In this document: positions 1 to 40,700 of the stretch, piece after piece
How the letters are laid out: each line of letters begins with the position of its first letter
Numbering within the stretch: the first letter of the stretch is position 1
From: Ignavibacteriaceae bacterium
GTDB lineage: Bacteria; Bacteroidota; Ignavibacteria; Ignavibacteriales; Ignavibacteriaceae
Assembly: GCA_014860115.1 (NCBI GenBank)
Contig: JACZKK010000182.1
Span: 1-40,700, forward strand
Length of the DNA: 40,700 nt
Reading direction: 5' to 3'
The notes under the pieces: model-generated
What the model was told of the DNA's origin: nothing
Database searches by the model: none
What the model saw: the letters and a program-made list of their open reading frames with translations, nothing else
Made by a program: the position numbers and the translations under genes

Positions 1-851
1 GTTAAGAAATAATTTTCTGGTTTTAAAGTATTTTTATCTGAAACTTCTTGGACTTCAGTAATGATTCCACCATTAGTTGTTTTTAAAATTGCTCCATTAT
101 TTCCGCAGATATATGCTATACCATCACCGATATAATTAACATCTGTCAACGTATTCGAGGTAAGTAATTGAGTATTCCAATTTATACCGCCATTTGATGT
201 ATTTAGTACAATTCCCTTGAACGAGTAATTATCACCGCCCACGGCAATACCATTCTCTGCATTAGAAAATGAAATACCCAGAAGGTCCAAATTTGTACCG
301 CTTTGCTGAAGATTCCAGGACAATCCCCCATTTGTAGATCGAACGATTATTCCATTAAATCCAACAGCAGTAATAAAATTTTCATCATAATATGAAACTG
401 CATGCAAACTATTAGACGTACCACTATTAAGAGGTAACCAGGTATTACCAGTATCCGTAGTTTTAAATATTAGGCCGCCATTGCAAACAATTATTCCATC
501 GTTAAAGTTAATAAAGCAGATGTCTCTAAGGGCAGCTCCTGTACCAAGATTTATATTTTGCCAATTCTGACCTGCATTAGTCGTTTTTAATAATTGACCG
601 CTTGAACCAACAACAAAACCAATGCTTGAATCAATGAAGAAAACCCTATTTAGATGTACGGATCCAGAATATTGATTATACCATGAAATACCACCATCAG
701 TAGTTCGCAGAATATAACCTGATGAAATATAATTACCTCCTACCGCTGTTCCATTAAGGGTATCTGTAAACGACACACCCAGAAGATGAGAAGATAGACC
801 GCTATTTTGGGCTAACCAGTTAGAACCACCATCATTTGTTCTTAGAATTGT
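1..851 (-). pseudogene. Downstream remainder of YCF48-repeat secreted protein, cut off by an internal stop and by the window edge
   Basis: Continuing past the TGA at 852-854 in the same minus-strand frame, the sequence stays open to position 1. It encodes further YCF48-type blade repeats: TILRTNDGG directly after the stop, then YILRTTDGG, QLLKTTNAG, LIFKTTDTG, IIVRSTNGG and AILKTTNGG, each followed by a Trp-containing strand. Near the edge the text becomes a polar linker (KPENYFL), which in this family usually precedes a T9SS NYPNPFNP sorting domain, so that domain probably lies just outside the window. I see no ATG that would allow independent translation. It is best read as the 3' part of the gene at 852-1889, separated by one nonsense codon. 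Confidence 0.7.
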
Positions 852-1889
852 TCAATTATTGCCAACCGCAGTACCGTGTTGTTCATCTGAGAAAGATATA
901 TTGTTCAGATCCTTACGAATCCCAGTAGTTTCTTGTATCCAGCCATTACCTCCATCTTCGCTTCTGATAATTAAACCATTTTTTCCCACAACGCAGACAC
1001 TATTTGAATCTGTAAGAAAAACACTTTGAAAAACAGTTGATTCTGTACCAGTACTCACAAAGAACCATGAAATTCCTCCATTAGTGGTTTTAAGTACAAT
1101 GCCGTCTTGTGAATAATTATCCCAGCCAGCAATGATACCAAGGTCTACATTTATTAAGAAAACTTCGTAAAGGGCATTAATTGCGGGTACCCCTTGCCAA
1201 GTCCATGTTAATCCACCATTCACTGTTCTTAATATTGTTCCTGTTCCACCTGTAATTATTCCCAAATTTGTACCAACAAAATGAATACTTGTTAATATAG
1301 AAGTCGTGCCCACCAAAATTCGAGACCAAGTGACACCTTCATTTGTTGTTCTTAAATATCTGCCCCCAGCTCCGACTACATGTCCTACATTAATGTCAGT
1401 AAAGCAAACGTCATATAAATCGTATGTTGTTCCACTAGCTTGAGAAAACCATGTTATACCGCCATTAGTAGTACTGAGAATAGTGCCTGCGTTTCCTACT
1501 ACCATAACAATATTTTCGTCAATAAAATCAATACCTCTAAGATGCTGTGTTGTAGTACTTGAAAGATTAAACCAAAATTTCCCGCCATTCGTAGTTTTAA
1601 TAACCGTACCATATTCACCAACAGCCATTCCAATATCCATATTATAAAATGAAACGTCATTTAAATTGCTATTAATTCCAATCTGCTGAATAATCCATGT
1701 ATCCCCTGCATCTTCTGTTATCAACATTGTCCCAAACTCACCTACGGCAAATCCTTTAATTGAATCTGCAAAACAGACTTTACGGAGATCATTACCTTGC
1801 GGTAATGGATTTTGCCAGAACCATCCTTCTTGTGCAGATAGAGTATTCGAAAGAATAAAAACCAGGAGAGATATTTTAAGGGTTCGCAT
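852..1889 (-). CDS. Secreted YCF48-repeat (beta-propeller-like) protein, N-terminal part, ends at premature TGA
   Basis: The first 20 residues form a signal peptide (MRTLKISLLVFILSNTLSAQ). About seven repeats follow, of the YCF48/BNR-like type GxxGTxxxTTNGGxxW, for example GTVIKTTNGG, GTILSTTNGG and GTILRTVNGG. Such repeats fold as propeller blades in exported proteins. The ATG at 1889 sits behind a GGGG sequence at good spacing. The last residues AVGNN run into TGA where every other repeat has a Gly codon (AVGxxG), and the frame continues with repeats afterwards. This points to a GGA-to-TGA change (a true nonsense mutation or a sequence error). The function is unknown; members are cell-surface or secreted proteins. 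Confidence 0.8.
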   Translation of the reverse strand: MRTLKISLLVFILSNTLSAQEGWFWQNPLPQGNDLRKVCFADSIKGFAVGEFGTMLITEDAGDTWIIQQIGINSNLNDVSFYNMDIGMAVGEYGTVIKTTNGGKFWFNLSSTTTQHLRGIDFIDENIVMVVGNAGTILSTTNGGITWFSQASGTTYDLYDVCFTDINVGHVVGAGGRYLRTTNEGVTWSRILVGTTSILTSIHFVGTNLGIITGGTGTILRTVNGGLTWTWQGVPAINALYEVFLINVDLGIIAGWDNYSQDGIVLKTTNGGISWFFVSTGTESTVFQSVFLTDSNSVCVVGKNGLIIRSEDGGNGWIQETTGIRKDLNNISFSDEQHGTAVGNN

Positions 1890-1923
1890 AATTTTACCCC
1901 ATATAAAATTAGACTTTTAATTT

Positions 1924-4062
1924 TTACTTTAATAAAATCATTTTTTTCGTTTCCGAGTATTGACCAGCTCTCAGTTGATAAAAATAAATTCCACTCGGGA
2001 GATTTGCTGCGTTAAATTCTATTTCATATTCTCCAGCTGGTTTTTCTTCGTTAACGAGTGTTGCAATTTCCCTTCCGAGAATGTCGTAAACTTTTAGTGT
2101 AACGAGTATGTCACTCTGAGCCTGTCGAAGAGTGACAGAAGGAATTGTATATTTTATTTTTGTAACCGGGTTAAACGGGTTGGGGTAGTTATTTGAAAGA
2201 CTGTAATTCAAAGTAGTATAAAAATTTATTTCGGTTTCAATTGACGAAGTTTCATCATTATAATATTTTAAGATTGTTCCTTCTTGACCTGCGAACCATC
2301 CTATCTTATTGTCAATGAATTGGACTGATCTAATCCCATAGGATGAAGGATGCCAATAGCTCTCCCAACTTTGTCCCCCATTTGTAGTTTTTAATGATGT
2401 AGGGACTAACCAAACATTGTTTTCATCGGAAATCCAATAATCAGTTATAGATATTGCTTCATTTAATTGAACTTGCCAGGTATATCCTCCATCAGTTGTT
2501 TGCATAAGAGTTGAACCATTATCATTGATTCCCCAACCTTCATTTTCATTCAAAAAGAAAATTTTACGTATAGTTATTCCTGGTAGAATTTGCTCCCAAC
2601 TATTACCTCCATCTGAGGTTTTATAAATTATCCCACCATGTTGAGTGGCCCATCCTGTTGTAGAATTAAGAAAAAATATGTCCCAGATCATATTGTTAGT
2701 ATTACACACCAAACTCCAATTCCATCCTCCATCTGTTGTTCGCCAAATCCCAGCACAGTCTGTAAAACCGATTTGCCTGTTAACGAACTCTAATAGGCCT
2801 AGATGTTCTCCTATACCAAGCGAGGGTGGTTGGTAACTCATCCAAGTTTGACCACCATTTGTGGTTTTTAGAATTAATGGTCCCGGTTGAGTCGGATAAG
2901 GATTATGACGATAACCGCAACCCCAGCCATAAAGGCTATCAATAAAAGTAATTTTATGGACATAATCCGCATATCCGTGCACCCAGGACACAGTCCAAGT
3001 AAATCCACCATCCTGAGTGTACCATAATTCTGGACCTGGTGCTATTATTGTACCTTTCAGACTATCAATGAAGAATGCTGAAGCACTAAATCTAAACCCA
3101 CTAGATTGTGCAACCCAAGTAAATCCTCCATCAATAGTTTTTCTAATTGCACCACTTGAATGTATTAACCACCCCGTCAATGTATCGATGAAGAAAATAT
3201 TATTTATATAAGAACCCAAACCTGAAGCTGTAACCCAATTGTTACCACCATCCGTAGTTTTTAAAATATTTCCTGCTCTATCCGAAATCCATCCTGATGA
3301 ACTGCTAATAAATGTAATTGAAGTGAGGCCAGGATTTACCAGTGGATATTCAAACCAGTTACTTCCACCATCAATTGTTTTGAAAAGTGAGGCAGAATTA
3401 CTAACTGAATTGCCTGCAATCCAACCATTCATACTATCAGCAAAACTAATTGAGAAATACGTTGCCGCTGAATCTAAATTTTGTTTAACCCAGGTCAATC
3501 CTCCGTCGCCAGTATGATAAACTTCTGTTCCTGAATATCCTGTTGCCCATCCTCTTAATGAATTTTGGAAAAAACATGAATAGAATTTTGCTGTCGGATC
3601 TAACATTTGATCATTCCAGGATATTCCTCCATCTGTAGTCTTAGAGATTATACCGAACCCTACAACCCATCCAATGTTTTCAGAAATAAATTTAACATCA
3701 TATAGAATTTTATTAAAAAAATAAATCTGCGACCAGCTTTGACCAGCATCAGAAGTTTTGAATACTCGGCCTTCTTGAGTATTACCATCAAGTCCACTAA
3801 CTGCCCAACCAAAATTTTTATTGATAAATGATATTGACTTAATATTTGCTCTGATGCTGTCAAAATAAATTGCTCTCCATTCCGAACCATCTGTTGTTTT
3901 TACGAATGTTCCTTTATCACCAACCACCCAGCCTGTTGAAGAATCGGTAAAAAAAATCTTTTTCAAGCTGTTCGCTTGTGGTAATGGATTACGCCATTCC
4001 CATTGTGCGGATGAAGTAATTGAAAGTATAAAAACCAGGAGAGATATTTTTAGGGTTCGCAT
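1924..4062 (-). CDS. Secreted YCF48-repeat protein with T9SS C-terminal sorting domain
   Basis: A 712-residue exported protein. The signal peptide MRTLKISLLVFILSITSSAQ is nearly identical to that of the neighbouring paralogue. About twelve YCF48-type repeats follow (KTTDGGxxW, KTTNGGQTW and variants), each paired with a GWxxG strand. The last ~90 residues are a type A T9SS sorting domain: SNNYPNPFNPVTKIKY, VYDILGREIATLVNEE, GIYFYQLRAG and a final KKMILLK. I chose the second ATG (4062) because GGAG lies six bases upstream of it; an in-frame ATG at 4074 would overlap that ribosome site. A 27-base palindromic element is embedded in frame in the sorting domain. It is probably secreted and anchored at the cell surface; the biological role is unknown. 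Confidence 0.85.
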   Translation of the reverse strand: MRTLKISLLVFILSITSSAQWEWRNPLPQANSLKKIFFTDSSTGWVVGDKGTFVKTTDGSEWRAIYFDSIRANIKSISFINKNFGWAVSGLDGNTQEGRVFKTSDAGQSWSQIYFFNKILYDVKFISENIGWVVGFGIISKTTDGGISWNDQMLDPTAKFYSCFFQNSLRGWATGYSGTEVYHTGDGGLTWVKQNLDSAATYFSISFADSMNGWIAGNSVSNSASLFKTIDGGSNWFEYPLVNPGLTSITFISSSSGWISDRAGNILKTTDGGNNWVTASGLGSYINNIFFIDTLTGWLIHSSGAIRKTIDGGFTWVAQSSGFRFSASAFFIDSLKGTIIAPGPELWYTQDGGFTWTVSWVHGYADYVHKITFIDSLYGWGCGYRHNPYPTQPGPLILKTTNGGQTWMSYQPPSLGIGEHLGLLEFVNRQIGFTDCAGIWRTTDGGWNWSLVCNTNNMIWDIFFLNSTTGWATQHGGIIYKTSDGGNSWEQILPGITIRKIFFLNENEGWGINDNGSTLMQTTDGGYTWQVQLNEAISITDYWISDENNVWLVPTSLKTTNGGQSWESYWHPSSYGIRSVQFIDNKIGWFAGQEGTILKYYNDETSSIETEINFYTTLNYSLSNNYPNPFNPVTKIKYTIPSVTLRQAQSDILVTLKVYDILGREIATLVNEEKPAGEYEIEFNAANLPSGIYFYQLRAGQYSETKKMILLK
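2110..2136. repeat. 27-bp palindromic element inserted in frame within the T9SS domain coding sequence
   Basis: Perfect 8-base arms GTCACTCT and AGAGTGAC enclose the 11-base centre GAGCCTGTCGA. The element is exactly nine codons long and is read as VTLRQAQSD on the coding (minus) strand. It interrupts the usual TIP-x-VTLKVYDILG run of the sorting domain, and VTL appears on both sides of it. Palindromes of this kind are familiar as dispersed repeats in many genomes; its copy number here cannot be judged from this window. Confidence 0.7.
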
Positions 4063-4133
4063 TTTACGCTCCATTAAAAATTAATTTCATAAGAAACTTA
4101 TAAAATTAATTTGAGAAAGGCGAGCGGGGATTT

Positions 4134-4158
4134 GTCATTCCGGACTTGATCCGGAATC
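4134..4158. repeat. Intergenic REP-like palindrome
   Basis: Arms ATTCCGGA (4137-4144) and TCCGGAAT (4150-4157) with loop CTTGA form a perfect 8-bp stem, framed by GTC on the left and C on the right. It lies in the 155-base gap between the YCF48/T9SS gene and nuoN. There is no T-run beside it, so it does not look like a standard terminator, though it could shield the 3' end of the nuo transcript. The layout resembles widely dispersed short palindromes of bacterial genomes. Confidence 0.6.
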
Positions 4159-4217
4159 TAATTTATCGTTTTTTGGCGAGTTAAAGATGCTGAAACGGAG
4201 TTCAGCATAAATTCCTA

Positions 4218-5726
4218 TTAAAACCCTAAAATCGTAGCGGAGTTTTTAGCAAGGTTTACGATTGGCGTAAAGTAGACACCAAATACAAAGACAGGAATAA
4301 GTAAGAGAAGAATAATTATCACATTACCAAAACTAACCTGAATTTTTTCGCGGGAAGTTTCAGTCCTTACAAGGTAGAGATTTTTCAAAACACGAACGTA
4401 GTAGTAATACGCGACAACCGTATTCAGTAAAGTTATAAATGCAACAACTATCATATCAGCATTTATCAATGCGATGAAGATGTATAGCTTTCCAATGAAT
4501 CCAGCTGTTGGCGGTAAGCCAGCTAATGAGAGCAAGAAAATTGACAATGCAACTCCTAGAAATCCCGTAGCTGAACCCATTCCTTTGTAGTCATCCATTT
4601 CTTCACTGCCGATCTTGTTTGCAATCAGCATAACAACAAAGAAAGCTCCGAGATTCATAAAAAGATAAATTGCAAAGTAAACAAGAACAGCAATCACTCC
4701 ATCATTCGAGAAAATTGCAACTGCAAGAAGCAAATAACCTGCGTGTGCAATGCTGGAGTAAGCGAGCATTCGTTTAATATTATCCTGCCAGAGTGCAGCA
4801 AAATTGCCGAGTGTCATTGTAAGAATTGCTAGAGCAATTAGAATTCTCTGCCAGTCAATTATGCCTAGCATAATCCAGCTTCCATCAGATGCTAGACTTT
4901 GAAAGAAAGTTACTTTGATAAACCTGATAAGTAATGCAAAACCAGCAGCTTTGCTTGCGACAGAAAGATAAGCTGTAATTGCAATTGGAGCTCCTTCGTA
5001 AACGTCCGGAGTCCAGAAATGAAAAGGTGCAATTGATACTTTGAATCCAATCCCACCAAGAACCATAATACCTGCAAATATGAAAGTGAATCCGCCAACA
5101 TTAGCATTCTGAAGAAGAGCATTCATCTCATAAAGATTAGTCGTTCCTAACAATCCGTAAAGAATAGAAATGCCGAAAAGCATTATACCAGAAGCAGCAC
5201 TTCCGTAGATAACGTACTTCAATGATGCTTCGGAACTACGTTCAACAGACTTGAGAAATCCTGCTAAGATGTACGATGACAAAGAGAGCAGTTCAATTGA
5301 AACATAAATGAGAATTAAATCTGAAGCACCTGAAATCAGAAACATTCCGAGAACCATTGCCATTATTAGAGTATAGTATTCACCGTGACGATCGCTGGAG
5401 TTTACAATTTCAGTGGATGCAACTGAAAACAGAATAACGAATATCGTCGAAAGTATGACAATCATTTTGAAAAATGCTGAGAATGAATCAACTGCAAGTA
5501 AACCTACACTCGTTTCATCGTATCTGAAAGCAAAGTTGTTCATATTAAATTGCTCAGCAACAAAGTATGCAGTAATAAGCAATCCAACTATCGAAATGAA
5601 GGGGAGGAGGTTTTTTCTTTTATCGAATAATAGATCGAAAAGAACGATGACAACCAGAAGGATTGATAGAGCAATCTCTGGTTTAATTAACTGAAGGCTT
5701 GTTGTTAAATTTTCTGGCATTGCCAT
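4218..5726 (-). CDS. nuoN: NADH-quinone oxidoreductase subunit N
   Basis: A 502-residue polytopic membrane protein of the Mrp-antiporter-like family and the last gene of the nuo operon. Diagnostic segments are APFHFWTPDVYEGAP, the Lys-containing FKVSIAPF helix, LAYSSIAHAGYLLLAV and LAGLPPTAGFIGKLYIF. It forms one of the three proton-translocating modules of the complex I membrane arm. The length is normal for NuoN. It starts 20 bases after the nuoM stop, consistent with one polycistronic transcript. No defect is visible. Confidence 0.95.
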   Translation of the reverse strand: MAMPENLTTSLQLIKPEIALSILLVVIVLFDLLFDKRKNLLPFISIVGLLITAYFVAEQFNMNNFAFRYDETSVGLLAVDSFSAFFKMIVILSTIFVILFSVASTEIVNSSDRHGEYYTLIMAMVLGMFLISGASDLILIYVSIELLSLSSYILAGFLKSVERSSEASLKYVIYGSAASGIMLFGISILYGLLGTTNLYEMNALLQNANVGGFTFIFAGIMVLGGIGFKVSIAPFHFWTPDVYEGAPIAITAYLSVASKAAGFALLIRFIKVTFFQSLASDGSWIMLGIIDWQRILIALAILTMTLGNFAALWQDNIKRMLAYSSIAHAGYLLLAVAIFSNDGVIAVLVYFAIYLFMNLGAFFVVMLIANKIGSEEMDDYKGMGSATGFLGVALSIFLLSLAGLPPTAGFIGKLYIFIALINADMIVVAFITLLNTVVAYYYYVRVLKNLYLVRTETSREKIQVSFGNVIIILLLLIPVFVFGVYFTPIVNLAKNSATILGF

Positions 5727-5746
5727 ACGTTCCTAAAAATTCACTT

Positions 5747-7351
5747 TTATTGTAATCCTGTTATTGAACTGAAAAATACCTGCGAGTCCTGCATAAATTT
5801 AACCATCGAATTAACTGAAGCATTCATTACATCGAGCATTGCTGAAGGATAAACACCAAGGAAAATAATGATCAAAGTTAACGGAATGAGCATTGCATAT
5901 TCTCTTCTATCAAGGTCTTTGAGCTGCATCCATTTTTCTTTTAATGTACCGAGATAAACTCTCTGCATTGTCCAGAGCATATAGCCAGCACCCAAAAGAA
6001 TTCCAAGAGTTGAAATAATTGTTATCACTCTTATTATGTCATAGCTGAATGCACCAAGGAAAACAAAAATTTCAGAAATAAATCCGCTTAATCCGGGCAG
6101 ACCAATTGCAGCAAAGAACGCAACAGAAACGAACCCTGTGTAGATTGGCATTTGAGTACCAATTCCACCAAAGTCATCCAGGTTTCTAGTATGAGTTCTG
6201 TCGTAAAGAACACCAACAATTAAGAAGAGCATTGCTGTAATCGTTCCATGGTTGAACATTTGAAGAATCGCTCCAGATATTCCCATCGTATTTAATGAAG
6301 CCATTCCAAGCAGACAATAACCCATATGTGAAACTGATGAGTAGGCAATCAGCTTTTTGAAATCTCTTTGAGCCATTGCAGCCAGGGCACCGTAAATAAT
6401 ATTGATCATTCCAAATAATCCGATATACCACGCAAGCTGATAGGTTAATTCAGGGAAGATTGGGTAATTAAATCTGAGTATTCCGTAAGTTCCCATTTTC
6501 AGAAGAACTCCAGCCAGAATTACGCTGATTGGTGTTGGTGCTTCAACGTGAGCATCAGGTAACCACGTGTGGAACGGGAACATCGGGATTTTAATTGCGA
6601 ATCCGGCAAACAATCCAACGAAGGCAATGAATCGCCAATTATCCGGATTGAGTGGAGATAAAATTCCGTCAACTGTGTAATTAGCTGTGTTCATCATCTC
6701 AAGAATGTTGAACGTAAATACTTTACTCCCATCAGCAAGTGTTTCGGTTGTACTGAAGTATAATCCGATCATCACAAGAAGAATAAAAATACTTCCAAAT
6801 AATGTGTAGAGGAAGAACTTGATTGCTGCATATTCTCTTCTTGGACCTCCCCAGATTCCAATGAGGAAGTACATTGGGAGAAGCATAATTTCCCAGAAAA
6901 CGAAAAACAGGAAGAAATCCAGAGAAACAAACACGCCCATCATTCCAGTATCAAGTAAAAGAAATAAAGCGAAATAACCTTTTAGCTGACGATCAATCGT
7001 CCACGAAGAAAGTGTTGCAATGAAAGTTACAATTGCAGTTAGAAGTACGAGAGGAGTGCTTAATCCATCAACTCCAAGGAAGTAATCAATCTTAATTGTT
7101 CCAATCCAAGGGAAATCTGAAATCTCAATCCATCTGAATTTTTCAGCGAACTGGAATGAGCTTGCCTCATTTATTCCACCGAGCGAATAATTATAATTGC
7201 TCATCAGAACGGCAGCGAGTACAACCTGTATTCCTGTTGCAAGAAGTGCAGTATACTTAATTGCACTGACGTTCTCCTTTTTGAGGAAGAGAATTATCAC
7301 CATCCCGACAACCGGAATGAATGTTAGAAATGTTAGTATTGGAAAATTCAT
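5747..7351 (-). CDS. nuoM: NADH-quinone oxidoreductase subunit M
   Basis: A 534-residue antiporter-like membrane subunit. It has the TM5 Glu in FWEIMLLPMYFLIG, the broken-helix Lys in FAIKIPMFPFHTWLPDAH, then VEAPTPISVILAG, LIAYSSVSHMGYCLLG and GLPGLSGFISEIFVF, all typical of NuoM. It pumps protons in the membrane arm of complex I. A 92-base spacer with an unusual compound palindrome separates it from nuoL, the only sizeable gap in an otherwise tightly packed operon. Confidence 0.95.
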   Translation of the reverse strand: MNFPILTFLTFIPVVGMVIILFLKKENVSAIKYTALLATGIQVVLAAVLMSNYNYSLGGINEASSFQFAEKFRWIEISDFPWIGTIKIDYFLGVDGLSTPLVLLTAIVTFIATLSSWTIDRQLKGYFALFLLLDTGMMGVFVSLDFFLFFVFWEIMLLPMYFLIGIWGGPRREYAAIKFFLYTLFGSIFILLVMIGLYFSTTETLADGSKVFTFNILEMMNTANYTVDGILSPLNPDNWRFIAFVGLFAGFAIKIPMFPFHTWLPDAHVEAPTPISVILAGVLLKMGTYGILRFNYPIFPELTYQLAWYIGLFGMINIIYGALAAMAQRDFKKLIAYSSVSHMGYCLLGMASLNTMGISGAILQMFNHGTITAMLFLIVGVLYDRTHTRNLDDFGGIGTQMPIYTGFVSVAFFAAIGLPGLSGFISEIFVFLGAFSYDIIRVITIISTLGILLGAGYMLWTMQRVYLGTLKEKWMQLKDLDRREYAMLIPLTLIIIFLGVYPSAMLDVMNASVNSMVKFMQDSQVFFSSITGLQ

Positions 7352-7394
7352 TTATCTACCCAATGTTTTCAAATTTTTATATTGTAACTCAGGA

Positions 7395-7424
7395 TTCTCC
7401 CGAAGGGACTCCTTTGGAGGAGAA
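7395..7424. repeat. Compound palindrome in the nuoL-nuoM spacer
   Basis: Outer arms TTCTCC (7395-7400) and GGAGAA (7419-7424) enclose two small hairpins, TCCC-GAA-GGGA (7398-7408) and CTCC-TTT-GGAG (7409-7419). The two layouts are mutually exclusive where they overlap, so the RNA could switch between one long and two short stems. It has no adjoining T-run, so it is not an obvious terminator. It may be a mobile or dispersed short repeat, or an RNA-processing/stability element inside the operon. Confidence 0.5.
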
Positions 7425-7443
7425 CTGAACTACGAATTATTTT

Positions 7444-9540
7444 CTAAAATGATTTAAAAAGAAACAATAAAATAACGATTGAGAATATTCCCATTATAAT
7501 GTATGTCTGCACTTTACCAGTTTGGAATCTTCTGAATATCAACCCGATGAATGCACTGAGATATGCCATAAAGTTGACCAGACCATCAACCACGACATTA
7601 TCAAACTTACCCGTGAATGTTGATACTGCTTTTGTTACAGTAGCACTACCGTCAACTATTCCATCAATTATTACACGATCAAACCAGGCAACTAAACTAC
7701 TTAATGCAAGTGTCCCGGCTACGAATGTCTTATCATAGAGTTCATCGAAGTACCACTTGTTGTATGAGAAATTGTAAAGTGGTTTAAATTTTTCAGCAAT
7801 CTTATCTGCACTAATCTTTTTCCATTGATACATTGTGAATGCAAGAAGTATCCCGCTTATGGCTACCAGCAATGAAAGAATAACTGCCGGCCCGTGAGAA
7901 TGATGCAATGCTTCAGTATATGTTTCTGAATACATTACAGGATGTTCTGCTGATGAATGTGTTAGTGCAGCTTCATCAGTTTTCATAAAATCCCAGCGTG
8001 CACTTTCTGGAGTGTAAATAACAGGATCCTTAATCCATTTGGAATAAAACCAGCCAGCGTCGGGACTCAATGGATTTGGTGTATACCAGAAGAACAAAGA
8101 AAGAACAGAGAGAACAACTAATGGCATTGCCATTGAAAATTTTGATTCGTGAGCGTGATCATATTTATCTTTATTTCTTGGTTCGCCGTGGAAAGTTAGT
8201 ATCACTAGTCTGAACATATAGAAAGCTGTCATCATCGCAACTAAGAATCCAATAAACGGGAACAACCAGTGTCCAGTCAGACTTCCAAATGCATACGCTC
8301 CTGAAAGAATTCCATCTTTACTTAAAAAACCTGAAGTGAGTGGTATACCTGAAATTGCAATCGATGAAAATAAAAATGTTGCATAAGTAATCGGCATTTT
8401 CTTTCTTAGTCCGCCCATATTCCTGATATCCTGTTCGTGATGCATTGCATGAATAACGGAACCGGAACCAAGAAACAGACAGGCTTTGAAGAATGCGTGA
8501 GTCACTAAATGGAAGAATGCAAACTTGTAAGCACCAACTCCAAGTGCCATTATCATATAACCAAGCTGAGAAACAGTAGAGTAAGCAAGAACACGTTTGA
8601 TATCATTTTGCGTTAATGCTATTGTTGCAGGTATGAAAGCAGATAGCATTCCAATTATTGCAATAACAAGCATCGCATCTGCAGTAAGAATTCCGAAAAC
8701 TCTAACAACTAGATAAACACCTGCGGCAACCATCGTAGCAGCATGGATCAATGCACTGACGGGAGTCGGACCTTCCATTGCATCAGGCAGCCAAACGTGC
8801 AGAGGAAACTGAGCTGACTTACCAATTGCACCACAGAATATCAAAACACCTGTGACAGTCAGCCAGAATTCACTATTAAAAGGAAGATTTCCTTTTGCAA
8901 TCTCACCAAAAATTTGTTCGAAGGAAAATGTATTGTAAGTAATGAAAAGTAACAGCAATCCAGCGAGCATACCAAGGTCACCAATTCGGTTTACGATGAA
9001 TGCTTTCTTGCCAGCATCGGATGCGGATTTCTTTTCATACCAGAAACCGATTAAGAGATAAGAGGAAATACCAACAAGCTCCCAAAAGATGTACATCATC
9101 AGAATATTGTGGGTGAGCACGATTCCTGACATTGAAAAGGTGAATAATCCTAAATAAGCAAAGTATCTGTTATACCTTATGTCACCTTTCATATAATCTA
9201 TAGAGAAGAAGTGCACAAGGAAACTTATGATGTAAACAACAACAATCATCAATGCACTTATATCATCGATTAGCATTCCAAGATAAATGTTAATTGAACC
9301 GAATACAGGAACATTTCCCATATCGATCCACTTGAACTCCGAAACGATTCTTGAATCAGAAAAATAAGTCAGTTTGCCAAAAAGAAGAATTGCAGATAGA
9401 ACTAGTCCTGTGAACAGAACGAAAACTTCGAAGAAAAAGATTTTCGGGATTTTCTTGCCTAGCATTAAAGTAACTATAAAACCGAGAAGCGGTAGGAAGA
9501 GTACGATAACTGATAATTGTATTAAGAAATTCTCACTCAT
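7444..9540 (-). CDS. nuoL: NADH-quinone oxidoreductase subunit L
   Basis: A 698-residue polytopic subunit, the largest antiporter-like subunit of complex I and distal in the membrane arm. It shows FWELVGISSYLLIGFW, HVWLPDAMEGPTPVSALIH, LAYSTVSQLGYMIMALG and SGIPLTSGFLSKDGI. After a variable soluble loop (about residues 500-560) comes the C-terminal part that in NuoL carries the long lateral helix and the final anchor helix. The length matches Bacteroidota NuoL proteins. It begins three bases after nuoK. Confidence 0.95.
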   Translation of the reverse strand: MSENFLIQLSVIVLFLPLLGFIVTLMLGKKIPKIFFFEVFVLFTGLVLSAILLFGKLTYFSDSRIVSEFKWIDMGNVPVFGSINIYLGMLIDDISALMIVVVYIISFLVHFFSIDYMKGDIRYNRYFAYLGLFTFSMSGIVLTHNILMMYIFWELVGISSYLLIGFWYEKKSASDAGKKAFIVNRIGDLGMLAGLLLLFITYNTFSFEQIFGEIAKGNLPFNSEFWLTVTGVLIFCGAIGKSAQFPLHVWLPDAMEGPTPVSALIHAATMVAAGVYLVVRVFGILTADAMLVIAIIGMLSAFIPATIALTQNDIKRVLAYSTVSQLGYMIMALGVGAYKFAFFHLVTHAFFKACLFLGSGSVIHAMHHEQDIRNMGGLRKKMPITYATFLFSSIAISGIPLTSGFLSKDGILSGAYAFGSLTGHWLFPFIGFLVAMMTAFYMFRLVILTFHGEPRNKDKYDHAHESKFSMAMPLVVLSVLSLFFWYTPNPLSPDAGWFYSKWIKDPVIYTPESARWDFMKTDEAALTHSSAEHPVMYSETYTEALHHSHGPAVILSLLVAISGILLAFTMYQWKKISADKIAEKFKPLYNFSYNKWYFDELYDKTFVAGTLALSSLVAWFDRVIIDGIVDGSATVTKAVSTFTGKFDNVVVDGLVNFMAYLSAFIGLIFRRFQTGKVQTYIIMGIFSIVILLFLFKSF

Positions 9541-9543
9541 TAA

Positions 9544-9852
9544 CTAATCCCTGAGTTCGTCGATTTCATCGACATTTACATTTACAAAAGTTTTATAGAC
9601 ATTTAACACAATAGCCAATGCAATTGCAGCTTCAGCAGCGGCAAGCACAATTACAAACAAAGCAAATAGCTGTCCCTGTAATCCAAAATTTCCAAATCTT
9701 GAGAAAGCGATAAAATTGATGTTGGAAGCATTGAGAATAAGCTCAAGACCCATCAAAACCATAATTGCATTCTTTCTTGTAACGATACCATAAATTCCTA
9801 GACTGAATAAAAGAGTGCTTAGAATTAAAAAATGTGTTAATGTTACTTCCAT
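9544..9852 (-). CDS. nuoK: NADH-quinone oxidoreductase subunit K
   Basis: A 102-residue protein with three membrane helices. It has the family hallmarks GIYGIVTRKNAIMVLMGLEL (TM1-TM2, with the Glu that takes part in proton transfer), NASNINFIAFS and the second conserved Glu in AAAEAAIALAIVLN. The start directly abuts the nuoJ stop, so translation is probably coupled. It is part of the complex I membrane arm near the quinone module. Confidence 0.95.
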   Translation of the reverse strand: MEVTLTHFLILSTLLFSLGIYGIVTRKNAIMVLMGLELILNASNINFIAFSRFGNFGLQGQLFALFVIVLAAAEAAIALAIVLNVYKTFVNVNVDEIDELRD

Positions 9853-10341
9853 TTATTTCCTCGCCATAGATGCAGCCCCGATTAAGGCGACTAATAATAA
9901 AATACCAAGCAGTTCAAAAACCAGAACGTATTCATTTATGAGCATTCTACCAAGTGTTGATAAGGTTGATACAGGTATATCTGTTTTGATTTCAAACCAT
10001 TCAGTATTTAAAATAACTGCCCCGATGACTCCGGTAAATAAACCGACTCCTATTGCTGCCGGCAATGTGTGTATCGTACCGGTTTTTATATCTACCTGAG
10101 TAATTTTATTTGTGATCATTACTCCGAATATCAGTAATATCAGAATTCCGCCAACGTAAACAATTAGCTGAACGATTGCAACAAAATCAGCTCCGAGTAA
10201 AACATAAATTCCGGCAACACCAAAAAACGTGAATAACAGGAAGAATGCGGCACGCACTATATTTCTTGTAGTAACTACAAAGAAAGCTGAAAGCAATGTA
10301 ACTGCTGCGAATAGATAAAATATGATGTCGTAAATGTTCAT
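9853..10341 (-). CDS. nuoJ: NADH-quinone oxidoreductase subunit J
   Basis: A 162-residue membrane protein with five hydrophobic segments. The region GADFVAIVQLIVYVGGILIL, containing the pi-bulge helix of NuoJ, is clear, followed by LLVALIGAASMARK at the C-terminus. Its ATG overlaps the last base of the nuoI stop. It belongs to the membrane arm next to NuoK and NuoH. The length is ordinary for the family. Confidence 0.95.
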   Translation of the reverse strand: MNIYDIIFYLFAAVTLLSAFFVVTTRNIVRAAFFLLFTFFGVAGIYVLLGADFVAIVQLIVYVGGILILLIFGVMITNKITQVDIKTGTIHTLPAAIGVGLFTGVIGAVILNTEWFEIKTDIPVSTLSTLGRMLINEYVLVFELLGILLLVALIGAASMARK

Positions 10342-10937
10342 TAAATATTTTCTTCTTTATTATCAGGTTTATCCTGTTTCGGCTCAGGAGGTTTATTCGC
10401 TTGTGCAGCAGCTTTTTTTGCTGCAGCAATTTTTTCAGCTTCTTTCTTTGCCTGCATCTCTTCAAAGTTTTTCTTCTTCTGAATTCTTTCTGCGGGAAGA
10501 AGAGTTACGAAATCAAAAACCAGATCCTCTCTCTTGAATTCAGAAAATTCATAAACATCAGTCATATAAATACATTCAGTCGGGCAGGGGAATACACATA
10601 ATTGGCAATAACAGCATTTAGCAAAATCAATGTTAAATGTAGTTACCCAAAGAGCTTTCTTTTTACCGTTAGATGTTGTTCCGAGATCTTCCCCAGGAAT
10701 TGATTTTACGGTTTCAATCTCAATACAGTTAACAGGACAAGCTCTGGCACATTGATCACATCCAATGCAATCATCCATATTAACATAAAGTCTGTTTCTT
10801 TCTCTTTCAGGCATCTGTGGTTTTACTGATGGATATTGAATTGTAACAGCAGGCACGAATAAATGCTTGAATGTTACTTTCATTCCAATTAGAATGGTGT
10901 ATAAACCTTGCCAGAAATTGTAAATATAATCTCTCAT
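10341..10937 (-). CDS. nuoI: NADH-quinone oxidoreductase subunit I (2x[4Fe-4S] ferredoxin-like)
   Basis: A 198-residue peripheral-arm subunit carrying clusters N6a and N6b. The two CxxCxxCxxxCP motifs are at C57-C60-C63-C67 and C108-C111-C114-C118. It passes electrons to NuoB. After about residue 152 there is a ~45-residue Lys/Ala/Glu-rich tail (KKEAEKIAAAKKAAAQANK, then a Pro/Lys/Asp stretch) beyond the conserved core. With no nuoEFG in the operon, NuoI is where an alternative donor such as ferredoxin would be expected to dock; that is inference from related 11-subunit complexes. Confidence 0.95.
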   Translation of the reverse strand: MRDYIYNFWQGLYTILIGMKVTFKHLFVPAVTIQYPSVKPQMPERERNRLYVNMDDCIGCDQCARACPVNCIEIETVKSIPGEDLGTTSNGKKKALWVTTFNIDFAKCCYCQLCVFPCPTECIYMTDVYEFSEFKREDLVFDFVTLLPAERIQKKKNFEEMQAKKEAEKIAAAKKAAAQANKPPEPKQDKPDNKEENI

Positions 10938-10938
10938 A

Positions 10939-12012
10939 TCACATCAATGCTATTAAACCAACTAATAAAAGAATTACAAATGAAAAAGGAATTAAATATT
11001 TCCAACAAAATGCCATAAGTTGATCTACTCTAAAACGCGGTAACGTCCATCGCAGCCACATTTGTACGAATACGAAGAACAATCCTTTTGAAGTGAACCA
11101 GAAAAATTGTTCAATTGGAACTAACCAGGTCCAGCCGAGAGTATTTCCAAGATATCCGAATGGCGATTGGTATCCTCCAAAAAACATAATTGCAACAATT
11201 GCAGATACAGCAAACATATTTGCATACTCAGCCAGGAAGAACATTGCGAACTTCATTCCCGAATATTCTGTGTGATAGCCTGATACTAATTCTGATTCTG
11301 CTTCGGGAATATCGAATGGTGTTCTGTTTACTTCGGCGAGAGTGCTCGTGTAAATTATCAAACATCCCATAATCATAAATGGAATTAATAATATTTTCTG
11401 GAGACCAACTGCTGGTCCGCCAAGAATTAACCAATTCCAGAAGTAAGCTGTCTGCATTTCACTTAAATCATAAAGGCTTAAAGTACCAGTAAGCATAATG
11501 ATGGTTAGTATGATCAGTAAAGTTGGAATTTCGTAACTTATTATCTGAGCAGCAGCTCTCATTGCACCGAGCAGTGAATACTTATTGTTCGAAGCCCAAC
11601 CTGCCATTAGTATTCCAGCAACAACCAATCCTGTTACGCCAACGATGAAAATAATACCAAGATCTATTTTTGTCCCTATAAAAAATCCTGAGAATGGAAT
11701 TGCAGCAAATGCAGCATAGCTGCCTATAAACGCCAGAAGAGGTGCAAGATTAAATAAAATTTTATCTGTTGCAGTGGGAACTAAGTCTTCTTTTTGAAGA
11801 AGCTTAATTATATCGGCTATTGTTTGAAGAATTCCATGATATCCAGTTCGCATTGGACCGAGACGATCCTGCATATGTGCAGAAACTTTTCGCTCCATTA
11901 AGACTGCAAATAATGCAAAGGGAAGTATGAACACAAATAAAGGCAGCAAGCTGACAATAAACATTGCGAGGATTTCACTTCCGGTGAGATTATATAACCA
12001 ATCGTACATCAT
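10939..12012 (-). CDS. nuoH: NADH-quinone oxidoreductase subunit H
   Basis: A 357-residue membrane subunit that forms the quinone-entry chamber with NuoB and NuoD. Conserved features are the early ERKVSAHMQDRLGPMRTG loop, the RTPFDIPEAESELVSGYHTE segment with its acidic residues, and PRFRVDQLMAFCWK near the end. Its ATG overlaps the nuoD stop by four bases (ATGA type), indicating translational coupling. The length is normal. Confidence 0.95.
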   Translation of the reverse strand: MMYDWLYNLTGSEILAMFIVSLLPLFVFILPFALFAVLMERKVSAHMQDRLGPMRTGYHGILQTIADIIKLLQKEDLVPTATDKILFNLAPLLAFIGSYAAFAAIPFSGFFIGTKIDLGIIFIVGVTGLVVAGILMAGWASNNKYSLLGAMRAAAQIISYEIPTLLIILTIIMLTGTLSLYDLSEMQTAYFWNWLILGGPAVGLQKILLIPFMIMGCLIIYTSTLAEVNRTPFDIPEAESELVSGYHTEYSGMKFAMFFLAEYANMFAVSAIVAIMFFGGYQSPFGYLGNTLGWTWLVPIEQFFWFTSKGLFFVFVQMWLRWTLPRFRVDQLMAFCWKYLIPFSFVILLLVGLIALM

Positions 12013-13124
12013 CTGTCAATCTCTCCCAATACTATATCAACGCTTCCGAGAATTGCAACAACATCTGCAACCATAAAGCCTTTGCAGAGTTCCGGAAATA
12101 CCTGCATAGTAACGAATGATGGTGCTCGGACTTTAACCCTCGCCGGATTTATTGAACCATCGCTAATAATAAAGTATCCGAGTTCACCTCGTGGATTTTC
12201 TACTCTCGTATAGATTTGTCCTTCAGGCGGCTTTACTCTTTTAGGAATTGCGGAAGTTACATCGCCGTCAGGAATTTGTTCTATTGCTTGCTCAATAATT
12301 TTCAGACTCTCGTCCATTTCTAAAACACGAACGTAATACCTATCCCAGCAGTCACCTGTTTTTCCTTTTTCACCCTTTCCAATCGGTATATCATAATCGA
12401 ACTTATGGTAGACGGAGTACGGATCATCTTTTCTCAAATCCCACTTCATTCCACTTGCACGAAGATTTGGACCACTCACTCCATAATTAATGGCGGTTTC
12501 AATCGGTAGAACGCCAACGTTAGCAGTTCTTTCAATAAAAATTCTGTTGTATGAAAGAAGCTCATTAAGTTCTTTAACATTTGGTCTGAAATCTTTGATA
12601 AATTCTTTTGTCAGCCGAATAAAATCGGGATGCAGATCGTGAGAAAGTCCACCAATCCAGATATAATTATACAGAAGTCTTGCACCGCAGGTTATTTCAA
12701 AAAGGTGAAGGATTCTTTCTCTGTCTCTGAAACAAAATAGAAATGGAGTGAATGCACCAATGTCTGCACCATAAGTTCCAAGTGCAACGAGGTGAGACGC
12801 GATTCTCTGCAATTCACCCATAATAACTCTGATATATTCAACACGTTCAGGGACTTCAATTTTCATTAATCTTTCCATTGCAAGTGCGTATCCAAATTCA
12901 TTATACATCGAGGCTAAGTAATCCATTCTGTCTGTGTAGGGAATTACCTGAGGGTAAGTCATTGCTTCGCAGTGTTTCTCAAAACATCTGTGAAGGTAAC
13001 CTATGTGAGGAATTACATCTATAATAATTTCGCCATCAATCTGAAGCTCCAATCTCAACACACCATGCGTTGAAGGGTGCTGAGGTCCCATATTCAATAC
13101 CATTTCTTCAGTTTTTAGTGCCAT
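12009..13124 (-). CDS. nuoD: NADH-quinone oxidoreductase subunit D (49-kDa homologue)
   Basis: A 371-residue peripheral subunit that holds the quinone-binding site. It has GPQHPSTHGVLRL near the start (the quinone-site His lies in HPSTHG), the hydrogenase-like ENPRGELGYFIISDG region, and the C-terminal VLGEIDR typical of NuoD, so it is complete. It is separate from nuoC (12-base gap), unlike the fused NuoCD of E. coli. Confidence 0.95.
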   Translation of the reverse strand: MALKTEEMVLNMGPQHPSTHGVLRLELQIDGEIIIDVIPHIGYLHRCFEKHCEAMTYPQVIPYTDRMDYLASMYNEFGYALAMERLMKIEVPERVEYIRVIMGELQRIASHLVALGTYGADIGAFTPFLFCFRDRERILHLFEITCGARLLYNYIWIGGLSHDLHPDFIRLTKEFIKDFRPNVKELNELLSYNRIFIERTANVGVLPIETAINYGVSGPNLRASGMKWDLRKDDPYSVYHKFDYDIPIGKGEKGKTGDCWDRYYVRVLEMDESLKIIEQAIEQIPDGDVTSAIPKRVKPPEGQIYTRVENPRGELGYFIISDGSINPARVKVRAPSFVTMQVFPELCKGFMVADVVAILGSVDIVLGEIDR

Positions 13125-13136
13125 TAACTTTCTTTG

Positions 13137-13667
13137 TTAATAAGGAACTTTCATCCCCTGATAAAATTCAGGATTCTTGTAATCTTTTCTTAAAGGAAAA
13201 CCAAACTCCCAATCATAAGGCATTAATATCCGCCTTAAATCAGGATGATTCAGAAAAATAATTCCGTACATATCATAAGCTTCTCTCTCGTGCCAGTCAG
13301 CACCTTTCCAAACTTCAGTGACGGTAACAACTTCAGGTTTTTCTCGATCAGTTGAAGCTTTTAATGTAAGTTTATGTCTTAATTTTGTTGATTCAATATG
13401 ATAGTAAACACTGAGTGTTCCGCCTTTAATTGTTTCCAATCCTTTGTCATCTTTTTCCTTTATTCCGTTAGCATCATCAACTCCAGAAAGATTCATAAGT
13501 GAATCGAACAACAAATCTTTTTCGTCTTTCAGGAACAAACTTATTTTATCAACTTCCAGTGGGTTCACAATTATGAATGGTTCAACTGGCTTATCAGCTT
13601 TAAATTCGACAATGGACGAACCAAATTTTTCTTTTAAAGTATTAAATATTTCTTCAGCAGTTTTCAT
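13137..13667 (-). CDS. nuoC: NADH-quinone oxidoreductase subunit C (30-kDa homologue)
   Basis: A 176-residue soluble structural subunit of the complex I Q-module. The signature is the C-terminal part: [29 protein letters not shown] and [11 protein letters not shown]. It overlaps the nuoB stop by four bases at its start. The N-terminal half is less conserved, as usual. It stands alone rather than being fused to NuoD. Confidence 0.94.
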
Positions 13668-14179
13668 GCACTCTTTCCGACAAAGCCGGACCTAATCGGC
13701 TTCACTATGGATTCATTCCTGATTTTTTCCTGAAGCTTTAATAGGCCCTCTAATAATGCTTCTGGTCTTGGAGGACAGCCGGGAACATAAACATCAACCG
13801 GGATAACTCTATCAACTCCTTTTAGTACATGGTAACCATGTTCCCAATATGGTCCGCCGCAGTTTGCACAGCTTCCCATCGAAATAACATATTTTGGATC
13901 CGGCATTTGTTCGTACAATCTTTTAACACGGATTGCCATTTTTAATGTTACCGTTCCTGAAATAATAATTACATCTGATTGTCTTGGTGAAGGGCGGGGG
14001 ATAACGCCAAATCTATCAAAGTCATAATGAGAAGCAGAAGTGGCCATCATTTCGATTGCACAGCAGGCTAATCCAAAACCAACTTGCCAGAGCGAAGACA
14101 GTCTTGCCCAGTTAAATAAGTCTTCTGTCTTAGCTATGACTATATTACCTTCCGTAAATTCCTGATCTAGTAATCCCAT
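13664..14179 (-). CDS. nuoB: NADH-quinone oxidoreductase subunit B (cluster N2)
   Basis: A 171-residue subunit that ligates the terminal [4Fe-4S] cluster N2, which reduces quinone. The ligands are the tandem Cys pair C39-C40 in [13 protein letters not shown]104 in [13 protein letters not shown] and C135 in [15 protein letters not shown]. Two bases separate it from nuoA. All cluster residues are present, so the subunit should be functional. Confidence 0.96.
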
Positions 14180-14181
14180 AT

Positions 14182-14616
14182 TTAGCTTGCAGTCTTTAGT
14201 GCTTCTTTTTGAGTTTCAGTTGATTTAATTTCTTCTAAGGTAGGTTCTTTAATTTTTGGTCTTGCCCATTCGAGGTCGCCCTTCTTCCATTCGTAAGCCA
14301 TTCCAACACCAAGTAATATCAGGAATATCGCTCCTATCAGATAACCAACGATCCCCATCTCTTTATAGACTAATGCCCATGGAATTAGCAAAACAACTTC
14401 AACATCGAATATTAAAAAGATAAGTGCAACTACATAAAATCTAATATTAAATTTAACCCAGGGTGAGCCTTCAGGATTTTCACCGCATTCGTAAGTAGTG
14501 AGTTTTTCAAATGTGGGGCGCTTGGGACGTAGAAGACGTGCAACATAAATAGCAACAACAACAAAGAGTGCTGATGTTAAAATAAAGACGAAGATCTTGC
14601 CGAATTCTGTTAGCAT
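14182..14616 (-). CDS. nuoA: NADH-quinone oxidoreductase subunit A
   Basis: The first gene of the nuo operon; a 144-residue three-helix membrane subunit at the junction with the peripheral arm. Hallmarks are the loop [20 protein letters not shown] with the conserved Cys, and [15 protein letters not shown] with its acidic residues. I chose the ATG at 14616 because [13 protein letters not shown] then begins directly with the first helix, as in relatives. An in-frame TTG at 14667 would add 17 residues and has no visible ribosome site. A 48-residue polar C-terminal tail follows the third helix. Confidence 0.93.
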
Positions 14617-14702
14617 TAATTCCAAAAATTTAGTGGGAAAATTAACACTACTGTCAAGTAATGTCAAGAAAAGTTTTAGAATTTTATATTCACATTAAAC
14701 AA

Positions 14703-14734
14703 ATTGGTTCTGACAATCGATAAATATATATTTC
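14703..14734 (+). promoter_or_regulatory. Weak -33/-7 promoter candidate of Bacteroidota type
   Basis: ATTG (14703-14706), a 20-base spacer and TATATTTC (14727-14734) approximate the TTTG-N19-21-TAnnTTTG consensus with one mismatch in each box. It lies between the divergent nuoA and the 14825 gene and would give a leader of roughly 80 bases for the latter. The AT-rich context makes chance matches easy. Confidence 0.3.
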
Positions 14735-14824
14735 TACAAGTGAATACTTTTAGAATATTTAAGTATTTTTAAACCTGATCAATTCAATTTAATTAAGAGT
14801 GCTTCAAAGCGTAAAAAAGATATA

Positions 14825-15664
14825 ATGGATTTAGTAAAAGTTTACCTCATTCAGAGTATTACCACTGCAGCTAATAACCTTCGGCTCAATGCACAGCAAA
14901 TTGAAGTTGTCGGTTTATTACGAGAGACGGTAATTAATTCGAATGATCTTGGTGCTGAGCTTCTCCTGATGAAGAAAACAACAGAGCTCTCAAAGTTAGC
15001 TATAAGGTTAAGTGAAATTTATTCTTTCTTAACGCAGGGTAAAGTTGACTTTGTAAAAATATCAGAGCAGTTCAGGGAGCATAGCAGGTATTTAATAAGA
15101 GATTTAAATCAGTTCCTGGAAAACGTCAGTCCAAAAATCTATAAGGATGCGTTCAATAAAATTAATAATGGTCACACAACTGCGATAGATGTTGAATTAG
15201 TTGATCGTAGTAATCTTGCTGGCGAAATTATGAATGTGAATGTTTCGAAAAGTCAGGAAAATTTAATTGTAGAAAAAAGGGTATCTCCTTACTCATCAAT
15301 AGATTTTGAGAAAAAAATTCTCCGTCCAATAAAATCTTTGGATGATCTTTTAAAGAAAATACCATCCGGTGAAGTGACAGAGAATGAGCTAAAAGAATAT
15401 TCTGAAATAATGAAAGAGCATGCCTCACTTTCATCTTTAAATGGATTTCAGGTTATTTCTAAAATGCACGATATTATAGCATCTGCATTGTATGCAATAA
15501 AAAATGATAAATTATTAGTTGATAAGACAGTAATCGAATCACTTCGAGCTTGTTTAATTGTGATAGTTGCAGTCGTTAAAAGAAAAGAAGTTGATATTAC
15601 TGGCTATCTGAACAGAGCTGAGGAATTCGGTAACAAATACTTCAAACAAAAAAGTCAGGTATAG
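14825..15664 (+). CDS. Uncharacterised all-helical protein, faint Hpt-like C-terminal half
   Basis: A 279-residue soluble protein with no signal peptide or membrane segment. It is predicted mostly helical, with two helical halves (about 1-115 and 165-275) joined by a variable linker. Residues ~205-262 (SLNGFQVISKMHDIIASAL, then a KNDKLLVDKTVIESLR stretch) resemble the later helices of CheA-type histidine phosphotransfer domains. However, the His-containing LHxxKG motif is absent, so phosphotransfer is not supported. It ends one base before the mannose-1-phosphate guanylyltransferase and diverges from nuoA. I do not recognise the family; a scaffold or regulatory role is only a guess. Confidence 0.75.
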   Translation: MDLVKVYLIQSITTAANNLRLNAQQIEVVGLLRETVINSNDLGAELLLMKKTTELSKLAIRLSEIYSFLTQGKVDFVKISEQFREHSRYLIRDLNQFLENVSPKIYKDAFNKINNGHTTAIDVELVDRSNLAGEIMNVNVSKSQENLIVEKRVSPYSSIDFEKKILRPIKSLDDLLKKIPSGEVTENELKEYSEIMKEHASLSSLNGFQVISKMHDIIASALYAIKNDKLLVDKTVIESLRACLIVIVAVVKRKEVDITGYLNRAEEFGNKYFKQKSQV

Positions 15665-15665
15665 C

Positions 15666-16736
15666 ATGATGAATTTATACGCAGTTATTATGGCTGGTGG
15701 AATTGGTGCAAGGTTCTGGCCAAGGAGCAAGAAGAAAAGTCCAAAGCAGCTTCTCAGGATATTTGGTGAGCACACAATGATTCAGGAGACTTTTAAAAGA
15801 TTAAATGGATTGATACCAAAAGAAAATATTTTAATAGTAACCAATGAGACTCAGAAACCAGGCATAATGGAGCAACTACCTGAGATTCCTGTTGAAAATA
15901 TTATCGTCGAACCTTTTGGAAGAAATACTGCTGCGTGTATTGGTCTTGCCTCGGTTATTATTCAGCAACGATCACCTGATGCAATCACATTTGTAATGCC
16001 GGCCGATCATATTATTAGAGATAATGAAAGTTTTATCAATACACTTAATACTGCGGCTAAATTTGCATACGATAATCCAGCACTGGTTACTATTGGCATT
16101 CAACCATCCAAACCAGAGACTGGTTATGGGTATATTCAAATAGATGAAGATTCTGGTAAGGACAATGTTTATAAAGTTTTGACTTTTGCTGAGAAACCAA
16201 ATTATGCTACAGCAGTTAACTTTATAAAAAGCGGTGACTTCTTCTGGAATAGCGGTATGTTCATCTGGAAGTTAGATACAATCTTAAATGAAATTAACTT
16301 TCATATGCCGGATTTGTACGAAGGTCTAATTAAAATGAAAGATCAATTAAACCATCCTGATTTTCCGGATATTCTTTCTGACATATATGGTCACTTGAAA
16401 AGCATTTCAATTGATTACGGCATTATGGAAAAATCCGACAAAGTATTTCTTGTAAAAGGTCAATTTAGTTGGAGTGATGTTGGAAGCTGGGAAGCGGTTT
16501 ATGAACTAAGTGATAAAGACCAGGATGGAAATGTTAAAGTGGGAACTATTTATACTGATATGGCAATGGATTCTTACATTTACTCACCAGATAAATTCAC
16601 AGCAGTAATAGGATTGGACAATTTAATTGTTATTAACCACGACAATGCTTTGCTAATTTGTAAAAGAGATAAAGCTCAGGATGTGAAAAACATAATTGAT
16701 TACCTCAAGTTAAATAAGTTGAACGATCACCTTTAA
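15666..16736 (+). CDS. Mannose-1-phosphate guanylyltransferase
   Basis: A 356-residue nucleotidyltransferase that makes GDP-mannose from GTP and mannose-1-phosphate for glycan synthesis. The N-terminal signature VIMAGGIGARFWPRSKKKSP followed by KQLL binds the nucleotide. VMPADHII, the FAEKP motif and SGDFFWNSGMFIWK match the ManC/GMP family, as does WSDVGSWEAVYEL. It is monofunctional: the C-terminal mannose-6-phosphate isomerase domain of longer ManC proteins is missing. It is followed after six bases by the RpiB-like gene, suggesting co-transcription of two sugar-phosphate genes. Confidence 0.93.
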   Translation: MMNLYAVIMAGGIGARFWPRSKKKSPKQLLRIFGEHTMIQETFKRLNGLIPKENILIVTNETQKPGIMEQLPEIPVENIIVEPFGRNTAACIGLASVIIQQRSPDAITFVMPADHIIRDNESFINTLNTAAKFAYDNPALVTIGIQPSKPETGYGYIQIDEDSGKDNVYKVLTFAEKPNYATAVNFIKSGDFFWNSGMFIWKLDTILNEINFHMPDLYEGLIKMKDQLNHPDFPDILSDIYGHLKSISIDYGIMEKSDKVFLVKGQFSWSDVGSWEAVYELSDKDQDGNVKVGTIYTDMAMDSYIYSPDKFTAVIGLDNLIVINHDNALLICKRDKAQDVKNIIDYLKLNKLNDHL

Positions 16737-16742
16737 TTATTA

Positions 16743-17390
16743 ATGAAAAAGGTAATTACTGAGCGAGATATTTTAAAACTTGAGAAACAGGGGATAAAGG
16801 TTTTATTAAAAACAAAAGATACAATTATCACACCGCTAGCTTTGGACCGAATTCGCTCATCAAAATTTACGATTGTGGAAAAAGAAAATTCTCAATCGGA
16901 ATCCAGTGCCAACTTAAATAACAACATTGAAGCTGCCGGCAGAAAAATAATTATTGGCGGTGATCATACAGGATTCAGACTAAAAAATACACTGATTAAA
17001 TATTTAGTTGAAAAAGAATTTTATGTAACTGATGCCGGAACATTTGATGAAAATTCTTGTGACTATCCTGACTATGCTAAGATTGTAGCAAAATGCGTTT
17101 CTGGAGGAGATATTGATTTTGGGATTTTGATAGATGCAACAGGAATTCCTTCTGCGATTGCTGCAAACAAAGTAAAAGGAATCCGAGCAGCGACATGTTA
17201 CGATATTTTTAGTGCCAGAAGCTCCCGTGCTCACAATAATGCAAATGTTTTAGTAGTTGGAGCAAAAGCATTGGGTGAAGAGACAATTAAGCTGATTGTT
17301 GATGAGTGGTTGTCAACTCATTTTGAAGGTGGAAGGCATAAGAAAAGGTTGGATAAAATAAGTGAACTTGAAAATGAAAAAGATGATTGA
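16743..17390 (+). CDS. RpiB/LacA-family sugar-phosphate isomerase-like protein with N-terminal extension and Cys-to-Asp active site
   Basis: 215 residues, against about 145-150 for normal ribose-5-phosphate isomerase B. Residues ~68-210 are an RpiB domain: IIIGGDHTGFRLK (D74, H75), the YPDYA segment, IAANKVKGIRAATC, SRAHNNANVLVVGAKALG (H164) and EGGRHKKRL. Where RpiB has the catalytic Cys in ILICGTGIGxSIAANK, this protein reads ILIDATGIPSAIAANK, giving Asp131. Residues 1-48 (ITERDILKLEKQGIKV, then IITPLALDRIRSSKF) resemble short N-terminal modules with an LTPLARD-like motif seen on enzymes linked to bacterial microcompartments. RpiB interconverts ribose-5- and ribulose-5-phosphate; activity here is doubtful or altered. 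Function not assigned. Confidence 0.85.
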   Translation: MKKVITERDILKLEKQGIKVLLKTKDTIITPLALDRIRSSKFTIVEKENSQSESSANLNNNIEAAGRKIIIGGDHTGFRLKNTLIKYLVEKEFYVTDAGTFDENSCDYPDYAKIVAKCVSGGDIDFGILIDATGIPSAIAANKVKGIRAATCYDIFSARSSRAHNNANVLVVGAKALGEETIKLIVDEWLSTHFEGGRHKKRLDKISELENEKDD

Positions 17391-17545
17391 GTTTATTCAA
17401 AGTTAAATCATATTTTGAAATAAAGTGTTTATACCATAATTTTCGCCAGCCAAAATAGATATTACAAACAGATTTCGATGCATAACCAGCCAGGGTCACC
17501 TCTGAAAAGAAATTATCATAAACCATTAGCGGGATTTACCTTAAA

Positions 17546-18307
17546 TTGCTCATTATAAATTCGCCTGTTGAAGAAATTATAGAAATAAATCGTCACATTT
17601 ATCTTCTTAAAGTATTTTCTCCACAACTTACATCAATCATTAAACCTGGTCAATTTCTGAATATCAGAGTAACTGAAAGAGTTTATCCATTGCTCAGAAG
17701 ACCATTTAGTGTTTGTGATGTGGAAGGGAATCATCTTTATCTTATGTTTAATATTTTAGGTGAGGGAACGAATATACTCGCTCATAAGCCGATTGGTTCT
17801 GATCTTGACATTCTTGGTCCATTAGGAAATGGATTTAACCTTGATGGCGATTACGAAACTGCTGTGATTGTTGCTGGCGGATTGGGTGCGGCTCCGTTTC
17901 CTTATCTAACTCGCAAGCTGAAAGGAATGAAAAATATACTTTCATTTATAGGTGGAAGAACAAAAGATGATGTCATCACTTATAACTTAAAGAATGTGAA
18001 AGAGGCTTCCGATGATGGTTCACTTGGTTTCAGAGGCAATGTAGTTCAATTACTTAATCAAAATCTTGAATTATTAAAAGCAAAGAAAATTAAAATGTTT
18101 GCCTGTGGACCTACAGTAATGCTTCGGGCATTAAAAGAATTTTGTCTTAAGAATGATTTTGAATGCGAAGCATCAACTGAATGTGCAATGGCCTGCGGTT
18201 TTGGAATTTGCCAGGGATGCCCGATAGAATCCACAACCGAAAGTGATAGATATCTGTTAGTGTGCAAAGATGGTCCAGTGTTCAATATTAAAGATGTTGT
18301 GATATGA
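17546..18307 (+). CDS. pyrK: Dihydroorotate dehydrogenase B electron-transfer subunit
   Basis: A 253-residue FAD/[2Fe-2S] ferredoxin-reductase-type subunit that links PyrD to NAD+. YPLLRRPFSVCD binds FAD. GGLGAAPFPYL and FACGPTVMLRAL are the nucleotide-binding motifs. The C-terminal cluster ligands are C217, C222, C225 and C240 in MACGFGICQGCP and LLVCKDGPVF. The start is a TTG at 17546; an upstream in-frame stop leaves no better choice. Its stop overlaps the pyrD ATG (ATGA), so the two subunits are coupled. Confidence 0.93.
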   Translation: MLIINSPVEEIIEINRHIYLLKVFSPQLTSIIKPGQFLNIRVTERVYPLLRRPFSVCDVEGNHLYLMFNILGEGTNILAHKPIGSDLDILGPLGNGFNLDGDYETAVIVAGGLGAAPFPYLTRKLKGMKNILSFIGGRTKDDVITYNLKNVKEASDDGSLGFRGNVVQLLNQNLELLKAKKIKMFACGPTVMLRALKEFCLKNDFECEASTECAMACGFGICQGCPIESTTESDRYLLVCKDGPVFNIKDVVI

Positions 18308-19221
18308 GCAATGTAGATCTGTCTGTAAAAATTGGTTCACTAACTTTACGCAACCCGATAATGCTTGCTTCCGGAACAGTGGGATACGGCAATGAAATGG
18401 CTGAGTTCACTGATTTGAATAAGCTTGGTGGAATAGTAACAAAATCATTAAGTCTTAAGCCAAGAAAAGGAAATCCTCCTCAACGTATTGTTGAAACACC
18501 TGCTGGAATGTTAAATGCAATTGGCCTGGCTAATGTTGGAGTAGAAGTTTTCTTGAAAGAGAAAATTCCATTCCTCAGACAATTTGATGTTCCACTGATT
18601 TGTAATATTGCAGCAAGTACTATTGATGAGTACGTAGAGTGTACGAGAATACTTACTACAGAAGACACTATCAAAGCCTTTGAGATTAATGTTTCCTGCC
18701 CAAATGTTAAAGAGGGAGGTTTATCATTCGGTAATGATTTAAATTCAGTTGCAAGGATAACTGAAAAAGTCAGGGCTGTAACCGATAAGGCAATAATTAT
18801 AAAACTATCTCCAAATGTTTCGTACATAGCTGAATTTGCAAAAGCTGTAAAAGAAAATGGTGCCGATGCAGTTTCAGCAATAAATACATTGGTTGGCGCA
18901 GCTTTCAATATTTTCACTCGCAAACCAAAAATTCATAATGTGACTGGCGGATTGTCAGGTCCTGCTATTAAGCCTGTTGCTATAGCCAAAGTTCTTGAAA
19001 TATCGAGACAGGTAGATATACCCATTATCGGCATCGGTGGAATTATGGATTGGAAAGATGTTATTGAATTTATGATTGCCGGTTCTTCAGCAGTTCAAAT
19101 AGGAACATTGAATTTCATTGATCCTTCTGCACCGGGAAAAATAGTTAATCAACTGGAAGAACATTGTATTAAAAACGGAATTGAAAAAATTTCATCACTC
19201 ATCGCATCATATCAGTTATAA
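18304..19221 (+). CDS. pyrD: Dihydroorotate dehydrogenase, class 1B catalytic subunit
   Basis: A 305-residue FMN enzyme that oxidises dihydroorotate to orotate in de novo pyrimidine synthesis. LRNPIMLASGTVGYG opens the TIM barrel. The catalytic Cys is C132 in FEINVSCPNV, which marks a class 1 enzyme (class 2 uses Ser). KLSPNV, AINTLVGAAF and GGLSGPAIKPVA are typical of class 1B, and IIGIGGIMDWKDVIEFMIAG binds the FMN phosphate. The overlapping pyrK upstream confirms the NAD-linked B type. Confidence 0.96.
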   Translation: MSNVDLSVKIGSLTLRNPIMLASGTVGYGNEMAEFTDLNKLGGIVTKSLSLKPRKGNPPQRIVETPAGMLNAIGLANVGVEVFLKEKIPFLRQFDVPLICNIAASTIDEYVECTRILTTEDTIKAFEINVSCPNVKEGGLSFGNDLNSVARITEKVRAVTDKAIIIKLSPNVSYIAEFAKAVKENGADAVSAINTLVGAAFNIFTRKPKIHNVTGGLSGPAIKPVAIAKVLEISRQVDIPIIGIGGIMDWKDVIEFMIAGSSAVQIGTLNFIDPSAPGKIVNQLEEHCIKNGIEKISSLIASYQL

Positions 19222-19225
19222 TTGA

Positions 19226-20488
19226 ATGGATCTTGAAACTTCGCTGAAGAAGCTTTTCTCTCTTCACACATTTGGAATAAAGCTTGGATTGGAAAATACT
19301 ACTGCTTTTCTTGAGCATTTAGGAAATCCTCAGCAAGCATTAAAGACTATTCACATTGCAGGTTCAAATGGAAAGGGAAGCACATCTTCATTCATTGCCA
19401 GCATTCTTCAGGAGTTTGGATTTAAAGTTGGCTTATATACTTCACCACATTTTGTGAAGTTTAATGAAAGAGTCGTGATAAACGGAAAGCAAATTGAAGA
19501 TGAGTTTGTTGCTACTTTCATTTCATATAATGAAAAATATATTGATGAACACGAATTAACTTTTTTTGAAGTGACAACTGCTATGGCTTTCCAATATTTC
19601 AAAGAAATGAATGTGGATTATTGTGTAATTGAAACCGGACTTGGCGGCAGACTTGATTCGACTAATGTTTTGGATCCTTTAGCGGTGGTTATTACATCCA
19701 TTAGTCTTGAGCATACAAATGTACTTGGAGATACAATAGAACAGATTGCATCTGAGAAAGCAGCGATAATTAAGAACAGTTCAAATGTTTTTACAGGTAT
19801 ACTAAAGAAAGAAGCAGAAGGAATTGTTGAGCAGAAATGCAATGAATCAAAAAGTAAAAATTTTCGTCTTGAAGACTTTATAGATAATGATGGTGAGAAA
19901 ATAAAATTAATATTTAATAATGATAATTCTATTGATATAAATCCTCCGCTCAGAGGCATATATCAAAAATACAATGCTGCACTTGCATCACTTACTGTAT
20001 CAAAGACATTTTTATTAAATGATGAAAAAAAATACTTATCAGGCATTGCGAATGTTTCAATGAACACAGGATTGCAGGGCAGGTATGAATTTTTTCAGAA
20101 GGACCCGACAATAATTTTTGATTCAGCACACAATCCTGAAGGTATTGAAAATTTTCTTAGCGAATTCGTTCGGGAAGCTGGATCATACAAAAAAAAAACT
20201 TTACTTTTTGGAGCAATGAGAGATAAAGCTATAGGAGATATGCTTTTAATGCTTTCTAAATCTTTTGATGAAATAATGATAACGGAAATTCAGTACGAGC
20301 GAGCAGCTAAAGCGGATGAGATTAGTGAGTTCTGTAAACGATTTGACATCCCAGTAAAACAGGTAATCGAGCCTGCAAGTTTTGTCAGAAGTTTTACGAA
20401 AAGGAATGCGGATGAGTGCCTGGTAGTCCTTGGCAGTATGTATCTGCTTGGGGAAATTAAGCAGCAATTATTGGTTGAGGTAGCTTGA
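19226..20488 (+). CDS. folC: Bifunctional folylpolyglutamate / dihydrofolate synthase
   Basis: A 420-residue Mur-ligase-fold enzyme that adds glutamate to dihydropteroate and folates. The P-loop is IAGSNGKGSTSSF (residues ~45-56). TSPHFVKFNERVVING, FFEVTTAMAF, ETGLGGRLDSTNV and SISLEHTNVLGDTIEQIA with EKAAIIK follow in family order. The C-terminal ligase domain has FDSAHNPEGIENF. It starts four bases after pyrD, so it probably belongs to the same transcript. A ~174-base leader separates it from rho. Confidence 0.94.
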   Translation: MDLETSLKKLFSLHTFGIKLGLENTTAFLEHLGNPQQALKTIHIAGSNGKGSTSSFIASILQEFGFKVGLYTSPHFVKFNERVVINGKQIEDEFVATFISYNEKYIDEHELTFFEVTTAMAFQYFKEMNVDYCVIETGLGGRLDSTNVLDPLAVVITSISLEHTNVLGDTIEQIASEKAAIIKNSSNVFTGILKKEAEGIVEQKCNESKSKNFRLEDFIDNDGEKIKLIFNNDNSIDINPPLRGIYQKYNAALASLTVSKTFLLNDEKKYLSGIANVSMNTGLQGRYEFFQKDPTIIFDSAHNPEGIENFLSEFVREAGSYKKKTLLFGAMRDKAIGDMLLMLSKSFDEIMITEIQYERAAKADEISEFCKRFDIPVKQVIEPASFVRSFTKRNADECLVVLGSMYLLGEIKQQLLVEVA

Positions 20489-20585
20489 CATTTAAGAATT
20501 TAAGTTTTATGTTTCGGTGAGCCGCAAAAACCTATCAAGAAATAAACAATTTGTTATCATTAATAAATTATTCCCCGAATACACA

Positions 20586-20603
20586 AACTGGTTAGAACCA
20601 GTT
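20586..20603. promoter_or_regulatory. Perfect inverted repeat in the leader of rho
   Basis: AACTGGTT (20586-20593) and AACCAGTT (20596-20603) form an 8-base dyad about 60 bases upstream of the rho start. As RNA it would be a 6-bp stem with the loop TTAGAA. The following AAAATTTTATG is not a U-tract, so it is a poor intrinsic terminator. It may be an operator for a dimeric regulator or part of the leader through which rho genes are often autoregulated. Confidence 0.4.
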
Positions 20604-20662
20604 AAAATTTTATGTTAAATAAATAAACCTTCATCTGACAACAATAACTCAGGGTTAATATT

Positions 20663-21916
20663 ATGCCAATGGATATATCCGCACTCAAATCAAAGAAGAT
20701 CGTAGAATTAAATGAGATAGCTAAGGAACTGAATATTCCCGGCTACAGTGATCTTCGCAAGCAGGAACTTATCTTCAAAATTTTGGAGGCTCAAACTTCC
20801 AAGGATGGACTAACATTCTCAAAGGGTGTCCTCGAAGTTCTTCCTGATGGATATGGATTCCTTCGTTCATCGGACTACAATTATCTTCCATCACCTGATG
20901 ATATTTATGTATCTCCTTCACAGATAAAAAAATTCAGTTTACGAACGGGAGATTTTGTCAGCGGTCAGGTCAGACCACCGAAAGAAGGTGAAAGATTTTT
21001 TGCGCTTCTCAGGGTTGAAGCAGTAAATAATCAAGCACCTGAGAATATTCGTGAGCGAACTTTATTTGATAACCTTGTTCCCGTATATCCAACGAAAAAA
21101 ATTAATCTTGAATCTGCACCTGGTGAATATTCAATGAGAGTTATGGATATGCTTGCACCAATTGGTAAAGGACAAAGAGGATTGATAGTTTCACCTCCGA
21201 AAAGTGGTAAAACTGTATTACTACAGAAAATTGCTAATTCAATTACAAGGAATCATCCGGAAATAAAACTTATCGTGCTTTTAATTGATGAACGCCCGGA
21301 AGAAGTAACTGATATGGAACGTTCAGTTCAAGGTGAAGTTATAAGTTCAACATTTGATGAACCTGCCGACCGACATGTTCAGGTTGCAGATATGGTAATC
21401 GAGAAAGCAAAAAGAATGGTTGAAGCAAATGAGCACGTAGTGATTTTGCTGGATAGTATAACAAGATTGGCAAGAGCTCATAACATCGTCGTTCCTCACA
21501 GCGGAAGAATTTTGTCTGGTGGTGTTGACTCCAATGCTCTTCATAAACCAAAAAGATTCTTTGGCGCTGCAAGAAATACTGAAGACGGCGGCAGTTTAAC
21601 TATTATCGCAACCGCTTTGATTGATACGGGCAGCAGAATGGATGATGTTATCTTTGAGGAGTTCAAAGGAACAGGTAACATGGAACTTGTTCTCAATCGT
21701 GATTTAAGTGACAGAAGAATTTTCCCAGCGATCGATGTAAACCGTTCAGGAACCAGACGTGAAGATTTACTCTTAAAGGAAGATGATTTAGGAAAGATCT
21801 GGATTCTAAGAAAAATTCTCAGTGACTTTAGCCCTGTTGAGGCGATGGAATTCTTGATTGACAAAATCAGAGGAACAAAGAACAACAAAGACTTTTTGAA
21901 CAATATGAATAACTAG
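20663..21916 (+). CDS. rho: Transcription termination factor Rho
   Basis: A 417-residue hexameric RNA-dependent ATPase that ends transcription at Rho-dependent sites. The Rho N-terminal helical domain covers ~1-45 ([18 protein letters not shown]). The cold-shock-type RNA-binding domain follows ([15 protein letters not shown]). The Walker A region is [17 protein letters not shown] (~168-184), and [15 protein letters not shown] carries Walker B. The Q-loop/R-loop region is [11 protein letters not shown] and [13 protein letters not shown]. It is short and compact, close to the E. coli length, without the long N-terminal insertion found in many Bacteroidota Rho proteins. Confidence 0.97.
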
Positions 21917-21999
21917 CAGGTAACCGACAATTTACTTGTAAGTAATTTTGCCTTGATTTTTATATTGATCTGGATGATTTTTCATCAAAAAGAAATAAT

Positions 22000-23262
22000 G
22001 TGAAAAAGTTTTTATTCAGCTTCTTTCTTATTTGCACTTCATTATTTGGACAGCCAGATATTATTCCAAGACTACCCTTTGAATCAGAAATAATTGCCCT
22101 ACCCAGAACTGATGGTGATTTTTCAGTCAATTTTATCTACAAAATTCCATATAGGATGCTTGTATTTGAAAGAAAAGTGGATTCATTTGATGCTGGATTT
22201 CGTGTTACTGTGGAAATTCTCGATGAAGATTCCAAATTAGTTATAAGGGATATGAAAGATAGCAAGGTGATAGTGAATAATTTTGAAGAGACGAATGATA
22301 ATAATCTTTACTTGCAGGATTTTTTAAGCTTTAAACTGAAGTCAGGAGAATATAAAATCTCAGCGCATATTTCGGATATGAACTCAACCGGTGAACTTAA
22401 ACTTGAACCCATAAAATTGGATCTTGAAGAATATGAAGATAAAATTGTACAACATCCTTTGGTAATTAGTTCACGGGATGTAATGTGTGATGATAAAAAG
22501 AATTTTATTCTTGCAAATTCAGGTGGTAATGTTCCTTTCAGCAGTGACAAATTTCATCTTATAATTCCTGTTAGTGATACATTAATAAGCGATATTAATG
22601 TTATCATAGAAAACAATGATGAGGTTATAATCTCAACTAAAGTTAGTGAATCTTATGTTATTCCTGTTAAAATAGCTGAATGTGAAGGACATGTATCTGT
22701 AACATCAAATCCTGAAACAATCCCCTTAAGGAATTTTGTTTTGAGAAATGTAAATGAAAAACTTAACGAGGGCGATGTAACATTAAAGGTAGTGAACGAT
22801 GAGAATTCAATCGATGAGAAATATCAATCAAAAATAGTTTGGTTTAATAAGCCATTCTCTTTAATGGATCCTGAAAAAGCAATTGAGTTCTTAAACTTTG
22901 TAGAATCAGATTCAATCGTGTCTTCACTTTTATCGAATAGTAGTTCTGACTATCCAAAAGTATTGAAAGATTATTGGGCGAAATTTGATCCTACTCCGGA
23001 AACAACTTATAACGAAGTGATGTTTGAATATTACAGCCGCGTGGATTATTCAATAAAAGAGTTCAAAGGTATAGGCAAAGGTAATGGTGCAAAAACGGAT
23101 AGAGGCATTGTGTATATCAAATTTGGTAAACCAGAAAATATTGATCGATTATCGAATCCACAAGGTCAGGTTATGGAAATATGGTCTTACTTAAATCCTG
23201 AAAGAAAGTTTACATTTGTTGATAAAAAGGGTACAGGTAACTTTACTTTGACTGAGAATTGA
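22000..23262 (+). CDS. Exported GWxTD-domain protein
   Basis: 420 residues with an N-terminal signal peptide (MKKFLFSFFLICTSLFGQ). Translation starts at GTG; the overlapping ATG two bases upstream is in another frame and stops at once. The C-terminal ~110 residues match the GWxTD domain: the WAKFDPTPETTYNEV segment, FEYYSRVDYSI, then KTDRGIVYIKFGKPENID and VMEIWSYLNPERKFTFVD. The name-giving GWKTD reads GAKTD here, so the Trp is lost. The domain is common in Bacteroidota, Chlorobiota and Acidobacteriota envelope proteins; its function is not established. The stop overlaps the pdxA ATG. Confidence 0.85.
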   Translation: MKKFLFSFFLICTSLFGQPDIIPRLPFESEIIALPRTDGDFSVNFIYKIPYRMLVFERKVDSFDAGFRVTVEILDEDSKLVIRDMKDSKVIVNNFEETNDNNLYLQDFLSFKLKSGEYKISAHISDMNSTGELKLEPIKLDLEEYEDKIVQHPLVISSRDVMCDDKKNFILANSGGNVPFSSDKFHLIIPVSDTLISDINVIIENNDEVIISTKVSESYVIPVKIAECEGHVSVTSNPETIPLRNFVLRNVNEKLNEGDVTLKVVNDENSIDEKYQSKIVWFNKPFSLMDPEKAIEFLNFVESDSIVSSLLSNSSSDYPKVLKDYWAKFDPTPETTYNEVMFEYYSRVDYSIKEFKGIGKGNGAKTDRGIVYIKFGKPENIDRLSNPQGQVMEIWSYLNPERKFTFVDKKGTGNFTLTEN

Positions 23263-24269
23263 TGAAGAGAATTGTTTTTACATGTGGTGATATTAATGGA
23301 ATCGGACCGGAAATTGCGCTTAAAACGATCAACAAAATCACTTCAAAAAATAAAGCTACTCAGGTAATCCTAATCATTCCAGAAAATGTTTTCACAAATG
23401 CATCACTCTTAATCAGACCCCGCTTTAGTTATCAAATTGCAAAAGATTTAGCTATTAATAATTTTAGTCTCTCTCAGGTAATTATTTTAACTACCAAATC
23501 ATTTAAGCAGAACATTGGCAAACCGACAGCATCTTCCGGTGAAGCTGCATATCTTGCATTGAAGTCATCTTTCGATTTATTGAACAAAAAATTAGCAGAT
23601 GCGGTCGTAACTGCTCCTGTATCGAAGACTGCATTAAAACATGCAGGTGTAAAATATCCAGGACAAACAGAAATGTACGCTGATTGGTGCGGTGTTAAAA
23701 ATTTTGTAATGACGTTCCTTTCCAAAAAGTTAAGAGTTGCGCTTTACTCAATTCATATTCCATTAAAGAAAGTCTCTAAGTCATTAAATTTAAAAGTATT
23801 ATCAGAAAAGATTGATGCTGTCATAAGTATGTTAAACATAGATCTCGGAATTAATAATCCAAAGATAGCCGTACTGGGTTTGAACCCTCACGCAGGTGAA
23901 AGTGGAATTATTGGCAGTGAGGAAAGAGAGATAATTGAACCGTTCATTGAGCAAAAAAAATACGAAGGTATTGTTGAAGGGCCATTTTCATCTGACGCCT
24001 TTTTTGCTACTAAAAGATTTGAAAATTATGATATGATATTCGGTCTGTATCACGATCAGGTTTTAATTCCTTTTAAGTATATCAATGCAGGAAAGGGTGT
24101 TAATTATTCAGCAGGATTACCGATAATAAGAACTTCGCCGGATCACGGCACAGCATACGATATTGCCGGAAAGGGAATAGCTGATGAATCAAGTATGCTT
24201 GAAGCTTATATGTATGCGAAATTGATTCTGAGCAACAGAAAGAAAAGATTAACGAAAAATGAAGGTTAA
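23262..24269 (+). CDS. pdxA: 4-hydroxythreonine-4-phosphate dehydrogenase
   Basis: Oxidises 4-phosphohydroxy-threonine in the DXP-dependent route to pyridoxal phosphate. The metal-binding His residues are in place: YSIHIPL (H165), GLNPHAGE (H210) and LYHDQVLIPFKY (H264). LPIIRTSPDHGTAYDIAG closes the active site. I chose the ATG at 23262, sharing one base with the upstream stop (TGATG), over a TTG three bases earlier. The usual substrate-binding GHTE motif reads GQTE (Q135), a possible peculiarity. The 335-residue length is normal, and the end overlaps the next gene by 11 bases. Confidence 0.94.
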   Translation: MKRIVFTCGDINGIGPEIALKTINKITSKNKATQVILIIPENVFTNASLLIRPRFSYQIAKDLAINNFSLSQVIILTTKSFKQNIGKPTASSGEAAYLALKSSFDLLNKKLADAVVTAPVSKTALKHAGVKYPGQTEMYADWCGVKNFVMTFLSKKLRVALYSIHIPLKKVSKSLNLKVLSEKIDAVISMLNIDLGINNPKIAVLGLNPHAGESGIIGSEEREIIEPFIEQKKYEGIVEGPFSSDAFFATKRFENYDMIFGLYHDQVLIPFKYINAGKGVNYSAGLPIIRTSPDHGTAYDIAGKGIADESSMLEAYMYAKLILSNRKKRLTKNEG

Positions 24270-24984
24270 ACCATACGAGCAAGTTTCTGCTATTTATGAT
24301 GGTTTAATGAAAAAATTAGATTATGACAGTTGGTCAAAATATATTCTGTTAATAGCCAAGGATAACGTTAAGGACAAAGCAAAATTTCTTGAGCTGGGGG
24401 CAGGGAATTGCAAGATGGCTAAAATACTTTCCGATAAGTATAAAAATTATTATGCTTCGGATATTTCATTATCGATGCTCCGCTCTGGTGTTAATAATAA
24501 TTTGAAAAAGATCTGCTGTGATATGACCTCGCTTCCGTTTAAAGAAAAATTTGATTTTGTTTTCTCTGCATTTGATAGTGTGAACTATATTTTGAAAAAG
24601 AAGTCACTTCAAAACTTATTCAAAGAAATATATTGCTTGCTTGAGGAAGATGGTATGTTTACATTCGATGCAAGCCTCGAGAAAAACAGCTTGAATTTCA
24701 GTATTAGTAAATCCACTGAGGGACGGCATAATGATTATCAGTATAGGATGTTAAGCAAGTATAACAAGCAAAGCAGAATTCACTCAAATCATTTTTATAT
24801 TAGAGATGAATTTGGAAATGAATTTAAAGAATTGCACAAAGAAAAAATTTATAAACTTGATACCTACTTCAAGCTTGCTGAAAAAGAAGGTTTATATACT
24901 GAAGCTTGCTATGATTGTTTTTCTTTTAAGGATGTCAACGAAAATTCTCAAAGAGCTCAATTTGTTATGAGGAAAATTAACTGA
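24259..24984 (+). CDS. Class I SAM-dependent methyltransferase
   Basis: 241 residues. The N-terminal YEQVSAIYDGLMKKLDYDSW is the usual lead-in for small-molecule methyltransferases. Motif I is FLELGAGNCKMAKIL, followed by the acidic YASDISLSML and the CCDMTSLPF and FVFSAFDSVNYIL segments that complete the Rossmann core. The C-terminal half is an antiparallel sheet cap typical of the group. The substrate cannot be told from sequence. It overlaps pdxA by 11 bases and its stop overlaps the ftsE ATG, so all three should be co-translated. Confidence 0.85.
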   Translation: MKVKPYEQVSAIYDGLMKKLDYDSWSKYILLIAKDNVKDKAKFLELGAGNCKMAKILSDKYKNYYASDISLSMLRSGVNNNLKKICCDMTSLPFKEKFDFVFSAFDSVNYILKKKSLQNLFKEIYCLLEEDGMFTFDASLEKNSLNFSISKSTEGRHNDYQYRMLSKYNKQSRIHSNHFYIRDEFGNEFKELHKEKIYKLDTYFKLAEKEGLYTEACYDCFSFKDVNENSQRAQFVMRKIN

Positions 24985-25664
24985 TGATGCTTTCATTTGA
25001 TAATGTAGAATTTCATTATAAGAATCAACCTGTGTTCACCAATCTGAATATGGAATTAGACTACGGTGAATTTGTATTTGTAATCGGGAAGAGTGGAATT
25101 GGCAAAAGCACATTGATGCAGTTAATTTATATGAATCAATTTCCACTGACTGGAACCGTCCGTATCGCAGAGTTTGATTCACAGACAATTAAACCATCTC
25201 AAATTCCATTACTAAGAAGAAAAATTGGTGTCATCTTTCAGGATTTTAAACTGCTGCCAGATCGAAACGTATATCAGAATCTTGCTTATGTAATGAAAGT
25301 AACAGGAATTCCATCCAAAGAGATAAAGAAACGAATAAATGAAACGCTTAATGAAGTTGGACTTTCACATAAAAGATTAAATAAACCTCACGAATTATCC
25401 GGAGGTGAGCAGCAAAGAGTTGCAATTGCCAGAGCAATCATCAACGAACCAATACTGGTGCTTGCTGATGAACCTACCGGTAATCTTGATCCTGAAACTT
25501 CCGGTGAAATATTAGCACTTCTCAAAAAAATAAACAAACGAGGTACGGCAGTTTTAGTTGTAACTCATAATTATGATATCGTTAAGAAGGGGAATGAAAG
25601 AGTAATAAAGCTTGAGGACGGTAGAGCATTAAAAGCAGTAATCAAACATAAAATTGAAAGCTAA
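24984..25664 (+). CDS. ftsE: Cell-division ABC transporter ATP-binding protein FtsE
   Basis: A 226-residue ABC ATPase. Walker A is GKSGIGKST (35-43). The Q-loop is VIFQDFKLLPDRNVYQNL, characteristic of FtsE. The signature is LSGGEQQ (138-144), and Walker B is ILVLADEP followed by the D-loop GNLDP. The switch His is in VVTHNYD. FtsE with FtsX activates cell-wall hydrolases at the septum. No ftsX follows; the next gene, adk, is convergent only three bases away. LolD/MacB-like ATPases are similar, but the Q-loop text favours FtsE. Confidence 0.88.
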   Translation: MMLSFDNVEFHYKNQPVFTNLNMELDYGEFVFVIGKSGIGKSTLMQLIYMNQFPLTGTVRIAEFDSQTIKPSQIPLLRRKIGVIFQDFKLLPDRNVYQNLAYVMKVTGIPSKEIKKRINETLNEVGLSHKRLNKPHELSGGEQQRVAIARAIINEPILVLADEPTGNLDPETSGEILALLKKINKRGTAVLVVTHNYDIVKKGNERVIKLEDGRALKAVIKHKIES

Positions 25665-25667
25665 AAT

Positions 25668-26312
25668 TTAATCAGCAAGAATATTTAACATTTCTGAATT
25701 CACTTCCTCAACTGAACCGAGTCCATTAATAGAAATCACCTTGCCTTGTTTTTCATAATACTTCAATACTGGTTCAGTGGTCTTGCGGAAAATTCCTAAA
25801 CGTTTTCTGATAACTTCTTCTTTATCATCATCTCTTAGATAAAAGCTATTTCTGGCTTTACAATTCGGACAGATTTTTGAGTTTTCAATTTCAGATAGTG
25901 TAAAAATATTTCCGCATTCTTTACAGGCTCTTCTGTCATTCAGTCTTTTAACTATTTCTTCTTCATCAGCATAAATATTTACGAGTTTAATATCATTAAT
26001 ATTCATTTCTTCAAAAAGTTTGTCAAGCTCTACAGCTTGATTTTCTGTTCTTGGAAAACCATCAAGGATAAAGCCAGCATTGCAATCACTCTTGCTAAAT
26101 CTATATTTAATTATTCCAATCATAACATCATCAGGAACGAGATCACCTCTGCTCATAATCTCCTGAGCTTTTTTACCAAGATCGGTTTGATCTTTCACTG
26201 CCTGTCTTAAAATATCCCCAGTAGAAATATGTGGTATATTGAATTTAGCGGAGAGTAATTTTGCCTGTGTTCCTTTTCCAACACCGGGAGCCCCAAATAG
26301 TAATAGTCGCAT
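25668..26312 (-). CDS. adk: Adenylate kinase, zinc-type LID
   Basis: A 214-residue enzyme interconverting ATP + AMP and 2 ADP in the cytosol. P-loop GAPGVGKGTQAK (8-19), AMP-binding HISTGDILR, FILDGFPRTENQA and the lid Arg in RKRLGIFRKTTEPV. The LID holds four Cys (C130, C133, C148, C151) as CxxC...CxxC, the structural zinc site of Gram-positive-like and many Bacteroidota enzymes. It converges with ftsE three bases away and is followed upstream on the same strand by tadA. Confidence 0.97.
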   Translation of the reverse strand: MRLLLFGAPGVGKGTQAKLLSAKFNIPHISTGDILRQAVKDQTDLGKKAQEIMSRGDLVPDDVMIGIIKYRFSKSDCNAGFILDGFPRTENQAVELDKLFEEMNINDIKLVNIYADEEEIVKRLNDRRACKECGNIFTLSEIENSKICPNCKARNSFYLRDDDKEEVIRKRLGIFRKTTEPVLKYYEKQGKVISINGLGSVEEVNSEMLNILAD

Positions 26313-26358
26313 AAAGAATTATTTTTTTATTGCAAATTACAGTAATTAAAATGCAGTC

Positions 26359-26853
26359 TCAAGCTGTTGGAGGCGAAAATTTAAGGTTGCTTTTATTCTT
26401 TAGCTTATTGAAAAACTCCTGAAGCAGCCTTGAGCTTTCTTCGGCATAAATTCCTGAATAAACATTTATTTTATGGTTTGTTTTACAATCCTGAGCTAAG
26501 TTGTAAATACTTCCACACGCTCCGAACTTTGCATCAAAAGCAGCAAAGTATAAATTCTGTATGCGAGAAGCCAGTAGTGCTCCTGTGCACATAACACAAG
26601 GCTCAAGAGTTACAAAAATTGAACAGTCATTTAATCGCCAGTTACCGACATGATTTGCAGCTGAAGTTATTGCGATCATTTCTGCGTGAGCTGTTGCATC
26701 TTTTAATCGCTCAACCTGGTTGTGTCCACGGCCAATAATTTTATTGTCCTTAACTATAACAGCACCTACCGGAACTTCATTTTCTTCAAAAGCTTGCTCA
26801 GCTTCCTGCAGAGCAGCGAACATGAACTTGTATTTTATCTCATCGAAAATCAT
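26359..26853 (-). CDS. tadA: tRNA(adenine-34) deaminase
   Basis: A 164-residue zinc deaminase that converts A34 of tRNA-Arg(ACG) to inosine. Zinc and catalytic residues are TAHAEMIAI (H56, E58) and EPCVMCTGAL (C86, C89). EVPVGAVIV and GRGHNQVERLKDATAHAEM match TadA rather than cytidine or guanine deaminases, as does FGACGSIYNL. It lies next to a tRNA-Arg gene, but that tRNA has a TCG anticodon and is not the substrate. Confidence 0.94.
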   Translation of the reverse strand: MIFDEIKYKFMFAALQEAEQAFEENEVPVGAVIVKDNKIIGRGHNQVERLKDATAHAEMIAITSAANHVGNWRLNDCSIFVTLEPCVMCTGALLASRIQNLYFAAFDAKFGACGSIYNLAQDCKTNHKINVYSGIYAEESSRLLQEFFNKLKNKSNLKFSPPTA

Positions 26854-26873
26854 CTTTTATGAAAGGCAAAATT

Positions 26874-26894
26874 AAAAAGTCAAAAAGACTTTTT
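26874..26894 (-). terminator. Putative intrinsic terminator after tRNA-Arg
   Basis: AAAAAGTC (26874-26881), loop AAAAA and GACTTTTT (26887-26894) form an 8-bp stem. Read on the minus strand it lies about 35 bases beyond the tRNA 3' end and is followed by AATTTT. The stem is AT-rich and thus weak, and it ends about 20 bases before the tadA start. Confidence 0.45.
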
Positions 26895-26928
26895 TTACTT
26901 TTTGATTATGACCTTTGACTTTTTTCAG

Positions 26929-27002
26929 TACGCCCGTAGGGATTCGAACCCCAAACCCTCAGATCCGAAGTCTGATGCTCTATCCAGTTGAGCTACGGGC
27001 GC
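26929..27002 (-). tRNA. tRNA-Arg (anticodon TCG)
   Basis: A complete cloverleaf on the minus strand, 74 bases without CCA. The acceptor GCGCCCG (27002-26996) pairs with CGGGCGT plus discriminator A. The D arm is GCTC/GAGC. The anticodon stem TCAGA/TCTGA carries the loop CTTCGGA, giving anticodon TCG. The variable loop is short (GGGTT). The T arm is TGGGG-TTCGAAT-CCCTA. The first acceptor pair is a G-U wobble. CCA is not encoded (CTG follows) and must be added by the nucleotidyltransferase. It reads CGA/CGN arginine codons. Confidence 0.95.
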
Positions 27003-27048
27003 ATAATTTACAACGTAAAAATAGACATGTGTTGATGGATTAACAAAA

Positions 27049-27072
27049 AAAGCCGCTTTCATCAGCGGCTTT
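27049..27072 (-). terminator. Intrinsic terminator of the radical SAM gene
   Basis: AAAGCCGCT (27049-27057), loop TTCATC and AGCGGCTTT (27064-27072) make a perfect 9-bp GC-containing stem. On the minus strand it comes 23 bases after the radical SAM stop and is followed by a run of T residues. This is a strong factor-independent terminator that also separates this gene from the tRNA. Confidence 0.85.
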
Positions 27073-27095
27073 AATTATCAAGTTGAATCTAATTT

Positions 27096-28307
27096 CTAAT
27101 TCAAGAAATCTTTTGGATAAGTTTTAAGATTATGTCCGAATTTCAACTGTTCTTCCATTCTGCAAGACCAAACAAGCTGACCATTCCATACAGTAATATC
27201 AGGGCAGCCGTCACACATACTTTGTCTGCCATCGGGCATAAAATCAACCGGTTGGATTATCATTACTGATTGGTAATGTAATCGCTTGAAAATATTCAGT
27301 GGATTCTTATAATAATTGAAAAAAGCTTTCCTGAGTTTTTTATCGAGTACTCCCATCAATAACATACTCTTGCCTTTGCGAGTCCATTTAGGTGCTGCAT
27401 AAGCTAAATATTTATCAAACCAAAGATGATAAAACATCTGAACCATTTCCATTCCCTTTCTTCCAACATAACCATAGATATTTTTCTTGGTGCCTAATCT
27501 TCCGGTTAGCAGCCACTTGAATGAATCCGGTTTTTCCGAACCATTTAAATATGCGCAAGGGTCAAAGTCGGGATATTCTTTTCTGATCAATTCAACAACT
27601 TCAGGTGCTTTTATATCAGCCCTCGTTACCGGATCTTCGTTGTAAACCAATTGACCCATATCAATCTTTTTGGGTCCAAGGTAAAAATCATATTCTTTGT
27701 TATCAACTGCCCGGTAAAGTATAAAGACCATTACGTGAACGATATCAATATTCTTATGTGCCCATTTAACCATCTCAGGAATATATTTCATCGTATCTTC
27801 ATATACAGTTGAATTAAATGCACAGGAAATGTTTCCTTCATCAGCAAGCATTTTTGCGTAATGATATCTTAACTCATTTAGCTCTAATTCATTTTTATCT
27901 TTCCATTGTGGTCGACCTTGTTTGCTGTCAATATGAAAAGTAAAACCAAAGACTCCGGCTTTCTTCAGTTCTTTTAATAATTCTTTTGTTAATGCCAATC
28001 CGTTTGTGTTTATGATCGGCTTCATATTTCTTTTTTTAACTTCTTTAACTATTTCAATAATATCAGGATGGGTAAGAGGGTCACCACCTGCGATGGATAC
28101 ACCGTCAGCTTTGCGTAATCTCACAAAAACATCAAGATCGTTTTTAACTTGTTTGATGGATTTATGTCCGTCTTTTTCATTCAACCTGTAGCAGCCTTCA
28201 CAATAGAGATTACATTTAGAAGTTGGTTCTAGCCAGGAAATAGAATTATCTGTTAAATTCCATGGAAGACGGTAATAGTCAAGATGATTCAGTGAGTTGT
28301 TGTGCAT
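27096..28307 (-). CDS. Radical SAM protein with Cys-rich C-terminal region, substrate unknown
   Basis: A 403-residue predicted [4Fe-4S]/SAM enzyme. The radical SAM cluster motif is CNLYCEGC (C32, C36, C39). GGDPLTHPDIIEIVKEV and PIINTNGLAL follow as the GGxP and next-strand motifs. The C-terminal end carries MCDGCPDITVWNGQ, then VWSCRMEEQ, a cysteine arrangement suggestive of an auxiliary cluster as in SPASM-like domains. The middle part (WAHKNIDIVHVMVFILYRA) does not remind me of a characterised subfamily. It is monocistronic, with its own terminator and a promoter candidate. Peptide, lipid or cofactor modification are all possible. Confidence 0.85.
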   Translation of the reverse strand: MHNNSLNHLDYYRLPWNLTDNSISWLEPTSKCNLYCEGCYRLNEKDGHKSIKQVKNDLDVFVRLRKADGVSIAGGDPLTHPDIIEIVKEVKKRNMKPIINTNGLALTKELLKELKKAGVFGFTFHIDSKQGRPQWKDKNELELNELRYHYAKMLADEGNISCAFNSTVYEDTMKYIPEMVKWAHKNIDIVHVMVFILYRAVDNKEYDFYLGPKKIDMGQLVYNEDPVTRADIKAPEVVELIRKEYPDFDPCAYLNGSEKPDSFKWLLTGRLGTKKNIYGYVGRKGMEMVQMFYHLWFDKYLAYAAPKWTRKGKSMLLMGVLDKKLRKAFFNYYKNPLNIFKRLHYQSVMIIQPVDFMPDGRQSMCDGCPDITVWNGQLVWSCRMEEQLKFGHNLKTYPKDFLN

Positions 28308-28355
28308 TTTTACTCCGTGTTGTGCAGATTAATTTTATTGCAAAAAAATGACTGA

Positions 28356-28387
28356 CAAACTTAATCTTTATGATGATTTTTCACAAT
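28356..28387 (-). promoter_or_regulatory. -33/-7 promoter candidate for the radical SAM gene
   Basis: On the minus strand ATTG, a 20-base spacer and TAAGTTTG (plus-strand CAAACTTA at 28356-28363, CAAT at 28384-28387) match the Bacteroidota housekeeping promoter form TTTG-N19-21-TAnnTTTG with one mismatch. Transcription would begin about 40 bases before the ATG. Confidence 0.4.
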
Positions 28388-28548
28388 GTAAAATAAAATT
28401 ATCAATTGCTAATCATCAATTAATACCAGCAAAGATGTTGCTATGATTGTGAGAACAAGAAGCAGCATGCAGCAATATTCATTATTGATTCTTTTTAATT
28501 ATTTATTTGATTAGTAAATTTTAGTTGAAATTATTTGAGGAGAATGAA

Positions 28549-29226
28549 TTGTTTAAAAATTTAATTCTTATTGTAACCGCAGCTTCGGCTTTATTCGTAA
28601 AAGCACAGAGTGATTTTGCTATTGGATTGAATGGCAATGTAAATTTTCCCAATGGGAAATTCACAGAATATTTTGGTACTGGCTACGGGGGAGATATTCA
28701 CTTCCTATATCTTTTCGGGAATTCATCAATCTTTACATTGGCCGTCGGTTATAATCATTTTGAACTGGATTTAGACGCTTTCAACGAAAAAGCGAATGCA
28801 TTAGGATTAAATGCTAAATTTGATCTCGAATCAAAATTTTCAACACTTCCGATCTTGCTTGGAGTGAAGTGGTACTTCCTCAAACAGAAAACTAACACTG
28901 CTTACATAATGATTGAGGGTGGATTTTACAATTACAAATTTACTTTAAGTGGTAGTGCCGAAGTTGACTCAACAGGAAGCAGTGAAACTATTACACTGCC
29001 GGAAATCAATGAGGATGGAATTGAAACTATGCTAAGAATTTCCGCCGGATATTTATTCTTTTTTGACAAACACTGGTTTATTGATGCATCTGTTAAATAC
29101 ATCGTGTTAACAGATGCCTTTACCGTGGATGTACCTGATGATCCTCAAGATGCTGAAGAAATTAATGGCGCTGCCCAAACGCTGAATTACTTCTCAATTT
29201 CAGCCGGAATTAATTATAGATTTTGA
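28549..29226 (+). CDS. Predicted outer-membrane beta-barrel protein
   Basis: 225 residues. The chosen start is TTG at 28549 because GAGGAG (28537-28542) stands six bases before it; the next in-frame upstream TTG (28525) lies ahead of that ribosome site. The signal peptide is FKNLILIVTAASALFVKAQ. Alternating hydrophobic strands with aromatic girdle residues follow, for example IHFLYLFGNSSIFTLAVGYN and LPILLGVKWYFL, and the chain ends in an aromatic strand, ISAGINYRF, as OMP barrels do. It resembles small OmpA/OprF-type eight-stranded barrels. Function unknown. It heads a cluster of envelope proteins. Confidence 0.75.
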   Translation: MFKNLILIVTAASALFVKAQSDFAIGLNGNVNFPNGKFTEYFGTGYGGDIHFLYLFGNSSIFTLAVGYNHFELDLDAFNEKANALGLNAKFDLESKFSTLPILLGVKWYFLKQKTNTAYIMIEGGFYNYKFTLSGSAEVDSTGSSETITLPEINEDGIETMLRISAGYLFFFDKHWFIDASVKYIVLTDAFTVDVPDDPQDAEEINGAAQTLNYFSISAGINYRF

Positions 29227-29303
29227 AAATCATAATAAATTCTGGAATGTTCTTTGAGTCATCTTCCTGTCAAATGAAATTTCATTCACTTATTGTTTAA
29301 TTT

Positions 29304-30758
29304 GTGCATTATTCTAAAAAATACATCACAGCAGTTGTTTCATTTTTTTTGATTTTAATCTCACCTTGTGTCAGCCTGATATCAAAAGTCACTCTATCGG
29401 ATACTTCAGATTATGGAAAGGTATTTGTGACGAGATGGGCAGAAGACAGTAAGTCCGCATTTTCTTTTTCATTTGATGATGGATTCAAAGCACAGTATGA
29501 TAATGTTTACCCAATACTCCAGGAATACGAATTTAATGCAACATATTTTTTACTTCCACCATTTTTAACTGAACAATTACCGGGCATCTGGAGATACGGT
29601 ACCTGGCCTATGTTTCTTGAAATGCATTCTGAGGATTTTGAGTTAAGTTCTCATTCGCTAAATCATCCGCATTTATTACAACTGCCGATTGGCGATACAC
29701 TTACACAAAATACAATTCATTATGAATTATATCATTCTAAAAAAATGATAGAAGCTCGTACTAATTATGAAAAGTGCATCACTTTTGCTTACCCTTATGC
29801 TGAACACAATGCTATGCTGGATTCTCTTGCAAGTTTATATTATGAATCATCGAGGGCTATTGGCATTTCACCAAATCATTATAGTTTATCTGGTCTGGAA
29901 TGGCATTCATTAAAATCATTTGAAGTGATATTTAGCGAGCCAAGAATTGTGTTTGAGGATGATCTTGACGAGCTATATAATTTTATGAATTGGATTGATA
30001 ATTCGGTTTCAAATGGGACATGGGGAATTCAATTAGCACACGAAGTCGTACCATTTGCTCAACTCGGTGATTTGATAACTCAAGGTGCGTATAATCCCAT
30101 CAGCAACGAATGGCTAATTTTACTTTGTGAGTGGTTAGCAGAAAAAAGTTACGATAACTTAATCTGGATCGAATCAATTGGAAATATTACTAGATATATA
30201 AAAGAACGAGATGCACACTCGTATCAGGTTTTATCTCAGTCTAATTCACTTATTGAAATTTTATTAACTGATAACCTTCCTGATAATATTTATAATTATC
30301 CGTTAACTGCATATATCTCAATACCTGAAACCTGGGAAAAAGTTTTACTTATCCAGGGAAACAACTCAAAAGTTTATAAAACTTTTAGTATGGATACAAT
30401 GCAGGTGTTACTTGCACAAATCATACCTGATAACGGAATAATTCAACTTTTTGATTACACTTCTACTTTTGTTGAAGTTGATGAAAAGCAGCCGGCAGAT
30501 TTTATTCTTAATCAGAACTATCCAAATCCATTCAACCCATCGACAACGATAAGCTATGAAATAAAGAACTCCGGATACGTATTACTTGACTTATATGATA
30601 TTCTCGGAAATAAAATAAGTGTGTTGACTGCTGGAGAGAAATCAGCAGGTACGCATAGTGTTCTTTTCGATGCTGGTTATTTGCCAAGCGGTGTATATAC
30701 CTATGTTTTTAGTTTTGAAGGTAAGTATCAATCAAAAAAACTAATGCTGATTAAATAA
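29304..30758 (+). CDS. T9SS-secreted polysaccharide deacetylase-family protein
   Basis: 484 residues starting at GTG, with a hydrophobic N-terminal segment (YITAVVSFFLILISPCVSLI). The NodB-type core has SFSFDDG (D58, D59) and SSHSLNHPHL (H117, H121), giving the Asp-His-His metal triad. The third motif, FAYPYAEHN, has lost the usual Arg. Family members remove acetyl groups from peptidoglycan, chitin or exopolysaccharide. The last ~85 residues are a T9SS sorting domain: LNQNYPNPFNPSTTISYEI, DLYDILGNKISVL, GVYTYVF and KKLMLIK. It should therefore be exported to the cell surface. It is flanked by beta-barrel genes. Confidence 0.85.
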   Translation: MHYSKKYITAVVSFFLILISPCVSLISKVTLSDTSDYGKVFVTRWAEDSKSAFSFSFDDGFKAQYDNVYPILQEYEFNATYFLLPPFLTEQLPGIWRYGTWPMFLEMHSEDFELSSHSLNHPHLLQLPIGDTLTQNTIHYELYHSKKMIEARTNYEKCITFAYPYAEHNAMLDSLASLYYESSRAIGISPNHYSLSGLEWHSLKSFEVIFSEPRIVFEDDLDELYNFMNWIDNSVSNGTWGIQLAHEVVPFAQLGDLITQGAYNPISNEWLILLCEWLAEKSYDNLIWIESIGNITRYIKERDAHSYQVLSQSNSLIEILLTDNLPDNIYNYPLTAYISIPETWEKVLLIQGNNSKVYKTFSMDTMQVLLAQIIPDNGIIQLFDYTSTFVEVDEKQPADFILNQNYPNPFNPSTTISYEIKNSGYVLLDLYDILGNKISVLTAGEKSAGTHSVLFDAGYLPSGVYTYVFSFEGKYQSKKLMLIK

Positions 30759-30795
30759 TCAGATCATTCCAAAATCTTTACTTTGTGCTATCCAT

Positions 30796-30827
30796 TTTGG
30801 TATTAATCTACTGAATAGATAATTTTG
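30796..30827 (+). promoter_or_regulatory. -33/-7 promoter of Bacteroidota type
   Basis: TTTG (30796-30799), exactly 20 bases, then TAATTTTG (30820-30827) is a perfect match to TTTG-N19-21-TAnnTTTG. A start about 7 bases downstream would give a ~35-base leader for the barrel gene at 30869. It indicates that this gene is transcribed separately from the deacetylase. Confidence 0.55.
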
Positions 30828-30868
30828 TTTCGAATTAATCTCAACTCATTTATTATTCAGAGAACAAG

Positions 30869-31435
30869 ATGCCGAATACATATTATTTTTTCCTTTTCAT
30901 ATTTCTTATAACCACAGCACTATTCTCACAAAGCAGATTTAACGCAGGGGCTTCGTTTAATATTGGATTTCCATCAAGTGCACTGGCTAATTTATCTGAG
31001 ACAGGTATTGGAGGTTCAGCAATTGGAGAATTTGCATTCAGCGAAAAGATATCTGCGACTCTTTCGGCATCCTATCAAAGTTTTCCTGGAAAAGGTGAAG
31101 GTTTTGCCGTGCAAGGGAAAGTGATTGATTTTTCGGTAAACGATATTCCTGTTTTAGCGGGAGTTCGATATTATTTCTCACCGGAATTTTTTGGGACTTT
31201 TGAAGCTGGTGCACATTTTTTAAGAGTTACTGCCGATATATATGAAGTATACAGTGAAGAAAAAGTTTCAACTGATTACGAAGCAAAATTCGGTGGCGGA
31301 ATTGGGGCTGGTTATCGTTTCAGACTTGCGGAACCATCCGTCCTTGAAATTTCCGGTAATTATCAGTTGGTTCAGGAAAATTATAATTCATTTTCTATTC
31401 GGCTTGGCATATTGATTCTTCTGGATATTATTTAA
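30869..31435 (+). CDS. Predicted small outer-membrane beta-barrel protein
   Basis: 188 residues. The signal peptide is PNTYYFFLFIFLITTALFSQ. The mature part has paired amphipathic strands: FNAGASFNIGFPSSALANL, KISATLSASYQSF, IPVLAGVRYYFS, FGTFEAGAHFLRV and GGGIGAGYRFRL. This layout is typical of OmpW/OmpX-like or OMP_b-brl porin-like barrels. Unlike its neighbour it ends in a hydrophobic LGILILLDII. It has its own promoter candidate. The role is unknown. Confidence 0.75.
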   Translation: MPNTYYFFLFIFLITTALFSQSRFNAGASFNIGFPSSALANLSETGIGGSAIGEFAFSEKISATLSASYQSFPGKGEGFAVQGKVIDFSVNDIPVLAGVRYYFSPEFFGTFEAGAHFLRVTADIYEVYSEEKVSTDYEAKFGGGIGAGYRFRLAEPSVLEISGNYQLVQENYNSFSIRLGILILLDII

Positions 31436-31480
31436 GAATCAATAATTTAATTCTTTCTTTTATTCGAAAGGTATTTTGAT

Positions 31481-32143
31481 ATGGCCATTAAAGAAATTCC
31501 TTTACTAATTTGTATTCTATCGATTTCTATCTACCCACAGTTAAACCGTGAGGAAGCATTAAAGCAAGGTGGTTGGTCAGGTGGGCTAGCAGGCTGGGTT
31601 GGCTGGGAAAATTACGATGTATCAGAAAATAATTCTGAAGTTGATGGCTATAATTTTATTTTCAGTTCGAGAAACGGCAGCATAGTTGAAACCAACGGTG
31701 TATTCGGTTTTGATTTTCAATGGCGTGAGCGAAATCGGACAATCACACCTGAACCCAACCCAAATAACACCAGCGAATCTATTGATGAAAAGGTATGGTT
31801 TTTAGGACTATGGGCGAGATATTACATTCCCTTTGGAGGAAATTTTTCCATGTTTTTTGAAGGTTCAGGTGGATATGCTGTCTATTCACAAAAGAATGAA
31901 ACTATTACCGATCTAGAATTGGCTTATTATAATAATCAGGCTTATGCAAATGGATTCGCATACAACGGTGGAATAGGAATTTCACATTTTGTTTCCCAAA
32001 ATGCTGCCTTTGAACTTACAGGAAGATATGAAGGTGGAAGTTTAAATGGAGAAAATGAAAATTATATTGGTACTAAAAACGTTTTAAATGTAAAGTTAAA
32101 AAATATTTTTATACTCTTCGGTTTTCAGATTTACCTAAGATAA
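31481..32143 (+). CDS. Hypothetical exported beta-barrel-like protein
   Basis: 220 residues with a short signal peptide (MAIKEIPLLICILSISIYPQ). After a Gly/Trp-rich segment (GGWSGGLAGWVGWENY) come alternating strands such as VFGFDFQWRERNRT, KVWFLGLWARYYIPFGG, FSMFFEGSGGYAVYSQ and NGGIGISHFVS, ending in NIFILFGFQIYLR. The strand pattern and aromatic C-terminus fit an outer-membrane barrel. No known family recognised. It follows the previous gene after 45 bases and ends at an intrinsic terminator. Confidence 0.7.
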   Translation: MAIKEIPLLICILSISIYPQLNREEALKQGGWSGGLAGWVGWENYDVSENNSEVDGYNFIFSSRNGSIVETNGVFGFDFQWRERNRTITPEPNPNNTSESIDEKVWFLGLWARYYIPFGGNFSMFFEGSGGYAVYSQKNETITDLELAYYNNQAYANGFAYNGGIGISHFVSQNAAFELTGRYEGGSLNGENENYIGTKNVLNVKLKNIFILFGFQIYLR

Positions 32144-32156
32144 TATTTAAAAGAAA

Positions 32157-32184
32157 AAAGGAGACTACTTTCGTAATCTCCTTT
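32157..32184 (+). terminator. Intrinsic terminator of the envelope cluster
   Basis: AAAGGAGA (32157-32164) and TCTCCTTT (32177-32184) pair. After one C-A mismatch the stem extends through TAC/GTA around the loop TTTC. It begins 14 bases after the stop of the 31481 gene. The U-tract is short (TTTAATT), but the hairpin is stable. It could also serve the opposite strand for the small gene at 32226. Confidence 0.65.
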
Positions 32185-32225
32185 AATTCGCCCTCACCAC
32201 AAATATTTTCTACAATACAAAATCT

Positions 32226-32339
32226 TTACTTGAACATCTTCTCAATTTCTGCCCTGGATTTTTTTACCCCTCTTATCGAAACGATGATATATAAAACAAG
32301 TCCGCCTAATATTATCCCTGCTAGTAAGTATACTGCCAT
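32226..32339 (-). CDS. 37-residue single-pass membrane protein
   Basis: A small open frame too short for routine calling. ATG at 32339 is preceded by GGAGGG eight to thirteen bases upstream, the strongest ribosome site in the neighbourhood. The product begins MAVYLLAGIILGGLVLYII, one clear transmembrane helix. A positively charged segment (SIRGVKKSRAEIE) follows, then the end KMFK, giving an outside-N, inside-C orientation by the positive-inside rule. It lies alone between a terminator and unrelated genes. It resembles small accessory subunits of membrane complexes (CcmD-, CcoS- or symporter-accessory-like) in form only; no homologue is recognised. Confidence 0.65.
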   Translation of the reverse strand: MAVYLLAGIILGGLVLYIIVSIRGVKKSRAEIEKMFK

Positions 32340-32523
32340 TTAATTGCCCTCCGTTTTTAACACATAAACTCAACGATTATGCCATCAAATACTTGATTAG
32401 TTAATTGAAGTAATGATTGATTTCCAGCCGAATTACCAGAATAATGTATCTAATTGAAATCTAAAATGAGAATTGTATCAAAAAGTCTGTAGCAGGTGAG
32501 GGGAGTTCGATTGGTAGCGATAC

Positions 32524-32820
32524 TTAGTTTTTATTTAGCACCAGGGGTATGCCGTTGTGGAAATAAATCCTTCCAAAATTTTCGGCTATCCAGTTCAAAG
32601 GTTTCTCGGTGGGCTTATATTTTTCAACAACATTTATTCGAATAATTTCGGGTCTCTCTTGAACTGTTATAACTGAATCGCAAAATTCTTCGGGGGAAAG
32701 ACAATGAGAATCCTCCAGTTCAACTTCCAATATCTTTTGCTTGTTTATGAAGATATTTTTTGAAAAAAGCTGATGAATCATCAAAGCTTTATATGTTAAA
32801 GTTACTTCGAAATTTCTCAT
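32524..32820 (-). CDS. Hypothetical 98-residue protein
   Basis: Acidic/basic mixed, no signal peptide or membrane helix. The N-terminal half reads as beta strands (MRNFEVTLTYKALM, KQKILEVELED), and there are two Cys (SHCLSPEEFCDS). The C-terminal part has PLNWIAENFGRIYFHNGIPL. No family recognised. It starts 25 bases after the stop of the upstream secreted PQQ/T9SS gene on the same strand, without a good ribosome site, so it may be the tail of that transcript. Confidence 0.5.
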   Translation of the reverse strand: MRNFEVTLTYKALMIHQLFSKNIFINKQKILEVELEDSHCLSPEEFCDSVITVQERPEIIRINVVEKYKPTEKPLNWIAENFGRIYFHNGIPLVLNKN

Positions 32821-32845
32821 ACATAAAATTTAAAATAAGTTATGA

Positions 32846-34561
32846 CTATTTCAAGAGCGTCATTTTCTTAGTTTCAATAAAATTACCAACCTGTAATCGG
32901 TAAAAATATATTCCGCTTGTCAGGTCAGCGGCGTTAAACTGAGCCTCATATCTACCTGCAGGTCTTTCTTCATTAACTAATGTTGCGACTTCATTTCCGA
33001 GAACATCATAAATTTTTAAAGATTGCCAACCGTTCACCGGTGACTGCCAACTGATCGATGTTACCGGATTAAAAGGATTTGGATAATTCTGGTAAAGGAT
33101 AAATTCTTCCGGGGAAATACCATCGTCATGAACAAAAACGACTTCTAGTACTTCAATGTAGCAAGATTTTACCAGAGTATCACTTCCTAATGCATTTGTT
33201 GCAATTAAAGATACTTCATAAATCCCGGGAGAGTTATAAAATATATTCTCTGGATTTTGATCTGTTGATGATGATGGTATTCCTCCGGGAAAACTCCATT
33301 GCCAGGCTGTCGGCTGAAAGGATGATTGGTCAGAAAAAGAAACATCAGATCCATTAAAAATTTGAGTTGAATCAGCTTTGAAATCAGCAACCGGTTTGAA
33401 AGGTTTATTTGGCTTATATGCTTTTATATTGAATCCGCCTCCCGTTATAACAAGAGTTCCATCTTTACCAAGTGCCGCTCCGCAGTAAGTTAAGTTTGGA
33501 ACTCCAAGCTCCCAGATTACAGTTTGTAAATCGGGGCTAAAGCAAAACATTTTATTGGAATTGTTATTTACAAAAACATTACCTTCGCCATCAACTGAAA
33601 TTGTTGAATAAAAAGAAGCATCAACTGATATAGAAGATTTATTCAAAACAGTTCCATCTTGAGAGTTGAGAAGTTTTACTGTGTCATTGTCGACTATATA
33701 TAAATTGCCATTGGCTGCAGAACCAAAATAACCGGGCATTTCTGTAGCGGTTGGTGTGTATTCCCATTTAATTCGAAGCTCTGTGCCTGTATCTTCAAAT
33801 GCATACAATTTTCCACCATCACGTTTCATATAAATCGTTCCATCAATTCCTATTGTAATTGGCCATTCCTGATCACCATCACCTGGAAGACTGCCTGTCT
33901 CATATTTAAATTGACCTGTTTCTATATCAAGAGCAAATAACGTTTTTGGAGTATTGATTGCACCTTTGTAATGATAGAAAGTAGTGCTGCTTGCTGCATA
34001 ACCAGCATTTGGTCCAACCGGAACGATGTAATCATAAAACCAAATTGTTTGACCAGTATTTTTATCAAGTCTTTTTCCTCTTACTATCGGATCACCATTA
34101 CAAGCAAATAAAATTCCAGAGTTCCCTCCAAACATATATTCATTTACAGCCCACTTAACAGAACCGTCAATGGGAGAAAGAGCATAAAGAGTATCATTCG
34201 AATAATCGTGGGCGTAAACAGCATCCTCATTGAAGCCAACCGTATACATTATCGAAGTTGGGTAAACCATTTTTTCCCAGATTATGCTTCCATCAATAAG
34301 ACTGCGGTATTCTAATTTGGATGTGTATGGACTAAATACAGCTCGTGCAGTAACAAATTTATCACCGAAAGTAAATACTGAATTACCTATGCTTGTCTGG
34401 CTTGAACTAACCGTCCAGGCAGGAGTAATTACGCTATCAGGTCCAATTATTTTGCTTAGGCCATTCCTTTGATTGCTTCCTCCGATTGTTGGCCAATTTT
34501 GTGTATATGATGAAATGCTTGTTAAAATAGTGATGATGAAAATAAGTGACAGTTTTTGCAT
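32846..34561 (-). CDS. Secreted PQQ-propeller / PKD protein with T9SS sorting domain
   Basis: 571 residues from the ATG at 34561, which starts directly at a signal peptide (MQKLSLIFIITILTSISSYTQ); the open frame extends upstream to 34795, but that part has no signal sequence. Domains in order: a PQQ-like beta-propeller (~25-380) with repeats such as LYALSPIDGSVKW and LFALDIETGQFKY; a PKD domain (~390-470) with WQWSFPGGIPSS and YNSPGIYEVSLIATNALG; a T9SS domain with LYQNYPNPFNPVTSISW, IYDVLGNEVATLVNEE, GIYFYRLQVG and KKMTLLK. It is likely a cell-surface binding or adhesion protein. No catalytic residues are apparent. Confidence 0.87.
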   Translation of the reverse strand: MQKLSLIFIITILTSISSYTQNWPTIGGSNQRNGLSKIIGPDSVITPAWTVSSSQTSIGNSVFTFGDKFVTARAVFSPYTSKLEYRSLIDGSIIWEKMVYPTSIMYTVGFNEDAVYAHDYSNDTLYALSPIDGSVKWAVNEYMFGGNSGILFACNGDPIVRGKRLDKNTGQTIWFYDYIVPVGPNAGYAASSTTFYHYKGAINTPKTLFALDIETGQFKYETGSLPGDGDQEWPITIGIDGTIYMKRDGGKLYAFEDTGTELRIKWEYTPTATEMPGYFGSAANGNLYIVDNDTVKLLNSQDGTVLNKSSISVDASFYSTISVDGEGNVFVNNNSNKMFCFSPDLQTVIWELGVPNLTYCGAALGKDGTLVITGGGFNIKAYKPNKPFKPVADFKADSTQIFNGSDVSFSDQSSFQPTAWQWSFPGGIPSSSTDQNPENIFYNSPGIYEVSLIATNALGSDTLVKSCYIEVLEVVFVHDDGISPEEFILYQNYPNPFNPVTSISWQSPVNGWQSLKIYDVLGNEVATLVNEERPAGRYEAQFNAADLTSGIYFYRLQVGNFIETKKMTLLK

Positions 34562-34836
34562 GATTTTACCTATAAAATAACTAACATTAAAAATAATGTT
34601 TTCATAAATGAATAAGTTTTTATTTTGAAAATTTTGATACGAACTTATTGTTAAAATATATAATGAGATTGAAAAAGGGAAGTGATGATTTGGTAATGCT
34701 TCAAATTGTAATTGATTACCGTCTATCAATTTTTCTGGATTTACCAATTTTTTCTCTTGGCTCAAGATGAGTAATGGGTTAAATTCGCAAAACAAAATTC
34801 AAAACGAATATTCAAAAACATAATCAGGAGTCAAAT

Positions 34837-36186
34837 GTGTGCAGAAAAAAACTCTTACTTATTCTAGGATTTATGTCTTTTATGCTAACTAGTTTAAATG
34901 CAGGCGATGACAAAATCCTTCCTTATCCTATTTATCAGCATAAGCTGGCGAATGGACTAAATGTTGTAACTATTCCATTCGATAGTCCAGGCCTTGCAGC
35001 ATTTTACATCGTTGTTCGGGTTGGTTCAAGAAACGAAGTTGAGCCCGGTGTTACCGGTTTCGCACATTTCTTTGAGCATATGATGTTCAGAGGAACGGAT
35101 AAATATCCGAGAGAGAAATACAACGAAGTCTTAAAAATGACTGGTGCTGGTGCAAATGCAAACACCTCATTAGATAGGACTATCTATCATATGACTGGAA
35201 ATGTAAATTATCTGGAAAAAATGTTTGAAGTTGAATCTGACAGATTTATGAACCTTAATTATTCAGAACACGATTTCAAAACTGAGGCGGGTGCAGTAAA
35301 AGGAGAGTATACAAAAAATTATGCAAGTCCGTATCAACAATTATACGAAAACCTGTTAAACACTGCTTTTGATGTTCATACTTACAAACATACAACGATG
35401 GGTTTCTTTAATGATATTGTTGACATGCCCAATCAGTATGAATACTCTCTCAAATTCTTTAACCGTTATTATAGACCGGAATATTCAACAATAGTTGTTG
35501 TCGGAGATGTTAGAGCTGAAAAAGTAAATGAGCTCGCTGAAAAATATTTTGGAAAATGGGAAAAAGGAAATTATTCTGTTGATATTCCCGCTGAACCGGT
35601 ACAAACAGAAGAAAGATCTTTTCACTTACAGAACGGATCAATTCCTCCATATATGAGTATGAACTATAAAGGACCAGCATTCAGCGATACCAAAATTGAC
35701 ATGCCTGCAATCGATGTTTTAAACACAATTCTTTTTTCACAGAATTCTAATCTTTATAAAAAACTTGTAGTTGAAGAGCAAAAACTTAGATTCCTCGGTG
35801 GTGGAGCAATGGACTCCCGCGATCCATATCTTATATCCATTCAGGCTTCATTCATCAACAAAGATGACTTTCAATATGTGAGAGATGAAATAACAAAAGC
35901 TATTGATGATATTAAGAAAAACGGCGTTGATCAAAAACTACTTGATGAAACCAAATCAAATTTAAAATACAGCTATGCTATGAGTATTGATAATCCGGAT
36001 GCAATAGCAAATTCAATCAGCCACTATATATATTTGACAGGAGATCCGGAATCATTGAATAGGTTATATGCTATGTATGATAAGGTAACAGTTGAAGATA
36101 TTAAAATGGTTGCGGAAAAATATTACATCAATAGCGGATTGACAATTGCCACAATATCTGACGACGAAAAAGGAGGAGTAGAATAA
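34837..36186 (+). CDS. M16-family zinc protease, catalytic subunit
   Basis: 449 residues starting at GTG 34837 behind AGGAG (34826-34830); the ATG two bases upstream is out of frame. An N-terminal hydrophobic segment (KKLLLILGFMSFMLTSLNA) suggests export to the periplasm. The inverted zinc motif is H77-F-F-E80-H81, with the third ligand E157 exactly 76 residues on, as in pitrilysin-type M16B peptidases. AGANANTSLDRTIYHMT and the GDVRAEKV region fit the first domain. Its stop shares a base with the ATG of the next gene, a motif-less partner, so a two-subunit clamshell protease is expected. Confidence 0.93.
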   Translation: MCRKKLLLILGFMSFMLTSLNAGDDKILPYPIYQHKLANGLNVVTIPFDSPGLAAFYIVVRVGSRNEVEPGVTGFAHFFEHMMFRGTDKYPREKYNEVLKMTGAGANANTSLDRTIYHMTGNVNYLEKMFEVESDRFMNLNYSEHDFKTEAGAVKGEYTKNYASPYQQLYENLLNTAFDVHTYKHTTMGFFNDIVDMPNQYEYSLKFFNRYYRPEYSTIVVVGDVRAEKVNELAEKYFGKWEKGNYSVDIPAEPVQTEERSFHLQNGSIPPYMSMNYKGPAFSDTKIDMPAIDVLNTILFSQNSNLYKKLVVEEQKLRFLGGGAMDSRDPYLISIQASFINKDDFQYVRDEITKAIDDIKKNGVDQKLLDETKSNLKYSYAMSIDNPDAIANSISHYIYLTGDPESLNRLYAMYDKVTVEDIKMVAEKYYINSGLTIATISDDEKGGVE

Positions 36187-37718
36187 TGAAAGCATTAATT
36201 ATTTCATTGTTATTAACGGGTATAATTATGGGCCAGCAAGTTGTAGAATTAAAGCAGCCGAACTCGGCAAAATTGATAGTAAAATTTATGTTTAAGAATG
36301 GCTCAATCTGTGATCCAGCAGGAAAAGAGGGATTAACATACACAACTTCTCAGCTAATTACACAAGGCGGAACTGGTGAATTAACCTTCGGTGATATTCA
36401 GGATAAAATCTACCCGATGGCTGCTAATTACTATTCGTCTGTCGATAAAGAAGTAACAATATTCACTTTTGAATTTCATAGAGACTGGATGGATCAGTTT
36501 TATCCCATTATGATCGGTTTGATAACAAATCCTACTTTAACGCAGGCAGATTTTGACAGAGTGAAAACAAATCAGCAGGCTTATGTGGATCAGGTCATTC
36601 GTGCTTCTTCAGATGAAGAATACAGCAAAAAAGCTTTAGAGGATTTTCTGTTTCGCGGAACCAATTATCAGCACATGGTTGAAGGGAAATCATCATCAGT
36701 TTCATCAATAACTCTGGAAGATGTTAAAGATTACTACAAAAATTTCTTTACAAAAAATAATCTGATGATTGGTATCGCAGGAAATTATCCGGCTTCATTC
36801 ATCGAGAAATTAAAAAGTGATATCCAAAAACTTCCCGATACAAAACCAGCTATTCTATCTGCACCTGTTCTTCAGATGCCGGATGGAATTGATGTAGAAA
36901 TAATATCCAAGGAAGGTGCTTTCGGTTCAGCTATTTTCACTGGCTATCCTTTGAATATTACAAGAGCTGATGATGAATTTGCCGCACTCATGGTTGCAAA
37001 TTCTTATCTAGGTGAGCATCGAAAATCTTACTCAAAATTATACCAGGTGATTAGAGAACAACGGTCGATGAATTACGGTGACTATTCTTACATCGAGTGG
37101 TATAATAACGGTGGAGGGAATATGGTACCTCCATCTGGAGTGCCGAGACAATCAAATTATTTTGCTATCTGGATTAGACCGGTTCAAATTGCAAAGCAAC
37201 TGAAGATGCAGTATGAAGAGTTAAAAGATGTGAATGTCGGTCACGCACACTTTGCTCTCAGAATGGCTTTGAGAGAAATGGATAAGATGATTAAGAATGG
37301 ACTTTCACAGGAAGATTTTGAAGCAACACGTGCATTTCTTGAAAGTTATATCAGACTCTATATCAAATCCCCGGAACAACAGCTTGGTTATCTGATGGAT
37401 TCAAAAATGTACGGAAGAGTAAATTATATCGAAGAACTTGGTGAGCTGCTTTCAAAACTTACACTTGAGGACGTGAACAATGCAATAAAAAAATATTTTC
37501 AGATTGATAATATGAAAATCACAATAGTTACTGACGTAAGTGAAGCAGAACCTCTGGCTAAAAGTCTTAAAGAGAATTCAACTTCGCCAATGAGCTATTC
37601 AAATTTGGTTAAAGCAGGACTACCGGAAGAAATTTTAAAGGAAGATGCCGCGACAGAAAACTTTAAGCTCAACGTGAAGAATGTAACAATAGTAGATTCG
37701 AAGGATACGTTTAAGTAA
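36186..37718 (+). CDS. M16-family peptidase-like protein, inactive partner subunit
   Basis: 510 residues. An apparent signal peptide (MKALIISLLLTGIIMGQQ). The fold is M16-like: KFMFKNGSICDPAGKEGLTY, then FRGTNYQHMVEGK, the LEDVKDYYKNFFTKNN segment and GIAGNYP. Where HxxEH should be it has TYTTSQLITQGG, so no zinc site. In known two-chain M16B proteases the second chain supplies the Arg/Tyr pair for substrate binding, which would be near YQVIREQRSMNYGDYSYIEW. Translation is coupled to the upstream active subunit. A strong terminator follows. Confidence 0.9.
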   Translation: MKALIISLLLTGIIMGQQVVELKQPNSAKLIVKFMFKNGSICDPAGKEGLTYTTSQLITQGGTGELTFGDIQDKIYPMAANYYSSVDKEVTIFTFEFHRDWMDQFYPIMIGLITNPTLTQADFDRVKTNQQAYVDQVIRASSDEEYSKKALEDFLFRGTNYQHMVEGKSSSVSSITLEDVKDYYKNFFTKNNLMIGIAGNYPASFIEKLKSDIQKLPDTKPAILSAPVLQMPDGIDVEIISKEGAFGSAIFTGYPLNITRADDEFAALMVANSYLGEHRKSYSKLYQVIREQRSMNYGDYSYIEWYNNGGGNMVPPSGVPRQSNYFAIWIRPVQIAKQLKMQYEELKDVNVGHAHFALRMALREMDKMIKNGLSQEDFEATRAFLESYIRLYIKSPEQQLGYLMDSKMYGRVNYIEELGELLSKLTLEDVNNAIKKYFQIDNMKITIVTDVSEAEPLAKSLKENSTSPMSYSNLVKAGLPEEILKEDAATENFKLNVKNVTIVDSKDTFK

Positions 37719-37736
37719 AATTAGAATAACAGATAA

Positions 37737-37757
37737 AAGCCGGATTTAGTCCGGCTT
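37737..37757. terminator. Bidirectional intrinsic terminator
   Basis: AAGCCGGA (37737-37744), loop TTTAG and TCCGGCTT (37750-37757) form a perfect 8-bp stem. On the plus strand it is followed by CTTTATTT, on the minus strand by TTTTATCTG. It sits between the convergent M16 pair and the S37 peptidase and can serve both. Confidence 0.85.
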
Positions 37758-37759
37758 CT

Positions 37760-39055
37760 TTATTTAGGGATCTCGTAATCAATCCAATCTTCTAGTGTAT
37801 TGATGATTAAGTTTTGATCTTTTTGATTAAAGCTTTTAATTCTCGTTCTATGATTACCACCAGTCTTTACCATCTTAATTGAATTTGTCTCGCCTGTTAA
37901 CTCGACTGCAGTTGCTGACCACGCATCTATTTCGCCATAAATGAAAATCATATTGTTCCCATGCTTCTGAATCCAGGTATTAATATTTTGCATTATACAG
38001 CAATCAAAATCAGGATTCAAATCTTTGGGTAAAAATATTCTGCTTGTCGGTTCTTTCACTTCTTTAAGCAAGCCTTTAAACTCAGAAACATCATAGCCAT
38101 AGTATCCCATCTGCGAATATGCCTGGTAAACAAATGGAAGATTTGTTGCTATATCCTGATCCGAAAAATAACTGAATGAAGATCCTTTCTTTAAATGTTC
38201 AAACAAATCCTCATTAGAAGCAGTTGTATCCGGGATTTGATCACAGGTAGTGTATTGCCATTGCCAGAATGCAAATCCATATTCAAGGACAACGAATTCA
38301 AATATAAATCTATCATTACCGATCGAATAAGTATATCCGGAATTCTTTGAATCTTCAATAAACATTGGCAATAATTCATCTTCTCTTTTTAGAACTTCTC
38401 TCTGGAACTGAACCATTTTTTTTCTGCAGTCTTTCGTTCCTACATTATCAAGAAAATGGTAGATACGGGGATCTTCCGCTGCAAGATTCAAGGGTGCAAC
38501 GTAACAAACTGAAGCATCAGCATCATCCGGAAAATAATATTTGTGAATATAGGTAGTCTGTCCACCTTTGCTGATGCCTGTTGTAATCCATTTGTTATCG
38601 TAAATGCTTTTCATTGTTTCAATTATCCGGTGATGATCGTTTGCAGCTTGTTCAATAGTAAGGAGATTCCAGTCAAGACTATCAGGAAGAGATTCGCCGA
38701 AATAACGATGCTCGACAACAATTTTGTTGCATTTTAAAATTGAAGCAAGTTCATTTTTCCTGTTAAAATCAATGTTATAACCATCAAGTTCAATCACCAT
38801 CGGCAGGGTAACCTCTTTGTGTGATAGATAGAATTTTTGTTTGAACTTTTCTCCATCAGGATTATTATGATCGACAGGTTGTTCAATAAATATTTTGAAT
38901 GCCTCAACATATTCTGAGTCCGGTTCAATTCTCTCTACACTTATGATTCCGGGAAGAGATTCAATTCGGCTTTGTAGATCTGTTTGAGAACAGAGAAGGG
39001 AAGTGATAGAAACAATTATTCCAATTGCAAGAAAAGTAAGCCTGATGTTCTTCAT
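37760..39055 (-). CDS. Exported peptidase S37 (PS-10)-family serine aminopeptidase
   Basis: 431 residues from the ATG at 39055, just behind GGGGGT and at the start of a signal peptide (MKNIRLTFLAIGIIVSITSLLCS); the frame is open further upstream, but that would overlap the transporter gene. IFIEQPVDHNNPDGEKFKQK, ELDGYNIDF and VVEHRYFGES are the S37 N-terminal blocks. The nucleophile elbow is TTGISKGGQTT (S162). Later YGEIDAWSA and GGNHRTRI hold the likely Asp and His. S37 enzymes remove tripeptides from secreted proteins. The Cys at 22 in a LLCS context could also make it a lipoprotein. Confidence 0.85.
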   Translation of the reverse strand: MKNIRLTFLAIGIIVSITSLLCSQTDLQSRIESLPGIISVERIEPDSEYVEAFKIFIEQPVDHNNPDGEKFKQKFYLSHKEVTLPMVIELDGYNIDFNRKNELASILKCNKIVVEHRYFGESLPDSLDWNLLTIEQAANDHHRIIETMKSIYDNKWITTGISKGGQTTYIHKYYFPDDADASVCYVAPLNLAAEDPRIYHFLDNVGTKDCRKKMVQFQREVLKREDELLPMFIEDSKNSGYTYSIGNDRFIFEFVVLEYGFAFWQWQYTTCDQIPDTTASNEDLFEHLKKGSSFSYFSDQDIATNLPFVYQAYSQMGYYGYDVSEFKGLLKEVKEPTSRIFLPKDLNPDFDCCIMQNINTWIQKHGNNMIFIYGEIDAWSATAVELTGETNSIKMVKTGGNHRTRIKSFNQKDQNLIINTLEDWIDYEIPK

Positions 39056-39087
39056 CGAAACCCCCAATGATAATCGATTTGAAAATT

Positions 39088-39966
39088 TTATATTTTTCTT
39101 CTGAAAAGATAAAGTTGTGAAAGTATCATTCCAATTAGCATCAATAAACAACCAAGTAAACCGCGAGAAGGAATTGATTCGTTTAGAATCATCCACCCGC
39201 CAAGAACAGCGAATACTGCTTCCAGACTCATAATGATTGCTGCATTTGCTGGATGTGCTTCTCTTTGAGCCACTACCTGAATTGTAAATGCAATTCCAAC
39301 AGAGAATAAACCAGCATAGAGAATTGGCAAATATGCAAGCAGCACATTTTGTAAAACTATAGTTTCAGTAATAAGTGAAGCAATGAAGCTGAGGACTGCG
39401 CAAACAACAAACTGTGAGAAAGCTAACCGAAATGGATCAACTTTGGTTGAATAATATCCGATTACTAAAATTTGTATTGCCCAAAAGAATGCGCCGATTA
39501 AAACTAAAACATCACCAACATTGATGTCGAATGTTTCATTAACACTTAGAAAATATAAACCAGCAATCGCAACAAAAGCACCTAGCCAGGTTAATAAAGA
39601 TGTTTTTTGATTTATGAAAAGACCTAATATTGGAACAAGTATTACATAGAATCCAGTAATGAATCCTGCTTTTCCTGCATCAGTATAAACCAAACCACCT
39701 TGCTGAAAAGTTGCGCCCAGGAAAAGAACCGTCCCGGCAGATAATCCACCAAATAAAAATTTTTTATCATTTAAAGGAAGAAATTTTTCTTTCTCAAATT
39801 TCCTTTTTTGATTTATAAGCAAGAGAGGAATTAAAGAAAGACTACCTAGAGCAAATCGGGCAGTATTAAAAGTGAATGGTCCAATAAATTCCATTCCAGC
39901 GCGTTGAGCGACAAACGCAAATCCCCAAATGACTGCTGTTAAAAGTAAAAGTAAGTTTGATTTCAT
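39088..39966 (-). CDS. EamA/DMT-family transporter
   Basis: A 292-residue inner-membrane protein made of two EamA halves of five helices each. It begins with the typical LLLLLTAVIWGFAFVAQRAG and NTARFALGSLSLIPLLL. The second half shows LIGAFFWAIQILVIGYYS and SLEAVFAVLGGWMILNE, the family signature, and ends with LLMLIGMILSQ. DMT transporters export amino acids or other metabolites, or import nucleotide sugars; the substrate is not predictable. The gene lies 32 bases upstream of the S37 peptidase on the same strand. Confidence 0.9.
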   Translation of the reverse strand: MKSNLLLLLTAVIWGFAFVAQRAGMEFIGPFTFNTARFALGSLSLIPLLLINQKRKFEKEKFLPLNDKKFLFGGLSAGTVLFLGATFQQGGLVYTDAGKAGFITGFYVILVPILGLFINQKTSLLTWLGAFVAIAGLYFLSVNETFDINVGDVLVLIGAFFWAIQILVIGYYSTKVDPFRLAFSQFVVCAVLSFIASLITETIVLQNVLLAYLPILYAGLFSVGIAFTIQVVAQREAHPANAAIIMSLEAVFAVLGGWMILNESIPSRGLLGCLLMLIGMILSQLYLFRRKI

Positions 39967-39975
39967 ATCTTTTTT

Positions 39976-39996
39976 ATCCTGAATTTATTTCAGGAT
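39976..39996. repeat. REP-like palindrome between the transporter and aminotransferase genes
   Basis: ATCCTGAA (39976-39983), loop TTTAT and TTCAGGAT (39989-39996) make a perfect 8-bp stem, followed by CT. It is located 10 bases upstream of the EamA start on the minus strand, where an A-run rather than a T-run follows, so it is not a good terminator for the upstream aminotransferase gene. It has the same architecture as the palindrome at 4134-4158. Confidence 0.5.
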
Positions 39997-40035
39997 CTTG
40001 AAGAATAAAGTATTATTTATTTGCAATTCAAGTAT

Positions 40036-40700
40036 TTATTTATTTAATATTTTTTTCAAAGTATTCACACAGACTTTTACATTCTCTTCATTTGAAGAAT
40101 AACCCATCAAACCAATTCGCCAGACTTTGCCAGCAAGTTCTCCAAGACCTGCACCAATTTCAATGTTGTAATCATCAAGTAAAGATTTTCTCACATTAGC
40201 TTCATCAATTCCTTCGAGAACAGTTACTGAAGTTAGTTGAGGAAGTCTTTCATCTTCTTTTACGAAAGGTTTTAAACCTATTTTTTCTAATTCATTTACT
40301 AATTTCTCTCCATTCTTTTTATGTCTCTTCCAGGAATTTTCAATTCCTTCTTCTTTAAGTAGAAGTAACGATTCATCAAGAGCATATAGAGAATTAATTG
40401 GTGCTGTATGATGATAAGCTCGCTTCGTACTTCCGCTCCAATAACCAAGGATTAAGTTCAAATCCATAAACCAGCTTTGAACAGAAGTTTTTCTGTTTTT
40501 AATAAATCCAATTGCTCCTTCATTAAATGTCACAGGTGAAAGTCCGGGAGGGCAAGAGAGGCACTTCTGAGAGCCGGAATAAGCAACATCAATATTCCAT
40601 TCATCAATTAATAGAGGAATCCCACCTAACGAAGTAACTGTATCAGCAATAACGAGACAATTAAATTTATGTGCAATTTCCGTGAGAGTTTTAATATCAC
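40036..40700 (-). CDS. Alanine-glyoxylate / serine-pyruvate aminotransferase (class V), 5' part outside the window
   Basis: The C-terminal ~220 residues of a PLP enzyme. The frame is open to the right edge, well beyond the first internal Met at 40533. It includes LVIADTVTSLGGIPLLIDEW with the PLP-binding Asp, and SGSQKCLSCPPGLSPVTF, where the Lys forms the Schiff base. AYHHTAPINSLYALDESLLL and VWRIGLMGYSSNEENV follow, all hallmarks of the AGXT group. It transfers an amino group from alanine or serine to glyoxylate or pyruvate. The N-terminal ~160 residues are missing only because of the window boundary. Confidence 0.92.
   Translation of the reverse strand, partial: DIKTLTEIAHKFNCLVIADTVTSLGGIPLLIDEWNIDVAYSGSQKCLSCPPGLSPVTFNEGAIGFIKNRKTSVQSWFMDLNLILGYWSGSTKRAYHHTAPINSLYALDESLLLLKEEGIENSWKRHKKNGEKLVNELEKIGLKPFVKEDERLPQLTSVTVLEGIDEANVRKSLLDDYNIEIGAGLGELAGKVWRIGLMGYSSNEENVKVCVNTLKKILNK

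Follow-up and report, generated by a model that had tools for sequence, protein, structure and literature searches.

An RpiB-like protein with aspartate in place of the catalytic cysteine as a candidate cargo of a dispersed-gene bacterial microcompartment in Ignavibacteria

We analyzed a window of 40,700 nucleotides (the whole stretch, positions 1 to 40,700 of contig JACZKK010000182.1 of an Ignavibacteriaceae bacterium) and found an intact 215-codon open reading frame for an RpiB-like protein. From its sequence and those of its relatives, this protein is probably cargo of a bacterial microcompartment (BMC) that houses the pathway of deoxyribose-phosphate aldolase (DERA), and its active site probably differs from those of known ribose-5-phosphate isomerases. 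The features of the gene are as follows.

16743 to 17390, plus strand: candidate RpiB-like BMC cargo protein, 215 amino acids (intact open reading frame, family matches)
16746 to 16880, plus strand: N-terminal BMC module, residues 2 to 46 (NCBIfam matches, AlphaFold)
16884 to 16940, plus strand: flexible linker, residues 48 to 66 (pLDDT below 50 at residues 52 to 55 and 57 to 59)
16941 to 17378, plus strand: RpiB/LacAB domain, residues 67 to 212 (Pfam/NCBIfam, fold match)
17133 to 17135, plus strand: codon of Asp131, at the position of the catalytic Cys (E. coli Cys65/66; alignment)
17151 to 17153, plus strand: codon of Ser137, E. coli position 72 (alignment)
17232 to 17234, plus strand: codon of His164, the ring-opening His (E. 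coli His99), kept (alignment)

The protein belongs to the RpiB/LacAB family by both score and fold. Pfam LacAB_rpiB matches residues 69 to 206 (E = 1e-51), the cut-off of the NCBIfam equivalog TIGR01120 (rpiB) is exceeded with 170 bits, and the family assignment from both databases spans residues 68 to 211. The predicted fold of this domain resembles 3he8 and E. coli RpiB (2vvr), with TM scores of 0.96 to 0.97 by target length. AlphaFold places a compact N-terminal unit (beta-alpha-beta-beta-alpha-beta) ahead of a disordered linker and the RpiB domain. The unit is predicted with a pLDDT of 93 to 97 over residues 1 to 40 in the full model and 85 when the module is modeled alone. That annotation described the sequence correctly in every detail. 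The RpiB landmarks it listed are kept in the alignment (Asp74-His75, His164, and EGGRH at residues 195 to 199), and the window protein retains D74, H75, H164, R198, H199, and R202. As it stated, Asp131 replaces the catalytic Cys in a gap-free alignment to E. coli and Thermotoga RpiB, and the CGTGIG loop is changed (D131-A-T-G-I-P136-S137); CGTGVGIS of the E. coli and T. maritima proteins aligns here with DATGIPSA.

The gene is part of a housekeeping operon, with no shell genes adjacent, and the order orf279-GMP-RpiB-PyrK-PyrD-FolC-Rho is common to two families. In both families a 279-residue protein (window 14825-15664), which has no match in Pfam or NCBIfam, is a conserved neighbor of mannose-1-phosphate guanylyltransferase and the Asp RpiB. 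Proteins encoded at window positions 1924-4074, 29304-30758, and 32846-34795 end in YPNPFNP-type C-terminal domains, which are typical for secreted proteins of the phylum.

In RpiB/LacAB catalysis, Cys is the base that takes the C2 proton, Thr shuttles a proton between O1 and O2, and His mediates ring opening (PMC4783025, PMC3755991). The carboxylate Glu75 of M. tuberculosis RpiB is a known alternative base. The window protein has neither Cys at E. coli position 65/66 nor Glu at the M. tuberculosis Glu75 position, carrying Asp131 and Ser137 instead. Among 147 aligned RpiBs, position 66 (E. coli numbering) is Asp in 125, Cys in 21, and Gly in 1. All 125 Asp proteins have Ser at position 72, which is I, V, or M in the Cys group and which aligns with the Glu of the M. 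tuberculosis-type loop. The changed pocket proposed in the initial annotation is thus real and invariant. A sequencing slip is ruled out because Asp is found in all 53 phylum relatives with the N-terminal module, described below. Position 68 is T or S in all Cys-type RpiBs of the alignment; in the Asp group it is Ala, Val, or Met in 92 proteins and Thr or Ser in 31, with Thr present in the window protein and 30 of the 125. D9, H10, N77, R97, and R137 are conserved in 100% of the Asp proteins, and H99, R133, and H134 in 124 of 125. Judged by alignment, the Asp type has both sites where the RpiB family places its base altered together, and the RpiB domain of the window protein is predicted to represent a third kind of active site, in which Asp131 and Ser137 replace Cys or the M. 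tuberculosis-type Glu. A new substrate, also put forward initially, is plausible for such a pocket.

Orthologs with the same Asp and N terminus, a check suggested by the initial annotation, all come, within the phylum sample, from genomes that encode BMC shell proteins. Our phylum sample comprised 296 genomes, with the Asp form in 53 (52 full-length matches plus genome G239, locus L091) that span 14 families and 42 genera. The N-terminal module is present in all 53 proteins and PF00936 shell genes in all 53 genomes, while the genomes without Asp-RpiB comprise 8 shell-positive (one marginal) and 235 shell-negative ones (Fisher p ~2e-50, a value that overstates the independence of the genomes). 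Twelve non-Asp RpiBs from these genomes (11 Cys and 1 of the M. tuberculosis GGSGNGE type) are without the module. It is very unlikely that the window protein is simply a housekeeping RpiB that underwent a neutral residue swap and has an N-terminal tail of unrelated origin. Its operon, its passing of the TIGR01120 cut-off, and its status as the sole RpiB of its own genome would all suit this reading, but RpiA is also present there, the paired substitutions are invariant, and it is already contradicted by the joint occurrence of module and shell genes across the 53 genomes.

The association extends beyond the phylum. From a profile scan of 84,980 GTDB species genomes, we took the best 80 loci as a sample, with 72 Asp and 8 Cys RpiBs. 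Among these 80 loci, the RpiB is of the Asp form in each of the 38 whose fetched stretch includes shell genes and in all 54 with DERA nearby, and none of the 8 Cys loci has shell genes or DERA nearby. Hosts in this sample include Chloroflexota, Acidobacteriota, Gemmatimonadota, Planctomycetota, Spirochaetota, Atribacterota, and Calditrichota. One Heimdallarchaeota record (L199) holds a BMC locus with shell genes, DERA, a PduS-like gene, and an Asp RpiB. RpiB and DERA form a single open reading frame in L183, L197, and L200; such a fusion was previously noted in Marinimicrobia. In a tree of 147 RpiB domains from which the signature columns had been removed, a single branch (SH-aLRT 89, not starred) separates all 125 Asp proteins from the rest. 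A Bacteroidota/Ignavibacteria set of 62 rows (97*) contains the window protein and is distinct from the groups of the sugar-phosphate-utilising (SPU) BMC loci. The window protein shares with SPU-type RpiBs both the side of the tree and the Asp/Ser signature. All organelle-linked relatives examined have Asp, which suggests a different role for these "ribose-5-phosphate isomerases".

The N-terminal ~66 residues, with ITPLALDRIR at residues 29 to 38, had been likened to BMC modules, and the likeness goes beyond a motif shared by chance. Searched alone, the first 66 residues match the C terminus of TIGR02536 ("eut_hyp"; 1.5e-7), the EutQ N terminus (7.5e-4), and the C terminus of PduM (0.019), and the matches to BMC families span residues 1 to 55 at most. 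The same module in other members scores up to 6e-9 and 1.2e-6 (NCBIfam). The targeting element of the protein thus has a homolog among known BMC modules, and a TIGR02536 search of its own genome finds the module convincingly in the window protein only. A PDB fold search with the module alone returned nothing significant (best E, 0.087), and we claim no structural relative. Residues 1 to 99 of EutQ alone direct GFP into the Eut BMC, and the H1/H2 region within residues 1 to 41 binds the shell (PMC12487888); PduM connects the BMC shell with the core (PMC9132943). From this homology, we infer that the window protein docks at the shell by its N-terminal module. Overall, the module homology, the shell genes, their presence in 53 of 53 genomes with the Asp form, and relatives inside SPU shell loci strongly favor recruitment to a shell.

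The module is not confined to RpiB. It also occurs at the C terminus of an uncharacterised gene adjoining RpiB in some genomes; in L062, L067, L069, and L075 (minus strand), a protein with a C-terminal BMC module, of ~230 to 260 residues in three of the four, adjoins the Asp RpiB. A class II aldolase carries it as well (L133:17692-18516, N-terminal, inside an SPU locus), as do EutQ-like open reading frames of 110 to 150 residues in Chloroflexi SPU loci. The small proteins (L173:15491-15850, L170:15408-15746, L158:14407-14835, L150:15141-15515, and L159:15144-15602), of which those of L173 and L159 have helix-like C-terminal stretches, are candidate EutQ-like linkers of shell and cargo. In several SPU RpiBs, the module is preceded by a helix that looks amphipathic, and others have the helix only. 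Among the best 80 loci of the scan, the module is present in 30 of 34 Asp RpiBs outside shell loci versus 9 of 38 inside, a difference that is only suggestive because the query favored module-bearing forms. A non-catalytic scaffold or linker, whose RpiB fold binds cargo or a metabolite while the module binds the shell as in EutQ, would be in keeping with the EutQ-type module, the small EutQ-like proteins that share it, and the loss of the classical base. We consider it unlikely, since many SPU copies have a simple helix in place of the module, and the conservation over many phyla of Asp, Ser, and nearly all catalytic and phosphate-binding residues would be unexpected for a dead enzyme. Decay into a pseudo-enzyme was dropped as an explanation on account of the same conservation.

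The genome that encodes the window protein, searched in pieces, does have BMC shell genes. Contigs C90, C75, and C116 encode six BMC domains, and C4 and C23 encode three EutN pentamers (PF03319); the contig of the window has none of them. The outcome that would have refuted the initial annotation, an N-terminal module unrelated to BMC proteins in a genome without shell genes, is contradicted on both counts. On C75 and C116, a PduS-like gene of the RnfC family adjoins the BMC-T gene, which is PduT-like. These two contigs (L013 and L014) are near-identical, with the order hemH, PduS-like gene, BMC-T gene, and stem either from duplication or from another strain within the assembly (contamination, 3.56%). 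On L016, also from this genome, ~4 kb separates the pentamer shell gene at 10458-10751 from a gene for a FucA-like class II aldolase at 14770-15426. A contaminating contig was ruled out, as relatives assembled in a single contig (e.g., G294, G124, G188, G030, and G005) have both the gene and shell genes. DERA, RpiB, and shell genes are on separate contigs here and do not form an SPU-type locus. The dispersal of the shell genes over five contigs and the BMC-P triplet are those of FRAG BMCs, and by these two features the BMC of this genome is FRAG-type or FRAG-like.

The same genome encodes partner enzymes with extensions of their own. Its DERA, on C7, has ~70 additional N-terminal residues, with a helix and a GA-R segment that resemble the DERA of SPU loci; this extension can be aligned across 45 genomes, and 44 of these have an Asp RpiB. 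A EutE-type acylating acetaldehyde dehydrogenase exceeds the TIGR02518 cut-off and has an extra C-terminal tail, helix-like at its end. From these terminal extensions, both enzymes are predicted to be encapsulated. PduL was sought in this genome and not found. A DeoC match on C204 was rejected as a DERA, because its sequence resembles a class I fructose-bisphosphate-type aldolase.

We propose that Asp-RpiB is cargo of a BMC whose genes lie at scattered chromosomal sites, anchored at the shell by its N-terminal module, and that it would act there beside DERA and the acylating acetaldehyde dehydrogenase, both with terminal targeting-type extensions. DERA would split 2-deoxyribose-5-phosphate from DNA into glyceraldehyde-3-phosphate and acetaldehyde, the dehydrogenase would convert acetaldehyde to acetyl-CoA and NADH, and NADH could be re-oxidized via the PduS/PduT-like proteins. 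The direction from DNA sugar to acetyl-CoA is presumed from the gene content. A reverse pathway, in which DERA joins acetaldehyde and glyceraldehyde-3-phosphate as an electron sink and Asp-RpiB helps in sugar storage or release, was put forward for BMCs of Atribacteria that contain DERA and RpiB (PMC6281690). It seems improbable here: it leaves the loss of the isomerase base unexplained, and oxidation accommodates the acylating acetaldehyde dehydrogenase and PduS equally well.

For Asp-RpiB itself, the first choice, made tentatively, is that it opens (anomerises) the furanose ring of 2-deoxyribose-5-phosphate and so provides DERA with its open-chain substrate. This sugar has no C2 hydroxyl and is, for that reason, not a substrate for an aldose-ketose isomerase. 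Ring opening is favored because, in the aligned Asp proteins, the ring-opening His, the phosphate-binding residues, and the Asp/His pair are kept and the C2/O2 residues (Cys and usually Thr) are altered, in keeping with a DERA sugar without O2. The retention of Thr68 in some Asp proteins weakens the latter argument.

The main rival is a true aldose-phosphate isomerase in the BMC, for ribose-5-phosphate or a different sugar phosphate, in which Asp131 takes over the role of general base; it is a real possibility. The entire pocket is kept, the SPU homolog has been published under the name ribose-5-phosphate isomerase, and the base of M. tuberculosis RpiB is a carboxylate of the same loop, at the place where the Asp type has Ser. 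Aldose-ketose isomerization, however, cannot serve DERA on a substrate without C2-OH, the Thr shuttle is absent from most Asp proteins, and other RpiBs lose all activity when their Cys is mutated to Ser or Ala. The distribution of isomerases speaks to the same question. Another isomerase is encoded in 49 of the 53 Asp-RpiB genomes (RpiA in 25 and a second RpiB in 24 others, never both), so the Asp form seems not to serve as the cell's ribose-5-phosphate isomerase and, from gene content, to be excluded from canonical isomerase duty. Nine of the 24 second RpiBs were inspected, and 8 are Cys proteins; the ninth, of the M. tuberculosis type, has the GGSGNGE loop and accompanies the Asp form in genome G280 (L089). 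The remaining four genomes (G263, G047, G062, and G082; 150 to 190 contigs each), in which neither RpiA nor a second RpiB was seen, count on the side of the isomerase, and ribulose-5-phosphate could still be a product of some Asp forms.

Ring opening for DERA, if correct, may apply more widely. It is a real, if speculative, possibility that all BMC-linked "RpiB" proteins open 2-deoxyribose-5-phosphate for encapsulated DERA with this third active-site type and are not isomerases, that those of Ignavibacteria are anchored to the shell in the EutQ manner, and that FRAG BMCs are dispersed-gene metabolosomes for DNA sugar. In the openly searchable literature, we found neither the invariant Asp/Ser site, nor the apparent exclusion of the Asp form from isomerase duty, nor the assignment of DERA and Asp-RpiB to dispersed Ignavibacterial BMCs, although a report elsewhere is possible. 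The link between Asp and organelle hints at the role of an unexplained BMC class: Asp-RpiB marks the FRAG-like BMCs of Ignavibacteria and relatives, whose function thereby becomes testable. The window protein also shows a EutQ-like shell-docking module borne by a metabolic enzyme.

Compared with known systems, the RpiBs of E. coli, C. thermocellum, and T. maritima (PDB 1nn4, 2vvr, 3he8, and 1o1x) share the fold, ring-opening His, phosphate-binding Arg, DH, and DYP with the window protein, which differs in Asp for Cys, Ser for I/V/M72, and the added N-terminal module. M. tuberculosis RpiB (Glu75 type; PDB 1usl and 2vvo) is likewise without Cys and has a carboxylate in the loop, but its Glu occupies the Ser position of the window protein, whose Asp occupies the Cys position. 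The EutQ N-terminal region (PMC12487888) and PduM contain a ~45-residue module homologous to that of the window protein; in EutQ it is fused to a cupin acetate-kinase domain and here to RpiB. RpiB was already known from SPU loci (Axen 2014, PMC4207490; Sutter 2021, PMC8217296); the accessible parts of both papers call it ribose-5-phosphate isomerase and make no mention of its Asp. SPU-locus RpiBs and the window protein have in common the side of the tree, the Asp/Ser signature, and a DERA partner, and many have the helix and/or the module, but SPU genes cluster with shell genes, whereas those of the window genome are all dispersed. FRAG BMCs, as described in the accessible part of Sutter 2021 (PMC8217296), have scattered shell genes, a pentamer triplet, Ignavibacteriae among their hosts, and no obvious signature enzyme. 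The window genome matches that description in its dispersed shell genes, three pentamer genes, and lineage, and for the signature enzymes we propose DERA, Asp-RpiB, and acetaldehyde dehydrogenase.
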